From NCBI RefSeq assembly GCF_001294205.1, contig NZ_LAQT01000009.1:1-64000 (forward strand): a DNA stretch of 64,000 nt. Direction: 5' to 3'. A program made the position numbers and the translations under genes. This DNA is from Amantichitinum ursilacus. GTDB lineage: Bacteria; Pseudomonadota; Gammaproteobacteria; Burkholderiales; Chitinibacteraceae. The stretch's first letter is position 1, and every line of letters starts with the position of its first letter. Shown here piece by piece: positions 1 to 64,000 of the stretch. The notes below the pieces were generated by a model. The model did no database searches and was not told the origin of the DNA. It saw nothing but the letters and a program-made list of their open reading frames with translations.

Positions 1-7
1 CATGCGG

Positions 8-37
8 CTTTGGGTGGTGGGTCTTGACCCACCCTAT
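8..37. repeat. REP-like palindrome, copy 1
   Basis: Core 16-33 is the palindrome GGTGGGTCTTGACCCACC, flanked by GGCTTTG on one side and CTATGAG on the other. The same core and flanks recur near 35956, 45040, 45108, 45308, 45376 and 45444, always outside genes, so this is a dispersed extragenic palindrome family. No REP-associated transposase (RAYT) gene is seen in the window. Confidence 0.75.
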
Positions 38-339
38 GAGATGTTGGTGGTTCGTGGCGGGACGGTGACAAGTTAGACGGCGGTGGCCGTGCGGGGTGGG
101 TGCGTTAAGCAGGCGGTGCCAATGTTCACTGTTACCCGTCGCAACCACGCCCACCCGATGTTCCGAAGGAACGAGGCAGCACAGTGTCCCGACAACGATC
201 ATTACCTGTCGAGGGAGGGGAAGGAGACCCGGTTTTGGGGCTCCGTCCGACCGAAGTTCCGCGGAGCGGCAACTGAGCCATCGAAGTAACAGACGGTCCG
301 TTTCGGCTTTTGACCTGCGGGCCCCCTGGCGAGTGGCGG

Positions 340-420
340 AGCCGCGAGTGGGGTCGCCTTTCTTTTGGTTACTTCTTCTTTGGCGAAGCAAAGAAAAGTG
401 ACGTGCTCCCGGGCACCCCC
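340..420. repeat. Dispersed hairpin element
   Basis: The segment contains GTTACTTCTTCTTTG and, after a short loop, CAAAGAAAAGTGAC, which can pair as a long AT-rich stem inside GC-rich DNA. I recognise this style of inverted repeat as common in intergenic DNA of many GC-rich proteobacteria. The short open frames across 83-627 do not look like proteins. Bases 44-340 hold nothing else I can name. Confidence 0.4.
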
Positions 421-434
421 GGGTATCCAAACAT

Positions 435-775
435 GCGCCGCAGGCACAAGCGGTCAAAGGCTTATTCGGCACAAGCCGAACATCAAAACAAGCGCCGCAG
501 GCACAAGCGTTTAAGGTTTATTCGGCACCAGCCGAACATCAAAACAAGCGCCGCTGGCACAAGCGGTCAAAGGCTTATTCGGCACCAGCCGAACACCAAA
601 ACAAGCGCCGCAGGCACAAGCGGTTAAAGGTTCATTCGGCACCAACTGAACACCAAAACAAGCGCCGCAGGCACAAGCGGTCAAAGGCTTAATCGGCACC
701 AGCCGAACACCAAAACAAGCGCCGCAAGCACAAGCGGTCAAAGGTCCAGGCTCTAGCAAAGCCGAACATCAAAAA
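435..775. repeat. Tandem 57-bp hairpin array (6 units)
   Basis: The marker GCGCCGC recurs at 435, 492, 548, 605, 662 and 719, a period of 57 bp with one 56-bp step. Each unit carries a perfect short inverted repeat TTCGGC-ACCA-GCCGAA (mutated in some copies) and a second weaker one, CCGC...GCGG. A decayed seventh unit runs to about 815. Units are nearly identical without variable spacers. The array ends about 75-110 bp before the PAAR-like gene, so it lies in that operon's leader. Function is unknown. Confidence 0.85.
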
Positions 776-889
776 CGCACCACAGGCCAAGCATTTAAAG
801 ACCGAAGTTCCAGCAAAACCAGCCACCCCAAACCCCGCCGCCAGGCTAGCGGCAAAAGCTTTTCCAGCACCACAACAAAAGGACACCTT

Positions 890-1213
890 ATGCCCGGCTT
901 CATCCTCCACACCGGCGCCACCGTCCTCTGCGCCCACGGCGGCCAGGCCACCCCCACCGCGCCATTCCCGCGTGTGACGGTATCGGGCCAGCCCGTGACC
1001 ACGCTCACCGCGCCGTGGGTGGTGGCGGGTTGCGCCATGCCACCGCCGCCGGCCGGCAACGGCCCCTGCGTTACCGCGCAATGGCTGGTGGGGGCCACCC
1101 GGGTGCTGGCCGGCGGGCAACCCGTGCTGCTGTTTACCGGCACCTCGCTGTGCACCCCCACCGGCACGCCGCTGATGCCCGTGGTCTCGCAAATGCGCGT
1201 TACAGGAACCTGA
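890..1213 (+). CDS. PAAR-like spike-tip protein
   Basis: A 107-residue protein with a ribosome site (AAAGGA) seven bases before the ATG. It starts with a His/Cys-rich segment (LHTGATVLCAHGG), has a central CAMPPPPAGNGPC block and ends in repeated short beta-strand segments with TGTSLCTPTGTP. This Cys/Gly/Pro pattern matches the small PAAR-like tip proteins that sit beside baseplate genes in contractile injection systems. It is the first gene of the tail block and gp25 follows after 4 bases. By family knowledge such proteins sharpen the spike or carry effectors. The exact family is my judgement from sequence. Confidence 0.7.
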   Translation: MPGFILHTGATVLCAHGGQATPTAPFPRVTVSGQPVTTLTAPWVVAGCAMPPPPAGNGPCVTAQWLVGATRVLAGGQPVLLFTGTSLCTPTGTPLMPVVSQMRVTGT

Positions 1214-1217
1214 ACCC

Positions 1218-1577
1218 ATGTCGCTCGCCTTTCCATTTCGCATCGACGCGCGTGGCCGTTCCGCCGAAGTGTTCGGCGACGACCATATCCGCGACATGAT
1301 CGAGCAAGTGCTGTTTACCGTGCCTGGCGAGCGCGTTAACCGCCCCGACTTTGGCTGCGGCCTGTTGCAGCTGACCTTTGCCCCCAACAATGACGCCCTC
1401 AGCGCCGCGGTGCAGATGACCGTGCAAGGCGCGTTGCAGCAGTGGCTGGGCGAGTTGATTGAAGTCGAAGCCGTCACCGTGCAATGCGACGACGCCACGC
1501 TCAACGTCACCGTGCAATACATCACGCGCATGGACCGCGATCGCCAATTGGCCCGGTACGCCAAGGAGCTGGCATGA
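1218..1577 (+). CDS. GPW/gp25-family baseplate wedge protein
   Basis: A 119-residue protein with the gp25 signature GERVNRPDFGCGL at residues 37-49, preceded by the usual acidic helix. T4 gp25-like proteins are baseplate wedge components that help start sheath assembly. The length is normal for the family. The stop overlaps the start of the next gene (ATGA), so the two are translationally coupled. Its presence argues that a contractile sheath exists, though none is encoded in the visible part. Confidence 0.9.
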   Translation: MSLAFPFRIDARGRSAEVFGDDHIRDMIEQVLFTVPGERVNRPDFGCGLLQLTFAPNNDALSAAVQMTVQGALQQWLGELIEVEAVTVQCDDATLNVTVQYITRMDRDRQLARYAKELA

Positions 1578-4048
1578 AACGCGAATTTCGCCCCGACCAC
1601 GGCACGCGGCTGCAGTTGCTGAAAGACCTGCCGGCGCCCACGCTGACCGGCATCGATTATCTGGAGGTGGTCAGCGCCGACCAGACCGTGCTGAAGGTGG
1701 TGCTGGTGTATCCGGCATCGCCCGATATCAGCAAAGCGCATTGCCGGATTGATGGCGGCGTGCGCATTACCGGCATCAAGGTCATTGACGTCAAGGTCAC
1801 CGGCAACGAGTTGAAAGTGACGGTGGACAAGCCCGGCGATTACTCGTGGTACCAGTTCATCCTGCAAGACCCGGCCGCGCCGGACGATGTGCCTTCGGGC
1901 TTTACACCACCCTTTGATCCGCTGTTATCGAGCATCCGCTTCAGCTTTAAAGTGCAGTGCCCCAACGAATTCGATTGCGCCACCGACCACGCATGCAGCC
2001 CGGTGCTGCCGCCCGAGCCGTTGCTGGATTATCTGGCCAAGGATTACGGCAGTTTCCGCCGGCTGATGCTCGACCGCATGGGCCAGATGATTCCCGGCTT
2101 TAACGAAACCAATCCGGCCGATTTCACCGTCGCGTTGGTGGAAATGCTGGCGCATGTGGGCGACCAGTTGAGCTACTACCAGGACGCGGTGGGCACCGAG
2201 GCCTATCTGGGCACGGCGCGGCGCAGAACCTCGTTGCGGCGGCATGCGCGCTTGCTGGATTACGGCGTGCATGAAGGCTGCAATAGCCGCGTGTATGTGA
2301 CGTTTGAGATTGCCCACAACGCCGATGGCGTGAGCGTGCCGGAAGGCACTGCCTTGCTGTCGCGCGGCGCGACCAGCGCGGCGTGGGTGCCGCTTGAAAC
2401 GCTGGAGACCTTGCCCGACGGCAGCACGCAAGTGTTTGAGACGCTGGAAGCGGTAACGCTGCAATCCGCGCAAAGCCGCATTGAAATCCACGACTGGGGT
2501 GATCCGCATTTTTGCCTGGCCAAGGGCAGCACCAGCGCCGCGCTGGTGCAAGTGCCAGTGCCCGCACCGGTTAACCTACCGCCCACGCCGCTTAAACTGA
2601 CGCCGGGCATGGTGCTGATTCTGGAAGAAATCTGCAGCCCCACCACCGGCATTGCCGCCGATGCCGATCCGTCGCATCGCTGCGCCGTGCGGCTGACGCA
2701 GGTGGAAGAGGGCGCGGATCCGCTCGGCGGACAAAAATTGTTGCTGGTGAGCTGGCACAGCGACGATGCGTTGGCGTTTCCGCTGTGCGTGCGCGCCGAA
2801 TTTGCCGATGGTGGCGCCACCGATATCCGTACCATCGCCGTGGCGCGCGGCAATGTGGTGCTGGCCGACCATGGCATGACGCAGCAATGGCAAGCATTAG
2901 TGCCCGATGCCGCACCCAGCACCGGCCGCTATCGCCCGCGCTTGCAGGAAGCCGGCATCGCCTGGGCCGAGCCCTATACGCATGCGGTGGCGCTGGCGGC
3001 AGGCTGGTCGGCCACGCGCGCGTTGCAGCAAGATCCGCGCAACGCCTTGCCCTCGGGCATGCAATTGCGCGCGGACGATCCGGCCGTGTATGGCAATCAG
3101 CCGTTAACAGGGGCGGTGCCGTGGTTGCCGCAACGCGATCTGCTCGATAGCGACCGCTTTGCCCAGGAATTTGTCATCGAAACCGAAGCCGATGGTGGCG
3201 CATGGCTGCGCTTTGGCGATGGTCGCAATGGCCAGTTGCCCGCCAGCGGTTTGCGCCTGCTGGCCAGCTATCGGCTGGGTGGCGGCATGTTGGGCAATGT
3301 GGGCGCGGACAGCATCACCCGATTGGTCAGCAACAACGCCGCGCTGGCGCCGTTTGTGGTGGCGGTGCGCAATCCGCTGGCGGCCGGCGGCGGCACCGAG
3401 CCTGAAAGCGCCGACGCCATCAAGCTGTATGCCCCCGAGTCGTTTCGCACGCAGCAACGCGCTGTCACCACCGACGATTACGCCCGCGCCGCCGAGCAAC
3501 ATCCGCAAGTGCAACGCGCCGCAGCCCGGCTGCGCTGGACCGGCAGCTGGTACACGGTGTTTATCAGCGTGGACCGCGTCGGTGGCGTGGCGCTGGATGA
3601 TGGGTTTAGAGCAGATTTGCTGGCGTTTCTGGAGCGCTTCCGGCTGGCGGGTTACGACCTGGATCTGCGCGATCCGGTGTATGTGCCGCTCGATATCTCG
3701 CTGCTGATTTGCGTGCTGCCCGGCTACTTTGCCGCGTCGGTGAAAGCCACCATTCTCAAACGCCTGGGCACCGGCCTGGATGATCGCAATCAGCCTGGCT
3801 TTTTTGATCCAGACCGCTTCAGCTTTGGCCAGCCGCTGGCCCTGTCGGCTTTGCTGGCCACGGTGCAGGCCGTCACCGGCGTGGCGTCGGTCAGCGTGGT
3901 CAAGTTTCAACGCTGGGGCAAAGTGGCGGCGGGCGAGATCGCCAGTGGCCAGATCGTGATTGAGCCGCTGGAAGTATTGCGGCTGGATAACGACCCCAAT
4001 TTCCCCGAAAACGGCCGGCTAACGCTGGATATGCGAGGTGGCCTGTGA
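1574..4048 (+). CDS. Putative baseplate assembly protein (gpJ-like), first copy
   Basis: 824 residues from the ATG that overlaps the gp25 stop; longer upstream starts lie inside gp25 and are rejected. Residues about 145-240 hold the family hallmark, a YLAKDYGSFRRLML segment followed by DRMGQ, an Asp/Pro-rich turn and DQLSYYQDAVGTEAYL. Around residue 622 the RAVTTDDYARAAEQ segment resembles the P2 gpJ/T4 gp6 C-terminal domain. Such proteins form the wedge ring around the spike. It is coupled to the next gene by a 4-base overlap. Confidence 0.85.
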   Translation: MKREFRPDHGTRLQLLKDLPAPTLTGIDYLEVVSADQTVLKVVLVYPASPDISKAHCRIDGGVRITGIKVIDVKVTGNELKVTVDKPGDYSWYQFILQDPAAPDDVPSGFTPPFDPLLSSIRFSFKVQCPNEFDCATDHACSPVLPPEPLLDYLAKDYGSFRRLMLDRMGQMIPGFNETNPADFTVALVEMLAHVGDQLSYYQDAVGTEAYLGTARRRTSLRRHARLLDYGVHEGCNSRVYVTFEIAHNADGVSVPEGTALLSRGATSAAWVPLETLETLPDGSTQVFETLEAVTLQSAQSRIEIHDWGDPHFCLAKGSTSAALVQVPVPAPVNLPPTPLKLTPGMVLILEEICSPTTGIAADADPSHRCAVRLTQVEEGADPLGGQKLLLVSWHSDDALAFPLCVRAEFADGGATDIRTIAVARGNVVLADHGMTQQWQALVPDAAPSTGRYRPRLQEAGIAWAEPYTHAVALAAGWSATRALQQDPRNALPSGMQLRADDPAVYGNQPLTGAVPWLPQRDLLDSDRFAQEFVIETEADGGAWLRFGDGRNGQLPASGLRLLASYRLGGGMLGNVGADSITRLVSNNAALAPFVVAVRNPLAAGGGTEPESADAIKLYAPESFRTQQRAVTTDDYARAAEQHPQVQRAAARLRWTGSWYTVFISVDRVGGVALDDGFRADLLAFLERFRLAGYDLDLRDPVYVPLDISLLICVLPGYFAASVKATILKRLGTGLDDRNQPGFFDPDRFSFGQPLALSALLATVQAVTGVASVSVVKFQRWGKVAAGEIASGQIVIEPLEVLRLDNDPNFPENGRLTLDMRGGL

Positions 4049-7000
4049 GCGATGCCGATTGCGGTTGCTGCAGTGGCGTCAAAGCGCTGACGCCGGTCGA
4101 TGAACTGAACCCGCCGGGCCAGACCGCGCTGGTGTATCGGGTGGGTACGCAAGGTCGGTTTCTGGCCAGCGAACGTGCGCAGCTAAGCGGCCCGGCCCCT
4201 TTGCAAGGCCTGAGCACGCGCGCCAGCGATGATCCGGCGTTGGCCTTGCTGGATGCGTGGGCGGCGGTGCTGGATGTGCTTGGGTTTTATCAGGAACGCA
4301 TCATCAACGAAGGCTTTTTACGCACGGCCACCGAGCGGCGTTCGGTACTGGAACTGGGCCGCGAGATTGGTTACGAACTGCGCCCCGGCGTGGCCGCATC
4401 CACGTATCTGGCCTTTACGCTGGAAACTGCGCCGGGTGCGCCGTTAACCACGCGCATCGACGTGGGCACCAAGGCGCAAAGCGTGCCCGAGCAAGATCAG
4501 CAAGCGCAGGTGTTCGAGACGCTGGTGCCGCTGCAAGCGTATGCCGCGTGGAATGCGCTGGCGGTGCAGGCATGGCAAGACGCATTGCCGCAATGGGGCG
4601 GCAGCACGCTGTATCTGCAAGGACAAAACACCGGCCTGGCGCGCGGCGACATGGTGCTGATTGTGGGTGACGAACGCCTTGATAACGTGGGTAGCGAAAA
4701 CTGGGACGTGCGCCGTGTGGCCAGCGTCAAAGTGGTGCCGCCTGCCGTGGCCTCGGCCGATCCGCTGGCGGGTTATTCGGTGGTGCTGCTGGATCGGCCG
4801 TTAGGCTCGGTCACGCCGCATGTGGAACCGGCGCATGCCAACCCGCGTTGCTACGCCTTGCGCACGCGCGCCGCGCTATTCGGCCAGAACGCGCCCGACT
4901 GGCGCACCATGCCAGCCAGCCTGCGCGCCACCTATCTGGGCATCGATACCTCGCCCGCAGGCACCCCCGCGCCCAACGTGCCGATTGCCGAACATCCGCA
5001 ATGGCCCGGCTTTTGCCTGGGCGAGATTTCCGATCCGCCCGGTGACACCACTGCGGCGGGCACTGGTTTGCAAGGTACGTATTACGCGGACGATGGCGTG
5101 ACGCATTTCCAGACGCAGTTGTTTGCCCGGGTGGATGCGCAGCTCAATTTCAATACCGGCATCACGCCCGCCTTGCCATGGCCCAGTGGCGTGCCGGCCA
5201 GCAATTTCAGCGCACGCTGGACGGGTTGGGTGCAGATGCCGCATGGCGGCAGTTTCATGTTTTTTGTGACCTCGGATGATGGGGTGCGCCTGTGGGTCAA
5301 TGGCACCTTGCTGGTCAACGCGTGGCAATCGCAATCGCCCATTACCTATAGCGGCACCGCCAATAACCTGAGTGCGGGGCAGAAGGTGCCGATTGTGGTC
5401 GAGTACTTTCAGGGCGGCGGCCCCAGCACGCTGGTGCTGGAATGGTCCGGCCCGCTGACGGCGCGCCATGTGATCCCGGCCAACCGCTTGTATCCGAGCG
5501 ATGTGCATTCGGTGCATCTGGATGCCAGCTACCCCAAGTGGGTGCCCGGCAGTTGGGCCGTGCTGGCGGTGCCGGAGTATCAGGAGCTGTATCAGATTGT
5601 CGAGAATGCGGAATCGGCGCGCACCGCGTTTACGCTCAGCAGCAAAACCAGTCGGCTGACCTTGAACGGGGAAAACCTCGACGAGGTGTTCAATAACCGC
5701 ATCCGCGACACCGCCGTGTTTGGTGAATCGGTGGCGTTGCCGTGGGCGCAGCGACCGGTGTCGGGGCTGGTGCGCGGGCATGTGCTGAAATTGGCGAGTC
5801 TGCAACCGGATCTGGCGGCGGGCGCATGGCTGGCCATCAGCGGGCAGACGCTGAGTGATGCGCCGGGCAATGCCGCTGCCCGTACCCGCTTGCTGGCGGG
5901 TGACGCCCTGGCCGCGGTGGAATTTAATCGCGACGGCATTAACGCGACGCTGACTTTTGCCGATGGCCAGGTCGCCAGCGTGATGCTGGCGGCGGCCAGC
6001 GAAGTGCAGCAATTGCAGAGCGTAACGGCGACGGCGGGCATCACGCAGATCACGCTGGCCGCCGACCTGATCAACGCCTATTTGCCGTTAAGCGTGAGCA
6101 TCAACGCCAATGTGGCCCCGGCCAGCCACGGCGATAGCAAGCAGATGCAGATACAGCCTGAGGTGGTGGGCAGCGGGGACGGCGGCAGCGCTTTTCAGCG
6201 CTTTAATCTGCGCCAGGCCCCGCTGACTTATGTGTCGGCCAGCACCGCCGAGGGCATTGCCAGCAGCCTGCAAGTGCGGGTGGATGATCTGCTGTGGCAC
6301 GAGGCCGCCAACCTGAGCGCGCTGACGCCCACCGATCGATCGTATCTGGTGCGGCGCGGCGATGACGGCACGGTGACGTTGCAATTTGGCGATGGCGAAC
6401 ACGGCAGCCGTTTGCCCAGCGGGCAGATGAATGTGCAAGCCACCTACCGCGTCGGCATCGGCACGCCCGGCAATCTAAAGCCTGGTCAGATCAACCTGTT
6501 GCTCAGCCGCGCGCTGGGCGTGAAGGGCGTGGTTAATCCGGTTGCGGCCAGTGGCGGCACCGACCCCGAGCAAGGTGAGCAGGCACGCGCCAATGCGCCG
6601 CTCACGGTGCTGACGCTGGACCGCATTGTGTCGCTGCGCGACTTCGAGAACTTTGCCGCCGCGTTTGCCGGCATCGGCAAGGCGCAAGCCGTGTGGTTGT
6701 GGAATGGCGAAGGCCGGCTGGTGCATCTGACCGTGATGGGCAGCGATGGCGCGCAGATCGCCGCTGATTCAGCGCTGTATCTAAACCTGACCGCCGCCAT
6801 CGATGCCGTACGCCCCGCCGGCCAGGCCTTGCGCGTGGCGCCCGGTACGCAACTGCGTTTTGGCCTGAGCGCTGGTGTACACGTGCTGCCCGATTACGAC
6901 AGCGCTGCGGTGCTGGCGGCGATCAAGTCCGCCTTGCAAACGCAGTTTGGTTTTGGCGCGCGCAGTTACGGGCAATCGTTAAGCGGCAGCGAAGTGGTGG

Positions 7001-7191
7001 CGGTGATGCAGAACGTCACCGGCGTCGAACGCATCGATCTGAACACCTTGCGCCAAGGCAGCAACACGGTGCCCGGCCCCGATGGCCGCTTGCGTGCGCG
7101 CGGCGCGCATTGGGAAGGCAATGTGATTGCCGCTGCGCAACTGCTGCTGATTGACCCCACCGACATCGTGCTGACGGAGCTGAGCGTATGA
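4045..7191 (+). CDS. Putative baseplate assembly protein with inserted PA14 domain
   Basis: 1048 residues, GTG start overlapping the previous stop. N-terminal FYQERIINEGFLRTATERRS and C-terminal LQFGDGEHGSRLPSG plus LTLDRIVSLRDFENFAAAFA are typical of the larger baseplate J-like protein. Between them, about residues 335-482, lies a different module with YYADDG, FSARWTGWV, FMFFVTSDDGVRLWVNG and VLEWSGP, which reads as a PA14 domain (a carbohydrate-binding beta-barrel). That insertion makes the protein several hundred residues longer than the core family. It may expose a ligand-binding surface at the baseplate (inference). Coupled by overlap to the next gene. Confidence 0.85.
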   Translation: MSDADCGCCSGVKALTPVDELNPPGQTALVYRVGTQGRFLASERAQLSGPAPLQGLSTRASDDPALALLDAWAAVLDVLGFYQERIINEGFLRTATERRSVLELGREIGYELRPGVAASTYLAFTLETAPGAPLTTRIDVGTKAQSVPEQDQQAQVFETLVPLQAYAAWNALAVQAWQDALPQWGGSTLYLQGQNTGLARGDMVLIVGDERLDNVGSENWDVRRVASVKVVPPAVASADPLAGYSVVLLDRPLGSVTPHVEPAHANPRCYALRTRAALFGQNAPDWRTMPASLRATYLGIDTSPAGTPAPNVPIAEHPQWPGFCLGEISDPPGDTTAAGTGLQGTYYADDGVTHFQTQLFARVDAQLNFNTGITPALPWPSGVPASNFSARWTGWVQMPHGGSFMFFVTSDDGVRLWVNGTLLVNAWQSQSPITYSGTANNLSAGQKVPIVVEYFQGGGPSTLVLEWSGPLTARHVIPANRLYPSDVHSVHLDASYPKWVPGSWAVLAVPEYQELYQIVENAESARTAFTLSSKTSRLTLNGENLDEVFNNRIRDTAVFGESVALPWAQRPVSGLVRGHVLKLASLQPDLAAGAWLAISGQTLSDAPGNAAARTRLLAGDALAAVEFNRDGINATLTFADGQVASVMLAAASEVQQLQSVTATAGITQITLAADLINAYLPLSVSINANVAPASHGDSKQMQIQPEVVGSGDGGSAFQRFNLRQAPLTYVSASTAEGIASSLQVRVDDLLWHEAANLSALTPTDRSYLVRRGDDGTVTLQFGDGEHGSRLPSGQMNVQATYRVGIGTPGNLKPGQINLLLSRALGVKGVVNPVAASGGTDPEQGEQARANAPLTVLTLDRIVSLRDFENFAAAFAGIGKAQAVWLWNGEGRLVHLTVMGSDGAQIAADSALYLNLTAAIDAVRPAGQALRVAPGTQLRFGLSAGVHVLPDYDSAAVLAAIKSALQTQFGFGARSYGQSLSGSEVVAVMQNVTGVERIDLNTLRQGSNTVPGPDGRLRARGAHWEGNVIAAAQLLLIDPTDIVLTELSV

Positions 7192-9332
7192 CCATCGATG
7201 CCGATTTTCTGTTTGCGCGGCTACCCGCGTTTTATGCCGAACGCGATGCCGCGCTGGGCGGACCGTTGCGCGCCTTGCTCGACATCATCGCCACGCAGGG
7301 CGATCTGGTGGAACAAGATATCGCGCGGCTGTACGACAACTGGTTTATCGAAACCTGCGATGACTGGTTGATTCCGTATATCGGCGATCTGCTGGGCGTG
7401 CGCGGCTTGTATGCGGTAAGCGGCACGCACACCTTTGGCCAGCGCGCGCTGGTGGCCAATACGCTGCGACTGCGTCGGCGCAAAGGCACGGTGCCGGTGC
7501 TGGAAGAGCTGGCGTTTGATTGCACCGGCTGGCGCGCACGCGCGGTGGAGTTTTTTCAGTTGATGGGCACCACGCAATACGCCAATCACACGCGACTGCA
7601 CAACCTGCGCACACCCGATATCCGCAACGCCTTGCCGCTGGAACGCATCGACGGACCGTTCGATAGCGCGGCGCACAGCGCGGAGGTGCGGCCGCTGTCG
7701 GCTGGGCGCTACAACCTGCCCAATATCGGACTGTATCTGTGGCGCTTGCAGGCCTATGCCTTGCAGCGTATTGCGGCACCGGTCGCCACCGGCGCGGCGG
7801 GCCGTTATTACTTTGATGCCTTGCGCTACAGCCCGGCCGAAACCGCCACGGTGGCGCAAGGCCAGCTGTACAACCGGCCGCAAACCGAAGACACCGTCAC
7901 GCAACTGGCGCAGCCGATTAACGTGCCCGAGCCCTTATCGCGCCGCGTTTTGCATGCCGAGCTGACCGCCTTGCGCCAGGCGCTGGCCGATGGACAAACG
8001 CTGACGCGCAATTACTTTGATCCCGACCAGCCGGTGCTGCGCATCTGGCGTGATGGCGTGGAAATTGCGCCGGAATGGTTGGTGGTGTGCGATCTGGCGT
8101 TGCTGAGCAAAGCCAGTTCGGGCGACCCGGATGACTGGCAACGTCCGCCCGCGCAATTAACGGTGACCAGGGCCGACGGCAGCACACAGCAGTTTCCCGA
8201 TGCGGCGGCGGTGGCGGCGGGGCATTACGCGGTGGGTTTTGATCCGGTATTAGGCCGCGTGGCGCTACCCAGCGGTAAAAGCGCCAGCAGCATCGAGGTG
8301 TCGTATGCGTACGGCTTTGCGGGCGATGTGGGCGCGGGGCCGTATGACCGGCGCCCCCTCGTGGGCGAGGACGACGCCACGCTGGGGTTGCTGAGCCCCA
8401 GCGACTTTGATGTGGTGTGGCAAGTGCCGGGCGACCATGCCAGCTTGACGGCAGCCTTGGCCGCGCTGGCCACCGGCACGCGCACGCTGATCTATCTGCA
8501 CGCCGATCACACCGAGGCGCTAACGCCGCATCTGGACTTGCCCGATACCTGGCTGGCCATCGAAGCCGATAACGGCCGTCGCCCGGTGTTGTATGGCGAC
8601 TGGGTGCTGAAGGGCAACGCCAGCACGCATCTGACGCTATCGGGCGTGTTGCTGGATGGCGCTTTGCATATCGATGGCCCGCTCGACCAGATTGATTTGC
8701 GCCGTTGCACGCTGGTGCCGGCACGTGGCGGCATTACCCATACCGGCAGCAGCGGCAGCAATGTGCAGATCACGCTGAACGCCTGCATTTGCGGCAGCAT
8801 CCAGGCCAATAAGGCGCTGGGTGGTGTCAGCGCCAGTTACAGCATTATCGATGGCATCGGCAAGGTGGCGTTGAACCTGCCCGATACCGCGCTTAGCCTG
8901 GACCGCTGCAGCGTGTTTGGCAGCACCGCGGCCACGCAACTGGCGGCGGGCAACAGTCTGTTTACCGACACGCTGAACATCTTGCGCAAGCAGGATGGCT
9001 GCGTGCGCTTTTGCTATATCCCGCTGGGTTCGCAAACGCCCAGCCGCTATCGCTGCCAGCCTGATCTGGTTAAACAAGGCCTGGCCAACGGCCCGGCGCT
9101 GGTTGAATCGATCCGCGTCACGCCCGCGTTTACCTCCACCACCTACGGCCACGCGGCCTATGCGCAACTGCAATTAACCACCGCCTCCGAAATCCGTACC
9201 GGCGCGGAAGACGGCGCGGAAATGGGCGTGTGGAACTTGCTGCAGCAACCGCAACGCGAGGCCAATCTCAGCCAGGCGCTGGACGAATATCTGCGCTTTG
9301 GCCTGGAGGCTGGGGTGATTTATGTGAACTGA
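7188..9332 (+). CDS. gpI-like phage tail protein with long C-terminal extension
   Basis: 714 residues. The first 120 residues (LPAFYAERDAALG, DIARLYDNWFIETCDDW, YIGDLLG, RLRRRKGTVPVLEELA) match the P2 gpI-like tail protein found after the J-like proteins in extracellular injection clusters. The remainder is rich in strands and Asp/Thr turns and includes a parallel beta-helix-like run about residues 430-600 with regular THLTLSGVLLDG-type coils. The ATG overlaps the stop of the previous gene. Likely role: connecting wedge to fibre or surface decoration. Confidence 0.8.
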   Translation: MTIDADFLFARLPAFYAERDAALGGPLRALLDIIATQGDLVEQDIARLYDNWFIETCDDWLIPYIGDLLGVRGLYAVSGTHTFGQRALVANTLRLRRRKGTVPVLEELAFDCTGWRARAVEFFQLMGTTQYANHTRLHNLRTPDIRNALPLERIDGPFDSAAHSAEVRPLSAGRYNLPNIGLYLWRLQAYALQRIAAPVATGAAGRYYFDALRYSPAETATVAQGQLYNRPQTEDTVTQLAQPINVPEPLSRRVLHAELTALRQALADGQTLTRNYFDPDQPVLRIWRDGVEIAPEWLVVCDLALLSKASSGDPDDWQRPPAQLTVTRADGSTQQFPDAAAVAAGHYAVGFDPVLGRVALPSGKSASSIEVSYAYGFAGDVGAGPYDRRPLVGEDDATLGLLSPSDFDVVWQVPGDHASLTAALAALATGTRTLIYLHADHTEALTPHLDLPDTWLAIEADNGRRPVLYGDWVLKGNASTHLTLSGVLLDGALHIDGPLDQIDLRRCTLVPARGGITHTGSSGSNVQITLNACICGSIQANKALGGVSASYSIIDGIGKVALNLPDTALSLDRCSVFGSTAATQLAAGNSLFTDTLNILRKQDGCVRFCYIPLGSQTPSRYRCQPDLVKQGLANGPALVESIRVTPAFTSTTYGHAAYAQLQLTTASEIRTGAEDGAEMGVWNLLQQPQREANLSQALDEYLRFGLEAGVIYVN

Positions 9333-9389
9333 CCGGCACGGGATCATAGATAGAAAACGGCTCTGCCTAACCCATCGGGACGAAACACC

Positions 9390-12300
9390 ATGAAAGCTGA
9401 TCTGACACGCTCCACCGACCAGCCTGCGCTGCATTACCGCAGCGTGCGCATGCAACAAGGGCGGGTGCAACTGGATGCCGACTGGAACGAACAGAACGCC
9501 ATCGTCAACCGACGCGTGGAGACCGAAACGCGCGACACGCTGGGCGATGTGGCCGCGCCGCTGGCGCTGGACGGGTTTGATCTGACGGTGAGCGGCGGCA
9601 ATATCGCCATCAGCCCGGGCCGCATTTATCTGAATGGCTTGCTGTGCGAAAACGCAGCGGCCGCCACGCTGATCAGCCAGCCCAGCCTGCCTGGCAATGT
9701 GTCGCCGATTATCGTGACCAGTAGCGGTTATCTGGGCTTGCCGCCCGCGGGTGCAGTACCGCTGACCAGCATTCAGAACTATGGCAGCGGCGGCGCGCTG
9801 GCCGCCCCGGCGGATGGCGTTTACGTGGCGTATATCGAGACGTGGCTGCGCCATATCACCGCGCTGGAAGACCCGCTGATCCGCGAAGTGGCGCTGGGCG
9901 GGCCCGATTCCGCCACGCGCGACCAACTGGTGTGGCAGATCAAATTGCTGGATGTGGGTGCAGTGTCGCCTGCGCCCACTTGCGCCACCCCGCTGGCCCC
10001 ATGGGATGCCTTGATCAAACCGCCCGATGGCACGCTGGGCGCACGCGCGGAGCCCGGCGCGACGGCCACAGATTTGTGTTTGCTGACACCCGAAGCCGGC
10101 TATCGCAGCCTGGAAAACCAGTTGTATCGCGTGGAAATCCATGACGACGGTAGCGGCGGCGGCAAGGCCAGATTCAAATGGTCGCGCGACAATGGCTGCA
10201 TCGTCAGCACCGTGGTGCGCTGGCTGAATGACCCCACCGCCAATGAATTTGAAGTGGCCAGCATCGGCCGCGACGCCTATCTGAGCATCAGCGCCGGTTG
10301 CTGGGTGGAGTTTTACGACGACACGCACGAACTGCTGGGCCTGGCGGGCACGCTGGTGAAGGTGACGCGCACAGCGGGCAACGTGGTGACGGTGGACTTG
10401 ACCACGGCCACCGGTCCGCTCGACCAACCTTTGTTTGCCAGCAACCCGCGCGTACGGCGGTGGGATGATCTGGTCGAACTGACTAGCAAGCCCGCGGCGG
10501 CCGCTTATGCCGATGGCTGGATTGCGCTGGAAAACGGCGTGCAAGTGCGCTTTGTCGATGGCCATTTTCGGGTGGGCGATTACTGGACCATCCCGGCGCG
10601 CACGGCCACCTCGGATGTGTTGTGGCCTGCTGCGGCCGATGGCAAAGCCTTGTTTATGGCCCCGGAAGGCACCTTGCGTGCGTTTGGCAAACTGGCCCTG
10701 TTTGCTTGCAGCGGCGGCGTGTGGAGCAAGCTGGATGACTGCCGTGCTGTGTTCCCGACGCTCAGCCAGCTGACCAATCTGTTTTATGTGGGCGGCGATG
10801 GCCAGAGCGTGCTGCCCGATTCGCTTAACCCGGCCAGCAATGTGGCGCTGCCCAAACCGCTGGAAGTGGCGGTGTTTAACGGGCAGTTTCCGGTGGCGAA
10901 TGCGTCGGTCAGCTTTGTGGTCACCGAGGGCGCTCTGGCGGGCGGCGGGCTAAGCGCAATCGCCACCACCACCGCCAATGGCATCGCCAGCGTGTCATGG
11001 TCGCTGGCCAACTCCGCCAATCTGACGCAAACCTGCGTGGCCACCTTGCTGGCGTCAGGCGCACCGGTGAGCGGCAAATACAATCAGATTCACTTTAATG
11101 CGCAACTGTCCGTGGCGGCGCAGGTGGCGTATGACCCGGCTAAATGCCCGGACATGACCGCCGCCAAAATCAACACCGTGCAGGCGGCGATTGATGCGCT
11201 GTGCGCCAAAGGCGGCGGTGGGGGTGGCGGATGTTGCGTCACGGTGGGACTGGGCGGGCAATACGGCGATCTGCAGGCGGCCTTGCTGGAACTGAGCAAG
11301 CCGGGCAGCGAGGTGTGTCTGTGCCTGCTGCCGGGCCTGCATGTGCTGAGCAAGCCGGTCAGCCTGGCTGGCGACAGCAAAACGCATCTGGCCATCCACG
11401 GCATCGGGCCCGGCGCGCAACTGCAGATGGATGCGCTGGGCATTGCGTTAAGCGGTTATGGCTCGGTGGCGCTGCAAGACTTTGATGCGTTTTGCACCGG
11501 CGACGGCTTGCCTTTTGTGTTTGACCATTGCGACCAGGTTCGACTGGAGCAGGTGAATATCAATGGTCTGAAATCAAGCGCTGGCGCGCTGGTGACGGTG
11601 GGCGGCGCGCGCCAGATCACCGTGCAGGGCTGCACGCTGCGGGCATGGCAAACCGCCGTCAGTGACACGCTGGATATGGTCATCGCGCGGATTCCGCTGC
11701 TCGAATCGCTGCGGCCCATCTGTGTGGAGGCCGCGTTGTGGCTGCCGGTGTCGCTGGACGCCGCGCGCGCGTTTCTGGCCTTTATCAGTGTGCCGGATCA
11801 GGCCCGCCTGCTGGCCAGCCAGATCGGCCGAGCCACCAGCGGCGACAACGCCATCCGGCCCATGACGCTCTATAGGGCGCTGCGCGATCTGGACGAATGG
11901 CTCTTCGCACCCACCCCGCCTGACGCGCCCGCGCTGGCGCTGGCCATGGCTGCACTGCGCTTCGCCATTTTTATGCCGACCGCGGGCACCGCGCTGGCGT
12001 TGCAGGATGCAGAGGGCGACGTGTTGCTGGCCGACAGCCATATCGATGGCCATTTGCTGTGTTACGGCAGCCAAGGCACGGCCGAAAACCTGCAGGCGTT
12101 GATCAGCCAGGCCGACAAACAATTGCGTACGGGGTCTTTAAGGTGGGTGCCCACGCAGGGCCAGTTGCGCCTGCGCAATGACCGGGTCTGGCAAATTAAC
12201 CTGGCCGATGAATACGTGCAGACCGCCAAGCAGCAGCTGGCGCAGAGCGGGGCGCTGCCCCGTGCCTTCCGTAGTCTGGTTGCCAGTGACTGCGCGTTTA

Positions 12301-12506
12301 ACGGGGCGGGCCCGCAGTACTTTCTGGCGTGGCACATTGCGCTGACCGATAACCTGGTCGAGGCGACCTTTAGCTTTGTCGGCTACGCGATGGCCATGCA
12401 GGGCAAATATCTGGGCAATATGGCCGAGGCCTGCACGCTGTATACGGCCGGGCACAACGCCGAGGCGTTTGGTAATGGCGGCATGGCGCTCACTAACGCG
12501 CCTTAG
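9390..12506 (+). CDS. DUF6519-type beta-helix tail protein
   Basis: 1038 residues. The N-terminus (HYRSVRMQQGRVQLDADWNE, then ISPGRIYLNGLLCEN) is characteristic of the DUF6519 family, which I know from tail-like clusters in soil and aquatic bacteria. At about residue 607 a run of seven glycines followed by CC separates this part from a right-handed beta-helix-like segment (SVALQDFDAF, VRLEQVNINGL, ITVQGCTLRAW), as in tail fibres. It follows the gpI-like gene after 57 bases and is the last gene of the block. Likely a surface fibre or receptor-binding part (inference). Confidence 0.75.
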   Translation: MKADLTRSTDQPALHYRSVRMQQGRVQLDADWNEQNAIVNRRVETETRDTLGDVAAPLALDGFDLTVSGGNIAISPGRIYLNGLLCENAAAATLISQPSLPGNVSPIIVTSSGYLGLPPAGAVPLTSIQNYGSGGALAAPADGVYVAYIETWLRHITALEDPLIREVALGGPDSATRDQLVWQIKLLDVGAVSPAPTCATPLAPWDALIKPPDGTLGARAEPGATATDLCLLTPEAGYRSLENQLYRVEIHDDGSGGGKARFKWSRDNGCIVSTVVRWLNDPTANEFEVASIGRDAYLSISAGCWVEFYDDTHELLGLAGTLVKVTRTAGNVVTVDLTTATGPLDQPLFASNPRVRRWDDLVELTSKPAAAAYADGWIALENGVQVRFVDGHFRVGDYWTIPARTATSDVLWPAAADGKALFMAPEGTLRAFGKLALFACSGGVWSKLDDCRAVFPTLSQLTNLFYVGGDGQSVLPDSLNPASNVALPKPLEVAVFNGQFPVANASVSFVVTEGALAGGGLSAIATTTANGIASVSWSLANSANLTQTCVATLLASGAPVSGKYNQIHFNAQLSVAAQVAYDPAKCPDMTAAKINTVQAAIDALCAKGGGGGGGCCVTVGLGGQYGDLQAALLELSKPGSEVCLCLLPGLHVLSKPVSLAGDSKTHLAIHGIGPGAQLQMDALGIALSGYGSVALQDFDAFCTGDGLPFVFDHCDQVRLEQVNINGLKSSAGALVTVGGARQITVQGCTLRAWQTAVSDTLDMVIARIPLLESLRPICVEAALWLPVSLDAARAFLAFISVPDQARLLASQIGRATSGDNAIRPMTLYRALRDLDEWLFAPTPPDAPALALAMAALRFAIFMPTAGTALALQDAEGDVLLADSHIDGHLLCYGSQGTAENLQALISQADKQLRTGSLRWVPTQGQLRLRNDRVWQINLADEYVQTAKQQLAQSGALPRAFRSLVASDCAFNGAGPQYFLAWHIALTDNLVEATFSFVGYAMAMQGKYLGNMAEACTLYTAGHNAEAFGNGGMALTNAP

Positions 12507-12653
12507 GCGTAGGCCACCGCCTTGAAAGTCGGTGCTGGATACGCTCCGGCCGGCCGCTGTGGTTAATCCGCTGCATTTGATCGCGCCTTGATCCAGCGCA
12601 AAAAATGCCGACGGCATGGATGACAAACTAAGACTTTTCTTAAGGTTGCCTCC

Positions 12654-13097
12654 ATGTTGATAGTCTGGGACGACTCGCTTTCGGTCGGAATTGAGGAAAT
12701 TGATGAGCAACATAAAGTACTGGTCAATCTGCTCAACGACCTGCACGACGCCATCCGCAGCCATCACGGGCGTGAAGTGGTCGAGGCCACGCTCACGCAA
12801 CTGGCCGACTACACGCGCATCCACTTCACCGTGGAAGAAAGCTTGATGCGCATTATGGGCTACCCCGATTACGACGGGCACAAGGCGCAGCACGAGGCGC
12901 TGATCGAACAATTGCAGGGCTTTCAGCAACGCGTGGCCCAGGGCCAGGCGGTGACGTTTGAGCTGCTGCATTTTCTGCGCAACTGGCTGACTCACCATAT
13001 CCAGGAAGGCGATGCGCGCTATACCGATTTCTTTCTGGCGCGCGGCGTGCAGCCCAGACTGCAAAAACGTAGCTGGTTGTCGCGGCTGTTGGGCTGA
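12654..13097 (+). CDS. Bacteriohemerythrin
   Basis: 147 residues, single-domain hemerythrin. All ligands of the non-haem di-iron site are present: His20 (DEQH), His57 and Glu61 (HFTVEE), His76 and His80 (HKAQH), His115 and Asp120 (HHIQEGD). Such proteins bind O2 reversibly for storage, delivery or sensing. It stands alone in the gap between the tail genes and narK, on the same strand as narK. A link to the oxygen/nitrate switch is plausible from position only. Confidence 0.9.
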   Translation: MLIVWDDSLSVGIEEIDEQHKVLVNLLNDLHDAIRSHHGREVVEATLTQLADYTRIHFTVEESLMRIMGYPDYDGHKAQHEALIEQLQGFQQRVAQGQAVTFELLHFLRNWLTHHIQEGDARYTDFFLARGVQPRLQKRSWLSRLLG

Positions 13098-13260
13098 TCG
13101 GGTGTGGACGGGTTGCTAGTTCGAAAGGACTAGTCGGACCTGGCCGGCTGGCTGCACCTGCTGGTTATTCTGCGCAGGCGGCGCTGCACTTCTGGCCAGT
13201 TAGGTTGCGCAGGCAAGCCATATAGCCTTGAGGCGTATATCACCTCATGGAAAAACCATC

Positions 13261-14646
13261 ATGGCTTCTGCCGCCGTTATTGACCGTTGGGAGCCAGAAG
13301 ACGCCACCTTCTGGCGCAATTCGGGCGCCCGCATCGCCCGTCGCAATTTGTGGATTTCGATACCCTGTTTGTTGCTGGCCTTCGCCGTCTCGATCATGTG
13401 GAGCATCGTGGTGCTGAAGATGCCGCTGGTGGGCTTTAAATACAGCAAAGACCAGCTGTTTTTGCTGACCGCGCTGCCCATGCTGTCGGGCGCGACGCTG
13501 CGTATCTTTTACAGCTTTATGCCATCCATTTTCGGCGGCCGCAAATGGACCGCGCTGTCGACGGCTTCCTTGTTAATCCCGGCCGTGTGGCTGGGTTTTG
13601 CCGTGCAGGATGCCAGCACGCCATACCCCACGATGCTGATCATTGCGCTGCTCACTGGCCTGGGTAGCGGCAATTTCGCCAGTTCCATGGCCAATATCGC
13701 GTATTTTTTCCCGAAAAAGCAGAAAGGTTATGCCAATGGCATGAATGCCGGTCTGGGCAATCTGGGCGTGTCGGTAGCGCAATTGCTGATGCCGCTGGCG
13801 ATTACCGGAGGCGTGTTCGGCGTAATGGGCGGCGATGCGCAAACGTTTGTCAACGACGGCGTCGAGCAGCAGATCTGGTTACAGAACGCGGGCTTTGTCT
13901 GGGTACCCTTCATCATCGTGTCGGCGCTGGCGGCATGGTTTGGCATGAATGATCTGTCGAGCGCCAAAGCATCGTTTGCCGAGCAAGCCACCATCTTCCG
14001 CCGCAAAGACAACTGGCTGATGTGCTGGCTGTACCTGGGCACGTTCGGCAGCTTTATTGGCTTCTCGTCCGGCTTTGCGCTGCTCAGCAAAACGCAGTTT
14101 GCGGGCGTGGATGTCACCTGGTTTGTGTTTATCGGCCCGCTGATTGGCGCGCTGATCCGGCCCGTGGGCGGCACGGTATCGGACAAGCTGGGCGGCGCTC
14201 GCGTTACCCTGGCCGTGTTCGCGTTGATGATCGTCGCGGCCGGCCTGGCGCTGAGTTTTTTGCCGGCGCACGGCGAGGGCGGCAATTTCTGGGGCTTCTT
14301 CTTCGCGTTTCAGGCGCTGTTTATCCTGGCGGGCGTGGGCAATGGTTCTACCTATCGCATGATCCCCACCATCTTCGTCACCACCGCACAGCGTGAGGCA
14401 CAGAAACAGGGCGGCTCCCCCCAAGTGGCGGAAGTCGAAGGCGCGCGCGAATCGGCAGCGGCGGGTGGTTTTATCAGTGCCATTGGCGCGTATGGCGGCT
14501 TTCTGATTCCGCAGCTATTTGGTATTTCGATGAAAACCACGGGCGAAGCGCAAGTGGCCTTGTATGTGCTGATGGGATTTTATGCGACGTGCGTGCTGCT
14601 GACGTGGTGGCGCTATGCCCGCAAGGGCGCAGCAATGCCGTGTTGA
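13261..14646 (+). CDS. narK: NarK-type nitrate/nitrite transporter
   Basis: 461 residues from the ATG at 13261 (GGAAA upstream); a TTG at 13228 would add 11 residues with no better ribosome site. It has about 12 hydrophobic segments and the nitrate-signature region GSGNFASSMANIAYFFPKKQ, then GYANGMNAGLGNLGVS, of the major-facilitator NNP family. Expected role is nitrate uptake and/or nitrate:nitrite exchange across the inner membrane for NarGHI. A bidirectional terminator follows directly, so it is not co-transcribed with narGHJI, from which the monooxygenase/TetR pair separates it. Confidence 0.92.
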   Translation: MASAAVIDRWEPEDATFWRNSGARIARRNLWISIPCLLLAFAVSIMWSIVVLKMPLVGFKYSKDQLFLLTALPMLSGATLRIFYSFMPSIFGGRKWTALSTASLLIPAVWLGFAVQDASTPYPTMLIIALLTGLGSGNFASSMANIAYFFPKKQKGYANGMNAGLGNLGVSVAQLLMPLAITGGVFGVMGGDAQTFVNDGVEQQIWLQNAGFVWVPFIIVSALAAWFGMNDLSSAKASFAEQATIFRRKDNWLMCWLYLGTFGSFIGFSSGFALLSKTQFAGVDVTWFVFIGPLIGALIRPVGGTVSDKLGGARVTLAVFALMIVAAGLALSFLPAHGEGGNFWGFFFAFQALFILAGVGNGSTYRMIPTIFVTTAQREAQKQGGSPQVAEVEGARESAAAGGFISAIGAYGGFLIPQLFGISMKTTGEAQVALYVLMGFYATCVLLTWWRYARKGAAMPC

Positions 14647-14667
14647 TCTGAATCGCGGTAGCCGAAC

Positions 14668-14708
14668 TAAAAACAACGCCGGAGCGCAATGCTCCGGCGG
14701 TGTTTTTT
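14668..14708. terminator. Bidirectional terminator between narK and the monooxygenase
   Basis: A perfect 9-bp stem CGCCGGAGC / GCTCCGGCG (14677-14685, 14691-14699) is followed by a T run on the plus strand and preceded by an A run. It can therefore stop both convergent genes. Confidence 0.9.
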
Positions 14709-14723
14709 GCAAGCGCAAAACGG

Positions 14724-15872
14724 CTAGCTGGGGATATCCGCCGCCGCCACATCGCCCTGACTGAACATCTGCTGCAAGCTGCGCGGTGTACCTTCGCCAA
14801 ACAGAACCTCGATCAGTTCCAGCGCTTCCTGCGCGACGGCGGCGCTGCGGCTGAACAGATCGGTTTCGTAGGCCAGCAATGCGGCTTCCAGGTCGTTCGG
14901 GCTGGCCACGATGGCGCGCGCCAGTTCCGCGCCGTCGTACAGCGCCAGATTGGCGCCTTCACCCGACGGCACCATCAGATGCGCCGCGTCGCCCAGCAAG
15001 GTAAGGCCAGGTTTGCGCGACCAGCGGTGGTCTGCCGGCAAGGTATAGGTAGGGCGGATCACCGGGGCGCCGTCGCCTTCCGTGATCAAGGCGGTCAGTT
15101 CAGGCGCCCAGCCCGCAAATTCTTCGGCGATGCGGCGGCGCACGCTGGCGGAATCGGCATTGCGTAGCTCGGCAAACCAGTCCTCCGGCCGCTGCAGCGC
15201 CACATAGGCATGCAGCACGCCGCCCGGTTCGCAGTGCGCCATCACACCCTGGCCCGGCGTCAGCGCAAACATGGCGCCCGTGCCTACTGCGCGTGCGGCA
15301 GCGGCATGCGCGGGGTTGGTGGGAGTCAGGCTGGTCTCGACATAGGTCAGTCCGGTATACGTGGGCGTGGCATTGCTGAGCAGCGGTCGCACTTTGGACC
15401 ACGCGCCATCTGCGCCAACCAGCAAATCGGCGGTCACGCGCGCGCCATGGGCAAAGTGCAATGCGTGCTGGCCGTCGCCCACGGGTGTGATGGTCGTCAG
15501 CTTATGGCCCCAACGCACGCTGTCTGCAGGTAAGGCATCCAGCAAAATCTGGCGCAAATCGCCACGCAGGATTTCGGGGCGACCGCCGGTGCCATCATCG
15601 GCCTGATCAGACAACACTGTGCCGTGCAGATCGAGTACGCGTGTGGCCTGGCCGCCCGCATGGATGTGCGCCACAAACTGCGCATGTAAACCAGCGGCCT
15701 TCAGTGCGATCTGGCCGTTGAAATCGTGGATATCCAGCAGGCCCCCTTGCGTGCGCGCGCCGGCCGAGGCGTCGGCTTCGTATACGGTGGCGGCGATGCC
15801 ATGCACGTGCAGCACCCGGGCCAATAACAGGCCGCCCAGGCCGGCGCCGATAATGGCGATGGAAGTAGTCAT
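14724..15872 (-). CDS. TetX-like FAD-dependent monooxygenase
   Basis: 382 residues. The N-terminal Rossmann motif is AIIGAGLGGLLLARVL and a GD-box appears as LTLLGDAAHLMVPSGEGANL. This is the class A flavin hydroxylase fold; the wording of the GD-box and the C-terminal YETDLFSRSAAVAQEALELI resembles the TetX group. These enzymes use NAD(P)H and O2 to hydroxylate aromatic or polyketide compounds. It is divergent from a TetR-family gene, with two operators between them, so induction by a small aromatic or drug is likely. Substrate cannot be read from sequence. Confidence 0.8.
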   Translation of the reverse strand: MTTSIAIIGAGLGGLLLARVLHVHGIAATVYEADASAGARTQGGLLDIHDFNGQIALKAAGLHAQFVAHIHAGGQATRVLDLHGTVLSDQADDGTGGRPEILRGDLRQILLDALPADSVRWGHKLTTITPVGDGQHALHFAHGARVTADLLVGADGAWSKVRPLLSNATPTYTGLTYVETSLTPTNPAHAAAARAVGTGAMFALTPGQGVMAHCEPGGVLHAYVALQRPEDWFAELRNADSASVRRRIAEEFAGWAPELTALITEGDGAPVIRPTYTLPADHRWSRKPGLTLLGDAAHLMVPSGEGANLALYDGAELARAIVASPNDLEAALLAYETDLFSRSAAVAQEALELIEVLFGEGTPRSLQQMFSQGDVAAADIPS

Positions 15873-15914
15873 CGTGTATTCCTTGCGGTAGGCGGCCAGG
15901 CCGCGTTGTTGTTG

Positions 15915-15953
15915 TGGAACGTTGTTCCATGCGTATTGTTGGAACGTTGTTCC
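15915..15953. promoter_or_regulatory. Twin TetR-type operators
   Basis: Two perfect copies of the palindrome GGAACGTTGTTCC sit at 15916-15928 and 15941-15953, 25 bp apart centre to centre, inside the 102-bp gap between the divergent monooxygenase and TetR genes. They are the obvious binding sites for the regulator and would control both directions. Confidence 0.85.
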
Positions 15954-15974
15954 TGTTGTGTCAAGATGCGGCCC

Positions 15975-16667
15975 ATGGAAAAAACACGCCCCTCCCCAAG
16001 AAGAGACGAATCGTTGTCGCGCGAACGCATAGTCGACGCCGCCATTGCATTGCTGGATGCCGGTGGCGCGGATGGCCTGACGTTTCGTGCGCTCGCCGAG
16101 CGCCTGGCCACCGGTGCAGGCGCAATCTATTACCACGTCGCCAACAAAAGTGATTTGCTGACCGCCGCCTGCGATAGCGTGATCGCGCACACGCTGGCTG
16201 AGTGCGCCGTGGATGGCTCGCCCGCGGCGCAAATCCGCGACATTGCATTGGGCTTGTTTGATGCCATCGATGCGCACGCCTGGGTGGGCTCGGCGCTGGC
16301 TGGTGCGCCGGGAGAACTGCCCGGCGTGCGCATTCTGGAACGCATCGGGCGGCAAGTGGATGCGCTGGGCGTGCCGCATGGCGGGCAATGGGCGGCGGTG
16401 TGTGCGTTGGTCAACTACATCATGGGCGTGGCCGGGCAGAATGCGGCCAACTCGCAGATCGCCAGAACGCATGCCTACGACCGCGCCAGCCTTCTCGATG
16501 CCATGGCCACGCGCTGGTCGCAGCTAGACGCGCAGCAATTTTCATTTACCCGCAGCGTGGCGGACCAGTTACGCGACCACGATGATCGCGCGGACTATCT
16601 GACCGGCCTCGACCTGATATTGCAGGGCATGGAAACCCTGTACGCGCACCCTGGCCAGAAGGACTAG
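15975..16667 (+). CDS. TetR-family repressor of the monooxygenase
   Basis: 230 residues from ATG 15975 (ATG 15966 is also possible). The N-terminal DNA-binding domain reads RERIVDAAIALLDAGGADGL, then LAERLATGAGAIYYHVANKS, a clear TetR helix-turn-helix with the tail KSDLL. The C-terminal part is a helical ligand domain with no conserved motif. It is divergent from the FAD monooxygenase, with twin palindromes between them, which is the standard self-regulated detoxification layout. Confidence 0.88.
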   Translation: MEKTRPSPRRDESLSRERIVDAAIALLDAGGADGLTFRALAERLATGAGAIYYHVANKSDLLTAACDSVIAHTLAECAVDGSPAAQIRDIALGLFDAIDAHAWVGSALAGAPGELPGVRILERIGRQVDALGVPHGGQWAAVCALVNYIMGVAGQNAANSQIARTHAYDRASLLDAMATRWSQLDAQQFSFTRSVADQLRDHDDRADYLTGLDLILQGMETLYAHPGQKD

Positions 16668-16800
16668 TCCCGACTAGACCGTCTTTGGCCCGCCGCCACG
16701 CCCAGCGGCGAATACCCCATCAAGCCAACCCTGCCTAGCATCGGTTGCAATCGCGCTTTTCTAATTTGCAGCGCATGCAACATGCTCACACGGGGTTCGC

Positions 16801-19800
16801 ATGAGTCATTTTCTTGATCGCCTTAAGTTCTTGTCCCGCACGCGGGAAACCTTTGCCGATGGCCACGGCGCTGTGGTTAACGAAGACCGCAAATGGGAGG
16901 ACGGGTATCGCAATCGCTGGGCGCACGACAAGGTGGTGCGCTCCACGCACGGCGTTAATTGCACCGGTTCCTGTTCCTGGCGCGTGTTTGTCAAAAACGG
17001 GCTGATTACATGGGAACTGCAGCAAACCGACTATCCCCGCACGCGGCCCGATCTGCCCAATCACGAACCGCGCGGCTGTCCCCGCGGCGCGTCTTATTCC
17101 TGGTATGTGTATTCGGCGCAGCGCGTTAAATATCCGCTGATCCGCGGCAGGCTGGCCGCACTGTGGCGCGATGCGCGCAAAACGCTGGGCCCGATCGAAG
17201 CGTGGCAATCCATCGTCGAAGACCCGATCAAAGCGGCCAGCTACAAGCAGGTGCGCGGGCAGGGTGGTTTTGTGCGCGCGCAGTGGGACGAAGTCACCGA
17301 AATCATCGCGGCCGCCAACGCCTACACCATCAAGCAATACGGGCCTGATCGGGTGATAGGCTTCAGCCCGATTCCGGCCATGAGCATGGTCAGCTACGCC
17401 GCTGGCGCCCGATATCTGGGCCTGATTGGCGGCGTGCCGCTGAGCTTTTACGACTGGTATTGCGATCTGCCGCCCGCCAGCCCGCAAGTGTGGGGCGAGC
17501 AAACCGATGTGCCCGAATCCGCCGATTGGTACAACTCCACCTATTTGATGGTGTGGGGTTCCAATATCCCGATGACACGCACGCCCGACGCGCATTTCTA
17601 TACCGAGGTGCGCTACAAGGGCACCAAGACGGTGGCGGTGTCGAGCGACTTTGGCGAGATGGCCAAGTTTGGCGATTTGTGGATGGCGCCGCGCCAGGGC
17701 ACCGATGCCGCGCTGGCCATGGCAATGGGCCATGTGGTGCTCAATGAATTCCACAAAAATGGCCAGTCCGCTTATTTCCGCGACTATGGCAAGCAGTACA
17801 CCGATTTTCCGATGCTGGTGATGTTGCGCCAGCATGGCGCGGGCGTGGTGCCCGATCACTTTCTGCGCGCATCGATGCTGCCGAACGACTTGGGTGAGAC
17901 GGTCAATCCCGACTGGAAAACCGTCATGGTCGACGCCGACTCCGGCGCATTGGTGGTGCCCAACGGCACGATCGGCTCGCGCTGGAATGAAGCCGAGGGC
18001 CGCAAAGGCAAGTGGAATCTGGAAATGAAAAACCTGGCCGACGGATGCGACATTGACCCGCAACTGTCGCTGAAAGGCACGCATGACCAGATCGCCAGCG
18101 TGGGTTTCTCCTGTTTTGGTGGCGAGGCCGAGGACCTGCTGTTTCGCAATGTGCCGGCGCGGCGCGTGGCGCTTAAAGACGGCAGCATCGCGCTGGTGGC
18201 CACCGTGTATGACCTGATGCTGGCCAATTACGGCGTCGACAATGGCATGGGCGGCGAGCATGTCGCCAGCGCCTACGACCAGGACATTCCGTATACCCCG
18301 GCGTGGCAAGTCAAACACACCGGTGTGCCCGCGCGTGATGTCGAAATCATCGCCCGCGAGTTCGCCCAGAACGCGCACGACACGCAGGGCAAGAGCATGG
18401 TGGTGGTCGGCGCGGCACTTAACCATTGGTTCCATAACGACATGACCTACCGCGGCATCATCAATTTGCTGATGATGTGCGGCTGTGTCGGCAAAAGCGG
18501 CGGTGGCTGGGCGCATTACGTGGGGCAAGAAAAACTGCGCCCGCAACCGGGCTGGACGCCGCTGGCGTTTGCGCTGGACTGGCAACGCCCGGCGCGCCAG
18601 ATGAATGGCACGTCGTTCTTTTATGCGCATACCAGCCAGTGGCGGCACGAACGGCTGGGCGTTTCCGAAATCCTCGGCCCCACCGCCGACGCCGCGCGTT
18701 ATCAAGATATGGCCTTGATCGACTTCAACGCCAAAGCGGAGCGCATGGGCTGGCTGCCGTCCGCGCCGCAGCTTGAAACCAATCCACTAGACGTGGCGCG
18801 CCAGGCCGAAGCCGCAGGCGTTAATCCGGTGGGATTTGCCGCTCAGGCATTGAAGGCCGGCACGCTGAACATGAGCTGTGACGACCCGGATAACCCGAAG
18901 AATTTTCCGCGCAATCTGTTTGTCTGGCGATCCAATTTGCTGGGCTCATCGGGCAAGGGGCACGAGTACTTTCTCAAGTATTTGCTGGGTACACAGAACG
19001 CCGTGTTCAGCGATGAAACCGATGCGATCAAGCCGACCGAAGTCAAAATCCGCCCCGCCGCCGAAGGCAAGCTGGATCTGCTGACCGTGCTGGATTTCCG
19101 TATGTCCACCACCTGTCTGTACGGCGACATCGTGTTGCCGACCGCCACCTGGTACGAGAAAGACGATCTCAACACTTCGGATATGCATCCGTTTATTCAC
19201 CCGCTTAGCGAGGCGGTGCAACCGCTGTGGCAAAGCAAGAGCGATTGGGAAATCTACAAGGCGATCGCCGCCAGATTTACCGAGATCGCTGGCCCCTACC
19301 TGGGCACGCAAAAAGATCTGGTGCTGACGCCGCTGATGCACGATAGCCCGGGCGAGCTGGGCCAGCCGTTTGCGCCCAAGGACTGGAAGCTCGGCGAATG
19401 CGATCTGATCCCCGGCAAAACCGCGCCCAATATGACGGTGGTGGAACGCGATTACACGCGCATCTACGAGAAATTCACCACCGTGGGCCCGCTGCTGAAG
19501 AAAGTGAATAACGGCGGCAAGGGCATCTTCTGGCAAACCGGCAGCGAAATCGACGAGCTGGCGCTGTTGAACGGCGTAGCTGCCAATGGCCAGCCCAGGC
19601 TGAACACCGCCATCGATGCGGCCGAGATGATCCTGACGCTGGCGCCGGAAACCAACGGCCATGTGTCGGTCAAGGCATGGGCCGCCTTGTCGCAAGTAAC
19701 CGGGCGCGACCACACGCATCTGGCCCGCGGCCGCGAGCACGACAAAATCCGCTTTCGCGATGTGCAGGCGCAGCCGCGCAAGATCATCAGCTCGCCCACG

Positions 19801-20499
19801 TGGTCGGGCATCGAATCGGAAGAAGTCAGCTACAACGCCGGCTACACCAATGTGCACGAGATGATTCCGTGGCGCACGCTGACCGGCCGCCAGCAGTTTT
19901 ATCAGGACCACCGCTGGATGCTCGATTTTGGCGAAGGCCTGTGCGCGTACAAGCCGCCGGTGGATCTGAAAACGGTCGCGCCCATGCTCAACAAATCGCC
20001 CAATGGCGAGAAAGAGATCGTCCTTAACTTCATCACGCCGCATCAGAAGTGGGGCATCCATTCCACCTATTCCGACAACCTGCGCATGCTGACGCTAAGC
20101 CGCGGCGGCCCGCACGTGTGGGTGTCCGAAGCCGACGCCATCAAGGCGGGGCTGGTGGATAACGACTGGGTGGAAGCGTTTAACAGCAACGGCACGCTGA
20201 CGGCCCGCGTGGTGGTGTCGCAACGCGTGCCCGACGGCATGATCCTGATGTACCACGCGCAAGAAAAAATCGTGAACGTGCCCGGCGCGGAAATGAGCGG
20301 CAAGCGCGGCGGCATCCATAACTCGGTAACGCGCACCGTGCTGAAACCCACGCACATGATCGGTGGCTACGCGCAGCAGGCCTACGGCTTTAACTACTAC
20401 GGCACCGTGGGCGCCAACCGCGACGAGTTCGTTATTTTGCGCAAGATGAAAAACGTGGACTGGCTGCAGACCGCGCGCGTTGAAGGAGAAAAAGCATGA
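16801..20499 (+). CDS. narG: Respiratory nitrate reductase alpha subunit
   Basis: 1232 residues, full length. Reduces nitrate to nitrite at a Mo-bis-MGD centre on the cytoplasmic side. The FS0 iron-sulfur motif is HGVNCTGSC (about residues 50-58) with the fourth Cys in RGCPRGA near 93. The molybdenum Asp lies in TRTPDAHFYTEVRYKG near residue 263. The N-terminal RLKFLSRTRETF resembles the vestigial twin-arginine leader of NarG. The stop overlaps the start of narH. The 130-bp region upstream shows no clear FNR or NarL box that I could defend. Confidence 0.97.
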   Translation: MSHFLDRLKFLSRTRETFADGHGAVVNEDRKWEDGYRNRWAHDKVVRSTHGVNCTGSCSWRVFVKNGLITWELQQTDYPRTRPDLPNHEPRGCPRGASYSWYVYSAQRVKYPLIRGRLAALWRDARKTLGPIEAWQSIVEDPIKAASYKQVRGQGGFVRAQWDEVTEIIAAANAYTIKQYGPDRVIGFSPIPAMSMVSYAAGARYLGLIGGVPLSFYDWYCDLPPASPQVWGEQTDVPESADWYNSTYLMVWGSNIPMTRTPDAHFYTEVRYKGTKTVAVSSDFGEMAKFGDLWMAPRQGTDAALAMAMGHVVLNEFHKNGQSAYFRDYGKQYTDFPMLVMLRQHGAGVVPDHFLRASMLPNDLGETVNPDWKTVMVDADSGALVVPNGTIGSRWNEAEGRKGKWNLEMKNLADGCDIDPQLSLKGTHDQIASVGFSCFGGEAEDLLFRNVPARRVALKDGSIALVATVYDLMLANYGVDNGMGGEHVASAYDQDIPYTPAWQVKHTGVPARDVEIIAREFAQNAHDTQGKSMVVVGAALNHWFHNDMTYRGIINLLMMCGCVGKSGGGWAHYVGQEKLRPQPGWTPLAFALDWQRPARQMNGTSFFYAHTSQWRHERLGVSEILGPTADAARYQDMALIDFNAKAERMGWLPSAPQLETNPLDVARQAEAAGVNPVGFAAQALKAGTLNMSCDDPDNPKNFPRNLFVWRSNLLGSSGKGHEYFLKYLLGTQNAVFSDETDAIKPTEVKIRPAAEGKLDLLTVLDFRMSTTCLYGDIVLPTATWYEKDDLNTSDMHPFIHPLSEAVQPLWQSKSDWEIYKAIAARFTEIAGPYLGTQKDLVLTPLMHDSPGELGQPFAPKDWKLGECDLIPGKTAPNMTVVERDYTRIYEKFTTVGPLLKKVNNGGKGIFWQTGSEIDELALLNGVAANGQPRLNTAIDAAEMILTLAPETNGHVSVKAWAALSQVTGRDHTHLARGREHDKIRFRDVQAQPRKIISSPTWSGIESEEVSYNAGYTNVHEMIPWRTLTGRQQFYQDHRWMLDFGEGLCAYKPPVDLKTVAPMLNKSPNGEKEIVLNFITPHQKWGIHSTYSDNLRMLTLSRGGPHVWVSEADAIKAGLVDNDWVEAFNSNGTLTARVVVSQRVPDGMILMYHAQEKIVNVPGAEMSGKRGGIHNSVTRTVLKPTHMIGGYAQQAYGFNYYGTVGANRDEFVILRKMKNVDWLQTARVEGEKA

Positions 20500-22046
20500 A
20501 AATCCGCGCCCAAGTGGCCATGGTGCTTAACCTGGACAAATGCATCGGCTGTCATACCTGTTCGGTGACCTGTAAAAACGTGTGGACCAGTCGCGATGGC
20601 GTCGAATACGCGTGGTTTAACAACGTCGAAACCAAGCCCGGCATCGGCTACCCCAAAGAATGGCAAAACCAGAAAAAATGGCGCGGCGGCTGGCAGCGTT
20701 TGCCCTCGGGCAAGCTGGAGCCGCGCCAGGGCGGCAAGTTGCGCATTCTGGCCAGCCTGTTTGCCAATCCGCATCTGCCCGAAATCGACGATTACTACGA
20801 GCCGTTTACCTTCGATTACGCGCATCTGCAAAACGCGCCGGAATCAAAAACGCCGCCCACCGCGCAACCGGTTTCGGTGCTGACCGGCAAGATCATGGAC
20901 AAGATCAACTGGGGCCCCAACTGGGAAGATGACCTCGGCGGCGAATTCGCGGCGCGCTCTAAAGACGCCTTGTTTGAAGGCATCCAGAAAGACATCCACG
21001 CCACGTTTGAAAACACCTTCATGATGTATTTGCCGCGCCTGTGCGAGCACTGCCTTAACCCGGCCTGTGTGGCGTCGTGTCCGTCCGGCTCGGTGTACAA
21101 GCGCGAGGACGATGGCATTGTATTGGTGGACCAGGACAAATGCCGCGGCTGGCGTATGTGTATTTCGGGCTGTCCGTACAAAAAGATTTTCTACAACTGG
21201 CAGTCGGGCAAAGCCGAGAAATGCACGTTCTGTTATCCGCGCATTGAGGGTGGCCAACCCACAGTGTGTTCGGAATCGTGTGTGGGCCGCATCCGTTATC
21301 TGGGTGTGATGTTGTACGACGCCGACCGCATTGCCGACGCCGCCAGCATGGCGGACGAAAAAGACCTGTACCAATCGCAGATGGACCTGTTTCTTGATCC
21401 GCATTCACCCGAGGTGCAGGCCGAGGCGCTGAAGCAGGGCATACCGCAGTCGTGGCTGGATGCCGCCGTGCGTTCGCCGGTCTACAAAATGGCGATGCAG
21501 TGGAAGATTGCGTTTCCGTTGCATCCGGAATACCGCACGCTGCCGATGGTTTGGTACGTGCCGCCGCTGTCGCCGATCCAGTCGGCCGCCGAACGCGGCG
21601 TGCTGGGCAAAAACGGCATCTTGCCGGACGTGAAGGAACTGCGGATTCCGGTGCGTTATCTGGCCAATCTGTTGACTGCGGGCGACGAAGCGCCCGTGCT
21701 GAACGCGCTGGACCGCATGCTGGCCATGCGCGCGTGGATGCGGCAAAAGTCGGTGCATGGCACCGAAAACCAGGACGTGCTCGACCAGGTGGGCCTGACC
21801 GCCGCCGAGGTCAACGAGATGTACCAACTGATGGCCATCGCCAATTACGAAGACCGCTTTGTGATTCCCGGCAGCCACAAAGAAATGGTGGAAGACAGCT
21901 TTAACGAAAAGGGCGCATGCGGCTTTACCTTTGGCAACGGCTGCTCGGGTGGCGTGTCGCCGCAGGGGCTGTTTGGTCAACGCGCCAAAGGCATCGTGCA
22001 TCGCATCGACCTGCCTGTTTCGCGCAAACAAGCGGAGGTGGAATGA
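20496..22046 (+). CDS. narH: Respiratory nitrate reductase beta subunit
   Basis: 516 residues. Carries electrons from NarI haem to NarG through four clusters. Cys16, 19, 22 and 26 form the first motif (CIGCHTCSVTC); further motifs are CEHCLNPACVASC, CRGWRMCISGC and CTFCYPRIEGG...CSESC. The Trp in CRGWRMC replaces a Cys, as expected for the [3Fe-4S] cluster. Start overlaps the narG stop; the stop overlaps the narJ start. Confidence 0.97.
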   Translation: MKIRAQVAMVLNLDKCIGCHTCSVTCKNVWTSRDGVEYAWFNNVETKPGIGYPKEWQNQKKWRGGWQRLPSGKLEPRQGGKLRILASLFANPHLPEIDDYYEPFTFDYAHLQNAPESKTPPTAQPVSVLTGKIMDKINWGPNWEDDLGGEFAARSKDALFEGIQKDIHATFENTFMMYLPRLCEHCLNPACVASCPSGSVYKREDDGIVLVDQDKCRGWRMCISGCPYKKIFYNWQSGKAEKCTFCYPRIEGGQPTVCSESCVGRIRYLGVMLYDADRIADAASMADEKDLYQSQMDLFLDPHSPEVQAEALKQGIPQSWLDAAVRSPVYKMAMQWKIAFPLHPEYRTLPMVWYVPPLSPIQSAAERGVLGKNGILPDVKELRIPVRYLANLLTAGDEAPVLNALDRMLAMRAWMRQKSVHGTENQDVLDQVGLTAAEVNEMYQLMAIANYEDRFVIPGSHKEMVEDSFNEKGACGFTFGNGCSGGVSPQGLFGQRAKGIVHRIDLPVSRKQAEVE

Positions 22047-22714
22047 TGCAACGCGCACAGTTTCCCACGCTGCATTTCCAGGTGATGTCGGCCTTGCTGC
22101 AATACCCGGAGCAGGATCTGCTCGACGCCTTGCCCGAACTGGACGGCGTGCTGGCCGACGCGCCAGGCGGGCTACGCCTGAAGCTGGCGCCGCTGCTGCA
22201 AGCGCTCAGCCAGACGCCGCTGCTGCAAGCACAAGAACGCTACGTCGATACCTTTGATCGCGGTCGCAAATACTCGCTGCATCTGTTTGAACATATCCAT
22301 GGTGAAAGCCGCGATCGTGGCCCGGCCATGGTCGATTTGATGGAAGCGTACAAGCAGCACGGTCTGCAGATCGAGGCCAGCGAGCTGCCCGATTATCTGC
22401 CCTTGATGCTGGAGTTTCTCGGCGGGGTGTCGCCGCAGATTGCGCTGTCGTTTCTGGATGAAGCCGTGCACGTGATCGCCGTGATTGGCGAGCGGCTAAC
22501 GGCAGTGGCGTCGCCCTATGCCTGCGTGTTTAGCGCGTTGGTTAGCCTGGCCAGCGTTACGCCGTTGCCGCTGGTGCAACCGCCAGTGCGTGATATGGAC
22601 GAGGCGCTTGAAACCTTCGGCCCCGATCTGCAAGGCGTGGAACCGTTGCTGGGCAAGGCCGGCCCGCAGACCGTGCAGTTCTACCCGCGTCCCGCACCGC
22701 GCCCGGCGCTCTGA
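22043..22714 (+). CDS. narJ: Nitrate reductase assembly chaperone
   Basis: 223 residues from the first codon of ATGATG, which overlaps the narH stop and follows GGAGGTGG. All-helical protein with LEHIHGESRDRGPAM-type NarJ/DmsD signature (here LFEHIHGESRDRGPAMVDLM) around residue 87. It binds apo-NarG and holds it for cofactor loading before membrane attachment; not part of the final enzyme. Confidence 0.95.
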   Translation: MMQRAQFPTLHFQVMSALLQYPEQDLLDALPELDGVLADAPGGLRLKLAPLLQALSQTPLLQAQERYVDTFDRGRKYSLHLFEHIHGESRDRGPAMVDLMEAYKQHGLQIEASELPDYLPLMLEFLGGVSPQIALSFLDEAVHVIAVIGERLTAVASPYACVFSALVSLASVTPLPLVQPPVRDMDEALETFGPDLQGVEPLLGKAGPQTVQFYPRPAPRPAL

Positions 22715-22740
22715 CGCCGGTTCGATCAAGGAATACAGCA

Positions 22741-23418
22741 ATGAACGATTTTCTGTTTGGCATCTATCCCTATATCGCGCTGGCCATCTTTTTGTTTGGC
22801 AGCCTGGTGCGCTTCGAGCGCGAACAATATTCGTGGAAAAGTGAATCAACACAGTTGATTCGCCGCGGCCAATTGCGGCTGGGCTCGTACCTGTTTCATA
22901 TCGGCATTCTGATGGTGTTTGTGGGCCATCTGGGCGGGCTGCTGACGCCGCTGGCGCTGTGGGATGCGCTGGGGGTGTCGCATGGCGTCAAGCAAATGAT
23001 TGCGATGGTGGCCGGGGGCGTGTTTGGCAGTATGGCGTTGGTCGGGCTGGCGCTCATGATCTACCGCCGCGTCAGCGACGCTCGCCTGCGCGCCATGACC
23101 ACGTGGCGCGACAAGCTCACGCTGGGCTGGATAGGCGTCACCTTGTTGCTGGGTCTTTCCACCATTCTGGTGTCCAGAGACCATCTGGACGGCCATATGA
23201 TGACGTTGTTCATGGCGTGGGCGCAGCACATCGTCACCTGCCGCCCGGATGCCGCCGCATTGGTGGCCGACGCGCCGATGGTGTTCAAGCTGCACATGCT
23301 GATGGGTATGACCTTGTTTGTGATTTTTCCGTTTACCCGACTGGTGCATGTGTGGAGCGGCTTTGGCACCGCCAGCTATCTGCTGCGCGCCTGGCAAGTG
23401 GTGCGTCCGCGCCAGTAA
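22741..23418 (+). CDS. narI: Respiratory nitrate reductase gamma subunit (cytochrome b)
   Basis: 225 residues, five membrane segments. Histidines in the second segment (FHIGILMVFVGHLGG) and in the last one (FKLHMLMGMTLF and RLVHVWSG) are the expected ligands of the two b haems. Oxidises quinol at the periplasmic face and passes electrons to NarH. Preceded by GGAATACAGC and followed by a strong terminator, so narGHJI is a closed operon. Confidence 0.96.
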   Translation: MNDFLFGIYPYIALAIFLFGSLVRFEREQYSWKSESTQLIRRGQLRLGSYLFHIGILMVFVGHLGGLLTPLALWDALGVSHGVKQMIAMVAGGVFGSMALVGLALMIYRRVSDARLRAMTTWRDKLTLGWIGVTLLLGLSTILVSRDHLDGHMMTLFMAWAQHIVTCRPDAAALVADAPMVFKLHMLMGMTLFVIFPFTRLVHVWSGFGTASYLLRAWQVVRPRQ

Positions 23419-23437
23419 ACACAGCGGCAACCATCAG

Positions 23438-23472
23438 GCCGGATGGCGCTGCTGCCGTCCGGCTTGTTTTTT
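23438..23472 (+). terminator. Terminator after narI
   Basis: Stem GCCGGATGGC / GCCGTCCGGC with a short loop, followed by TTGTTTTTT. It ends narGHJI and implies that narXL has its own promoter in 23473-23616. Confidence 0.88.
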
Positions 23473-23616
23473 GCTGCGTTGGGGTGGGCGAGCGCGCCCT
23501 TGCGGGTGAACAATACGCAGCAGCGCAATGGTGCGCATGCGGCGTCATGGCGTTTATGCCAACCGCGCCTGCGCGCCGCAGTGGCGTCGCCCCTACAACG
23601 GATCAAGAAAAACTGC

Positions 23617-25593
23617 ATGCCCAACCCACCCACCACGCCTGATCTGTCCAGCCCGTTGTCGCTTGGCCGGCAGTTGTCGGCGCGCGTGCTGGCCATTTTG
23701 TTGCTGACGCTGGCCGTGGGCCTGGGCGCGATTGCCATTACGCTGCATCTGTCGTGGCAACTGGAAGGCGCGGGTGCCGCCATCAATGCTGCAGGCAGCC
23801 TGCGCATGCGCACCTACCATATGGCGCTGACGCTGGAACACTACGCCGCCGCACCGGACCCCGGCCGCATCCGCAGTTTGCGCGACGAGCGCGCCCAGTT
23901 TGATCGCACGCTGACGCTGTTGCGCGATGGCGATCCGGCGCGCCCCTTGTATCTGCCCGATGACCCCTCGGTGCGTCTGCAATTCAAGCAGATCGAAGCC
24001 GATTACCAGCATTGGGTTACCCGCTGGTTAGACCCGGCGATCGCTGGCCAGGCCTTGTCTGACCCGGTGGCGGCGCGCGCCGATCTCGACCGCTTTGTTA
24101 ATCGCGTCAATATGCTGGTGATGTCGATTGAACAGCTTAATTCGCAGCGCACGATGTGGCTGCGCATGTCGCAGATGTTTTTGATTGCGTTGGCGATTGC
24201 CGGGGCAGTTACGCAAATCTATCTGATGTTCTTGCTGATTTTCCGGCCGCTGTCGCGTTTGCGCGATGGCATTGCCCGCATGGCAGAACAGGACTTTACC
24301 GTGCGCTTGCCGGTGGAAACCCGCGACGAATTTGGCGAAGTGCAGGAGAGCTTTAACCATATGGCCGATCGGCTGGCCGCCGCCTATGGCTCGCTGGAAA
24401 AACGCGTTGCGGAAAAAACCGCCGAGCTGCATGGCCAGAACCGCGAGTTGTCGCTGCTGTACGACGTAGTGGCCTTCGTCACCCGGCCGCAGACCTCGCA
24501 TGCGCTGTGTCGCGGCGTGCTGGAACGGCTGGTGACGTGGTTTGACGCCAGCGCGGGCAGCGTGCGCGTAATCGACCCGCTGCAGGACACCGCCTGGCTG
24601 ATCAGCAGTATTGGCTTGCCCGATGGCCTGCGTGACGCCGAGCGCTGCCGCCATCCGCAGGAATGTCATTGCGGCGCGGCGCGATATGGTCAGCCCGTCA
24701 GCGTGCACATGCGCTACAGCGCGCTGCTTCCGCAACTGCCCTGTGCCGAGGCCGGTTTTGCCCAGGTTTACGCGCTGCCGGTGGTGGCCGGCGAATCGAG
24801 TCTGGGCCATATCACGTTGCACTTCGCCCAGTCGCGCCCGATGGCCGAACGCGAAAAGCAGTTGCTGGCCTCGGTGGGCCAGCATCTGGGCATTGCCCTC
24901 GAAAACGTGCGTCTGGCCGCGCGCGAACGCGAACTGGCGGTATCCGAAGAGCGCAACCTGATGGCGCAAGGTCTGCACGACAGCATTGCCCAAGGCTTGA
25001 ATTTCCTGAACCTGCAAGTACAGATGCTCGACGATTCGCTCAAGCGCGGCGCGCTGGACGAGGCGCACGATGCGGTGCCGCTGTTGCGCGCGGGCATCAC
25101 CGAGAGTTACGACGATGTGCGCGAGCTGCTGCTCAATTTCCGCACCCGGCTGCAAGCGGGCGATCTGCCCGGCACCCTGCGCACGGTCATCGACAAATTC
25201 CGCCAGCAAACCGGCATCGCCATTACCTTGACGCTGAGCGGGCAGGGCCGCCCCTTGCTGGCCGATGCGCAATTGCAACTGCTGTTTATCCTGCAAGAAG
25301 CGCTGTCGAACGTGCGCAAGCATGCCAACGCCAGCAAAGTCGAAGTACTGTTGCACAACGACACACCCTTGCGTCTGATGATCAAGGACAACGGTGGCGG
25401 GTTTGATCCGGCCCGCATGGCCGAGCGCGCGGAGCGGCACGTTGGCCTCAGCATCATGCAAGAGCGCGCCGAGCGGCTGGGCGCGCAATTGCAACTGGAT
25501 AACGATCATGGCGTGACGGTCACGTTGACGCTGCCCGCTGTCGCCGCTGATGATGCGCCCTCCTTATCCCGACAAGAGTATCCGCATGGCTAG
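23617..25593 (+). CDS. narX: Nitrate/nitrite sensor histidine kinase
   Basis: 658 residues from ATG 23617; the frame is open further upstream but through the terminator. Order: membrane segment about 23-45; periplasmic domain starting with a P-box (INAAGSLRMRTYHMALTLE, residues 55-73) that binds nitrate; second membrane segment 186-210; HAMP; a central Cys module (CRHPQECHCG near 343); HisKA_3 with the phospho-His in QGLHDSIAQG near 454; HATPase with NVRKHANA and DNGGGFDPA. It phosphorylates NarL. The P-box points to NarX or NarQ; the Cys module favours NarX. Confidence 0.92.
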   Translation: MPNPPTTPDLSSPLSLGRQLSARVLAILLLTLAVGLGAIAITLHLSWQLEGAGAAINAAGSLRMRTYHMALTLEHYAAAPDPGRIRSLRDERAQFDRTLTLLRDGDPARPLYLPDDPSVRLQFKQIEADYQHWVTRWLDPAIAGQALSDPVAARADLDRFVNRVNMLVMSIEQLNSQRTMWLRMSQMFLIALAIAGAVTQIYLMFLLIFRPLSRLRDGIARMAEQDFTVRLPVETRDEFGEVQESFNHMADRLAAAYGSLEKRVAEKTAELHGQNRELSLLYDVVAFVTRPQTSHALCRGVLERLVTWFDASAGSVRVIDPLQDTAWLISSIGLPDGLRDAERCRHPQECHCGAARYGQPVSVHMRYSALLPQLPCAEAGFAQVYALPVVAGESSLGHITLHFAQSRPMAEREKQLLASVGQHLGIALENVRLAARERELAVSEERNLMAQGLHDSIAQGLNFLNLQVQMLDDSLKRGALDEAHDAVPLLRAGITESYDDVRELLLNFRTRLQAGDLPGTLRTVIDKFRQQTGIAITLTLSGQGRPLLADAQLQLLFILQEALSNVRKHANASKVEVLLHNDTPLRLMIKDNGGGFDPARMAERAERHVGLSIMQERAERLGAQLQLDNDHGVTVTLTLPAVAADDAPSLSRQEYPHG

Positions 25594-26257
25594 TGCAATC
25601 CGCGTCTTGCTGGTCGACGATCACACGCTGTTTCGCAGCGGCATCCGCTTGCTGCTAAGCCGTCATGCCGATCTGGACGTGGTAGGCGAAGCCGCGGATG
25701 GCGCCGAGGCCATCAAACTGGCGCACACATTGCAGCCCGATGTAGTGCTGCTTGATTTGAATATGCCGGGTTTGTCAGGCGTGGAAGCGCTCAAGCTGAT
25801 GCTGCAAGCCACGCCCACGCTGGCCGTGCTGATGCTGACGGTGTCGGAAGACGCGGAAGATTTGACCACCGCTTTGCGCGCCGGCGCATGCGGTTATTTG
25901 CTGAAGAACATCGACGCCGATTACCTGATCAGCGCCATCCACCGCGCGCATGCAGGCGAAGCCGTGGTGGCCGAAGCGATGACCGCCAAGCTGGTGCAAC
26001 AACTGCGCGTGGCCCCCAGCGTTGCGGTTGCCGCGCCGCGCGGTGACGAAATGCTCACGCCGCGCGAACGCGAAATCCTGTCCTGTCTGGCCTTGGGCGA
26101 GAGCAACAAGCTGATCGCTCGCCGTCTGGATCTGGCGGAAAGCACCATCAAGATCCATGTGCAGAACATCCTCAAAAAGCTGGGTCTGTCCAGCCGCGTG
26201 CAGGCTGCGGTGTATGCGGTGGAACACGGTCTGGCGGGCAGCGACAACGGCCAGTAA
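25586..26257 (+). CDS. narL: Nitrate/nitrite response regulator
   Basis: 223 residues from the ATG that overlaps narX by 8 bases. Receiver domain with the acidic pair in LLVDDH and phospho-acceptor Asp57 (VLLDLNMPG). The C-terminal LuxR-type helix-turn-helix starts LTPREREILSCLALGESNK and ends KKLGLSSRVQAAVYA. Normal length for NarL/NarP. Expected target is the nar promoters of this locus. Confidence 0.94.
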   Translation: MASAIRVLLVDDHTLFRSGIRLLLSRHADLDVVGEAADGAEAIKLAHTLQPDVVLLDLNMPGLSGVEALKLMLQATPTLAVLMLTVSEDAEDLTTALRAGACGYLLKNIDADYLISAIHRAHAGEAVVAEAMTAKLVQQLRVAPSVAVAAPRGDEMLTPREREILSCLALGESNKLIARRLDLAESTIKIHVQNILKKLGLSSRVQAAVYAVEHGLAGSDNGQ

Positions 26258-26266
26258 GGCCGCGCG

Positions 26267-26677
26267 TTACACATCCAGATAGATCAGGTCCACATCCAGG
26301 CATAGATCGGGTTTGGCGTCCGAAACCACGTCGATGGGCGTAGCGGCAAATTGCGCCCGTGCCGCTGCCAGCTGTTGCTGCAACGGCTTCAGCGAGCGCA
26401 GATACCCGCTGGAGGGTTTGGCGATCCGGGTAAAGTACTGCGCCTGGATTTCGACATACGCCTTTTGATTGGACACATTCTTCCAGGCGCACGCCTTGTC
26501 GTGATCGGCCGGGTCGGCCAGATTCTCCAGCAACACAAATCGCGCGTTCTGCTCCAGCACCAGCAAGCGCTGCGTGTATTTCAGCGCTTTGACTTGCGCA
26601 TCATCCAGCGTGGGCGCGGCATAAGCCGGGCCCGCAAGCGCCAACAGCAAAAGCAGCGGCAGGGTACGTGCAAACAT
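26267..26677 (-). CDS. Exported protein of unknown function
   Basis: 136 residues with a clear Sec signal peptide (MFARTLPLLLLLALAGPAYA, probable cut after AYA). The mature part is helical with two Cys (KACAWKN, DLCLDVD) that could pair. I do not recognise a family. It converges on narL with a 9-base gap. Bases 26678-26875 upstream contain no gene; ACTTGATAAGT at about 26733 is a short palindrome of unknown meaning. Confidence 0.6.
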   Translation of the reverse strand: MFARTLPLLLLLALAGPAYAAPTLDDAQVKALKYTQRLLVLEQNARFVLLENLADPADHDKACAWKNVSNQKAYVEIQAQYFTRIAKPSSGYLRSLKPLQQQLAAARAQFAATPIDVVSDAKPDLCLDVDLIYLDV

Positions 26678-26875
26678 GGTGGCAATTCCGGCGGTGGAGG
26701 GGTTCCGCGTGTCATGTCTTCCGCAGGCGGATTACTTGATAAGTAGACCACTACGGCGGTCCGCGACGCGCTTTGCGCAAAGAAACGCCTTGTTTTACGC
26801 CAGGCGTCGCAAACGGCCAGCTTCCAACATCCGCTTGACGACGCGCCGCGTCATGCAACGAGCCCCGCGCCAGGC

Positions 26876-27445
26876 TTAGCGCGCGGGCCACCAATGCCAG
26901 CCATGGGCTGCGCGGCGCAGCTCAAACCGGCATAGCGGCGGTACCTGAATACGCGTGAATGCCACTGCCGGCGCGCCCAGCGCATGCAGAATCGCGGCGC
27001 GGATCACCATCGGATGCGTTAGCGCCACGATCTCGCTGGCGTGCTCCGTGGCGGCCAGTTGGTCCAGCCACGCGCCTACGCGCTGCAGCACATCGCTAAA
27101 ACAGGCCGCGCCGCCTGCGGGTGCGTCAGGGTGTTGCAACCACGCGGCCAGCGCATCGGGCTCGGCGCTGGCCACATCGCCCAGGCTTTGCCCATGCCAA
27201 CGGCCGTAGTCCATATCGGCCAATGCCACTTCCACCTGGGCCGGGCGCGGCAGCAAGGCGGCGGTGGCCAAAGCCAGTGCCGATGGCGCGCACAGCAGCC
27301 GCGCGTCGGCAGGCAGCCATTCGGTTAGACCACACGCCAGCGTCTCGCGTACACCGCGCTCATCCAGCGTTTCGTCGTCCGGAAAACACCCCTTGCGCAC
27401 CGCAGTGGTGGCGGCAAGGCTGAACAGATGCAAGCGCGTGGTCAT
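26876..27445 (-). CDS. Histidine-phosphatase-fold protein lacking the RHG motif
   Basis: 189 residues with the overall layout of the phosphoglycerate mutase/CobC fold: DMDYGRWHG (usual E-x-D-x-G-x-W-x-G) and a C-terminal THPMVIRAAIL (usual SHGGVIR). The N-terminal catalytic RHG is replaced by SLA (LHLFSLAATT), and the second arginine motif SPLRRARQTA reads APSALALATA. The phospho-accepting His and its Arg partners are therefore missing. It is divergent from cbtBA at the left edge of the cobalamin block, where an alpha-ribazole phosphatase would be expected. Likely a non-catalytic relative. Confidence 0.7.
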   Translation of the reverse strand: MTTRLHLFSLAATTAVRKGCFPDDETLDERGVRETLACGLTEWLPADARLLCAPSALALATAALLPRPAQVEVALADMDYGRWHGQSLGDVASAEPDALAAWLQHPDAPAGGAACFSDVLQRVGAWLDQLAATEHASEIVALTHPMVIRAAILHALGAPAVAFTRIQVPPLCRFELRRAAHGWHWWPAR

Positions 27446-27609
27446 GGCGGGGTCCGGGCAAAGTGAATACGCCGTTTGCAGGCGTGAAAAGAATTCAGTA
27501 CCGATTGCAGTCGGCCGCCATTAGAATGCCCGCAAAATCAAAAGGCAATACATGCCGATATCACTACAATGACGTGGTGTTTACCCAGCTTGCAATTCAG
27601 GAGAGATTT

Positions 27610-27822
27610 ATGAGCGAAGCCGTCCTCAATCCGGCCGTCGTTGAGCCCACCCCGATTCCGCTGGGCGAATGGCTGCCCTGGGCCGTGTTCGGTGGCCTGC
27701 TGGCGCTGATCGCGCTGTACTTTGTTGGCAGCGAGCAAGGCGCCACGGCCTTGTTCCAAGGCACCTATATCCACGAATTTGTGCACGACGGCCGCCATTT
27801 GCTCGGCTTTCCTTGTCACTAA
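27610..27822 (+). CDS. cbtB: CbtB cobalt-transport subunit
   Basis: 70 residues with one membrane helix (WAVFGGLLALIALYFVG) and a C-terminal metal-binding tail HEFVHDGRHLLGFPCH, the CbtB hallmark. ATG 27610 has CAGGAGAGA upstream; longer starts are rejected. Together with CbtA it forms a predicted cobalt uptake system. The 164-bp upstream region shows no recognisable cobalamin riboswitch. Confidence 0.92.
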   Translation: MSEAVLNPAVVEPTPIPLGEWLPWAVFGGLLALIALYFVGSEQGATALFQGTYIHEFVHDGRHLLGFPCH

Positions 27823-27834
27823 GCCGGGGTTCTT

Positions 27835-28578
27835 ATGGTTGGTCAATTATTGCTACGCGGCATGATCGCGGGCGTGGTCGCGGGCTTGCTCACGTTCTGC
27901 TTTGCCCGTATTGCGGGCGAGCCGCAAGTGGATCAGGCCATCGCCTTCGAGGAATCGAATGCGCATGCGCATCACCATCATGATGGCGAGGCCGACGAGC
28001 CCGAACAGGTCAGCCGGCAGACTCAGGCCGGCGTGGGCCTGTTAACCGGCGTAGTCACCTACGGCGCGGCCTTCGGCGGTTTGTTTGCGCTGACCTTTGC
28101 GTTGATCTACGGCCGCAGCAGCAAGCTGCCCGCGCGTCCGTTGGCCGCATGGATGGCGCTGGCGGGTTTTGTGGCGCTGACCATCGTGCCCAATCTCAAA
28201 TACCCGGCTAATCCGCCCGCAGTGGGCGATCCCGACACCATCGGCCTGCGCACCGCCTTGTTCTTCGGGATGATCGCGATTTCGCTGGTGGCGATGTTGG
28301 TCTCGCTGCGCGCGCGCAAAGCCATGGCCCAAACGCTGGGTCTGTGGAATGCCTCGATTGCGGCAGGCGTGTTGTTTATCGCGCTCATCGCCATTGCGCA
28401 GGCTTTGTTGCCCGACATCAACGAAGTGCCTGCCGCGTTCCCGGCCGTGCTGCTGTGGAAATTCCGCGTCGCCGCGCTGGGCATGCAAGCCATCATGTGG
28501 ACCACGTTGGGCTTGCTGTTTGGCCTGATGGCCGATCACAAAATGCGCGAACTGCGCGCCCCGGCGCTGGCGCACTAA
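27835..28578 (+). CDS. cbtA: CbtA cobalt-transport membrane protein
   Basis: 247 residues with about six membrane segments and a cytosolic or periplasmic His-rich loop (NAHAHHHHDGE, about residues 40-50) that would bind metal. Starts 12 bases after cbtB, so an operon of two. CbtA is usually under B12 control and next to cob genes, as here. Confidence 0.92.
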   Translation: MVGQLLLRGMIAGVVAGLLTFCFARIAGEPQVDQAIAFEESNAHAHHHHDGEADEPEQVSRQTQAGVGLLTGVVTYGAAFGGLFALTFALIYGRSSKLPARPLAAWMALAGFVALTIVPNLKYPANPPAVGDPDTIGLRTALFFGMIAISLVAMLVSLRARKAMAQTLGLWNASIAAGVLFIALIAIAQALLPDINEVPAAFPAVLLWKFRVAALGMQAIMWTTLGLLFGLMADHKMRELRAPALAH

Positions 28579-28596
28579 GCCCGCGTTATCGCGTTC

Positions 28597-28632
28597 CAAA
28601 AAAGGCCGGATCCATGCGATCCGGCCTTTTTA
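28597..28632. terminator. Bidirectional terminator between cbtA and cobM
   Basis: Stem AAAAGGCCGGATC / GATCCGGCCTTTT around loop CATGC, with A and T runs outside both arms. It serves the convergent cbtBA and cobMKL operons. Confidence 0.92.
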
Positions 28633-28655
28633 CGTTTGCGCGACCACGCCGCCAT

Positions 28656-29378
28656 TCAGCCGGCGTACAAGGTCGAATCGGCAAAATCATCCGCATTCAG
28701 CACGCGCCCGACCAGGATTAGCGCGGTGCGCTCGATATGGGTGTCTTCGATCAAGCCGACGATGCTGCCCAGCGTGCCCACCACACGCGCCTCATCGGGC
28801 CAACTGGCGCGGTAGACCACGGCGATGGGGCAGTCCGCGCCGTAATGCGGCAGTAGCTCGGCCACGATGGCGCTTAGATGCCGCACGCCCAAGTGGATGG
28901 CCATGGTGGCCTGGTGTCGCGCCAGGTCGCCCAATTGCTCGCCGGGCGGCAGTTTTGATTTGCTGCCATAGCGGGTCAGGATCACGGTTTGCGCCACACC
29001 GGGCAGCGTTAGCTCCACGCCCAGGCTGGCGGCGCAGGCGGCGGTGGCTGTCACGCCCGGGATAATCTGATAGGGAATGTCTAGTGCTTGCAGGCGACGG
29101 ATTTGCTCGCCAATCGCGCCATACAAAGAGGGATCGCCCGAATGCACGCGTGCCACATCCTGCCCCCGCGCATGCGCCGCTGCCAGCAAGTCGATGATGG
29201 CGTCCAGCGTTAATTCGGCGGTATTGACCACACTTTCGGCCTGATGGCCCGCCAGTACTTCGGGCGGCACCAGCGAGCCCGCGTACAGAATCACCGGGCA
29301 CTGACGCACCAGGCGCTGGCCTTTGACGGTGATCAGATCGGGGTCGCCGGGGCCTGCGCCAATAAAATAAACAGTCAT
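28656..29378 (-). CDS. cobM: Precorrin-4 C11-methyltransferase
   Basis: 240 residues. SAM-dependent tetrapyrrole methylase with the N-terminal [16 protein letters not shown] loop and [14 protein letters not shown]. The [11 protein letters not shown] segment and [11 protein letters not shown] are typical of the CobM/CbiF branch, which methylates C11 of precorrin-4. Last gene of the leftward cobL-cobK-cobM operon, 2 bases after cobK. Confidence 0.93.
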
Positions 29379-29380
29379 GC

Positions 29381-30109
29381 TCAGGGCCTGTTTTGAGTTG
29401 CCAGCAGCGCCTGCGCGGCGCTGGCCAGATCGAAGAATTGCCGCGTGGCCGCGGGCAGGGTGGGGCGTTGCTGCATCAACACTGGCAAGCCCAGTTCACG
29501 CGCCACGGCCAGTTTGGCCTCGGTGGCGCTGCCGCCGCTGTTCTTGCTGACGATGACGTCGATGTCGTGCTGCTGCATCAAGGCACGTTCACCGTCCATC
29601 GTAAACGGCCCGCGCACGCCGAGAATCTGCGCACGTGCATTGCCGGGATGCGGATCAAGACAACGCACCAGCCAGTGTTGCTGCGGCGGAATTTCATCCA
29701 GATGCGCTAACGGCTCGCGGCCCGAGGTAAACAGCGGACGCCTGAAAGCCTGCAGTGCGCGCGTCAGATCGGCCCAGTCGCCCACCTCGCGCCAGTCATC
29801 GCCGGGGCCCGCTTGCCACGCCGGACGCCGCAACGCCCAATACGCCACGCCGGTTTGCGCGCAGGCGTGGGCGGCGTTGGCGCTGATCTGCGCGGCATAC
29901 GGATGGGTAGCGTCGAACACCAGACCGATATGCTCGGCGCGGATAAACCCGGCCAGTCCCACGGCGCCACCAAAGCCACCGACGCGCACGCGGCAAGGCA
30001 AATCCTGCGGCACGCGGCCCAGGCCGGCCAGACTGTAAATGGTGCGGGGGTCCAGCTGGCGCGCCAGTTGCAGCGCGTCGCCAGTGCCGCCTAACAACAA
30101 GATGTTCAT
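29381..30109 (-). CDS. cobK: Precorrin-6A reductase
   Basis: 242 residues. NADPH-binding N-terminus [17 protein letters not shown] and the C-terminal VSKNSGG motif followed by [14 protein letters not shown] are CobK/CbiJ signatures. Reduces precorrin-6A to 6B. Its ATG overlaps the cobL stop by 4 bases. Confidence 0.92.
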
Positions 30110-31332
30110 GCGGCGTTATCCGGGGCTAACGGCTTGTGCACTTCGTACAGCATCAGCGGCAAGGCCGGCCGCCAGGTATCAAAGCTGCCCAACGCCTGCG
30201 CTTGCGCAAGGGCAATGCGGGTGACGCTGCCGCCGTGCTGCTCGCGCCAGGCCAGCAAGGTGGATTCGGCTTGTAAGGTCACCGCATTGGCGATCAGGCG
30301 GCCGCCCGGTTTCAGCGCCTGCCAACACGTTGGCAACACGCCCGGCACGGTAACGCCGCCGCCAATAAAAATCGCATCGGGCGCGGGCAGGTCAGCCAGT
30401 GCGGCTGGCGCCTCGCCCGTCACCAATTGCAATCCCGGCACGCCCAACTGATCGCGATTATGCGCAATCAGTTGCTGCCGCACCGCATCGGCCTCGACGG
30501 CAATGGCGCGGCAACTGCGATGGCTGCGCATCCATTCAATGCCGATCGAACCGCAACCCGCGCCGACGTCCCAGAGCAATTCGCCGGGACGGGGCGCCAG
30601 CCGCGCCAACGTAATGGCGCGCGCGTCGCGTTTGGTCAGTTGGCCGTCGTGGCGATACGCCTCGTCGGGCAGGCCCGGCGTCAGCGGCAGGCTGCGGGTG
30701 TCGCCGTCGGCAATCAGATCGAGCGCGACGATATTCAAGCGGGCCGCTTCGGCAATTGACCAACTGGCCGCCGTGGCGTCAATGCGCTGGGCCTGCGTGG
30801 TCGAGCCCAGATGTTCCAGCACCGTCATGCGGCTGGCGCCAAAACCCAAGGCGCTGATGTGGCGCGCAATGGCGGCCGGCGCAAAGCCATCCGCCGTCAG
30901 CAGCAATACGCGCTGCCCGGCATGCAGATCGAGATTGAGGCTGGCAAGCGGCTGGGTCAGCAACGAGCGCACCGTGCATTGCTGCAAAGGCCAGCCCAGT
31001 TGCGCCGCCGCCAGCGACACGGACGAGGGCGCGGCGATGATGCGCATTTCGTCGGCCGGCAAGGTTTGCGCCAGGCTCGCGCCTACGCCGTAGAACATCG
31101 GATCGCCGCTGGCCAGCACACACACGGGCGTACCACGTTGTTGCAACACCGGGGCCAGATCAAACGGGCTGGGCCACGCCATGCGCTGCGCCGGCAAGCG
31201 GGCAGGCAGCAAGGCCAGCTGGCGTGGCGCGCCCACAATCAGCCGCGCCTGCCACAAGGCGCGCCGTGCGCTGCGTGGCAGTTCGACATAGCCGTCATCG
31301 CCAATGCCCACCACGGTTAACCACGCGCTCAT
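30106..31332 (-). CDS. cobL: Precorrin-6B C5,15-methyltransferase (CbiE-CbiT fusion)
   Basis: 408 residues from ATG 31332, which has AAGGAAA upstream; an upstream in-frame start would add 25 unlike residues. Residues 1-200 are the CbiE methylase ([28 protein letters not shown]); 205-400 are CbiT, a Rossmann methyltransferase ([20 protein letters not shown]) that also decarboxylates the acetate side chain. The fusion is the normal aerobic-pathway form. First gene of the leftward operon; divergent from cobG across 193 bases. Confidence 0.93.
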
Positions 31333-31525
31333 GCCTTGTTTTTCCTTGTGCGGGGGCCCGGTCGCGCAGCGGGCTGCAATGACGGGGCATACAAAATTGC
31401 ATAACATAGCAAACCGGCCCGGCCGCAGCCCGACCGGCTTCGCAAATCAGGCCGCAAGTATATCGTATCGCCCGCGCCGTTTTGACCGCGTGCGCGTGTT
31501 TTAAACTGGTTAACCCGGTGCCGTT

Positions 31526-32893
31526 TTGAATCGCTCCCTGTCCTCCGTTATCCCGCTCGTGGCCGCACGCGCGTCTGCTTGTCCGGGCTTGCTCAACATC
31601 GTGCCGACGCGCGATGGTGGCTTGTGCCGCATCCGCTTGCCCGGCGGCGTTTTGCGCGCGCCGCAAGCGCATGCGCTGGCGCGCGCCGCCGCGCGGTGTG
31701 CCAGCGGCGTAATCGAAGCCACCAACCGCGCCAATCTGCAGATACGCGGTGTGCGCGTGGGCGCGGAAGACGACCTGATCGATGCCTTGCTGGCAGCGGG
31801 CCTGGGGCCAGCAGACGGCGCGGGTTCGCTGGATGCGCGCGATGGCGTACGCAATGTGATGCTCAGCCCGTTGGCCGGACGCGATGCGCAGGCCGTGCTG
31901 GATATGCGCCCGCTGGCGGCGCAACTGTTGGCTGTGCTGCAACACACGCCGGAATTTGCCGCGCTGTCGCCCAAGTTCTGTGTGTTGCTGGATGGTGGCG
32001 AAGCCTTGGTGGCGCGCGATCATCCGCACGATATCTGGCTGGCGGCCGTAACGGATCAAGCACGCGGCACGCAACTGGCGGTGGGCCTGGCCGGATGCCC
32101 CGCTGATCTTGATCACGGCGCGCAGCCCGTCGCAGTAGTCGCCCCACAGTACGCGCTTGAGCTGGTGGCCGCGCTTTTGCATAGCTTTCTGAAGCTGGCG
32201 CAACCGGGCCAGCACCGCATGCGTGATGTCCTGGCTGACCACGGTGTGGCCACGCTGATCCAGCAAGCACAACAACGCTGCAACTTCGCGCTGGATGCCC
32301 GGCCTGATCCGGCGCACGGGTTGCGCAAACCCTCGGCCACCCACTTGCGTATGGGCATCCACGCACAAGCGCACACGCCGGACGCGCCCGCGTTGTACTA
32401 TCTCGGCGCGCAATGGCCGCTGGGGCGGATCAGCGCGGCGGGTTTGCAGCAATTGGCCGATGCCAGCGACGGCGTGCTGCATTTCACGCCGTGGCAAGGC
32501 GTGCTCGCACCCGATCTCACAGCGGCGCGGGCGCAGCAGTTGCAAACGCAATGGCAGGCGCTGGGCTTGCTGACCGATGCCGCCAATCCGCTGGCGCAGC
32601 TGATTGCCTGTGCGGGGAGCAGCGGCTGCAATCGCGCGCTGGCCGACGTTAAAGCCGATGCGCTGCGGCTGGCGGGTTTGCTCGATGTTCCGCGCGCCGT
32701 GCATCTGAGTGGCTGTGTGCGTTCGTGCGCTGCCGCGCATTGCGCGCCGTGGACGCTGTTGGCGCTCGCGCCCGACCAGTACGACCTCTATCAATACAAC
32801 GGCGCGGCCGGTTTCGGTGCGCCGTTGGCAACATCCATCACGTTAGCCCAGGCCGCGCAGATGCTGAATGCGCAGCCCATCAACCCGGATTGA
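31526..32893 (+). CDS. cobG: Precorrin-3B synthase
   Basis: 455 residues from TTG 31526; GTG 31559 is an alternative, and neither has a strong ribosome site. Sulfite/nitrite-reductase-like protein: ACPGLLNIVPTRDGGLCRI at the N-terminus and the iron-sulfur cysteines in CAGSSGCNRA and LSGCVRSCAAAHC. CobG uses O2 to make the C20-hydroxy gamma-lactone, so this is an aerobic-type pathway. First gene of the rightward cobGHIJ operon. Confidence 0.9.
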   Translation: MNRSLSSVIPLVAARASACPGLLNIVPTRDGGLCRIRLPGGVLRAPQAHALARAAARCASGVIEATNRANLQIRGVRVGAEDDLIDALLAAGLGPADGAGSLDARDGVRNVMLSPLAGRDAQAVLDMRPLAAQLLAVLQHTPEFAALSPKFCVLLDGGEALVARDHPHDIWLAAVTDQARGTQLAVGLAGCPADLDHGAQPVAVVAPQYALELVAALLHSFLKLAQPGQHRMRDVLADHGVATLIQQAQQRCNFALDARPDPAHGLRKPSATHLRMGIHAQAHTPDAPALYYLGAQWPLGRISAAGLQQLADASDGVLHFTPWQGVLAPDLTAARAQQLQTQWQALGLLTDAANPLAQLIACAGSSGCNRALADVKADALRLAGLLDVPRAVHLSGCVRSCAAAHCAPWTLLALAPDQYDLYQYNGAAGFGAPLATSITLAQAAQMLNAQPINPD

Positions 32894-32897
32894 TTTA

Positions 32898-33524
32898 ATG
32901 CTCGACTATGTTCGCGACGGCCAGGAAATCTATCGCCGTTCGTTTGCCACCATCCGCGCCGAAGCGGATCTTGGCGCCATCCCGCCTGATCTTGAAAAAC
33001 TGGCCGTGCGCGTAATCCACGCCTGCGGCATGACCGACGTGGTGCAAGACCTGGCGTTTAGCGCCGGTGCGGGCGCGGCAGGTCGCGCCGCCTTGTTGGC
33101 CGGTGCGCCCATTTTGTGTGACGCCCGCATGGTGGCCGAAGGCATTACGCGGGCGCGTTTGCCCGCCCACAACCCGGTGATCTGTACGCTTAACCAGCCC
33201 GAAGTGCCGGGCCTGGCCAGCGAGCTGGGCAATACGCGTTCCGCCGCTGCGCTGGAATTATGGCGGCCGCATCTGGCGGGCAGTGTGGTGGTGATCGGCA
33301 ATGCGCCCACCGCTTTGTTTTATCTGCTGGAAATGCTGGATGCGGGCGCGCCCCAACCGGCGCTGATTCTGGGCTTTCCGGTGGGCTTTATTGGCGCGGC
33401 CGAATCCAAAGCGGCCCTGGCCGCCGACAGTCGCGACGTGCCGTTTGTGGTGGTGCAGGGCCGGCGCGGTGGCAGCGCCATGGCCGCCGCCGCCGTTAAC
33501 GCCTTGGCGACGGAGGCGGAATGA
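32898..33524 (+). CDS. cobH: Precorrin-8X methylmutase
   Basis: 208 residues from ATG 32898, 4 bases after cobG. Catalytic His41 lies in VRVIHACGM. Also [15 protein letters not shown] and [15 protein letters not shown], both standard for CobH/CbiC. Moves the C11 methyl group to C12, giving hydrogenobyrinic acid. Overlaps cobI by 4 bases. Confidence 0.95.
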
Positions 33525-34258
33525 GCAGCGTGCAGCCAGGTCGTTTACTCGGATTGGGCGTGGGCCCGGGCGACCCCGAACTGATCACCGTCAAGGCCCT
33601 GCGCTTGCTGCAGTCCGCGCCGGTGGTGGCCTATTTTGTGGCCAAGGGCAAAAAGGGCAACGCCTTCGGCATCATCGAACAACATCTGACGCCCGCGCAG
33701 CAGCAAGTGCCGCTGGTGTATCCGGTGACCACCGAAGCGCTGGCGCCGCCGCTGGATTACGAAAGCGTGATCGCTGATTTTTACGACACGGTGGCCGATC
33801 AGCTGGCGCTGCATCTGGACGCGGGCCGCGATGTGGCGGTGATCTGCGAAGGCGATCCGTTTTTCTACGGTTCGTATATGTATCTGCATGACCGCCTGGC
33901 CACGCGCTACCCGGCCGAAGTGGTGCCCGGCGTGTGTTCGATGCTGGGCGGCGCGGCGGTGCTGGGCGTGCCGCTGGTGTATCGCAACCAGAGCCTGTGC
34001 GTGCTGTCCGGCGTGTTGCCGGAAGACGAACTGAAGCGGCGTCTGGCTGATGCCGAAGCGGCGGTGATCATGAAGCTGGGGCGCAATTTCGACAAAGTGC
34101 GTCGCGTGTTGCAACAACTGGGCTTGGCCGAGCGCGCGCTGTACGTCGAGCGCGCCACCATGGCCAATCAGCGCATCGTGCCGATCGATGAGGTGGAACC
34201 GATGGCGTCGCCATATTTTTCGCTGCTGGTGGTGCCGGGGCAAAAATGGCGCGGTTAG
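33521..34258 (+). CDS. cobI: Precorrin-2 C20-methyltransferase
   Basis: 245 residues. [19 protein letters not shown] and [16 protein letters not shown] are the SAM-binding loops of the CobI/CbiL branch. First methylation after precorrin-2. The next gene starts 13 bases before its stop. Confidence 0.94.
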
Positions 34259-35937
34259 AGCACGACTTCGGCCACGCCGCCATTGTCATCCTGGGCACGG
34301 GTGCATTGGCCACCGCACGCCGCATTCAGTCGGCCTTGCCCGGCGCACAGGTACATGCGCTGGCAGGCCGGGTGGAGGCGGACATCGCCTATTCCGATCT
34401 GACGGGTCATCTGCGCGATCTGTACGCGCGCAACGTGCCGATTATTGCGTTGTGCGCGGCGGGCATCCTCATCCGGTGCATTGCACCGTTGCTGGCCCAC
34501 AAAGGCAGCGAGCCGCCGGTGCTGGCCGTGGCGGAAGACGGCAGCGCAGTGGTGCCCTTGCTGGGTGGGCTGACCGGCGCGAACGTGTTGGCGCGGCAAC
34601 TGGCGACCGCGCTTGAGGTAGCGCCCGCCATTACCACCAGCGGCGAATTGCGCTTTGGCACTTGCTTGCTGAACCCGCCCGTAGGCTACGCGCTGGCTGA
34701 TCTTGATCATGGCAAACGCTTTGTGTCTGATTTGCTGGCTGGTGCGTCCACGCGCGTCGAAGGCGAGATGCCATGGTTGGCGGCGGCAAGCTTGCCGCTG
34801 CAAGCCGATGCCGCACACGCGATCACGCTGAGCCCGTATGCCTGGCAGGGCGAGCGCCGTCAGTTGGTGATTCATCCGCGTTGCGTGCTGGCGGTGCTGG
34901 ACCGCATGGACGGTGATGTCGTGGCGCACATACAAGCCGCATTGGCGGCACACGGGTTGGCACCGCAGGCTCTGGCGGCGCTGGTGTTGCCGTTGGCGCA
35001 GGCCTGCAATGCCGCCAGTGCTGCGGCACAGGCGCTGGGCGTGCCGTTGCGGTTGCTCGATGCGGGCGATGTGCTGGAGAGCGGCACGGACCAGGTGATT
35101 AAAGCGGACGCCGCCGTCACGCTGCATATCGCACACGGTGCGATCGACATCCACCGCATTGGTCGCCCGCGCGGACGGCTTAGCGTCATTGGCCTCGGGC
35201 CCGGTCGCGCCGATCTGCTCGCACCCGCAGCCCGGCGCGCGCTGGACGAGGCCACCGATGTTTTGGGCTACGACACCTACGTCAAAATGGCGGGCCCATT
35301 TCGCGCCGACCAGACCGTGCATGGAAGCGATAACCGCGAAGAACTACAACGCGCACGCCATGCGTTTGAACTGGCGTTGGCGGGGCGGCGTGTGGTGATG
35401 GTGTCGTCCGGCGACCCCGGCGTATTTGCGATGGCGGCGGCGGTGCTGGAAGCGCTGGACGGCGCGGATGACGTGCGCTGGGGTGGCGTCGAACTGGACA
35501 TCATCCCCGGCATCTCGGCGGCATTGGCCACCGCGGCGGTGGCGGGTGCGCCGCTGGGGCATGACTTCTGCATGCTGTCGCTCTCGGACAATCTGAAGCC
35601 GTGGGCAGTGATTGAACAGCGGCTGGAACACGCCGCAGCGGCCGATCTGGCGTTGGCGTTCTACAACCCGATCTCGCGCGCCCGTCCGTGGCAACTGGAG
35701 CGCGCGCTTGAGATCGTGCGCGGCCATCGTCGCCCCGAAACCGTGGTAGTACTGGGCCGCGACATCGGCCGCCCCGGCGGCACGCTGCGCACACTGACGC
35801 TGGCCGAACTGCAAGCCAGCCACGTCGACATGCGCACCATGGTGCTGATCGGCTCATCAATGACCCGCCGCTTCCAGCTCGGCCACAGCCCCGAATGGAC
35901 CTACACCCCACGCTGGTACCCCAACCCCGACGCGTAA
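34246..35937 (+). CDS. cobJ: CbiG-CobJ fusion (precorrin-3B C17-methyltransferase)
   Basis: 563 residues. About 1-300 is a CbiG-type domain ([51 protein letters not shown]). From about 310 a CobJ/CbiH methylase begins ([14 protein letters not shown], then [30 protein letters not shown]). CobJ adds the C17 methyl and contracts the ring. CbiG in the anaerobic route opens the delta-lactone, so its role beside CobG is unclear. As I recall, pseudomonads carry a similar fusion. Last gene of the cobGHIJ operon. Confidence 0.9.
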
Positions 35938-35951
35938 CCCCAAGCTGCTGC

Positions 35952-36062
35952 ATAGGGTGGGTCATGACCCACCATTTCAAAGCCGCGAAGAAGAACACAC
36001 TCTCTGCTTCTTGACGGCTTTGGGTGGTGGGTCATAACGGGGACGCCGAGGCCCACCCCATG
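35952..36062. repeat. Two REP-like palindromes (copies 2 and 3)
   Basis: Copy 2 is GGTGGGTCATGACCCACC at 35956-35973. Copy 3 starts GGTGGGTC at 36027 and ends GGCCCACC near 36058, with a longer centre. They face each other with AAAGCCG flanks, a typical REP pair, between the convergent cobJ and chlD genes. Confidence 0.75.
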
Positions 36063-36078
36063 AAGCGCAGTGGACGAA

Positions 36079-36720
36079 TTACAACTTCCACGCTGTGCGC
36101 AGCGCGGCGCAGCGGCCCAGCCGCAGCGGGCCGGTTTCGAAATCCACGATGTGGATTTCATCGGCGTGGAAGGGGCGGGTGGGTGTTTCGGTGGTGCGGC
36201 CGTCGGTCAGCAGCCACAGATGCCGTTGTTGCGCCGGGTGCAGCCGGGCGGCGCGGGCCAGTAGCGCGTCGGCTTTGTGCAGCGCCAGCCGCAATGGCGT
36301 GCCGCCGCCGCCCGTTAACGGCGCAAGCCAGCGTTCGTTCCACCATCGCGGCACGGCCGGGCCAAAGCGGAGGTCGGCCTGTTGTCCGCCAAAGCAGATC
36401 AGCGCCGCCATCGCGCGTTGCTGCGCGACCTGGTCGAACATCGACGCCAACCAGCCTTTAGCCAGTGCCAATTGGTCGTCGCGCAACATCGATGCCGAAC
36501 AATCCAGCACAAAACAATGCAGCACGCCCGCAAGCGCGCGTTGCGGTTGATAACGCAAATGTTCGGCCGCCAGCACCGCCCCCGCCCTGGCCTGCAAGGT
36601 GCGTGGCCAGTGCAGGCGTGTGCCGGCCGCGCCATATGCCGCGCGCACGCTACCTTTGCCTTGTTGCCATCGGGCACCGCTACGCACCGTAGCGGCGGCT
36701 TTGCTTCGATGGCTCAGGGT
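36079..36720 (-). CDS. chlD: VWA half of cobaltochelatase ChlD, read by predicted -1 frameshift
   Basis: This frame encodes the C-terminal half of a ChlD-like subunit: a linker ending AVLAAEHLRYQPQR, then a von Willebrand A domain with the MIDAS motif DCSAS (VLHCFVLDCSASMLRDDQLA) and LLTDGRTTE. No credible independent start exists: the only early one, GTG 36687, sits in the loop of a strong stem. A -1 slip on the A7 tract at 36720-36726 joins it to the AAA+ domain, giving about 556 residues (343 + 213). The long form would serve as the CobT-like subunit of CobN chelatase. Confidence 0.8.
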   Translation of the reverse strand, partial: TLSHRSKAAATVRSGARWQQGKGSVRAAYGAAGTRLHWPRTLQARAGAVLAAEHLRYQPQRALAGVLHCFVLDCSASMLRDDQLALAKGWLASMFDQVAQQRAMAALICFGGQQADLRFGPAVPRWWNERWLAPLTGGGGTPLRLALHKADALLARAARLHPAQQRHLWLLTDGRTTETPTRPFHADEIHIVDFETGPLRLGRCAALRTAWKL

Positions 36721-36726
36721 TTTTTT
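36666..36726 (-). promoter_or_regulatory. Predicted -1 programmed frameshift signal
   Basis: Transcript order: slippery A AAA AAA in the frame GCA AAA AAA, then CCC TGA (zero-frame stop at 36714-36716), then a two-tier stem. The outer arms are GCCATCG (36707-36713) and CGATGGC (36666-36672); the inner arms CCGCTACG (36688-36695) and CGTAGCGG (36677-36684) enclose the loop GTG. Spacer from slip site to stem is 6 bases. These are the canonical parts of a bacterial -1 signal. Confidence 0.8.
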
Positions 36727-37748
36727 GCCGACAGCGGCAGCACCGCTTTAACGGCTGTAAGCCCGGTGTTTTGCGGCGGTAGATAACCCCAATCGCCTTC
36801 AGCCTCAGCCGGTTCAGTGGGCTTGGTGGATTCGCTTGCAGGCGGCTGCGATGCCGCAGGCGGTGGCGGCGCGCTGTCGCTGCCGCGCCGATGCCGCAGC
36901 ACCGCGGGCGCCACCGTATCGACATGTGCCGGCGTAATCGCCGCCGCGCCTTCCAGCGCCGCTAGCGCCCGGGCCGCATGCAACATAACCAGATCGGCGC
37001 GCAGGCCATCCACCTGGGCGGCGATGCACAGCGCGCTGACGTGCGCATGCACCGCATCGCTAAACGCCAGCGTGTTCAGCCGTGCGCGCGCGGCGTGGAT
37101 TTGCTCGGTCAGCGCATGTTGCAGTTCGGCGTAACCGGCGCGAAACGCTACCGGGTCCAGTTCAAACTGCAGCCGCGCCTTGACGATCTGTTGCCGCACG
37201 CCTGCATCAAAACAGTTTTCCAGCTGCACCATCAGGCCGAAACGATCCAGCAATTGCGGCCGCAATTCGCCTTCTTCCGGATTCATGGTGCCGATCAACG
37301 CAAAGCGCGCGGCGTGGCTATACGACACGCCATCACGCTCCACCGTATTGATGCCGCTGGCGGCGGCGTCCAGCAGCGTATCCACCAGCGCGTCGGGCAG
37401 CAGATTGATTTCGTCCACATACAGCACGCCCTGATGCGCGCGCGCCAGCAAGCCGGGAGCAAAGCGCAGGGCGTTGTCCTGCAACGCGGCGTTCAGGTCC
37501 AGCGAGCCGGTCACGCGGTCTTCGCTGGCGGCCAAGGGTAGCGTCACCAGTTGGCCTTCGGGCAGCAGTTCGGCCAGTGCGCGCGCCGCGGTCGATTTGG
37601 CCGTGCCACGCGGGCCGCTGATCAACACGCCGCCCAGACCAGGGTCGATGGCGGCCAACAATAACGCTTGTTGTAGCTCGGTCTGGCCGATCAGCGCGGC
37701 AAACGGAAATGCCAACGGCGCGGAAACCGGGGCAGGCGTAGGGGTCAT
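36714..37748 (-). CDS. chlI: Cobaltochelatase AAA+ subunit (ChlI-like, short form of ChlD)
   Basis: 344 residues when read to the zero-frame stop. Walker A is GPRGTAKSTAARAL, Walker B VLYVDEINLLPD, and a sensor region FALIGTMNPEEGELRPQLLD, all as in Mg-chelatase ChlI/BchI. It would be the CobS-like ATPase that drives cobalt insertion by CobN. The ATG overlaps the cobN stop by 4 bases. The last codons (GCA AAA AAA CCC TGA) contain a slippery tract, so some ribosomes should continue into the VWA domain. Confidence 0.92.
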   Translation of the reverse strand: MTPTPAPVSAPLAFPFAALIGQTELQQALLLAAIDPGLGGVLISGPRGTAKSTAARALAELLPEGQLVTLPLAASEDRVTGSLDLNAALQDNALRFAPGLLARAHQGVLYVDEINLLPDALVDTLLDAAASGINTVERDGVSYSHAARFALIGTMNPEEGELRPQLLDRFGLMVQLENCFDAGVRQQIVKARLQFELDPVAFRAGYAELQHALTEQIHAARARLNTLAFSDAVHAHVSALCIAAQVDGLRADLVMLHAARALAALEGAAAITPAHVDTVAPAVLRHRRGSDSAPPPPAASQPPASESTKPTEPAEAEGDWGYLPPQNTGLTAVKAVLPLSAKKP

Positions 37749-40700
37749 CGGGTGTGTCCTTCCAGCTGCTGTTCGGTGGCCAGCAAATGCTGTTCAACTT
37801 GCGCGCGATAGTCGCCGGGTTGTTGCCACAAGCCGCGTTGCATCGCTTCCAGCAAACGCTCGCAGATGCCATGCAAGGCGTGCGGATTGTGCTGTTGTAA
37901 AAAGTCGCGGGTGTCGGCGTCGTTTAAATACGCGTCGGTCACCAGCGCGTATTGATGGTCCGCCAGCACGCGCGCGGTGGCGTCGTAGCCGTACAGATAA
38001 TCGACGGTGGCGGCGATCTCGGCGGCGCCCTTATAGCCATGACGTTTAACGCCGGCAATCCATTTGGGATTGACCACGCGCGAGCGGATAACGCTGGCGA
38101 TTTCTTCCTGCAGCGTGCGGATGCGTGGCGCGTTGGGGTTGCTGTGGTCGGCGTGGTAGGTACTGGGCTGCTGGCCGGACAGATGGCGCACTGCCGCCGT
38201 CATGCCACCCTGAAACTGGTAATAGTCATTCGAGTCCAGCACATCGTGTTCGCGGCTATCCTGGTTTTGCAGCACCACATCCAGTTGCGACAAGCGCTGG
38301 CCAAAGCTGGCCTGGGCCGCTTCGCCATCGCTGTTTTGCCCATAGGCGTAGCCGCCCCAGTGTTGATAGGCGTTGGCCAGATCGGCGTCGGTCTGCCATT
38401 GGCGCTGGTCGATCAGTGCTTGCAAGCCCGCGCCGTAGTTGCCGGGGCTGGCGCCAAACACACGCCAACCGGCGCGACGCCGCGCTTCAGTCGCCGCCAT
38501 GCCTTGCGCTTGCAAGGCATCGCGTTCACGCAGGATGCGGGCGCGAATCGGGTTGACGGCTTCGGGCTCATCCAGCTCGGCCACCGCTTGCACCGCCGCA
38601 TCAAACAGATGGATCAGGTTGGCAAACGCATCGCGGAAAAAGCCGGACACCCGCAAGGTGACGTCGATGCGCGGGCGGTCAAAAATCTCGATGGGCAGGA
38701 TTTCAAAATCGGTCACGCGATGGCTGCCTTGCGCCCATTTGGGCCGCACGCCCAGCAAGGCCATGGCTTGCGCAATATCGTCGCCGCCGGTGCGCATCGT
38801 GGCCGTGCCCCAGACCGACAAGCCCACCGCGCGCGGAAAGTCGCCGTGCTCTTGCAGATGGCGTTCCAGTAATTGCTGCGCGGATTTAACGCCGAGCGAC
38901 CAGGCGGCCGGGGTGGGCAGAGCGCGTGTATCCACCGCGTAGAAATTGCGCCCGGTCGGCAAGACATCGGGCCGGCCGCGCGTGGGCGAACCACTGGGGC
39001 CGGGCGGCACACATTGCCCTGCCAGCCCCCGGCGCAATTGCAGCAATTCCTGCGCGCCGCAGGCATCCAGCGGTGGCAATACGCTGCGTTGCAAACGCGT
39101 CAGCACGGCGCTGCTGTGCGCGCCAATCTCATTCATGACCGTGCCGTCACACAGCTGTTGCAGCAACTGGCCTGCCAGCGCTTCGAGTCGTTCGCGGGTA
39201 TCGCCGGTGTGGCGCCAGGCATCGGGCAGGATGTTGCTCAGGAGGGCCGGGCGCGGCCCGGTCCATGGCGCGGCCCAATCGGCTTGCAGCGGATCAAACT
39301 GCGCGCCCAGCTGCAGGTCGCGCGCCAGCGCCGCAATCAAACCGGCCTGTGCGCCTTGGCCATCACCCACCGGAAAACGCGCCAGTGCTTGCAAGGTATC
39401 GCGCCGTTGCCGCTCGGTCGGCGACTGGCCAAACACATGCAGGCCATCGCGGATCTGCGCTTCTTTCAGTTCGCACAACCAGGCATCGACACGCGTCAGT
39501 AGTGCATCCTCGTCACCCGCTGGCGTGCTCAGGTTAAGTTCTTCGTGCAGCTTGTTCTGTTTGATGGCTTGCAGAATGGTCTGGCGCAGCAGCCTGGCGC
39601 GGCGCGCATCCACCATCAAGGCTTCGTAATATTCGTCGACCTGGCGTTCCAGATCCTGCAGCGGGCCGTAGTTTTCCGCGCGCGTGAGCGGCGGCATCAG
39701 GTGGTCGATGATGACGGCCTGGGCGCGGCGTTTGGCCTGGCAACCTTCGCCCGGATCGTTAACGATAAACGGGTATAGATGCGGCAACGGCCCCAGGATC
39801 AGATCGGGCCAGCAAGTGGAACCCAGCGCCACGCTTTTGCCGGGCAACCATTCCAGATTGCCGTGCTTGCCCAGATGCACCACCGCGTCGATGCGCCAGG
39901 CATGGCGCAGCCAGAAATAGAACGCCAGATAGGCATGCGGCGGCACCAGTTCGGCATCGTGATAACTGGCGTAATCGGCCTCGCCGCGCGAGCGGGACGG
40001 CTGGATGCCGACAAATACGTTGCCGCAACGCCAGCCGGCAATGGTAAAGCGGCCCTGGCGCAACGTCGGATCGTTTTCGGGTGTGCCCCAACGTGCGTCG
40101 ATGGCGGCTTTGATTTCGGGTGGCAATTGCGCCAGCTGCGCCAGGTAATCCGCCAGCGCATAGCTTTGCAACGCCGGGCGCAGGGCGCGGGTGGCGGGGT
40201 CGTTGGTCACGCCTTGGGTAAGCTGCGCAATCAGCGCGTCGCCATCGCGTGGCAAGTCACCGATCTGATAGCCCTGGTCCGCCAGCATTTGCAACACGCC
40301 CAGTGCTGAGGCGGGCGTATCGAGGCCGACGCCATTGCCGATGCGGCCTTCGCTCATCGGATAGTTGGCCAGGATCAGCGCCAGTTTTTTGTCGACGTTG
40401 GGCAGCGTGCGCAAACGGCACCAGCGCTGCGCCAGCGTCACCACAAAATCGATGCGTTCCAGATCGGGCTGGTATTGCACCACGTCGACTTCGGTATGCG
40501 GGCAGCGATAAGCCAGGCCCTTGAAGCTGATGGCGCGCGTGATGATGCGGCCGTCGACTTCGGGCAGCGCCACATGCATGGCGATATCGCGCGAATTAAG
40601 CCCTTGGTTGTCGGCTTGCCACGCTTCGCGGTTGCTGCCGGACAGGATGACTTGCAACACCGGCGCATCGCCAAACAGATCGAGCGGCGCCGGGTCGTCG

Positions 40701-41524
40701 ATGGCGGAGGCGGCGAAAGCGGTGGTGTTCAGTACCAGCGCCACCTGCTGCTCGGCGCACAGCTGGCGCATTACCTGCTTGCTGATGCCGTCCTTCAGCG
40801 ACGTCACCGCCATGGGTAGCGGGTTTAACCCGGCCGCGAGCAGCGCGTCGATCAAGGCATCAAACACCGCGGTATTGGCGGCTTGCAGATGCGCTTTGTA
40901 AAACACGATGGCCACCACCGGCGCGCCCACCTGCCAGCGCGCTTGCCAGTCCGCCACGCTGGGTTGATGCAAACCGGGCAGATAGATCGATGCGGCGGGC
41001 AGCGCACGCGGTGGCTCGGGCTCGCTGCCCCAGCCCAGCGTGTGGAAGGCAATGGCGCGCAAAAATGCTTCGGCATTCTGCGCACCGCCTTCGCGCAGAT
41101 AGCGCCACAGCTGTTGGCACAAGGCGGCCGGGGCGGTGCTTTTGGCGATCAGGTTGGAGTCTTCTTGCAAGTCACCCGAGAACATCGCCAGCGTTTGGCC
41201 GCGCGAGCGCGCCAGCGCCATCGCTTGCTCGATGCCATAGGGCCAGTAGCTTTCGCCACCCAGATGATCGATGACCACGGCTTGCGCATGCTGCAACACA
41301 TCGTCGACATAAAAATCCACCGACGCCGGTTGCCGTAGAAACGTGACATTCGCCAGCCGCACGCTGGGAAAATCCGGGCCCAGCCGCGCCACCGCACCGG
41401 CCAGCAAGGCCAGCGTGGTGTCGGCCGAACTCAGCACCACAATCTGCGCCGGGCGTTGCTCGATCCGGATGACGCCTGCGCTGTCATCGACAAAACCGCC
41501 CGGCGTGGTGCGCAATAAATGCAT
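37745..41524 (-). CDS. cobN: Cobaltochelatase large subunit
   Basis: 1259 residues, normal for CobN. Recognised by FWLRHAWRIDAVVHLGKHGN then LEWLPGKSVAL, by PVDEYY-type LERQVDEYYEAL, and by the C-terminal GMTAAVRHLSGQQPSTYHAD and AEIAATVDYLYGYDATA. Binds hydrogenobyrinic acid a,c-diamide and inserts Co2+ with the AAA+/VWA partners encoded next. Starts 4 bases after cobW. Confidence 0.96.
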   Translation of the reverse strand: MHLLRTTPGGFVDDSAGVIRIEQRPAQIVVLSSADTTLALLAGAVARLGPDFPSVRLANVTFLRQPASVDFYVDDVLQHAQAVVIDHLGGESYWPYGIEQAMALARSRGQTLAMFSGDLQEDSNLIAKSTAPAALCQQLWRYLREGGAQNAEAFLRAIAFHTLGWGSEPEPPRALPAASIYLPGLHQPSVADWQARWQVGAPVVAIVFYKAHLQAANTAVFDALIDALLAAGLNPLPMAVTSLKDGISKQVMRQLCAEQQVALVLNTTAFAASAIDDPAPLDLFGDAPVLQVILSGSNREAWQADNQGLNSRDIAMHVALPEVDGRIITRAISFKGLAYRCPHTEVDVVQYQPDLERIDFVVTLAQRWCRLRTLPNVDKKLALILANYPMSEGRIGNGVGLDTPASALGVLQMLADQGYQIGDLPRDGDALIAQLTQGVTNDPATRALRPALQSYALADYLAQLAQLPPEIKAAIDARWGTPENDPTLRQGRFTIAGWRCGNVFVGIQPSRSRGEADYASYHDAELVPPHAYLAFYFWLRHAWRIDAVVHLGKHGNLEWLPGKSVALGSTCWPDLILGPLPHLYPFIVNDPGEGCQAKRRAQAVIIDHLMPPLTRAENYGPLQDLERQVDEYYEALMVDARRARLLRQTILQAIKQNKLHEELNLSTPAGDEDALLTRVDAWLCELKEAQIRDGLHVFGQSPTERQRRDTLQALARFPVGDGQGAQAGLIAALARDLQLGAQFDPLQADWAAPWTGPRPALLSNILPDAWRHTGDTRERLEALAGQLLQQLCDGTVMNEIGAHSSAVLTRLQRSVLPPLDACGAQELLQLRRGLAGQCVPPGPSGSPTRGRPDVLPTGRNFYAVDTRALPTPAAWSLGVKSAQQLLERHLQEHGDFPRAVGLSVWGTATMRTGGDDIAQAMALLGVRPKWAQGSHRVTDFEILPIEIFDRPRIDVTLRVSGFFRDAFANLIHLFDAAVQAVAELDEPEAVNPIRARILRERDALQAQGMAATEARRRAGWRVFGASPGNYGAGLQALIDQRQWQTDADLANAYQHWGGYAYGQNSDGEAAQASFGQRLSQLDVVLQNQDSREHDVLDSNDYYQFQGGMTAAVRHLSGQQPSTYHADHSNPNAPRIRTLQEEIASVIRSRVVNPKWIAGVKRHGYKGAAEIAATVDYLYGYDATARVLADHQYALVTDAYLNDADTRDFLQQHNPHALHGICERLLEAMQRGLWQQPGDYRAQVEQHLLATEQQLEGHTR

Positions 41525-41528
41525 GCGC

Positions 41529-42602
41529 TCAGGCCGCTTGCGTGGCGTGGGCCAGCGCGTCGGTCAGCGCTTGTTGCAATGTGGCCTGGTCCAGCTCGGC
41601 GCCGATCAGGACAAAGCGGCTGCTTTGGTTTTCGCCGGCCTGCCAGCGCCGATCAAAATAGCTGTCAAAGCGCGTGCCCACGCCCTGAATCACCAGCCGC
41701 ATCGGGGCGTCGGGCAGGGCGGCGAAGCCTTTTACGCGATAGATGTCGTGCGCCTGCACCAGGCTGCGCAAGGCGGCGATGGTGGCTTCGCGCGATGTGG
41801 TTTCGGCATGCACCACCACCGAATCGAAATCATCGTGATGATGGTCAGGATCATCGGCCGAGCCGTGATGGCCGTGGCGTTGTTCGATGCCTTCTTCTGA
41901 TCTGGCCTCCAGGCCCAACAGCGTGGCCAGATCCAGCTGGCCGTTTTGCGCACGCACAATCTTGACGTGCGCCGGGATGTCTTCGCGGATGGTGTCTTCG
42001 ACGGCGGCGATATGCGCCGGGTCCAGCTGGTCCATTTTGTTAAGGATGACCAGGTCGGCGGCGGAGAGCTGATCGGCAAATAATTCGTGTAGCGGCGATT
42101 CGTGGTCCAGATTGGGGTCCGCCTTGCGTTGCGCGTCCACGGCTTGCGGGTTTTCCGCAAACTGGCCCGCAGCGGTGGCCGGGCCGTCCACCACGGTAAT
42201 CACGGCGTCGACGGTAAAGCTGTTCTTGATCGACGGCCAGTTAAACGCCTGCACCAGTGGCTTGGGCAGCGCCAGGCCCGAGGTTTCGATCAGCACGTGG
42301 TCGATCTGGTCGCGCCGTTCGTTCAGCGCTTCCATCACCGGGTAGAACTCTTCCTGCACCGTGCAACACAGGCAGCCGTTGGCCAGTTCGTACAGCTGGC
42401 CCGCGGTTTCATTGCCTGCGTCGTCGCAGCCGATGCCACAACCCTTGAGGATTTCGCCATCAATGCCCAGCTCGCCAAATTCGTTGACGATGACCGCAAT
42501 GCGCTGGCCTTGCGCGTGTTGCAGGATGTGACGCAGCAGCGTGGTTTTGCCGCTACCCAGAAAGCCGGTGACGACGGTAACGGGGATTTTGCGCAGTTGC
42601 AT
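41529..42602 (-). CDS. cobW: CobW cobalt metallochaperone GTPase
   Basis: 357 residues from ATG 42602 (GGAGC upstream). G3E GTPase: Walker A GFLGSGKTTLL, the metal motif NGCLCCTVQ (CxCC), VDAVITVVDG and NKMDQLD. A His-rich stretch RHGHHG and DHHHDD follows the GTPase domain and can bind metal. Expected to deliver cobalt to the chelatase. First gene of cobW-cobN-chlID, divergent from cobE. Confidence 0.93.
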   Translation of the reverse strand: MQLRKIPVTVVTGFLGSGKTTLLRHILQHAQGQRIAVIVNEFGELGIDGEILKGCGIGCDDAGNETAGQLYELANGCLCCTVQEEFYPVMEALNERRDQIDHVLIETSGLALPKPLVQAFNWPSIKNSFTVDAVITVVDGPATAAGQFAENPQAVDAQRKADPNLDHESPLHELFADQLSAADLVILNKMDQLDPAHIAAVEDTIREDIPAHVKIVRAQNGQLDLATLLGLEARSEEGIEQRHGHHGSADDPDHHHDDFDSVVVHAETTSREATIAALRSLVQAHDIYRVKGFAALPDAPMRLVIQGVGTRFDSYFDRRWQAGENQSSRFVLIGAELDQATLQQALTDALAHATQAA

Positions 42603-42745
42603 GGTGAAGAAGCTCCGGGGATGGGGTGAGCACGCTAAGGGCAGCGGGAGTGCGGCGCGTGTCTGGTAATAGTTACGGTATGATTCTACCAGCGCGGGCA
42701 AAGGCCCGTAACAAGCGCCATTCATGCGCGCGGGCAGAAATTTTC

Positions 42746-43144
42746 ATGGCGTGGACGCGGATGCGCAAATGGGTAGTGGGCATAGGCTGCCGGCGTGATG
42801 TCTCGGCGCAGCAAATCAGTGCGGCGGTAACGGGCGCGCTGGCCGCGGTGGACGGCGTTATCGAGCAGATTGCCGTGATCGCCACGCTGGACAGCAAGCT
42901 GGCCACCCCTGCGTTGCTGCAGTTTTGCACCACGCACGCGCTGCCGCTGCACGGTTTTAGCGTCGCACAGATCAATGCCTTGCCCGTCACCTGGACGCCG
43001 TCCGCCGCCGCGCAAGCGCAGTTGGGCGTGAGTGGCGTCAGCGAACCGTGCGCTTTGCTCGCCGCCGCCGGTGGCGCGCTGGTAATACCCCGATTTCGAC
43101 TTGATGGCGTGACTGTCGCCATCGCCCAGACAGGAAGTACCTAA
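42746..43144 (+). CDS. cobE: CobE (CbiG C-terminal-domain protein)
   Basis: 132 residues from ATG 42746 (ATG 42761 also fits). WVVGIGCRRDVSAQQI and IATLDSKLATPALLQFC are the CobE/CbiG-C signature. Function in the aerobic pathway is not established. Its last base is the first base of the cobO start codon (TAATG). Here it is separate from the CbiG domain fused to CobJ. Confidence 0.87.
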   Translation: MAWTRMRKWVVGIGCRRDVSAQQISAAVTGALAAVDGVIEQIAVIATLDSKLATPALLQFCTTHALPLHGFSVAQINALPVTWTPSAAAQAQLGVSGVSEPCALLAAAGGALVIPRFRLDGVTVAIAQTGST

Positions 43145-43746
43145 TGAAGACTGATCCCGCCGCGCACCAGCGCATGACGGAACGCCGCAAAGCCGGCCAT
43201 GAAAAAAAACAGGCCGAAGCCACCGTCGAAAAAGGCTTGCTGATGGTGAATACCGGCACTGGCAAGGGCAAATCCACTGCCGCCTTCGGCATGGCGGTAC
43301 GCGTGTTGGGCCATGGCATGAAGCTGGGCGTGGTGCAATTTATTAAAGGCGCTTTGCATACGGCCGAACGCGATTTTCTGGGCGCAGTGGCCACCTGCGA
43401 CTTTGTGACGATGGGCGATGGCTACACCTGGAACACGCAAGATCGCAGCAAAGACATTGCCACCGCCCGCAAAGGTTGGGACGAGGCGCGCCGCATGATC
43501 GAAAGCGGCGACTACCAGATGGTGATTCTGGATGAGCTGAACACGGTGCTGAAATACGAATATCTGCCGCTGGACGAGGTGCTGAGCGTATTTGCCGCAC
43601 GGCCCGAAATGCTGCATATCGTGGTGACCGGCCGCCACGCGCCCGAAGCGCTGATCGAAGCGGCTGACCTGGTCACTGAAATGACGCTGGTCAAACATCC
43701 GTACCGTGAACAACACGTTAAAGCGCAGCGTGGCGTCGAGTTTTAA
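43144..43746 (+). CDS. cobO: Cob(I)yrinic acid a,c-diamide adenosyltransferase
   Basis: 200 residues. P-loop GTGKGKSTAAFGMA near residue 39, then QFIKGAL and LDELNTVLKYEYLPLDEV, all CobO/BtuR. Adds the upper adenosyl ligand. The N-terminal lysine/glutamate-rich tail (RRKAGHEKKQAEATVEKG) is usual. Confidence 0.95.
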   Translation: MKTDPAAHQRMTERRKAGHEKKQAEATVEKGLLMVNTGTGKGKSTAAFGMAVRVLGHGMKLGVVQFIKGALHTAERDFLGAVATCDFVTMGDGYTWNTQDRSKDIATARKGWDEARRMIESGDYQMVILDELNTVLKYEYLPLDEVLSVFAARPEMLHIVVTGRHAPEALIEAADLVTEMTLVKHPYREQHVKAQRGVEF

Positions 43747-43749
43747 GCG

Positions 43750-45039
43750 ATGAGCGCGTGTGCCGCCTTGCTGATCAGCGCGCCCGCGTCGGGCTCGGGC
43801 AAGACCACGATCACGGCGGGCCTGGCGCGCTATCACCGCCGCATGGGCCGCCGCGTGCGCGTGTTTAAAACCGGACCGGATTTTCTCGACCCCAAATGGC
43901 TGGAAAGCGCCAGCGGCCAGCCGGTTTATAACCTCGACCTGGGCATGGTGGGCGCGGATGGTTGCCGCCAGTTGCTGGCGCAAGCGGCGGCCGAGGCCGA
44001 TCTGATCCTGATTGAAGGCGTGATGGGCTTGTACGACGGCACGCCCAGCAGCGCCGATCTGGCCATCGCCTTGGGCGTGCCGGTGCTGGCGGTGATTAGC
44101 GGCAAAGGCATGGCGCAGAGCTTTGCTGCAATTGCGTTCGGGCTGGCGCGGTTTCGTGACGGCTTGCCGTTTTATGGCGTGCTGGCCAATCGGGTGGGCT
44201 CGCTGCGCCATGCCGAGTTGCTGCAACAGGCCATGCCCGCAGATTTACGCTGGCTGGGGCATGTGGCGGCGGAGACGGCCTTAAGCCTGCCTGAGCGCCA
44301 TCTGGGCTTGCAGCAACCGGCGGAAATCGATGATCTGGATGCGCGGCTTGAACGCGCCGCCGCTGCCATTGCCACGACAGCGCTGGCGCAATTGCCGCCG
44401 CAGGTGGAATTTGCAACGCCCGCTGCGACCACGGTGGTGCCCCCATTGCTGGCGGGCAAACGCATCGCGATCGCGCGTGATGCGGCGTTCTCGTTTATCT
44501 ATCCAGCCAACCTGGATTTGCTGAGGGCGATGGGGGCGCAGCTGGTGTTCTTTGCGCCATTGGCTGATGAAGCGTTGCCCGCGGCTTGCGATGCCGTTTA
44601 TTTGCCGGGCGGCTATCCGGAATTGCACGCGGCAACGTTAGCGCGCAACCACACCACCGCAGCATCACTGCGTGCACACGTGGCGGCAGGGCGGCCGTTG
44701 GTGGCGGAGTGCGGCGGCATGCTGTATCTGGCCGAGGCGCTGACCGATGTAGCCGGCGAGTGCGTGGCCATGCTGGGCTTGCTGCCAGGCCAGGCGCGCA
44801 TGCAAACGCGCTTTGCGGCGCTGGGCATGCAGGTGGTGGAGAGCGAACAGGGCGTGCTGCGCGGGCATACCTTTCACTATTCCACCTTCGCTACGCCGCT
44901 GACGCCGTGGCGCGTAGCCGCCAATCCGGATAGCGGCAAAGCCGGTGAGGCGTGGTACCGACATGGCGCGATCACTGCGTCGTATATGCACGCGTACTGG
45001 CCATCGAACCCCCAATTTGCCGCTGCGCTGTTTTTATAG
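43750..45039 (+). CDS. cobB: Hydrogenobyrinic acid a,c-diamide synthase
   Basis: 429 residues. N-terminal amidoligase P-loop APASGSGKTT at 11-20; FKTGPDFLDPKWL binds substrate; C-terminal glutaminase with the nucleophile Cys near residue 321 (VAECGGMLYLAEAL) and HTFHYSTF. Glutamine- and ATP-dependent amidation of side chains a and c. Its last 100 bases are duplicated downstream at about 45192-45305. Confidence 0.95.
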   Translation: MSACAALLISAPASGSGKTTITAGLARYHRRMGRRVRVFKTGPDFLDPKWLESASGQPVYNLDLGMVGADGCRQLLAQAAAEADLILIEGVMGLYDGTPSSADLAIALGVPVLAVISGKGMAQSFAAIAFGLARFRDGLPFYGVLANRVGSLRHAELLQQAMPADLRWLGHVAAETALSLPERHLGLQQPAEIDDLDARLERAAAAIATTALAQLPPQVEFATPAATTVVPPLLAGKRIAIARDAAFSFIYPANLDLLRAMGAQLVFFAPLADEALPAACDAVYLPGGYPELHAATLARNHTTAASLRAHVAAGRPLVAECGGMLYLAEALTDVAGECVAMLGLLPGQARMQTRFAALGMQVVESEQGVLRGHTFHYSTFATPLTPWRVAANPDSGKAGEAWYRHGAITASYMHAYWPSNPQFAAALFL

Positions 45040-45134
45040 GGTGGGTCTCGACCCACCATTCAAAGCCGTTGATTTGGAGTGCGATGGCTCAAGATACCAC
45101 TTTGAGGGGTGGGTCGAGACCCACCCTATGCGGG

Positions 45135-45191
45135 CTTAATCCAGCAGCGCCCAGATCGCATCCATATCCAGCGCTGCCTCCACCGCGTCGG
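45135..45191 (-). pseudogene. Duplicated 3' fragment of cobQ
   Basis: The segment repeats the last about 55 bases of cobQ (starting at its stop, copied at 45137 from 45475) with a few substitutions, then breaks off into cobB-derived sequence at 45191-45192. No function expected. Confidence 0.8.
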
Positions 45192-45305
45192 TATTCCACC
45201 ATCGCTACGCCGCTGACGCATGGTACCGACATGGCGCGATCACTGCGTCGTATATGCATGCGTACTGGCCTTCCAACCCCCAATTCGCCGCTGCGCTGTT
45301 TTCAT
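45192..45305 (+). pseudogene. Duplicated 3' fragment of cobB
   Basis: TATTCCACCATCGCTACGCC matches cobB at 44879, and from 45222 the copy follows cobB from 44954 (offset 268) to its stop, with an internal loss of about 45 bases between the two matches. Ends in TTTTCATAGGG, like the real cobB end. Confidence 0.85.
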
Positions 45306-45473
45306 AGGGTGGGTCAAGACCCACCACTCAAAGCCGATGGTTCCGCGTGCGATGGCTCAAGTTGCCACTTTGAGTGGTGGGTCAAGACCCACCATTCAAA
45401 GCCGATGATTCGGAGTGCGATGGCTCAAGATGCCACTTTGAGGGGTGGGTCGAGACCCACCCTATGCGGCGGC

Positions 45474-46934
45474 TTAATCCAGCAGCGCCCAGATCGCATC
45501 CATATCCAGCGCCGCTTCCACCGCGTCGGCCAGTTGGTCAATCGACGCTTCGCGCCGCGCGTCGTGGTCAATCTGCGCCACGTCGTTCAGCCCGGCCCAG
45601 CGCAGCAGCGCGGCGCACGCTTCGGGCGCATCGAACAGACCATGCAGATAAGTCGCCAGCACTTGCCCATCCGCCGACAGCGCGCCTTCGGGCCGCGGTG
45701 GCTCGCCCAGATACAGTGCCGGGTTGGCCAGCGCCGGGCCGTGAGTTACGCCCATATGAATCTCATAACCGCGCACCGCTGCCGCCGCAAACGCCAGCTG
45801 GCCCGTGGTGTTGACCAACTGCTTTTCCGCTTCCAGCGTCGTCACATAATCCAGCAGGCCCAAACCCGCCGTCGCCGTCACCTCGCTCTCGATGCCATGC
45901 GGATCGTGCAATGCGCGCCCCAGCATCTGCATGCCGCCGCACACGCCGATCACCTTGCCCTGATAGCGCAAATGCCGCTGCAGATACGCCTCCCAGCCGT
46001 TGGCGCGTAGCCAGGCCAGATCGCGCTGCACGCTTTTGCTGCCCGGCAGGATCACCAGATCGGCCGGGGGAATCGGCTCGCCCGCGCGCACATAGCTGAA
46101 GTCCACTTGCGGATGTGCGCGCAGCGCGTCGAAATCGGTGTGGTTGGAAATGCGCGGCAGCGCGGGCACCACCACGCGCAGGGCATGGGCTGAGGTGGCG
46201 GCGGCGCGGCGCGCGCTGGGCAGCATATCCTCGCCATCCAGCCACAGGCCGGGCACAAATGGCACCACGCCCAGCACGCGCTGGCCGGTTTGCGCTTCCA
46301 CCCAGTCCAGCCCCGGTTTAAGCAGCGCCACATCGCCGCGAAACTTGTTGATGACGATGCCTTTGATGCGCGCGCGTTCGGCTTCAGACAAGCAGGCCAA
46401 CGTGCCAATGATCTGCGCAAACACGCCGCCACGGTCGATGTCGGCCACCAGAATCACCGGCACATCGGCGGCTTCGGCAAAGCCCATATTGGCGATGTCG
46501 TTGGCGCGCAGGTTGACTTCCGCCGGGCTGCCCGCGCCTTCGATCAGCACGCAATCCATGCGTTGCCGCAAGCGCCCGAACGACGCCAGCACCGCCTGCA
46601 AGGCTTTGGGTTTAAACGCGTGATACGCCACCGCGTTGTAATTGCCCACCGCATGGCCGTGGATGATGACTTGCGCGCCGATATCGCTATTGGGCTTGAG
46701 CAACACCGGGTTCATATCGACTTCGGGCACGATGCCGGCCGCCAGTGCCTGCCACGCTTGTGCGCGGCCGATTTCGCCGCCATCCACCGTCACCGCGCTG
46801 TTTAGCGACATGTTCTGCGGTTTGAACGGCGCCACGCGCAAACCGCGCCGTCGCGCCAGGCGGCACAGCGCGCCCACCAACGTGCTTTTGCCGGAATCGG
46901 AGCTGGTACCCTGTATCATCAACGCGCCGGACAT
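45474..46934 (-). CDS. cobQ: Cobyric acid synthase
   Basis: 486 residues. N-terminal [17 protein letters not shown]-loop, [10 protein letters not shown], and glutaminase Cys near residue 333 ([15 protein letters not shown]) with a C-terminal YLHGLFD. Amidates side chains b, d, e and g. It runs against cobB and is divergent from cobD across 50 bases. Confidence 0.96.
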
Positions 46935-46984
46935 TTCGACTTTCCTTCGTTTAAATCAAGTTATGCGTAAAAACCTGCGGCATT

Positions 46985-47992
46985 ATGCCATCCCCTTTCC
47001 CGAGCGCCGCGTGGCCGGGCCGTGCCATGTGGCCTGATTTGATCAGCCTGTGCGCGCTAACGTGGACCGGCGTGGCCATCGACCGCATCTGGGGCGAGCC
47101 GCGCCGCTGGCATCCGCTGGTGGGCTTTGGCCGTATCGCGCAACAGTTGGAGCGCGCGCTGAACCCGGATTACCGGACTGCGGGATCACGCGGCGTGGTG
47201 TGGCCGCGTTTGCTGGGCGTGGTGGCGTGGGCCGGCATGGTGTTGCTGCCAACGGCGCTGGCCGCGTATCTGTTACTGAATTTGCCATGGCAGCTCGCGT
47301 GGCTGCTGCATGCCTTGCTGCTGTGGTTTGCGTTGGGCGCGCGCAGTCTGGAAGAGCATATCCGCCCGATTGCCGCCGCTTTGCTGGCGGGCGATCTGGC
47401 CGAATCGCGCCGGCTGACTGCGCGCATCGTGAGCCGCGATCTAACTCAGGCCGATACGCCCGCCGTGGCGCGCGCCGCCATCGAATCGGCGCTGGAAAAT
47501 GGCAATGACGCCATCTTTGGCGCGCTGTTCTGGTTTGCTGTCGCCGGTGGGCCGGGCGCATTGGCGTTTCGACTGGCCAATACGCTGGATGCGATGTGGG
47601 GCTATCGCACGCCGCGCTTGCTGCGTTTTGGCTGGGCCGCCGCGCGTATTGATGACGCGCTGAACTGGCTACCCGCCCGCTTGACGGCGGCCGCCTATGC
47701 GCTGTGCGGCAATGCGCGCGCGGCCTGGCGTTGCTGGCAGGCGCAAGCGCCCGCGTGGGACAGCCCGAATGCCGGGCCGGTGATGGCCAGCGGCGCGGGC
47801 AGTTTGCAGGTTTTATGCGGCGGCGCGGCGTTTTACCACGGCGCGCTGGAAGCCAGGCCGCCTTTGGGTGAGGGCCAACCGCCGCAAGCGCAGGATGTGG
47901 TTCGGGCGCTAAATCTGGTAAAACGCGCGGTGCTGCTGTGGCTGGTGCTGCAAAGCATGTTGACGTTGGCTGTTGTCGTAATCACTCGCTAA
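46985..47992 (+). CDS. cobD: Adenosylcobinamide-phosphate synthase
   Basis: 335 residues from ATG 46985; ATG 47027 gives 321 residues and a more usual N-terminus. Several membrane helices. [30 protein letters not shown] and [17 protein letters not shown] are CobD/CbiB signatures. Joins aminopropanol (phosphate) to cobyric acid at the membrane. First gene of cobD-cobC-arsH-cobF. Confidence 0.93.
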
Positions 47993-48016
47993 ACGCGAAT
48001 TTGCTGAAAGGCCCCG

Positions 48017-49078
48017 ATGTTGCAACCCATCCCCGCCGTGCCGCACGGCGGCAACCTGAGCGCCGCGATTGCGCAATATGGCCGTCCGCGCGAGCAGTGG
48101 CTTGATCTCTCCACCGGCATCAACCCCCACGGCTATCCCGTGCCCGCGCTGGAGGCGGCTGCGTGGCTGCGCTTGCCCGATGACGGCGATGATCTCGAAA
48201 TGATCGCCGCCCGGCATTACGGCGCGCCCGCTGCATTGGCGGTGGCTGGCACGCAAGCGGCCATTCGCATGCTGCCCGCAGTGTTACCAGCGGGCGAGAT
48301 CGGCGTCAGTCTGCTGACGTATGGCGAGTACGCACCGGCCTTTGCCGCCGCGGGCTTTAGGCTGCGACGCTTTGTGACACCCGCTGTGGCCGACTTGGCA
48401 AGCGCGGACGACTTTGTCTTGCAGCCCGGCGCGGCCTTGCCCGCATCGCTGCAGCATCTGGTGCTGGTGAACCCCAACAATCCGACCGCCGAGTTATATG
48501 CACCCGATGTGCTGCTGGATTGGCAGCAACAACTACGCGCGCGCGGCGGCACGCTGATCGTGGACGAGGCATTTCTGGAGGCCTTGCCGGTGGCCAGCAT
48601 GGCGGCGCACAGCGCACTGGATGGGCTGATCGTGCTGCGCTCGGTCGGCAAGTTTTACGGACTGGCCGGCGCACGGGTGGGTTTTGTGCTGGCTGCGCCC
48701 GGGGTATTGCAGCGGCTGGCCTTGCTGCGTGGCCCGTGGAGTATTTCTGGCCCGGCGCGCGCCGTGGTGCGGGCCGCCTTGCTGGATACCGCCTGGCAAG
48801 AATCGACCGACGTCGCTTTGCGCGCTGCCGGTTTGCGTTTGGCACAGTTGCTGGCCGATGCGGGTTTTGCCAACGTCGCCGCCACCCCATTGTTTGCCTG
48901 GCTGCGCACCGAGTATGCCGCCGCGCTGCACAAGCAGCTGGCCGAGCAGGGCATCTGGGTGCGCCGTTTTGACCACGTGCCCAGCCTGCGCCTCGGCTTG
49001 CCACCCGATGAAGCGGGCTGGCAACGTCTGACAACGGCGCTGTCCGCGCTTTCCATTTCAACTGATCTTCAGGCCTGA
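48017..49078 (+). CDS. cobC: L-threonine-O-3-phosphate decarboxylase-type aminotransferase
   Basis: 353 residues, PLP fold type [30 protein letters not shown] and the PLP lysine in [17 protein letters not shown] mark the CobC family (CobD in Salmonella naming). Makes (R)-1-amino-2-propanol phosphate for the nucleotide loop, which matches its place right after cobD (24-base gap). Confidence 0.92.
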
Positions 49079-49080
49079 CC

Positions 49081-49785
49081 GTGTCGAATACTGAACTGCC
49101 CCCGCATCTTGATTTAACCCATTTCGTCACGCCCGATACGGCCGCCTTGCTGCCACCCGGTGCAGCGGCGCATCCCGCGCGCATTCTGTTACTGTATGGC
49201 TCGCTGCGGGCGCGTTCTTACAGCCGCTTGCTGACCGAAGAAGCGGCGCGTTTGCTGGCGGCGATGGGTGCGGAAGTACGCATCTTTAATCCGGCCGGTT
49301 TGCCTTTGCCGGACGAGGATTCAGAAAACCACCCCAAAGTGCTGGAATTACGCGAACTGGCGCGCTGGAGCGAAGGCATGGTCTGGTGCTCGCCCGAACG
49401 CCACGGCGCGTTAACCGGCGTGATGAAAGCGCAGATCGACTGGATTCCGTTATTTGCTGGCGGCACACGGCCCACGCAAGGCAAAACGCTGGCGGTGATG
49501 GAAGTCTGCGGCGGCGTGCATTCGTTTAATGCCGTTAACCAGATGCGCCAGCAGGGCCGCTGGATGCGCATGCTGGCAGTGCCCAATCAGGTTTCGGTGC
49601 CCGCGGCGTTTAATGAATTTGATGAAGCAGGGCGGATGTTGCCGGGCGAGTATTACGATCGCACCGTGGATGTAATGGAAGAATTACTTAAATTTACTTT
49701 GCTAACGCGGCATGTATCGCCGTATTTGACGGACCGATATAGCGAGCGCAAAAAGCGCGCAGAGAAAGCAGCAAAAGCAGATTGA
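49081..49785 (+). CDS. arsH: ArsH-type FMN reductase inside the cob operon
   Basis: 234 residues, GTG start only 2 bases after cobC, so co-translated. FMN-binding loop [15 protein letters not shown], then [20 protein letters not shown] and [20 protein letters not shown], all typical of ArsH. ArsH proteins are NADPH-dependent flavoproteins that oxidise organoarsenicals or reduce quinones and metals. No other arsenic gene is nearby. In this operon it may supply the flavin-dependent reduction of Co(II) corrinoid that CobR performs elsewhere (inference). Confidence 0.88.
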
Positions 49786-49816
49786 GATGGTTCTGGCGAT
49801 TTGAAGGATAAGAGAA

Positions 49817-50572
49817 ATGAAAAAGATACTCGTGATCGGCATCGGTGCAGGTAATCCCGACTATATTACGATGCAAGCGGTCAATGCGCTTAATCGCACT
49901 GATGTTTTCTTTATTCTGGATAAAGGCCCGGCCAAAGAGAAGTTGACGCAATTGCGTAAGGATATTTGCGAGCGCTATATCCAGAATCATGAATATCGCT
50001 TTGTCGAAGCCACTTTGCCGGAGCGTACGCGAGGCGTTGCTGATTATCACGGCGCTGTAGTTGATCTGAATCTGGCCAAAGAAGCACTGTTTGAACAGCT
50101 GATCAATGAGCAGTTGGCTGAAGACGAATGCGGCGCCTTTCTGGTGTGGGGCGATCCGTCCTTATATGACAGCACTATTCGTATATTGAATGCATTAATC
50201 AAACGTCGCGGCTTGCAACTGGAATACGAAGTCATCCCCGGCATTACCAGCATTCAGGCGTTGACCGCGCAACATAAAGTGCCTTTGAACGAAATTGGCG
50301 ACGCGGTCGAGATTACTACCGGGCGCAGGCTGGCAGAGCGCCGGGTGCACTATGGCAGCAATATGGTGGTGATGCTGGATGCGGAAAATAGTTATCAATG
50401 CGTGCCGGGCGACGAATACGAGATTTATTGGGGCGCTTATATCGGCACGCCCGATCAGATTTTGATGAGCGGGCGCGTCGATGAGGTAAAAGCTGAAATT
50501 GATCGGGTGAGGGCAGAAGCGCGGGAGAAAAATGGCTGGATTATGGATACGTATTTGCTCAAGCGTATCTGA
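49817..50572 (+). CDS. cobF: Precorrin-6A synthase (deacetylating)
   Basis: 251 residues. ILVIGIGAGNPDYITMQA and FLVWGDPSLYDSTIRIL are the methylase loops; VIPGITSIQALTAQHKVPL and the C-terminal WGAYIGTPDQILMSGR match CobF. Methylates C1 with loss of acetate; it exists only in the aerobic route. A GGATAAGAGA ribosome site precedes it. Base use is visibly more AT-rich than in its cob neighbours. Confidence 0.93.
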   Translation: MKKILVIGIGAGNPDYITMQAVNALNRTDVFFILDKGPAKEKLTQLRKDICERYIQNHEYRFVEATLPERTRGVADYHGAVVDLNLAKEALFEQLINEQLAEDECGAFLVWGDPSLYDSTIRILNALIKRRGLQLEYEVIPGITSIQALTAQHKVPLNEIGDAVEITTGRRLAERRVHYGSNMVVMLDAENSYQCVPGDEYEIYWGAYIGTPDQILMSGRVDEVKAEIDRVRAEAREKNGWIMDTYLLKRI

Positions 50573-50588
50573 CAGCCTTGTCCGCTAT

Positions 50589-51659
50589 TTATTGGCCGGC
50601 GGCGGATGATGCGCGCTGCCATTCCTCCACCAACACGTCGAGCAATTGTGCTGCCGGCATTTCTCGCGCCAAGGGCGCACCTTGCCCGGCCCAATGCGCG
50701 GCGTAATCGTAATTGCCTTGTGCGTTGGCCCATTGATTTAAAACTTTGGCCGCGTCATACGCCACCGGGTAATCCGGCACTTTGCCCGCATGCGCCGAGA
50801 AATACATGCGGTTAACCATGCCGCGTGCCGGTCGACCCGAAATATTGGCGGTGACTGCCGTGTTATACGCACCCGCGCCCAGCAATTGCGCGCGATAGGC
50901 AGCGCTGGCGCTGGATTCAGGGCAGGCAATAAACGCGGTGCCCAATTGCGCACCGGCCGCGCCCAGATTGATCACGGCCGCGATGCCCGCGCCATCCATA
51001 ATGCCGCCCGCTGCAATCACCGGCAGATTGCATTTGCTGACCAATAAACGCGTCAAGGCAAAGGTGCTTAGCTTTAAATCTTCGGCCGGATCAAAAATGC
51101 CGCGATGTCCGCCCGCTTCATAACCTTGCGCGCACAGCATATCGATGCCCGCCGCTTCGATTTGTTGTGCTTCGGCCAGGCTGGTGGCGGTGGCCATGGT
51201 AACGATGCCCGCGTCGCGTAACGCCTTGATGGCGGCCACTTCGGGCACACCGAAATGAAAACTGACCAGGGCGGGGCGCTCGGCCAATAACATGTCCAGC
51301 AACGGCGCATTGGCGTAGGCGGTATCGTAGATTTCGCGCAATTGTTCGGGCAAGGCGGCGCGCGGCACACCGGTTTTTTGCGCAAGGAATTGCAACCACG
51401 CGATGTCCTGTTCGTCCGAGCGTTTGGGTGGCTGGTGGCAAAAGAAATTGACGCTAAATGGCGCGGTCGTCAGCACGCGTGTTTTGCGGATTTGCTCCGC
51501 CGCTTGCGCCACCGTTAAATGCCCGAGCGCCAACGAACCCAATCCGCCCGCATTGGAGACGGCCGCAGCCAATTCAGGCGTGCCGATCACGGCCATAGGC
51601 GCTTGAATCACTGGATGGCGAATGCCAAGGCGGCGGGTAAAAGTCTGGCTGCGGGTCAT
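50589..51659 (-). CDS. Nitronate monooxygenase-type FMN oxidase
   Basis: 356 residues, TIM barrel. IQAPMAVIGTPELAAAVSNA, LCAQGYEAGGHRGIF (with the His used by this family) and VIAAGGIMDGAGIAAVINLG, then GAQLGTAFIACPES. Oxidises alkyl nitronates such as propionate-3-nitronate. Converges on cobF. Alternative reading: an enoyl-reductase II relative. Confidence 0.88.
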   Translation of the reverse strand: MTRSQTFTRRLGIRHPVIQAPMAVIGTPELAAAVSNAGGLGSLALGHLTVAQAAEQIRKTRVLTTAPFSVNFFCHQPPKRSDEQDIAWLQFLAQKTGVPRAALPEQLREIYDTAYANAPLLDMLLAERPALVSFHFGVPEVAAIKALRDAGIVTMATATSLAEAQQIEAAGIDMLCAQGYEAGGHRGIFDPAEDLKLSTFALTRLLVSKCNLPVIAAGGIMDGAGIAAVINLGAAGAQLGTAFIACPESSASAAYRAQLLGAGAYNTAVTANISGRPARGMVNRMYFSAHAGKVPDYPVAYDAAKVLNQWANAQGNYDYAAHWAGQGAPLAREMPAAQLLDVLVEEWQRASSAAGQ

Positions 51660-51745
51660 ATGGAATCTCTTGGATAAATAAATGGCTTGGGCAATGCAGT
51701 CTAGTTTAAGGCAGGCGCTTGGCTGCGAGATCTATTGTTGGCCCA

Positions 51746-52612
51746 TCACGCGGGCCAGACTTCTTCCAGAAACTCAATCACCGCATCCACGCGCGCGTTT
51801 TCTCTGAGCGACCGGTGCACGCAAAGCCAGACCTCACGCGATAATTCGGGCGCATCCAGTACGCGACAAAACGACGGGCTGATATGCGCGGTAAATTCGG
51901 CCATCAAACCCAATCCAGCGCCGGCATGCACGCCATCGTAAATACTCAAGGCGTTATTGCCGCGCAGCCACGGTTGCGGTGCGCCGGGCAGGGCATTGAG
52001 CCAGCTATCCATGGTCTGATCAGCGCGGGATTCGTCCAGACCAATAAAATCGAGCGCCTGCCATTGCCGGTTGTGGATGGCGACCGCATGCGCATCGACA
52101 TAAGTCTGGTTGGCATACAGGCCAAATTCTATTTGCCCCAAACGTTTGCCCAGTAAATCGCCGGTTTCGGGCTTGCCATAGCGCAGCGAAATATCGGCCT
52201 CGCGCCTGGCCAGATTAAATGGATATTGCGACGCCAATATCTCGATATGTAATGCGGGATGGCGTTGATGTAGGGGCGGGATGAGCGAGGTCAGCAAAAA
52301 ACACAGCCATTCATCCGCATTGATGCGCACGGTGCCTTCGATTTCTTCGGGGGTATCGGCCTCGCGCAGGATTTCATTGGCGGAGCCTTCCATTTGTTCG
52401 GCCCACGTGGCGATACGCAGCCCAAGCGCGGTGGTTTCGCAGCCGGTTGAAGTGCGCTCGACCAGCTTGCCGCCCAGTTGTTCTTCCAGCGTATCCAGCC
52501 GGCGTGACAAGGTGGCGCTACTTAAACGTAGTCGCGCGCTGGCGATGCGCAGGTTGCCAGTTCGCACCACGGCCAGCAGTACACGCAGATTATCCCAATC
52601 AAGGCGTTGCAT
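51746..52612 (-). CDS. LysR-family regulator
   Basis: 288 residues from ATG 52612. N-terminal helix-turn-helix: LDWDNLRVLLAVVRTGNLRI, then SARLRLSSATLSRRLDTLEE. The rest is a periplasmic-binding-like effector domain. It is divergent from the PACE transporter gene with 88 bases between them, so it probably controls that gene. Confidence 0.88.
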   Translation of the reverse strand: MQRLDWDNLRVLLAVVRTGNLRIASARLRLSSATLSRRLDTLEEQLGGKLVERTSTGCETTALGLRIATWAEQMEGSANEILREADTPEEIEGTVRINADEWLCFLLTSLIPPLHQRHPALHIEILASQYPFNLARREADISLRYGKPETGDLLGKRLGQIEFGLYANQTYVDAHAVAIHNRQWQALDFIGLDESRADQTMDSWLNALPGAPQPWLRGNNALSIYDGVHAGAGLGLMAEFTAHISPSFCRVLDAPELSREVWLCVHRSLRENARVDAVIEFLEEVWPA

Positions 52613-52700
52613 AAATGAAACCTGGTGATCGGATATTGGTGGTTGATGCGCATAAATGTAAGCCCTATAGTCCCGGCTTGCAAATGAAGTGCGGAGTGAA

Positions 52701-53144
52701 ATGATGTTGCCGAACAAGAACCTGGTTGAACGGATTCTGCATGCAGTGTGCTTTGAAGCCTTGGCGCTGCTGATCTGTGTGCCTGCGCTGACGCTGTTGA
52801 TGGACCAGCCGCCGCTGACGATGGGCCTGTTGACGCTGGCGATTTCGCTGACTGCCACGCTGTGGAACATGACGTACAACACGCTGTTCGACCGCCTGCA
52901 AAAGCGGCTTGGCTTCAAGCGCACGCTGTGGGTACGCGTGTGGCACACGCTGGGTTTTGAGGCCGGATTGATGGCGGTAGTGCTGCCGATGGCGGCGTGG
53001 TGGCTCTCGATTACGCTGCTGGAAGCGTTTGCGATGGAAGTCGGTTTGCTGCTGTTCTTTTTGCCGTACGCCTATGTTTACAACTTGGTGTACGACCGTT
53101 TGCGCGAAGCCGGGTGGCTGCGCCGCAGGCGCATGGCGGCGTAA
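52701..53144 (+). CDS. PACE-family efflux transporter
   Basis: 147 residues from ATG 52701. Four membrane segments in two similar halves; each half has the BTP-type pattern ERILHAVCFEALALLICVP and RVWHTLGFEAGLMAVVLP with a Glu in the first helix, and TLWNMTYNTLFDRL / YVYNLVYDRLR ends. PACE proteins export biocides such as chlorhexidine or natural polyamines. Divergent LysR gene upstream is the usual partner. Confidence 0.92.
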   Translation: MMLPNKNLVERILHAVCFEALALLICVPALTLLMDQPPLTMGLLTLAISLTATLWNMTYNTLFDRLQKRLGFKRTLWVRVWHTLGFEAGLMAVVLPMAAWWLSITLLEAFAMEVGLLLFFLPYAYVYNLVYDRLREAGWLRRRRMAA

Positions 53145-53161
53145 TTGGCGCGCTGCGTTTG

Positions 53162-53548
53162 CTAAAGCTGCGCTTCAATCGCGGCTTTATCGATCACCGA
53201 CCACACCTGCGCAATCTTGCCGTCGGCAAATTCATAAAACACATTCTCGCTGAATGAAACGCGCCGGCCATTGACCGCGATGCCGAGAAACGTGCCCACT
53301 GGCGTGCAATCAAATAAAAGCCGCGCGGCAATGCGCGGCGGTTCAGCAATCAGAAGATCGATAGTGAAGTGCAAATCCGGAATGTCGCGATAATCCTTTT
53401 GCAGATTGGCGCGATATCCGGACAGGCCAATCAGCTGGCCGTTGTAGCGCACCTGCTCATCGACAAATTGACCGAGGCCCGGCCAATCCTGCTGATTTAG
53501 ACACGCGATATAAGCGCGATATATATCCGCGAGCGCGTCTTTATTCAT
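53162..53548 (-). CDS. SnoaL-like ester cyclase family protein
   Basis: 128 residues. NTF2-like fold: IYRAYIACLNQQDWPGLGQF at the start, DYRDIPDLHFTIDLLI in the middle and ENVFYEFADGKIAQVWSVID at the end. Substrate unknown. Lies 48 bases after the MBL hydrolase on the same strand. Confidence 0.82.
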   Translation of the reverse strand: MNKDALADIYRAYIACLNQQDWPGLGQFVDEQVRYNGQLIGLSGYRANLQKDYRDIPDLHFTIDLLIAEPPRIAARLLFDCTPVGTFLGIAVNGRRVSFSENVFYEFADGKIAQVWSVIDKAAIEAQL

Positions 53549-53595
53549 GGACCGCAGGCTCCTGTTGGTGTAAAAGCCGCGCTGCATTGCATGTA

Positions 53596-54648
53596 TCAAG
53601 CCGCGCTGGCACATCGAAATATAGCGCACCCGCGTTTGGCCCGCGCGGGCCGCGTTATGGCCTGCCACCACGGCGTGGCGTGGATGCGATCGGGCTGTGT
53701 CAGCTCGCCCAGCATCGGCGTCGCCATTGGCAGGCCGCGCTGCTGCGCCAGCTGAAAACTTCTCACCACTGGCTCGTCCCAGGCATGGGTGGACAGCTGG
53801 AACATACCCCAATGCGCGGGCACAAACAGTTTGCTGCGCAGATCAATGGCGGCCTGGATGGTTTCTTCGGGCTGCATGTGTGAATCGGCCCAGCGCAAAT
53901 CATATTGACCGTTTTCGATAATGCTGACGTCAAAGGGCCCATAGCGCTCGCCAATATCGGCAAAGTGTTTGCCATACGACGAATCGCCGCTGTAATACAG
54001 CTTTTGCTGCTCGCCGGTGATGACCCACGACGCCCACAGGGTGCGCGCCCGATCAAACAAACCGCGGCCCGATTCGTGCCGTGCGGGGGTGGCGGTAAAG
54101 CGCAAACTGCCGCGTTGCAGGCTGCCGTGCCAATCAAGTTCGCTAATGCGTTCAGCGACAACACCCCAACGCTGCAGCCACGCGCCCATGCCGGATGGCA
54201 CGATGAATTCGGAGGTCGTTTTTGCCAGAAAACGCACGGTGGTTTCATCCAGATGATCGTAATGGTCGTGCGAAATCACGACGAAATCGATGTGGGGCAA
54301 TGCTTCGAGCGCGACGGGCGCAGGTTGAAACCGCTTCCAACCGACCGGCAATGGCGATACCGACTCGCCAAATACCGGATCAAGCAGGATGTTTTTGCCC
54401 TCCATATTCAATACAAACGTCGAATGCCCCAACCAAACCAGTTTTAATTGCGGCGATGGCTGCATAAACGCGGTCCAATCCGTGGGCACTACGGGCAACG
54501 GCGCGGGTGGGCGCGTGCTGGCATCAAAGAACAGTTTGTTGATCACGTCGAAAAAATCGGAGACTCCAAATTTGATAGGGCGGGTGGGTTCTTCGTTTTT
54601 AAAGCGCGGCGGCATATCGGATTTACGCTGGCTGGTTTTGCGATTCAT
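53596..54648 (-). CDS. MBL-fold hydrolase (UlaG/NAPE-PLD-like)
   Basis: 350 residues from ATG 54648. Metal ligands in SHDHYDHLD, PARHESGRG and SGDSSYG, with WLGHSTFVLNMEGKNILLDP at the beginning of the domain. Close in style to the NAPE-PLD/UlaG group of zinc hydrolases acting on phosphodiester or lactone bonds. Forms a leftward unit with the SnoaL-like gene. Confidence 0.88.
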   Translation of the reverse strand: MNRKTSQRKSDMPPRFKNEEPTRPIKFGVSDFFDVINKLFFDASTRPPAPLPVVPTDWTAFMQPSPQLKLVWLGHSTFVLNMEGKNILLDPVFGESVSPLPVGWKRFQPAPVALEALPHIDFVVISHDHYDHLDETTVRFLAKTTSEFIVPSGMGAWLQRWGVVAERISELDWHGSLQRGSLRFTATPARHESGRGLFDRARTLWASWVITGEQQKLYYSGDSSYGKHFADIGERYGPFDVSIIENGQYDLRWADSHMQPEETIQAAIDLRSKLFVPAHWGMFQLSTHAWDEPVVRSFQLAQQRGLPMATPMLGELTQPDRIHATPWWQAITRPARAKRGCAIFRCASAA

Positions 54649-54716
54649 GGCTGACTCCCGAATGGAATACGATTTAGGCAAAGTTTTTATTTAATGCGCA
54701 GAATAAGCGCGTACTC

Positions 54717-54731
54717 ACTCATTTAATCAGT
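54717..54731. promoter_or_regulatory. Possible operator upstream of the MBL gene
   Basis: ACTCATTTAATCAGT is a near-perfect 15-bp palindrome about 70 bp upstream of the MBL start. It shares TGA/TCA half-site character with the TetR operator at 55361 but is not identical. Confidence 0.35.
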
Positions 54732-54768
54732 TAAAGCAATGCCCCATACAATGAGGCGCTAGAGGTGA

Positions 54769-55338
54769 TCAATCGTGGGCCAGACCTCGCCATAAAAAGG
54801 CAAAGCCCGCCGCTTTATAAGACTGGGATTGCGCGGGATTGCTGGCAGCGAAACTCAAAGTCGTTTCCGCCAGGGTACCTAACAGCATTTCCGAAAATGC
54901 AGTGGATTGCTGCTGCGATAATCCGGCGAATACATTGCCGACAATCTCGCTGACATCGGGAAACATCGCGTGTGCTTTGGCGCGGGTTTCCGGCAATACC
55001 TTGTCGGATACATGTAACTGGCTTAGCGCTTTGGCGGCCAGCGGATGAGCAAGGCCCCAATCGATATATAAATTCCACACCGCGTGCGCACGTTCTTTTA
55101 AAGAATATGCGGCCAGATTTTCTGCGGTGAGCGCCGTACAAAGCTCGCTTTTAAGATGCAGATAAAGCTGGTTGAGCAAATCATCTTTGGTGGCGAAATA
55201 GCGGAATAACGTGCCTTCGGCCACACCCGCTTGCCGCGCAATCTGCGAGGTGGGCGCGCCTACGCCTTGCAACGCGACCAACTCGGCGGCGGCGGCTAGC
55301 AGGGCAAATTGTTTGTCTTCGCTAAGGGGACGAGCCAC
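54769..55338 (-). CDS. TetR-family regulator
   Basis: 189 residues, GTG start. Helix-turn-helix reads LAAAAELVALQGVGAPTSQI, then ARQAGVAEGTLFRYFATKDD. The ligand domain has no recognisable motif. It precedes the MBL and SnoaL genes on the same strand, and a palindromic operator lies just upstream of its own start. Confidence 0.87.
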   Translation of the reverse strand: MARPLSEDKQFALLAAAAELVALQGVGAPTSQIARQAGVAEGTLFRYFATKDDLLNQLYLHLKSELCTALTAENLAAYSLKERAHAVWNLYIDWGLAHPLAAKALSQLHVSDKVLPETRAKAHAMFPDVSEIVGNVFAGLSQQQSTAFSEMLLGTLAETTLSFAASNPAQSQSYKAAGFAFLWRGLAHD

Positions 55339-55360
55339 GCAGGTCTATCCATGCTTTAGG

Positions 55361-55378
55361 TGAGTGATTGCTCAATCA
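55361..55378. promoter_or_regulatory. TetR operator (autoregulation)
   Basis: TGAGTGATTGCTCAATCA has the form TGA-n-TGA-N4-TCA-n-TCA, a classic TetR-family palindrome, 23 bp upstream of the TetR start codon. Confidence 0.7.
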
Positions 55379-55513
55379 TATGATGGCGCAGTGAGATAAG
55401 ACAAGTCCTAAGATTTTTTCTGAGGTCGCAGGCGGCGCGTGCGAGGTTGGCAAAACCATAGCGGGTGCGCTGAAGGATTGTTGATGTGGCCACACGCCCT
55501 CAGCGCCGCTGAT

Positions 55514-55996
55514 TTATTGCGCCGGGCTCTCTGCTGGCGCGGACAAATGCATATGTCGCAATTGCCAGTGGCCAGCGTCAAGCGACCAGACCGAGCTAAA
55601 CAACACGGTGCTGGCCACCGCCGTTTTGCCTTTCGGCGTCACCGAGCCAACGCGTTGCCCGATCACAATGGCGGTATCACCCAGCACTTGCACATCGAGC
55701 GACGTGGCGCGCAGATTGATGTCCAGCGGGGCCTGGAATAGCGCGGCAAATGCCTGCATATCCAGGCGGCGCGCTGCGCTGGCGCCCGCTTCGATTTCGG
55801 TGAAGCCGGTTGCGGGCACATACCGCTGTACGCCAGCCAGATCGTGCGCTGACATCCGCGCGTACAGGTCGGTGGCGGCGTTGCTGACGTCATCGGCCGG
55901 GGAGGCATAACTGCTGGCGGGCGACAACGCCAACGCCAGCATGATCAGCGCCGCAGCCCTGCCCAAAGCGCCGCCTTTAAAGAAAATTTTTGTCAT
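55514..55996 (-). CDS. Exported NTF2-like (SgcJ/EcaC-type) protein
   Basis: 160 residues with a signal peptide (ALIMLALALSPASSYA). The mature part reads as a small NTF2-like domain: NAATDLYARMSAHDLAGVQR, then LDVQVLGDTAIVIGQRVGS and VWSLDAGHWQLRHMHLS. Role unknown. Next gene on the same strand upstream is the GlcG/HbpS protein. Confidence 0.78.
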   Translation of the reverse strand: MTKIFFKGGALGRAAALIMLALALSPASSYASPADDVSNAATDLYARMSAHDLAGVQRYVPATGFTEIEAGASAARRLDMQAFAALFQAPLDINLRATSLDVQVLGDTAIVIGQRVGSVTPKGKTAVASTVLFSSVWSLDAGHWQLRHMHLSAPAESPAQ

Positions 55997-56022
55997 GATC
56001 GTGTCCGGAGTGCTGCCGCCGT

Positions 56023-56472
56023 TTAGCGCAGTTCAAAGCCCAGCTGTTTGAGCGCTACTTCGCACGCGTCGTGGTCTTGCTGCGCGTTGCCGCCCGAAAT
56101 GCCGATGCCGCCAATCACTTCGCCATTGAGCACGACGGGATAGCCGCCACCCACGGCCACCATGCGCGGGCGCAGCGCCAACGGGGCGACCGCTTCGTTC
56201 TGGATAATGCCGTTCCAGGTTTGCGTGGGCAGGCCGAACGAAGCGGCAGTCCATGCTTTATCGATCGCCACATCGGCCGTCAGAAACGGCGCGTGATCGG
56301 CCCGTTCAAACGCCTTCAGATGGCCGCCCGCATCGGTGACGGCGATGGTGACTTCAATGCCGATTTCAGCAGCGGCGGCACGCGCGGCGTTGATCAGCGC
56401 AATCGCGCCGTCTGTGGTCAGCGACAGCACAGTGGCGGTTTTAGGGGATGTATTCGCAGTATTGGCGTTCAT
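56023..56472 (-). CDS. GlcG/HbpS-family protein
   Basis: 149 residues. AVTDAGGHLKAFERAD, AIDKAWTAASFGLPTQTW and the C-terminal VVLNGEVIGGIGISGG are diagnostic for this family, which includes the haem-binding HbpS. Often next to oxidoreductases or exporters. Divergent from a LysR gene with 93 bases between. Confidence 0.92.
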   Translation of the reverse strand: MNANTANTSPKTATVLSLTTDGAIALINAARAAAAEIGIEVTIAVTDAGGHLKAFERADHAPFLTADVAIDKAWTAASFGLPTQTWNGIIQNEAVAPLALRPRMVAVGGGYPVVLNGEVIGGIGISGGNAQQDHDACEVALKQLGFELR

Positions 56473-56565
56473 GATGGCCTCCAGTGGCCTGCAGCAAGTT
56501 GTGAGCCCCGATTCTGCATAGCCGCGCTAGAATTGATAAGGCGACAATCTGGCTATGACTTTCAA

Positions 56566-57477
56566 ATGAAAATTGAAAATATCGGCGATCTGGCGGTACT
56601 GGTGCATACCGCACGTTCGGGCAGCCTGACCGGGGCAGCGGCGGTGATGGGCGTGACGCCCGCTGCGGCCAGCGCAGCGTTAAAGCGGTTGGAAACCCAA
56701 CTGGGCACACGCTTGTTCGAGCGCTCCACGCGCGCGATGCGGCTTACCGAGCAGGGGCAAACGCTGCTGGACTACGCGACGCGCGCGTTTGAACTGGTGG
56801 CGGAGGGCGAGGCGCTGGTCACGGAGCAGCGCACCCGGCTGGTGGGGCGACTGCGCGTGGCGGCACCGGCTGATCTGGCGCGCACCACCTTGCTGGCCTG
56901 GTTTGATGAATTTCTGGCGCAACATCCGGGCGTGGAAATCAAGCTGGCTGCGGGAGATCGGCCGCTGGACGTCATCCGTGACCAAGTGGATGTGGCCATC
57001 CGCTACGGCATACCCGCGGACTCAAGAATGGTGGCGCGACCTTTATTGCTGCAACGCCCGATCGTAACGGCCTCACCCGAATATCTGCAGCGCCACGGCA
57101 CACCGACAACGCCGCAGGATCTGGCCGCGCACAATTGCATTACCTTTGGCCGCGGCGGCAGCGAGCATCGGCAATGGCAATTTATGCAAGGCGAGCAAAC
57201 CGTAACGGTGCGGGTAAGCGGCAATCGCTCGGTGGACGATGCCTCGCTGGCGCACGACTGGGCAGTCGCGGGTGCGGGCTTGCTATTTAAAACGCCATTC
57301 GAATTACGCGCTGATCTGCAAGCGGGCCGATTGGTACAGGTGTTGCACGACTGGATGGCCGAGCCTTACCCTTTGCACGCGTTTCTGCCGAGCAAACGCT
57401 TTATGCCACATCGCGTGCGCGAATTTGTGGCGTTTTTGACCGATCAATTCTCGGTATTTGCCGACCAATATCGCTAA
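56566..57477 (+). CDS. LysR-family regulator
   Basis: 303 residues from ATG 56566. N-terminal LAVLVHTARSGSLTGAAAVM, then AASAALKRLETQLGTRLFER, ordinary LysR helix-turn-helix. C-terminal effector domain ends normally. Likely regulator of the divergent GlcG/HbpS and NTF2-like genes. Confidence 0.92.
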   Translation: MKIENIGDLAVLVHTARSGSLTGAAAVMGVTPAAASAALKRLETQLGTRLFERSTRAMRLTEQGQTLLDYATRAFELVAEGEALVTEQRTRLVGRLRVAAPADLARTTLLAWFDEFLAQHPGVEIKLAAGDRPLDVIRDQVDVAIRYGIPADSRMVARPLLLQRPIVTASPEYLQRHGTPTTPQDLAAHNCITFGRGGSEHRQWQFMQGEQTVTVRVSGNRSVDDASLAHDWAVAGAGLLFKTPFELRADLQAGRLVQVLHDWMAEPYPLHAFLPSKRFMPHRVREFVAFLTDQFSVFADQYR

Positions 57478-57528
57478 TCCATATCAGGCGTGAGCGCTGG
57501 CCAATCCGCCCCCAGGAGAACCGTCACC

Positions 57529-58116
57529 ATGAACGAGCAAACGCGCTGGGAGCTTTATCTTTACGAGCATTACAGTAAAGAGGAAATGGGCCGACTGGCC
57601 CGCAGCCTTGAATACTTTCGTTATTGCCGCGCGTATGGCGGCCATGTGGATGATGGTGATCGATTGCTGGTCGCCATTCGGTTTGGCACGGAACAGGAAT
57701 TGCTGGAGATATTGGCGCAATTGGAAATCCCCGGCACCCGATTACCGCCAACTAATCCGGTGCCGGTACCTGGGGTTTCCTATCCAGGGACTGAATTCGC
57801 GAAATTCATTCCGGCGGTAAAAGCGTTTCCTACTATCGCGCAACCGCGGCAGGTGAGTTTGCGTGGCATTAATGTTTTCGTCTGGATAGATGCCGCGCAA
57901 ATACGGCTGGAGATATCCGACCCGCTTGATCGGTATTGCGTGGGTGCCGAAGCGGTGCACGGCGCGCAAGTGGTAGAGCCATTACTGGCGCAGCTGCAGG
58001 CGAAGTTGATTGAGCCGCCGCTGGATGGCAAACATTGCGTTTGCCCGAAGTTTTATCCGGAGTTTTGGGGTGGGGGCGGATTAGATCGCGTTTCCTCTCG
58101 CGTCGTGGACAATTGA
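57529..58116 (+). CDS. Protein of unknown function next to the island
   Basis: 195 residues, good ribosome site (AGGAGAACC). The first 80 residues (YEHYSKEEMGRLARSLEYFR, then YGGHVDDGDRLLVAIRFGTE) look like a soluble domain; the second half has WIDAAQIRLEISDP. Two Cys in HCVCPKF near the end. I do not recognise a family. Its stop is 7 bases before the left repeat of the ssrA island. Confidence 0.65.
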   Translation: MNEQTRWELYLYEHYSKEEMGRLARSLEYFRYCRAYGGHVDDGDRLLVAIRFGTEQELLEILAQLEIPGTRLPPTNPVPVPGVSYPGTEFAKFIPAVKAFPTIAQPRQVSLRGINVFVWIDAAQIRLEISDPLDRYCVGAEAVHGAQVVEPLLAQLQAKLIEPPLDGKHCVCPKFYPEFWGGGGLDRVSSRVVDN

Positions 58117-58123
58117 AACTCGC

Positions 58124-58206
58124 AAAAAAACAAAGCGCCCGGAGCCATCTAGAGGCGCCGAGCGCTTTTAAGTGCGTGGCGGACCCGGCGGGAGTCGAAT
58201 CCCGGG
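58124..58206. repeat. Left att-like repeat: displaced ssrA terminator and 3' end
   Basis: 58124-58170 repeats the terminator of ssrA (stem GCGCCCGG...GCGCT with an A run) and 58177-58206 repeats the tmRNA 3' end (TGGCGG, then CGGCGGGAGTCGAA). The matching right copy is 63839-63921. Several substitutions are spread through the left copy, so it is no longer functional RNA. Confidence 0.85.
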
Positions 58207-58281
58207 CCAAACCACTCAAAGGCCGTATGGTTACCAGGGTTTGTTAGAGGCGGTCTATTTTTTGTTTGAGTTTTGTGCGAT

Positions 58282-58745
58282 TCAGTTTTCTTCTTGCTCC
58301 CAATTGCCAATCGGACGATAGCTTGTCTTTTCACTCTGGTCCGGGACCCGTTGGCCGTTACGGATAATCATTTCTCTATCCACGTTCGCCATCTGATTGG
58401 CTACCCACATCATGTTCTCGCCCGCACTCAGCCTGATCGACGTTTGGCCGGTTCCGTTTTGTCCCAAGCTCCAGGCAAAACCCCTGCTAAGAAAAAAATA
58501 AGTGTCTTTACTTGAAGTAATCTGGCGGCGGGGAATGGCGATACGCCCAGCAAGCTGTTTCCTGCCTTTTACGCCTGGATCAAGGGGATGCGGGACAAGA
58601 AAGATAAATCTTCTGGTTCTTCGTAACAGCATCCCGACGCCCTTGATTTCGACGCCCGCTAATTCAGCTTCATGCTCAAACTGGCAACCTGCCGGACAAC
58701 CAAAGCTATCAATCCAAATGACGAGCACAATCTTTTGCCTCATCG
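58282..58745 (-). CDS. Hypothetical protein, possibly conserved at its N-terminus
   Basis: 154 residues from ATG 58745 (58773 also possible). The first 85 residues (VIWIDSFGCPAGCQFEHEAE, VGMLLRRTRRFIFLVPHPLD and RIAIPRRQI) look like a small conserved domain; after ITSSKDTYFFL the sequence changes character and may be read-through of a decayed end. No family assigned. Bases 58774-59140 show nothing else. Confidence 0.4.
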
Positions 58746-59140
58746 TTGTTCCCGCGTTCCTCTTTAAAGCCACCGTGTCGCAGTGTCTTTATGTGCGACC
58801 TATTATCGAAGCCGCTCTAAACAAGACCCGCACCTCGCTTCCCTCGACCGCCCGCATGGGCGTGAACAAGTCAACCCCCCGCGGGCGGCTTTCCTAGGCA
58901 CTCAACACAGTCCTCTTTGCCTTTAGGCCTGAACAAAGCCACCTCCTTGGAACAACATCTAAATCTCCGCGCTGCAGTCAAATAACTGCCCCGAAAATTG
59001 CCCGTTGCTTACTTATGCCCTAAGATAATTTTGTGTGGCGTCGACAGTAAGTTAAAGCCCATTCCTCCTGTGCAGAGGCCACCGAAAAGGCTTGCTCGAC
59101 GTGGTCGGCAAGTGGTCCCAACCTCCCGGATGAATGAACG

Positions 59141-60709
59141 ATGAATTCACGCAGAAAACTATTGAAAGCCGTACCTGCTGCAGCTCTTAGCGCTATCCTT
59201 CCGCCCGGAATGATGCTGCTCACCAGTGAAAAGGCGGCTGCAGACACGGCACCGACTGTTTATTGGAGCATCACCGAGCAGAACCCCCCGAACACCCGAC
59301 AAACCACATCCGAATTGTTTGGATTCAATGTACCTTGGGGTGATTTTCAGCAGTGGTTTGTTGGGGCTGATAACAAAGTAAAGTCGATAGTTACTGCCAA
59401 CTTGAAAGTTTTCTCGGGCGCCTTGTATCGCTACCCGGGTGGCACGCCATCCAATGCATTTCTCTGGCGCTGGGCTATCGGTAGCACGCATCCGCGGCCA
59501 AGCCAGCCGTGGACATCCAATACTTCACTACCGGCTGATTTCGGGATCGACGAGTTTCTGGCTTGGGTTCGAAATGATCTCCAAGGCAAAGTTGTCTACA
59601 CGCTAAACATGCAAACGTTCGTGGACAAAAACACAAATGTTCCCAAAATGTTTGCAACGCCATCAGATTTTGCCGCCGACGCCCTGGAATTGATGAGCTA
59701 CATTTTGTCCACTGCTAATGGTGATGTGGTCGAGTATTGGGAGCTTGGCAACGAGTTGGACGCCAGCCCATCGTGGCCGGGGGCAACCTATGCCGCTTAT
59801 GCGGCAGAGCTTATTAAACAAGCAAATCTGTCTACAGACGCGAAAATCAGAGCGGCAAAGATTGTGATCCAAACCGCTACAAATATCGGTGGCGCCACCC
59901 ATCGCCAAACATGGAATGCGGACGTCAAGAACACTTTGGCGCAGTTGGGCCAGTCTCCCGATGCCATCTCCGCTCATGAATATTATGAAATGCCGGGCAC
60001 TACGGCGGACATGTACGGGATGTTGACTGATATTGGTATTGCAACGGCTCAGTGGCCTAATACGCCTTTACTTGTCACGGAACACGCGATCGACCTCGGC
60101 ATATACGATCAAACAACGGCAATACATAAATATGCATCAGCAATGGAGGGGGGCATAGCGGCCGCCGACTTCACAATGCTCGCACTTTGGTCCGGCTGGG
60201 CCGGTGCAAACTGGCACGCGCTGGAGCACGGTGCAGCTTGGGAGCTGTTTCATATCACTGCGGATAGTACGAAGACAATCTATCCGTCCGCCATTCTTCC
60301 CTCGTTAGTAGCTCTCCGCCTAGGTGTGCCCGTTGGGGGAAGACTCGTAAATCACGTGGTGCTGAAAAATAGTACTTCCACCTACCCGTACGCGCAGCAT
60401 CTTATGGCGTTTATGGACAGCACCGGGACGAAGATGAGTGTTGTCGGGGTCAACCGATCCGCCGCGCCAATCAGCCTTAAGCTCGCCTGGCCGAATATCA
60501 ACCAGTCTACAAAGGTGAACATTTATATCGCTTGGAATGCGGCACTTGGCACCGTCACCGATGCGTCCGATAACACTGATACAGTGCAAGACTATGTGAC
60601 AGTGATCCAATACCTTCAAACAGTCACTCACCTAATGGAAGTTAGCGGTGACCAGACCGTTACGCTGCCTATTCCAGCAAAAAGCGTATTTGCGCTAATT
60701 GCGATCTAA
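59141..60709 (+). CDS. Tat-exported clan GH-A glycoside hydrolase-like protein
   Basis: 522 residues. N-terminal SRRKLLKAVPAAALSAILPP is a twin-arginine-type signal. RYPGG near residue 97, YWELGNELD near 198-206 (acid/base Glu about 204) and LLVTEHAID near 310 (nucleophile Glu about 313) are the arrangement of clan GH-A enzymes such as GH51, GH39 or GH79. The C-terminal 150 residues form a beta-sandwich-like region. Substrate not inferable. Base composition is clearly lower in GC than the core window, in keeping with transfer. Confidence 0.75.
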   Translation: MNSRRKLLKAVPAAALSAILPPGMMLLTSEKAAADTAPTVYWSITEQNPPNTRQTTSELFGFNVPWGDFQQWFVGADNKVKSIVTANLKVFSGALYRYPGGTPSNAFLWRWAIGSTHPRPSQPWTSNTSLPADFGIDEFLAWVRNDLQGKVVYTLNMQTFVDKNTNVPKMFATPSDFAADALELMSYILSTANGDVVEYWELGNELDASPSWPGATYAAYAAELIKQANLSTDAKIRAAKIVIQTATNIGGATHRQTWNADVKNTLAQLGQSPDAISAHEYYEMPGTTADMYGMLTDIGIATAQWPNTPLLVTEHAIDLGIYDQTTAIHKYASAMEGGIAAADFTMLALWSGWAGANWHALEHGAAWELFHITADSTKTIYPSAILPSLVALRLGVPVGGRLVNHVVLKNSTSTYPYAQHLMAFMDSTGTKMSVVGVNRSAAPISLKLAWPNINQSTKVNIYIAWNAALGTVTDASDNTDTVQDYVTVIQYLQTVTHLMEVSGDQTVTLPIPAKSVFALIAI

Positions 60710-60811
60710 AGCACCGTTTTAAACGCTGCAGCACCTCCGTAGACGAGTGTGGGGGCGCCTTATTTGTCTATAAATTTGACGAGGGCAGCGGTGAAGTAAC
60801 TTGCAAGCCGA

Positions 60812-60846
60812 AAAACAAAGCCCGCTGCGAAAGCGGGCTTTGTTTG
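60812..60846. terminator. Bidirectional terminator after the glycoside hydrolase
   Basis: AAACAAAGCCCGCT pairs with AGCGGGCTTTGTTT around a GCGAA loop, with A and T runs outside. Confidence 0.9.
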
Positions 60847-61123
60847 CGCAACTGCCATCGAGCTGAAACTGCGTCTAAGCTAGCTCCATTAGTCTTATTC
60901 CCGAAACTCCAGAAAAGCGCCCAACTCTTTGAGCGCTATGGCAAAGCAGCTGAGGCAGGACGCAATGTGCTTCGTTATCACAGATGGGATGGCAACCCGC
61001 TCGCAGAATCACGAAGTCCAAACAGTGATCTGGCACAGCAAACGATAGCCGGGCTGCGGCAGTCTTAGCTTTGTCGTATCAACGCCAATCGTGGGACTGC
61101 CGCTTTTCTCATTTTGCTGATAG
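60847..61123 (+). pseudogene. Decayed leader fragment, copy 1
   Basis: A short reading frame contains LFPKLQKSAQLFERYGKAAE, then stops at 61068. The DNA at 60892-60960 is repeated at 63383-63445. Reads as a remnant of the upstream part of a toxin gene. No start with a ribosome site is visible. Confidence 0.4.
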
Positions 61124-61189
61124 GCGTTAGGCGCATCGGTTTTCATAGCCGAGTTCTGGCCGCCCGCAAGCGTTGCATCTTCCCGGCCG

Positions 61190-62203
61190 TTGGACCAAGG
61201 CCCGCCGCTTATACAAGCGGACTTGCAAACCCCTGAACGGGTACTTATAGAAAAGCCAGTTGATCAAGCGATCAATCCAGGAGGGTGGTACGTCGGATAC
61301 AACCCTTCCACGCGCCAAAATGTAGTGGATGAGCCGATCATTGTTACCGCCCAACGGCCCAGTTTCTGGCAACGGCTTGAATCTTCGTTAGAAAATTTTG
61401 CGGAGTCTGCGCTCGATAGCGCCGAGGCTTCCGCATCGGGAGTGGCGTCGTTCGTATACGACCAATTTTATCTGGCCGCTCATATGATCTCTAACGGGAT
61501 CATTGATGATCAAGGCGCCGCTTCGCGAAATATAGAGCGAGTACAGACATTCCCGGACATGGTGGGGAACGCGGCAACCATACCGGGCAAGGCCATGTAT
61601 TATGCCGCTCACCCGGATGAAATCACTGCCGAGCAGGCCGGCGCGATTACAGGTGATGCAGTTGCAACACTGTTGGGGGGAAAGGTTTTAGGCACCCTCA
61701 ATGGCGGCGTCGGGGCGGCTGCCAAAGTTTCTGAAGGGATGTTGACTCCACGCGAGGTGGCAGGCCCAATCGGTCGAGAGGCCATGGCGACAGATAGCAT
61801 AGAGGCTCCGTTTAGCCCTATCGTAGACGGCGGCGGCTTGCAGGCCCATGAAAATGCCGGCGGCCACCTGCTGCTGAAGCACGTTGGTCAAACTGAGCAA
61901 GACCTCATGACGCGCCTGACGAACGAGCCGAAGATCAGCGGTTCGTCTTCGTTCTATGACCGCGCGACGGCGGAAAGCGCGGTATCCCAAGCGCTGGATG
62001 CAAACCAAACCACGATTTCGGATTGGCTGAATGGCACTTCCGGTCGTTTACGCATTGATTACACCCTTCCCGATCCAGTTGGCATCTCCGTCTCTCGCGG
62101 AGCGACAGGTGCTGTTGATGTGAATTCGTCCCGGATCATTCTGGTGCGCGATCCATCAATGCCGACCGGATACAAAATTCTTACTGGATTCCCAACAAAA
62201 TGA
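61190..62203 (+). CDS. CdiA-CT RNase A-like toxin, N-terminally truncated
   Basis: 337 residues from a TTG; the frame is open from 61124 without an ATG, so the true start is uncertain and the protein looks cut off. Residues 1-210 are a variable linker (DEPIIVTAQRPSF, GMLTPREVAGPIG). From about 215 comes the bacterial CdiA-CT RNase A domain: ENAGGHLLLKHVGQTEQDLM, SSFYDRATAESAVSQAL, LRIDYTLPDPVG and RDPSMPTGYKILTGFP. Family members are tRNA/RNA-cleaving toxins delivered by contact-dependent systems. Its stop overlaps the immunity gene by 4 bases. Confidence 0.8.
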   Translation: MDQGPPLIQADLQTPERVLIEKPVDQAINPGGWYVGYNPSTRQNVVDEPIIVTAQRPSFWQRLESSLENFAESALDSAEASASGVASFVYDQFYLAAHMISNGIIDDQGAASRNIERVQTFPDMVGNAATIPGKAMYYAAHPDEITAEQAGAITGDAVATLLGGKVLGTLNGGVGAAAKVSEGMLTPREVAGPIGREAMATDSIEAPFSPIVDGGGLQAHENAGGHLLLKHVGQTEQDLMTRLTNEPKISGSSSFYDRATAESAVSQALDANQTTISDWLNGTSGRLRIDYTLPDPVGISVSRGATGAVDVNSSRIILVRDPSMPTGYKILTGFPTK

Positions 62204-62499
62204 CATACCAAAATATAGAGGCGCTTGGGCAGTTGCTCGGTTGCTATTTCCATCAAGACTGGACAGATGAATTCGATAGTGACGAGGCTGCCTTTCAGGT
62301 GATTGTTGACTCGGAGCCGAAGGAGCGGCTATTGGCTGGGGTGAAGGAGATAGATGCTCTGTTGGCGGCATCTTTGCCGGAAGATGAGCTTCGGTCGCTC
62401 ATGGCCGAGTCTGCTGGTTGCTACTTTGATCCTGGTTCTGAAGGTCTCACCTATGAGCAATGGCTGAAGCGGGCTAGACAGAAATTCGCGCAAGCATAG
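62200..62499 (+). CDS. CdiI-type immunity protein
   Basis: 99 residues. LGCYFHQDWTDEFDSDE, IDALLAASLPEDELRSLM and ESAGCYFDPGSEGLTYEQWL match the small acidic CdiI family that pairs with RNase A-like CdiA toxins. The ATGA overlap with the toxin gene gives tight co-production. Confidence 0.85.
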   Translation: MTYQNIEALGQLLGCYFHQDWTDEFDSDEAAFQVIVDSEPKERLLAGVKEIDALLAASLPEDELRSLMAESAGCYFDPGSEGLTYEQWLKRARQKFAQA

Positions 62500-62548
62500 C
62501 GATTCCATCCGCTGTGCTGCGAATAGTCTGGTGAATCCGCTTCAAGAA

Positions 62549-62577
62549 TTCGCCCGCCTCGCGCGGGCGTTTTTACA
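62549..62577 (+). terminator. Terminator after the immunity gene
   Basis: CGCCCGC, loop CTCGC, GCGGGCG, then TTTTTA. Closes the toxin-immunity unit. Confidence 0.85.
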
Positions 62578-62579
62578 TC

Positions 62580-63180
62580 CGGCGTCGGCACAGCCTGCAG
62601 GCTGCGTCCGCGTGTTCACAGATTGTTTCGGTCTGTTCCGCTGCTGCTGATAAACGGTTGCGGGATGTTCATATCCCGTTGCGCTTTGTAGATGCCGTGC
62701 TGCGGCCTGCTTCCTTTTTGCTCACCACTTGGTGACGATTTGCTTACCATTTGCTTCGGTGCGAATGGCGCGCCGCGACATCGCCCGAATCCAGGTGTGG
62801 GCCACATCTGGCATCCTGCCCAGCACGGTGAGGTGGTCAATGTGGTAAATCTGCGGGATATTTACGGCGAGTGTCCGACGTGTGTGGCATCAAACCGCGA
62901 CAGGCCCCCAGCTCGGGAAACGTTCATGAATCCGTTCAGAGATCGGCGATCAAAATTCTGGGGAAGGATGCCAGATGTGATCACAACAGCGAGCTGTTGC
63001 GATGACACCATGCCAAGCCACTCGGTCGCGTTGCGTCCGTCGCGGCCTGGCCCTTCTGGTTGAAACTCAGGCTGTGCCCGAGACCCGTGGTGAACAAAAG
63101 GTCGCCTTTATTGACTTTGATCACAAACGCTTTGCCGGCTTTTTTCACGATGGTCACGGCTGAAGCGCTATGTCCCTGAC
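62580..63180. other. Gene-poor decayed DNA
   Basis: No convincing gene. Short frames exist on both strands (62692-63063 plus, 62616-62840 minus), but codon use and residue content look random and no ribosome site is present. Probably relics of lost cargo. Confidence 0.5.
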
Positions 63181-63186
63181 GGGTGG

Positions 63187-63600
63187 GTGGGGGAGCTTGT
63201 GGACTTCGCCAATACCTACCCGAAGAGGTGTTTCCTGTTGCTGAAAGACAGGGAATATGAGGGAGACGACGCCGACGCGGGCATTGGCGAGCGACCCGGT
63301 ACGGCCGTGATGAAAGACGGCAAAGCCGTCGCCGTTGGCGATAGGATGCGCCAGCTCAAGCGCGCGGAATGCGCGCATGGCACAACGTTATTTCCTGAAA
63401 TTTCAGAAATGCGCCTAATCCTTTGGGCGCTATGGCAAAGGCGGTAAGGCGTATCGGCTTTCATAGCCGAGTTCTGGCCCGCACCGGCTTTATGCCGCGC
63501 TGCTCTGTGTTTGTTTGTGGTTCGTTCTATGGTTGGCCTATATCCGTTCTACGAACAGATCTGGAACAGACCGATGCGGAAATCGGCCTTGTCGGCCAAA
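63187..63600 (+). pseudogene. Decayed leader fragment, copy 2
   Basis: A frame of 86 residues (LVDFANTYPKRCFLLLKDRE, then DGKAVAVGDRMRQLKRAECA) has the short-strand pattern seen in PAAR-like or toxin N-termini, but I cannot assign it. From 63383 the DNA repeats 60892-60960, and 63448-63480 repeats 61126-61160, here without the 170 bases that separate them in copy 1. Frameshifts break the coding sense. Confidence 0.4.
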
Positions 63601-63838
63601 TCCCGGCTGAATCAATAATTTGGATGGGAGTGCGGAAGGCCCGCGTCCCTCGCGTTCCTTCCATACCCCACGCAACTTGTCGCTTGCCGCGCCAATCCGC
63701 TCCGGCGCTCGCCTGGCTGTGAATGTCACTATGCCGTTACTGTAAATCGCTGGGAATGTGTCTAACTGCCGGGTGCGAATTCTGTGCGATAGGGTGGGTG
63801 GAACGAGCGGCAAGTGATGCAACAAAGCCGCAAACCCA

Positions 63839-63890
63839 CAAAAACAAAGCGCCCGGAGCCATTCAGGGGCGCCGAGCGCTTTCAAGTGTG
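63839..63890 (-). terminator. ssrA terminator (start of right repeat)
   Basis: On the minus strand AAAGCGCTCGGCGCC pairs with GGCTCCGGGCGCTTT, followed by GTTTTTG. It is the intact version of the stem found at 58124-58170. Confidence 0.85.
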
Positions 63891-64000
63891 TGGTGGATCC
63901 GGCGGGAGTCGAACCCGCGTCCGGAAGCCCTCTACGAAGAGTTCTACATGCTTAGCCGTGTCTACTGGATTTAACCTTTGACGAGCCGACGGGCAGGCTT
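63891..64000 (-). ncRNA. ssrA: tmRNA, 3' part
   Basis: Reading the minus strand, the segment ends GGTTCGACTCCCGCCGGAT then CCACCA, with the T-arm and acceptor of tmRNA and the conserved GGCTAAGCATGTAGA upstream. The gene runs off the window at 64000. It rescues stalled ribosomes. Its 3' end is the right boundary of the island, as for many elements that use ssrA as attB. Confidence 0.93.

Follow-up and report, generated by a model that had tools for sequence, protein, structure and literature searches.

The toxin and immunity genes

The window analysed here, the first 64,000 nucleotides of a 372-kb contig (G000:C9) in the 4.93-Mb draft genome of Amantichitinum ursilacus, carries near its right end a plus-strand frame that runs from stop to stop at 61124-62203. 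It encodes a truncated pre-toxin region (61124..61825) followed by an RNase A-like toxin domain (61826..62203), annotated here as an orphan C-terminal toxin (CT), and a CdiI_2 immunity gene follows on the same strand (62200-62499). The 359-codon toxin frame is not a chance opening, as shuffling the surrounding islet, described below, 300 times produced no open frame longer than 284 codons.

In a Pfam profile search, residues 225-335 of the toxin matched PF18431 (RNAse_A_bac) with 106.9 bits (cut-off 27). The match is complete, covering model positions 1-113 of 113, and occupies the last 111 residues of the frame. The solved structure of the Yersinia kristensenii CdiA-CT (5E3E, chain B) aligned with the toxin over the full length of the domain at E=1.1e-33, and from this 1e-33 match we infer an RNase A-type fold. 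A structure prediction of the toxin, which the initial annotation had proposed as a check, gave a strand and helix order resembling that listed for 5E3E, with a pLDDT (42.6) too poor for a fold search. The active site of the Y. kristensenii CdiA-CT consists of H175, R186, T276 and Y278 (PMC9086364), which spacing fixes as residues 8, 19, 109 and 111 of 5E3E chain B. Our toxin keeps the equivalents of H175, R186 and T276 and has Phe in place of Y278; the same Phe is found in the copy from Dyella tabacisoli, the closest full-length carrier. Relative to the Dyella copy the toxin domain shows a dN of ~0.12 and a dS of ~2.0, and relative to the remaining relatives dN is similar while synonymous sites are saturated. 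These values argue that the toxin family has been under long constraint and purifying selection, and they show no obvious damage in our copy; they are no proof of use in this strain.

The immunity protein matched PF18593 (CdiI_2) with 98.1 bits (cut-off 26.7, Pfam profile search) and the immunity chain of 5E3E (chain A) at E=1.7e-10, and it is 58% identical to the product of the gene that follows the Dyella toxin. Its start codon and the toxin stop share four bases (ATGA). Both the RNase A-like C-terminus and the neighboring CdiI gene with its 4-base overlap, as named in the initial annotation, are thus borne out by profile matches and by sequence matches to the solved complex. Because the immunity gene has no Shine-Dalgarno sequence of its own and overlaps the toxin stop, immunity in the absence of toxin translation is not assured.

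An islet at the 3' end of ssrA

The tmRNA gene ssrA occupies the right edge of the window, on the minus strand, and extends rightwards from ~63891 (Rfam RF00023, 63891-64000). The 3' end of this gene with its hairpin (63837..63916) recurs at 58123..58202 as a displaced, att-like copy of the ssrA 3' end plus downstream hairpin. The two segments form an 80-nt direct repeat with 89% identity, and 58123-58202 is the only second copy of the ssrA 3' end in the genome. With this repeat at both ends, 58.2-63.9 kb (5.7 kb) is therefore read as an islet at ssrA, a gene known to be favored by islands (PMC4131195). An empty insertion site is not demonstrable because, although ssrA was found in 42 of 43 genomes of the family, none of the 12 family genomes checked has the same islet-side ssrA neighbor.

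Outside the toxin unit, the islet carries a plus-strand gene (59141..60709) for a 522-aa glycosidase-like protein with a Tat-like signal, which weakly matches the NCBIfam family ArfA arabinosylfuranosidase (3e-7, below the family cut-off). A strong hairpin lies past this gene at ~60813-60846. The islet open reading frames tested gave no family match to an integrase, tyrosine integrases included; the islet is possibly a remnant that is non-autonomous or decayed. A plasmid origin was rejected, as no DNA match was found in plasmids and the distant protein matches were confined to Pantoea and Rhizobium; a phage origin was likewise rejected, with no match in phages or viral contigs.

Within the islet the toxin cassette is flanked by an imperfect 88-bp direct repeat. 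The copy to the right of the cassette is unsplit (63392..63479), while the left copy (60898-61161) is split by 169 bp (60957-61125) that hold a terminator-like hairpin; its first half (60898..60956) is 80% identical to 63392-63450. Among 399 genomes of the order the repeat was not found elsewhere, apart from a 23-nt match in one of them. That it is the scar of a second, lost cassette is only a guess.

Start and transcription signals

The initial annotation described a toxin frame that opens without a normal start and lacks an export signal or filament domain, and our analysis agrees. TTG 61190 is the first start codon that could be used, and no in-frame ATG, GTG or TTG before the toxin domain has a Shine-Dalgarno sequence at normal spacing. 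The closest candidates are ATG 61739, with GAAGGG directly before it, and ATG 61784, with GAGAGG two bases upstream; spacings of 0-2 nt are too short. No signal peptide and neither of the pre-toxin motifs VENN and DPxGL was found in the frame, and the features of a full-length CdiA (TPS domain, FHA repeats, VENN region) are absent from it. On the plus strand, neither the frame nor the sequence immediately ahead of it contains a promoter-like site that rises above chance.

A few bases upstream of the frame, also on the plus strand, lies a terminator-like hairpin with a T-rich tail (61056..61118), in which a 12-bp stem is followed by UUUUCUCAUUUU (RNA fold -27.6 kcal/mol, z -4.65). Behind the immunity gene an intrinsic terminator (62551..62573, plus strand) has 7 G-C pairs followed by TTTTT (-16.3 kcal/mol, z -3.6). 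Likely transcription stops therefore lie on both sides of the toxin pair. With no start signal and with incoming transcription stopped upstream, the toxin would normally not be made.

We weighed this silent state against a cytosolic toxin-antitoxin (addiction) module, as had been suggested earlier, in which initiation at an internal codon such as ATG 61739 or ATG 61784 would yield a short RNase that the coupled CdiI neutralizes, and the module would keep the islet in the population. Such behavior has a precedent in Salmonella, where orphan Rhs toxins act as cytosolic toxin-antitoxin pairs through internal promoters and a CTG start (PMC7043789). The complete conserved toxin domain lies behind both ATG codons here and the ATGA overlap couples it to immunity; however, the Shine-Dalgarno spacings are too short, a promoter-like site is missing and the terminator-like hairpin stands ahead of the frame. 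We consider an addiction module possible but unlikely, and nothing found favors it over the silent state. A more specific proposal, in which a mobile islet at ssrA would turn a detached pair of contact toxin and immunity protein into a cytosolic addiction lock of its own through internal initiation of a short RNase A-type toxin, replacing a classical toxin-antitoxin system, appears very unlikely.

Relatives of the cassette and their carriers

The toxin finds its nearest relative in D. tabacisoli (L014 8001-8698), where an Rhs/YD-repeat LysM protein has as its tail a toxin 82% identical to ours. In Dyella the RNase A domain forms the C-terminus of a YD-repeat/LysM frame at least 2782 aa long, and a displaced Rhs tail follows the toxin/immunity pair. 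The earlier label of a CdiA toxin is too narrow, since the closest carrier is an Rhs/LysM protein. Homology to the Dyella protein begins abruptly at 'PFSPIVDGGGLQ', a sharp onset that fits module swapping.

Upstream of this point, the pre-toxin region contains a 'DEPIIVTAQRP' motif and offers no start with a ribosome-binding site. It is 33-35% identical to the pre-toxin of a protein from another species (G271), the tail of which is different and unrelated. A frameshifted copy of the region is present in one member of the family (G014), and no further relatives were found in 369 genomes of the class. A pre-toxin shared with a protein that carries another tail reflects the modularity usual in polymorphic toxins.

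Copies of the RNase A toxin also occur next to a CdiB-like gene in an orphan array of Caballeronia and as part of short proteins (L045, L046) that seem to have a signal peptide. In Marinobacter halophilus (L016 6774-8405) an S-type pyocin domain is fused to the RNase A toxin domain, and the gene lies between type I restriction-modification genes. In a prophage (L049 6211-7143, G114:C67) an RNase A-type toxin and an immunity gene separate the sheath/tube genes of a contractile tail from the tape measure region; the prophage toxin is possibly a tail-carried or moron antibacterial toxin.

The short carriers, the prophage tail locus and the S-type pyocin would be in keeping with a short but complete effector that has no delivery domain of its own and is loaded onto another machine (T6SS, a phage tail or a pyocin-like carrier). 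All of these carriers, however, possess their own N-terminal start and targeting region, whereas the frame described here has none and its upstream part is a truncated pre-toxin with no recognized adaptor. We therefore regard a loaded effector as very unlikely.

Resident CDI and Rhs loci

The same contig carries a two-partner CdiB/CdiA locus ~9-28 kb downstream of the immunity gene and outside the window, with genes for a TPS protein (71.9-74.5 kb), a ShlB-type CdiB (from 74.3 kb) and a 4374-aa CdiA (77.1-90.3 kb). This locus (71860-98132, L025-L027) looks complete and is followed by additional tail fragments, of which at least one, 788 aa long, is a displaced CdiA tail. The description of the cassette as detached from any CdiA thus holds for its sequence and within the window, and fails at the level of the genome. 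Further CdiA pieces are located at the ends of contigs C19 and C28, and Rhs genes on contigs C1 and C33.

The initial annotation had called for a search of the genome for a long CdiA or Rhs protein with a matching 3' end, and none was found at the DNA or the protein level. At the DNA level, the region 60700-63400 matched nothing else in the 4.93-Mb draft except for the islet's own repeat, and the orphan protein matches resident CdiA and Rhs tails only to background. A query with the LysM-Rhs tail returned a weak, unrelated match and no LysM-Rhs parent in the genome, and a second RNase A toxin was represented by a sub-threshold match only. A parental long gene in the draft was rejected on the basis of these DNA, protein and LysM-Rhs tail searches. 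Since the CDI locus, the Rhs genes and the remaining draft share no DNA with the cassette, the draft shows no homologous tail-swapping partner.

These results bear directly on the suggestion that the cassette is a DNA reservoir from which a full-length effector gene of the same genome could exchange its toxin tail by homologous recombination. Salmonella rhs (PMC3967940) and Yersinia cdi (PMC3150448) provide precedents, and CdiA and Rhs genes do exist in this genome; with neither shared DNA nor tails matching above background nor a LysM-Rhs parent, we find a reservoir highly improbable in this genome.

A probable orphan toxin cassette

Among the readings offered initially, that of a displaced cassette describes the locus best. 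We propose, with a probability of roughly 0.77, that the pair is an orphan polymorphic-toxin cassette that is displaced, probably silent and carried in the ssrA islet. The cassette would comprise part of a pre-toxin and the RNase A-type tail, broken off from the 3' end of a gene for a long secreted effector, together with the CdiI_2-type immunity gene, and the small islet carrying it would have entered at the ssrA 3' end. If fused behind a delivery domain, the toxin is predicted to be an active RNase that the overlapping immunity protein would neutralize. Its benefit today is probably confined to immunity, if it has one at all. What can be read from the sequence itself is the presence and apparent intactness of both domains, the missing start and export parts, the flanking hairpins and the ssrA repeat; a cassette silent in its present form is the most likely reading, and published orphan modules correspond to it (PMC3150448, PMC3967940).

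Orphan modules are described as gene fragments without start signals that are followed by an immunity gene (PMC3150448; PMC9086364), and the fragment found here, with neither start nor export signal and an immunity gene behind it, has this arrangement. It is neither homologous to nor located behind a resident full-length cdiA or rhs. Such homology or placement is common and not universal among published orphans, some of which share only the VENN stretch with the resident gene (PMC3150448), and for this reason we do not take its lack as disqualifying. Speaking against the orphan-cassette reading is that classic orphans are found directly after the cdi or rhs locus of their parent and have a VENN or DPxGL motif, whereas here we find a separate islet, no such motifs and no matching parent in the genome. 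The lack of an integrase among the tested islet frames and of a separate Shine-Dalgarno sequence for the immunity gene also counts against it.

Compared with the orphan cdiA-CT/cdiI modules of Poole et al. 2011 (PMC3150448), the cassette shares a tail fragment without start or export signal and an immunity gene directly after it. It differs in lacking VENN and in not belonging to an array behind a cdi locus, being placed instead in an ssrA islet ~9 kb from a resident CDI locus unrelated in sequence. As in the Salmonella orphan rhs-CT/rhsI modules (PMC3967940, PMC7043789), a truncated Rhs-type tail is paired with an immunity gene, the closest full-length carrier being the Rhs/LysM protein of Dyella; unlike them, the cassette has no homologous main rhs to recombine with and no identified internal promoter. 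The Dyella effector shares with our cassette the ATGA overlap, the 'SPIVDGGGLQ' junction and Phe at 278, while our cassette retains the tail alone, preceded by a different pre-toxin.

The toxin tail and its immunity gene thus travel in a mobile islet away from any delivery gene, and their relatives are found on five delivery platforms of different kinds. The cassette fits the idea that tails move as independent cassettes without changing that idea, and is a sound example of a well-known orphan toxin type.

With the Y. kristensenii CdiA-CT/CdiI pair (5E3E; Batot et al. 2017, as summarized in PMC9086364) the toxin aligns end to end and keeps all but one of the four active-site residues, and the immunity protein is of the same family; the differences are the Phe at Y278 and the lack of an attached CdiA or VENN region. 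Among natural copies of the RNase A toxin, the residue at position 278 is Tyr, Phe or His (L048 6618-7178, L049 6211-6804 and similar short carriers). A His at this position would sit close to the place of His119 in pancreatic RNase A.
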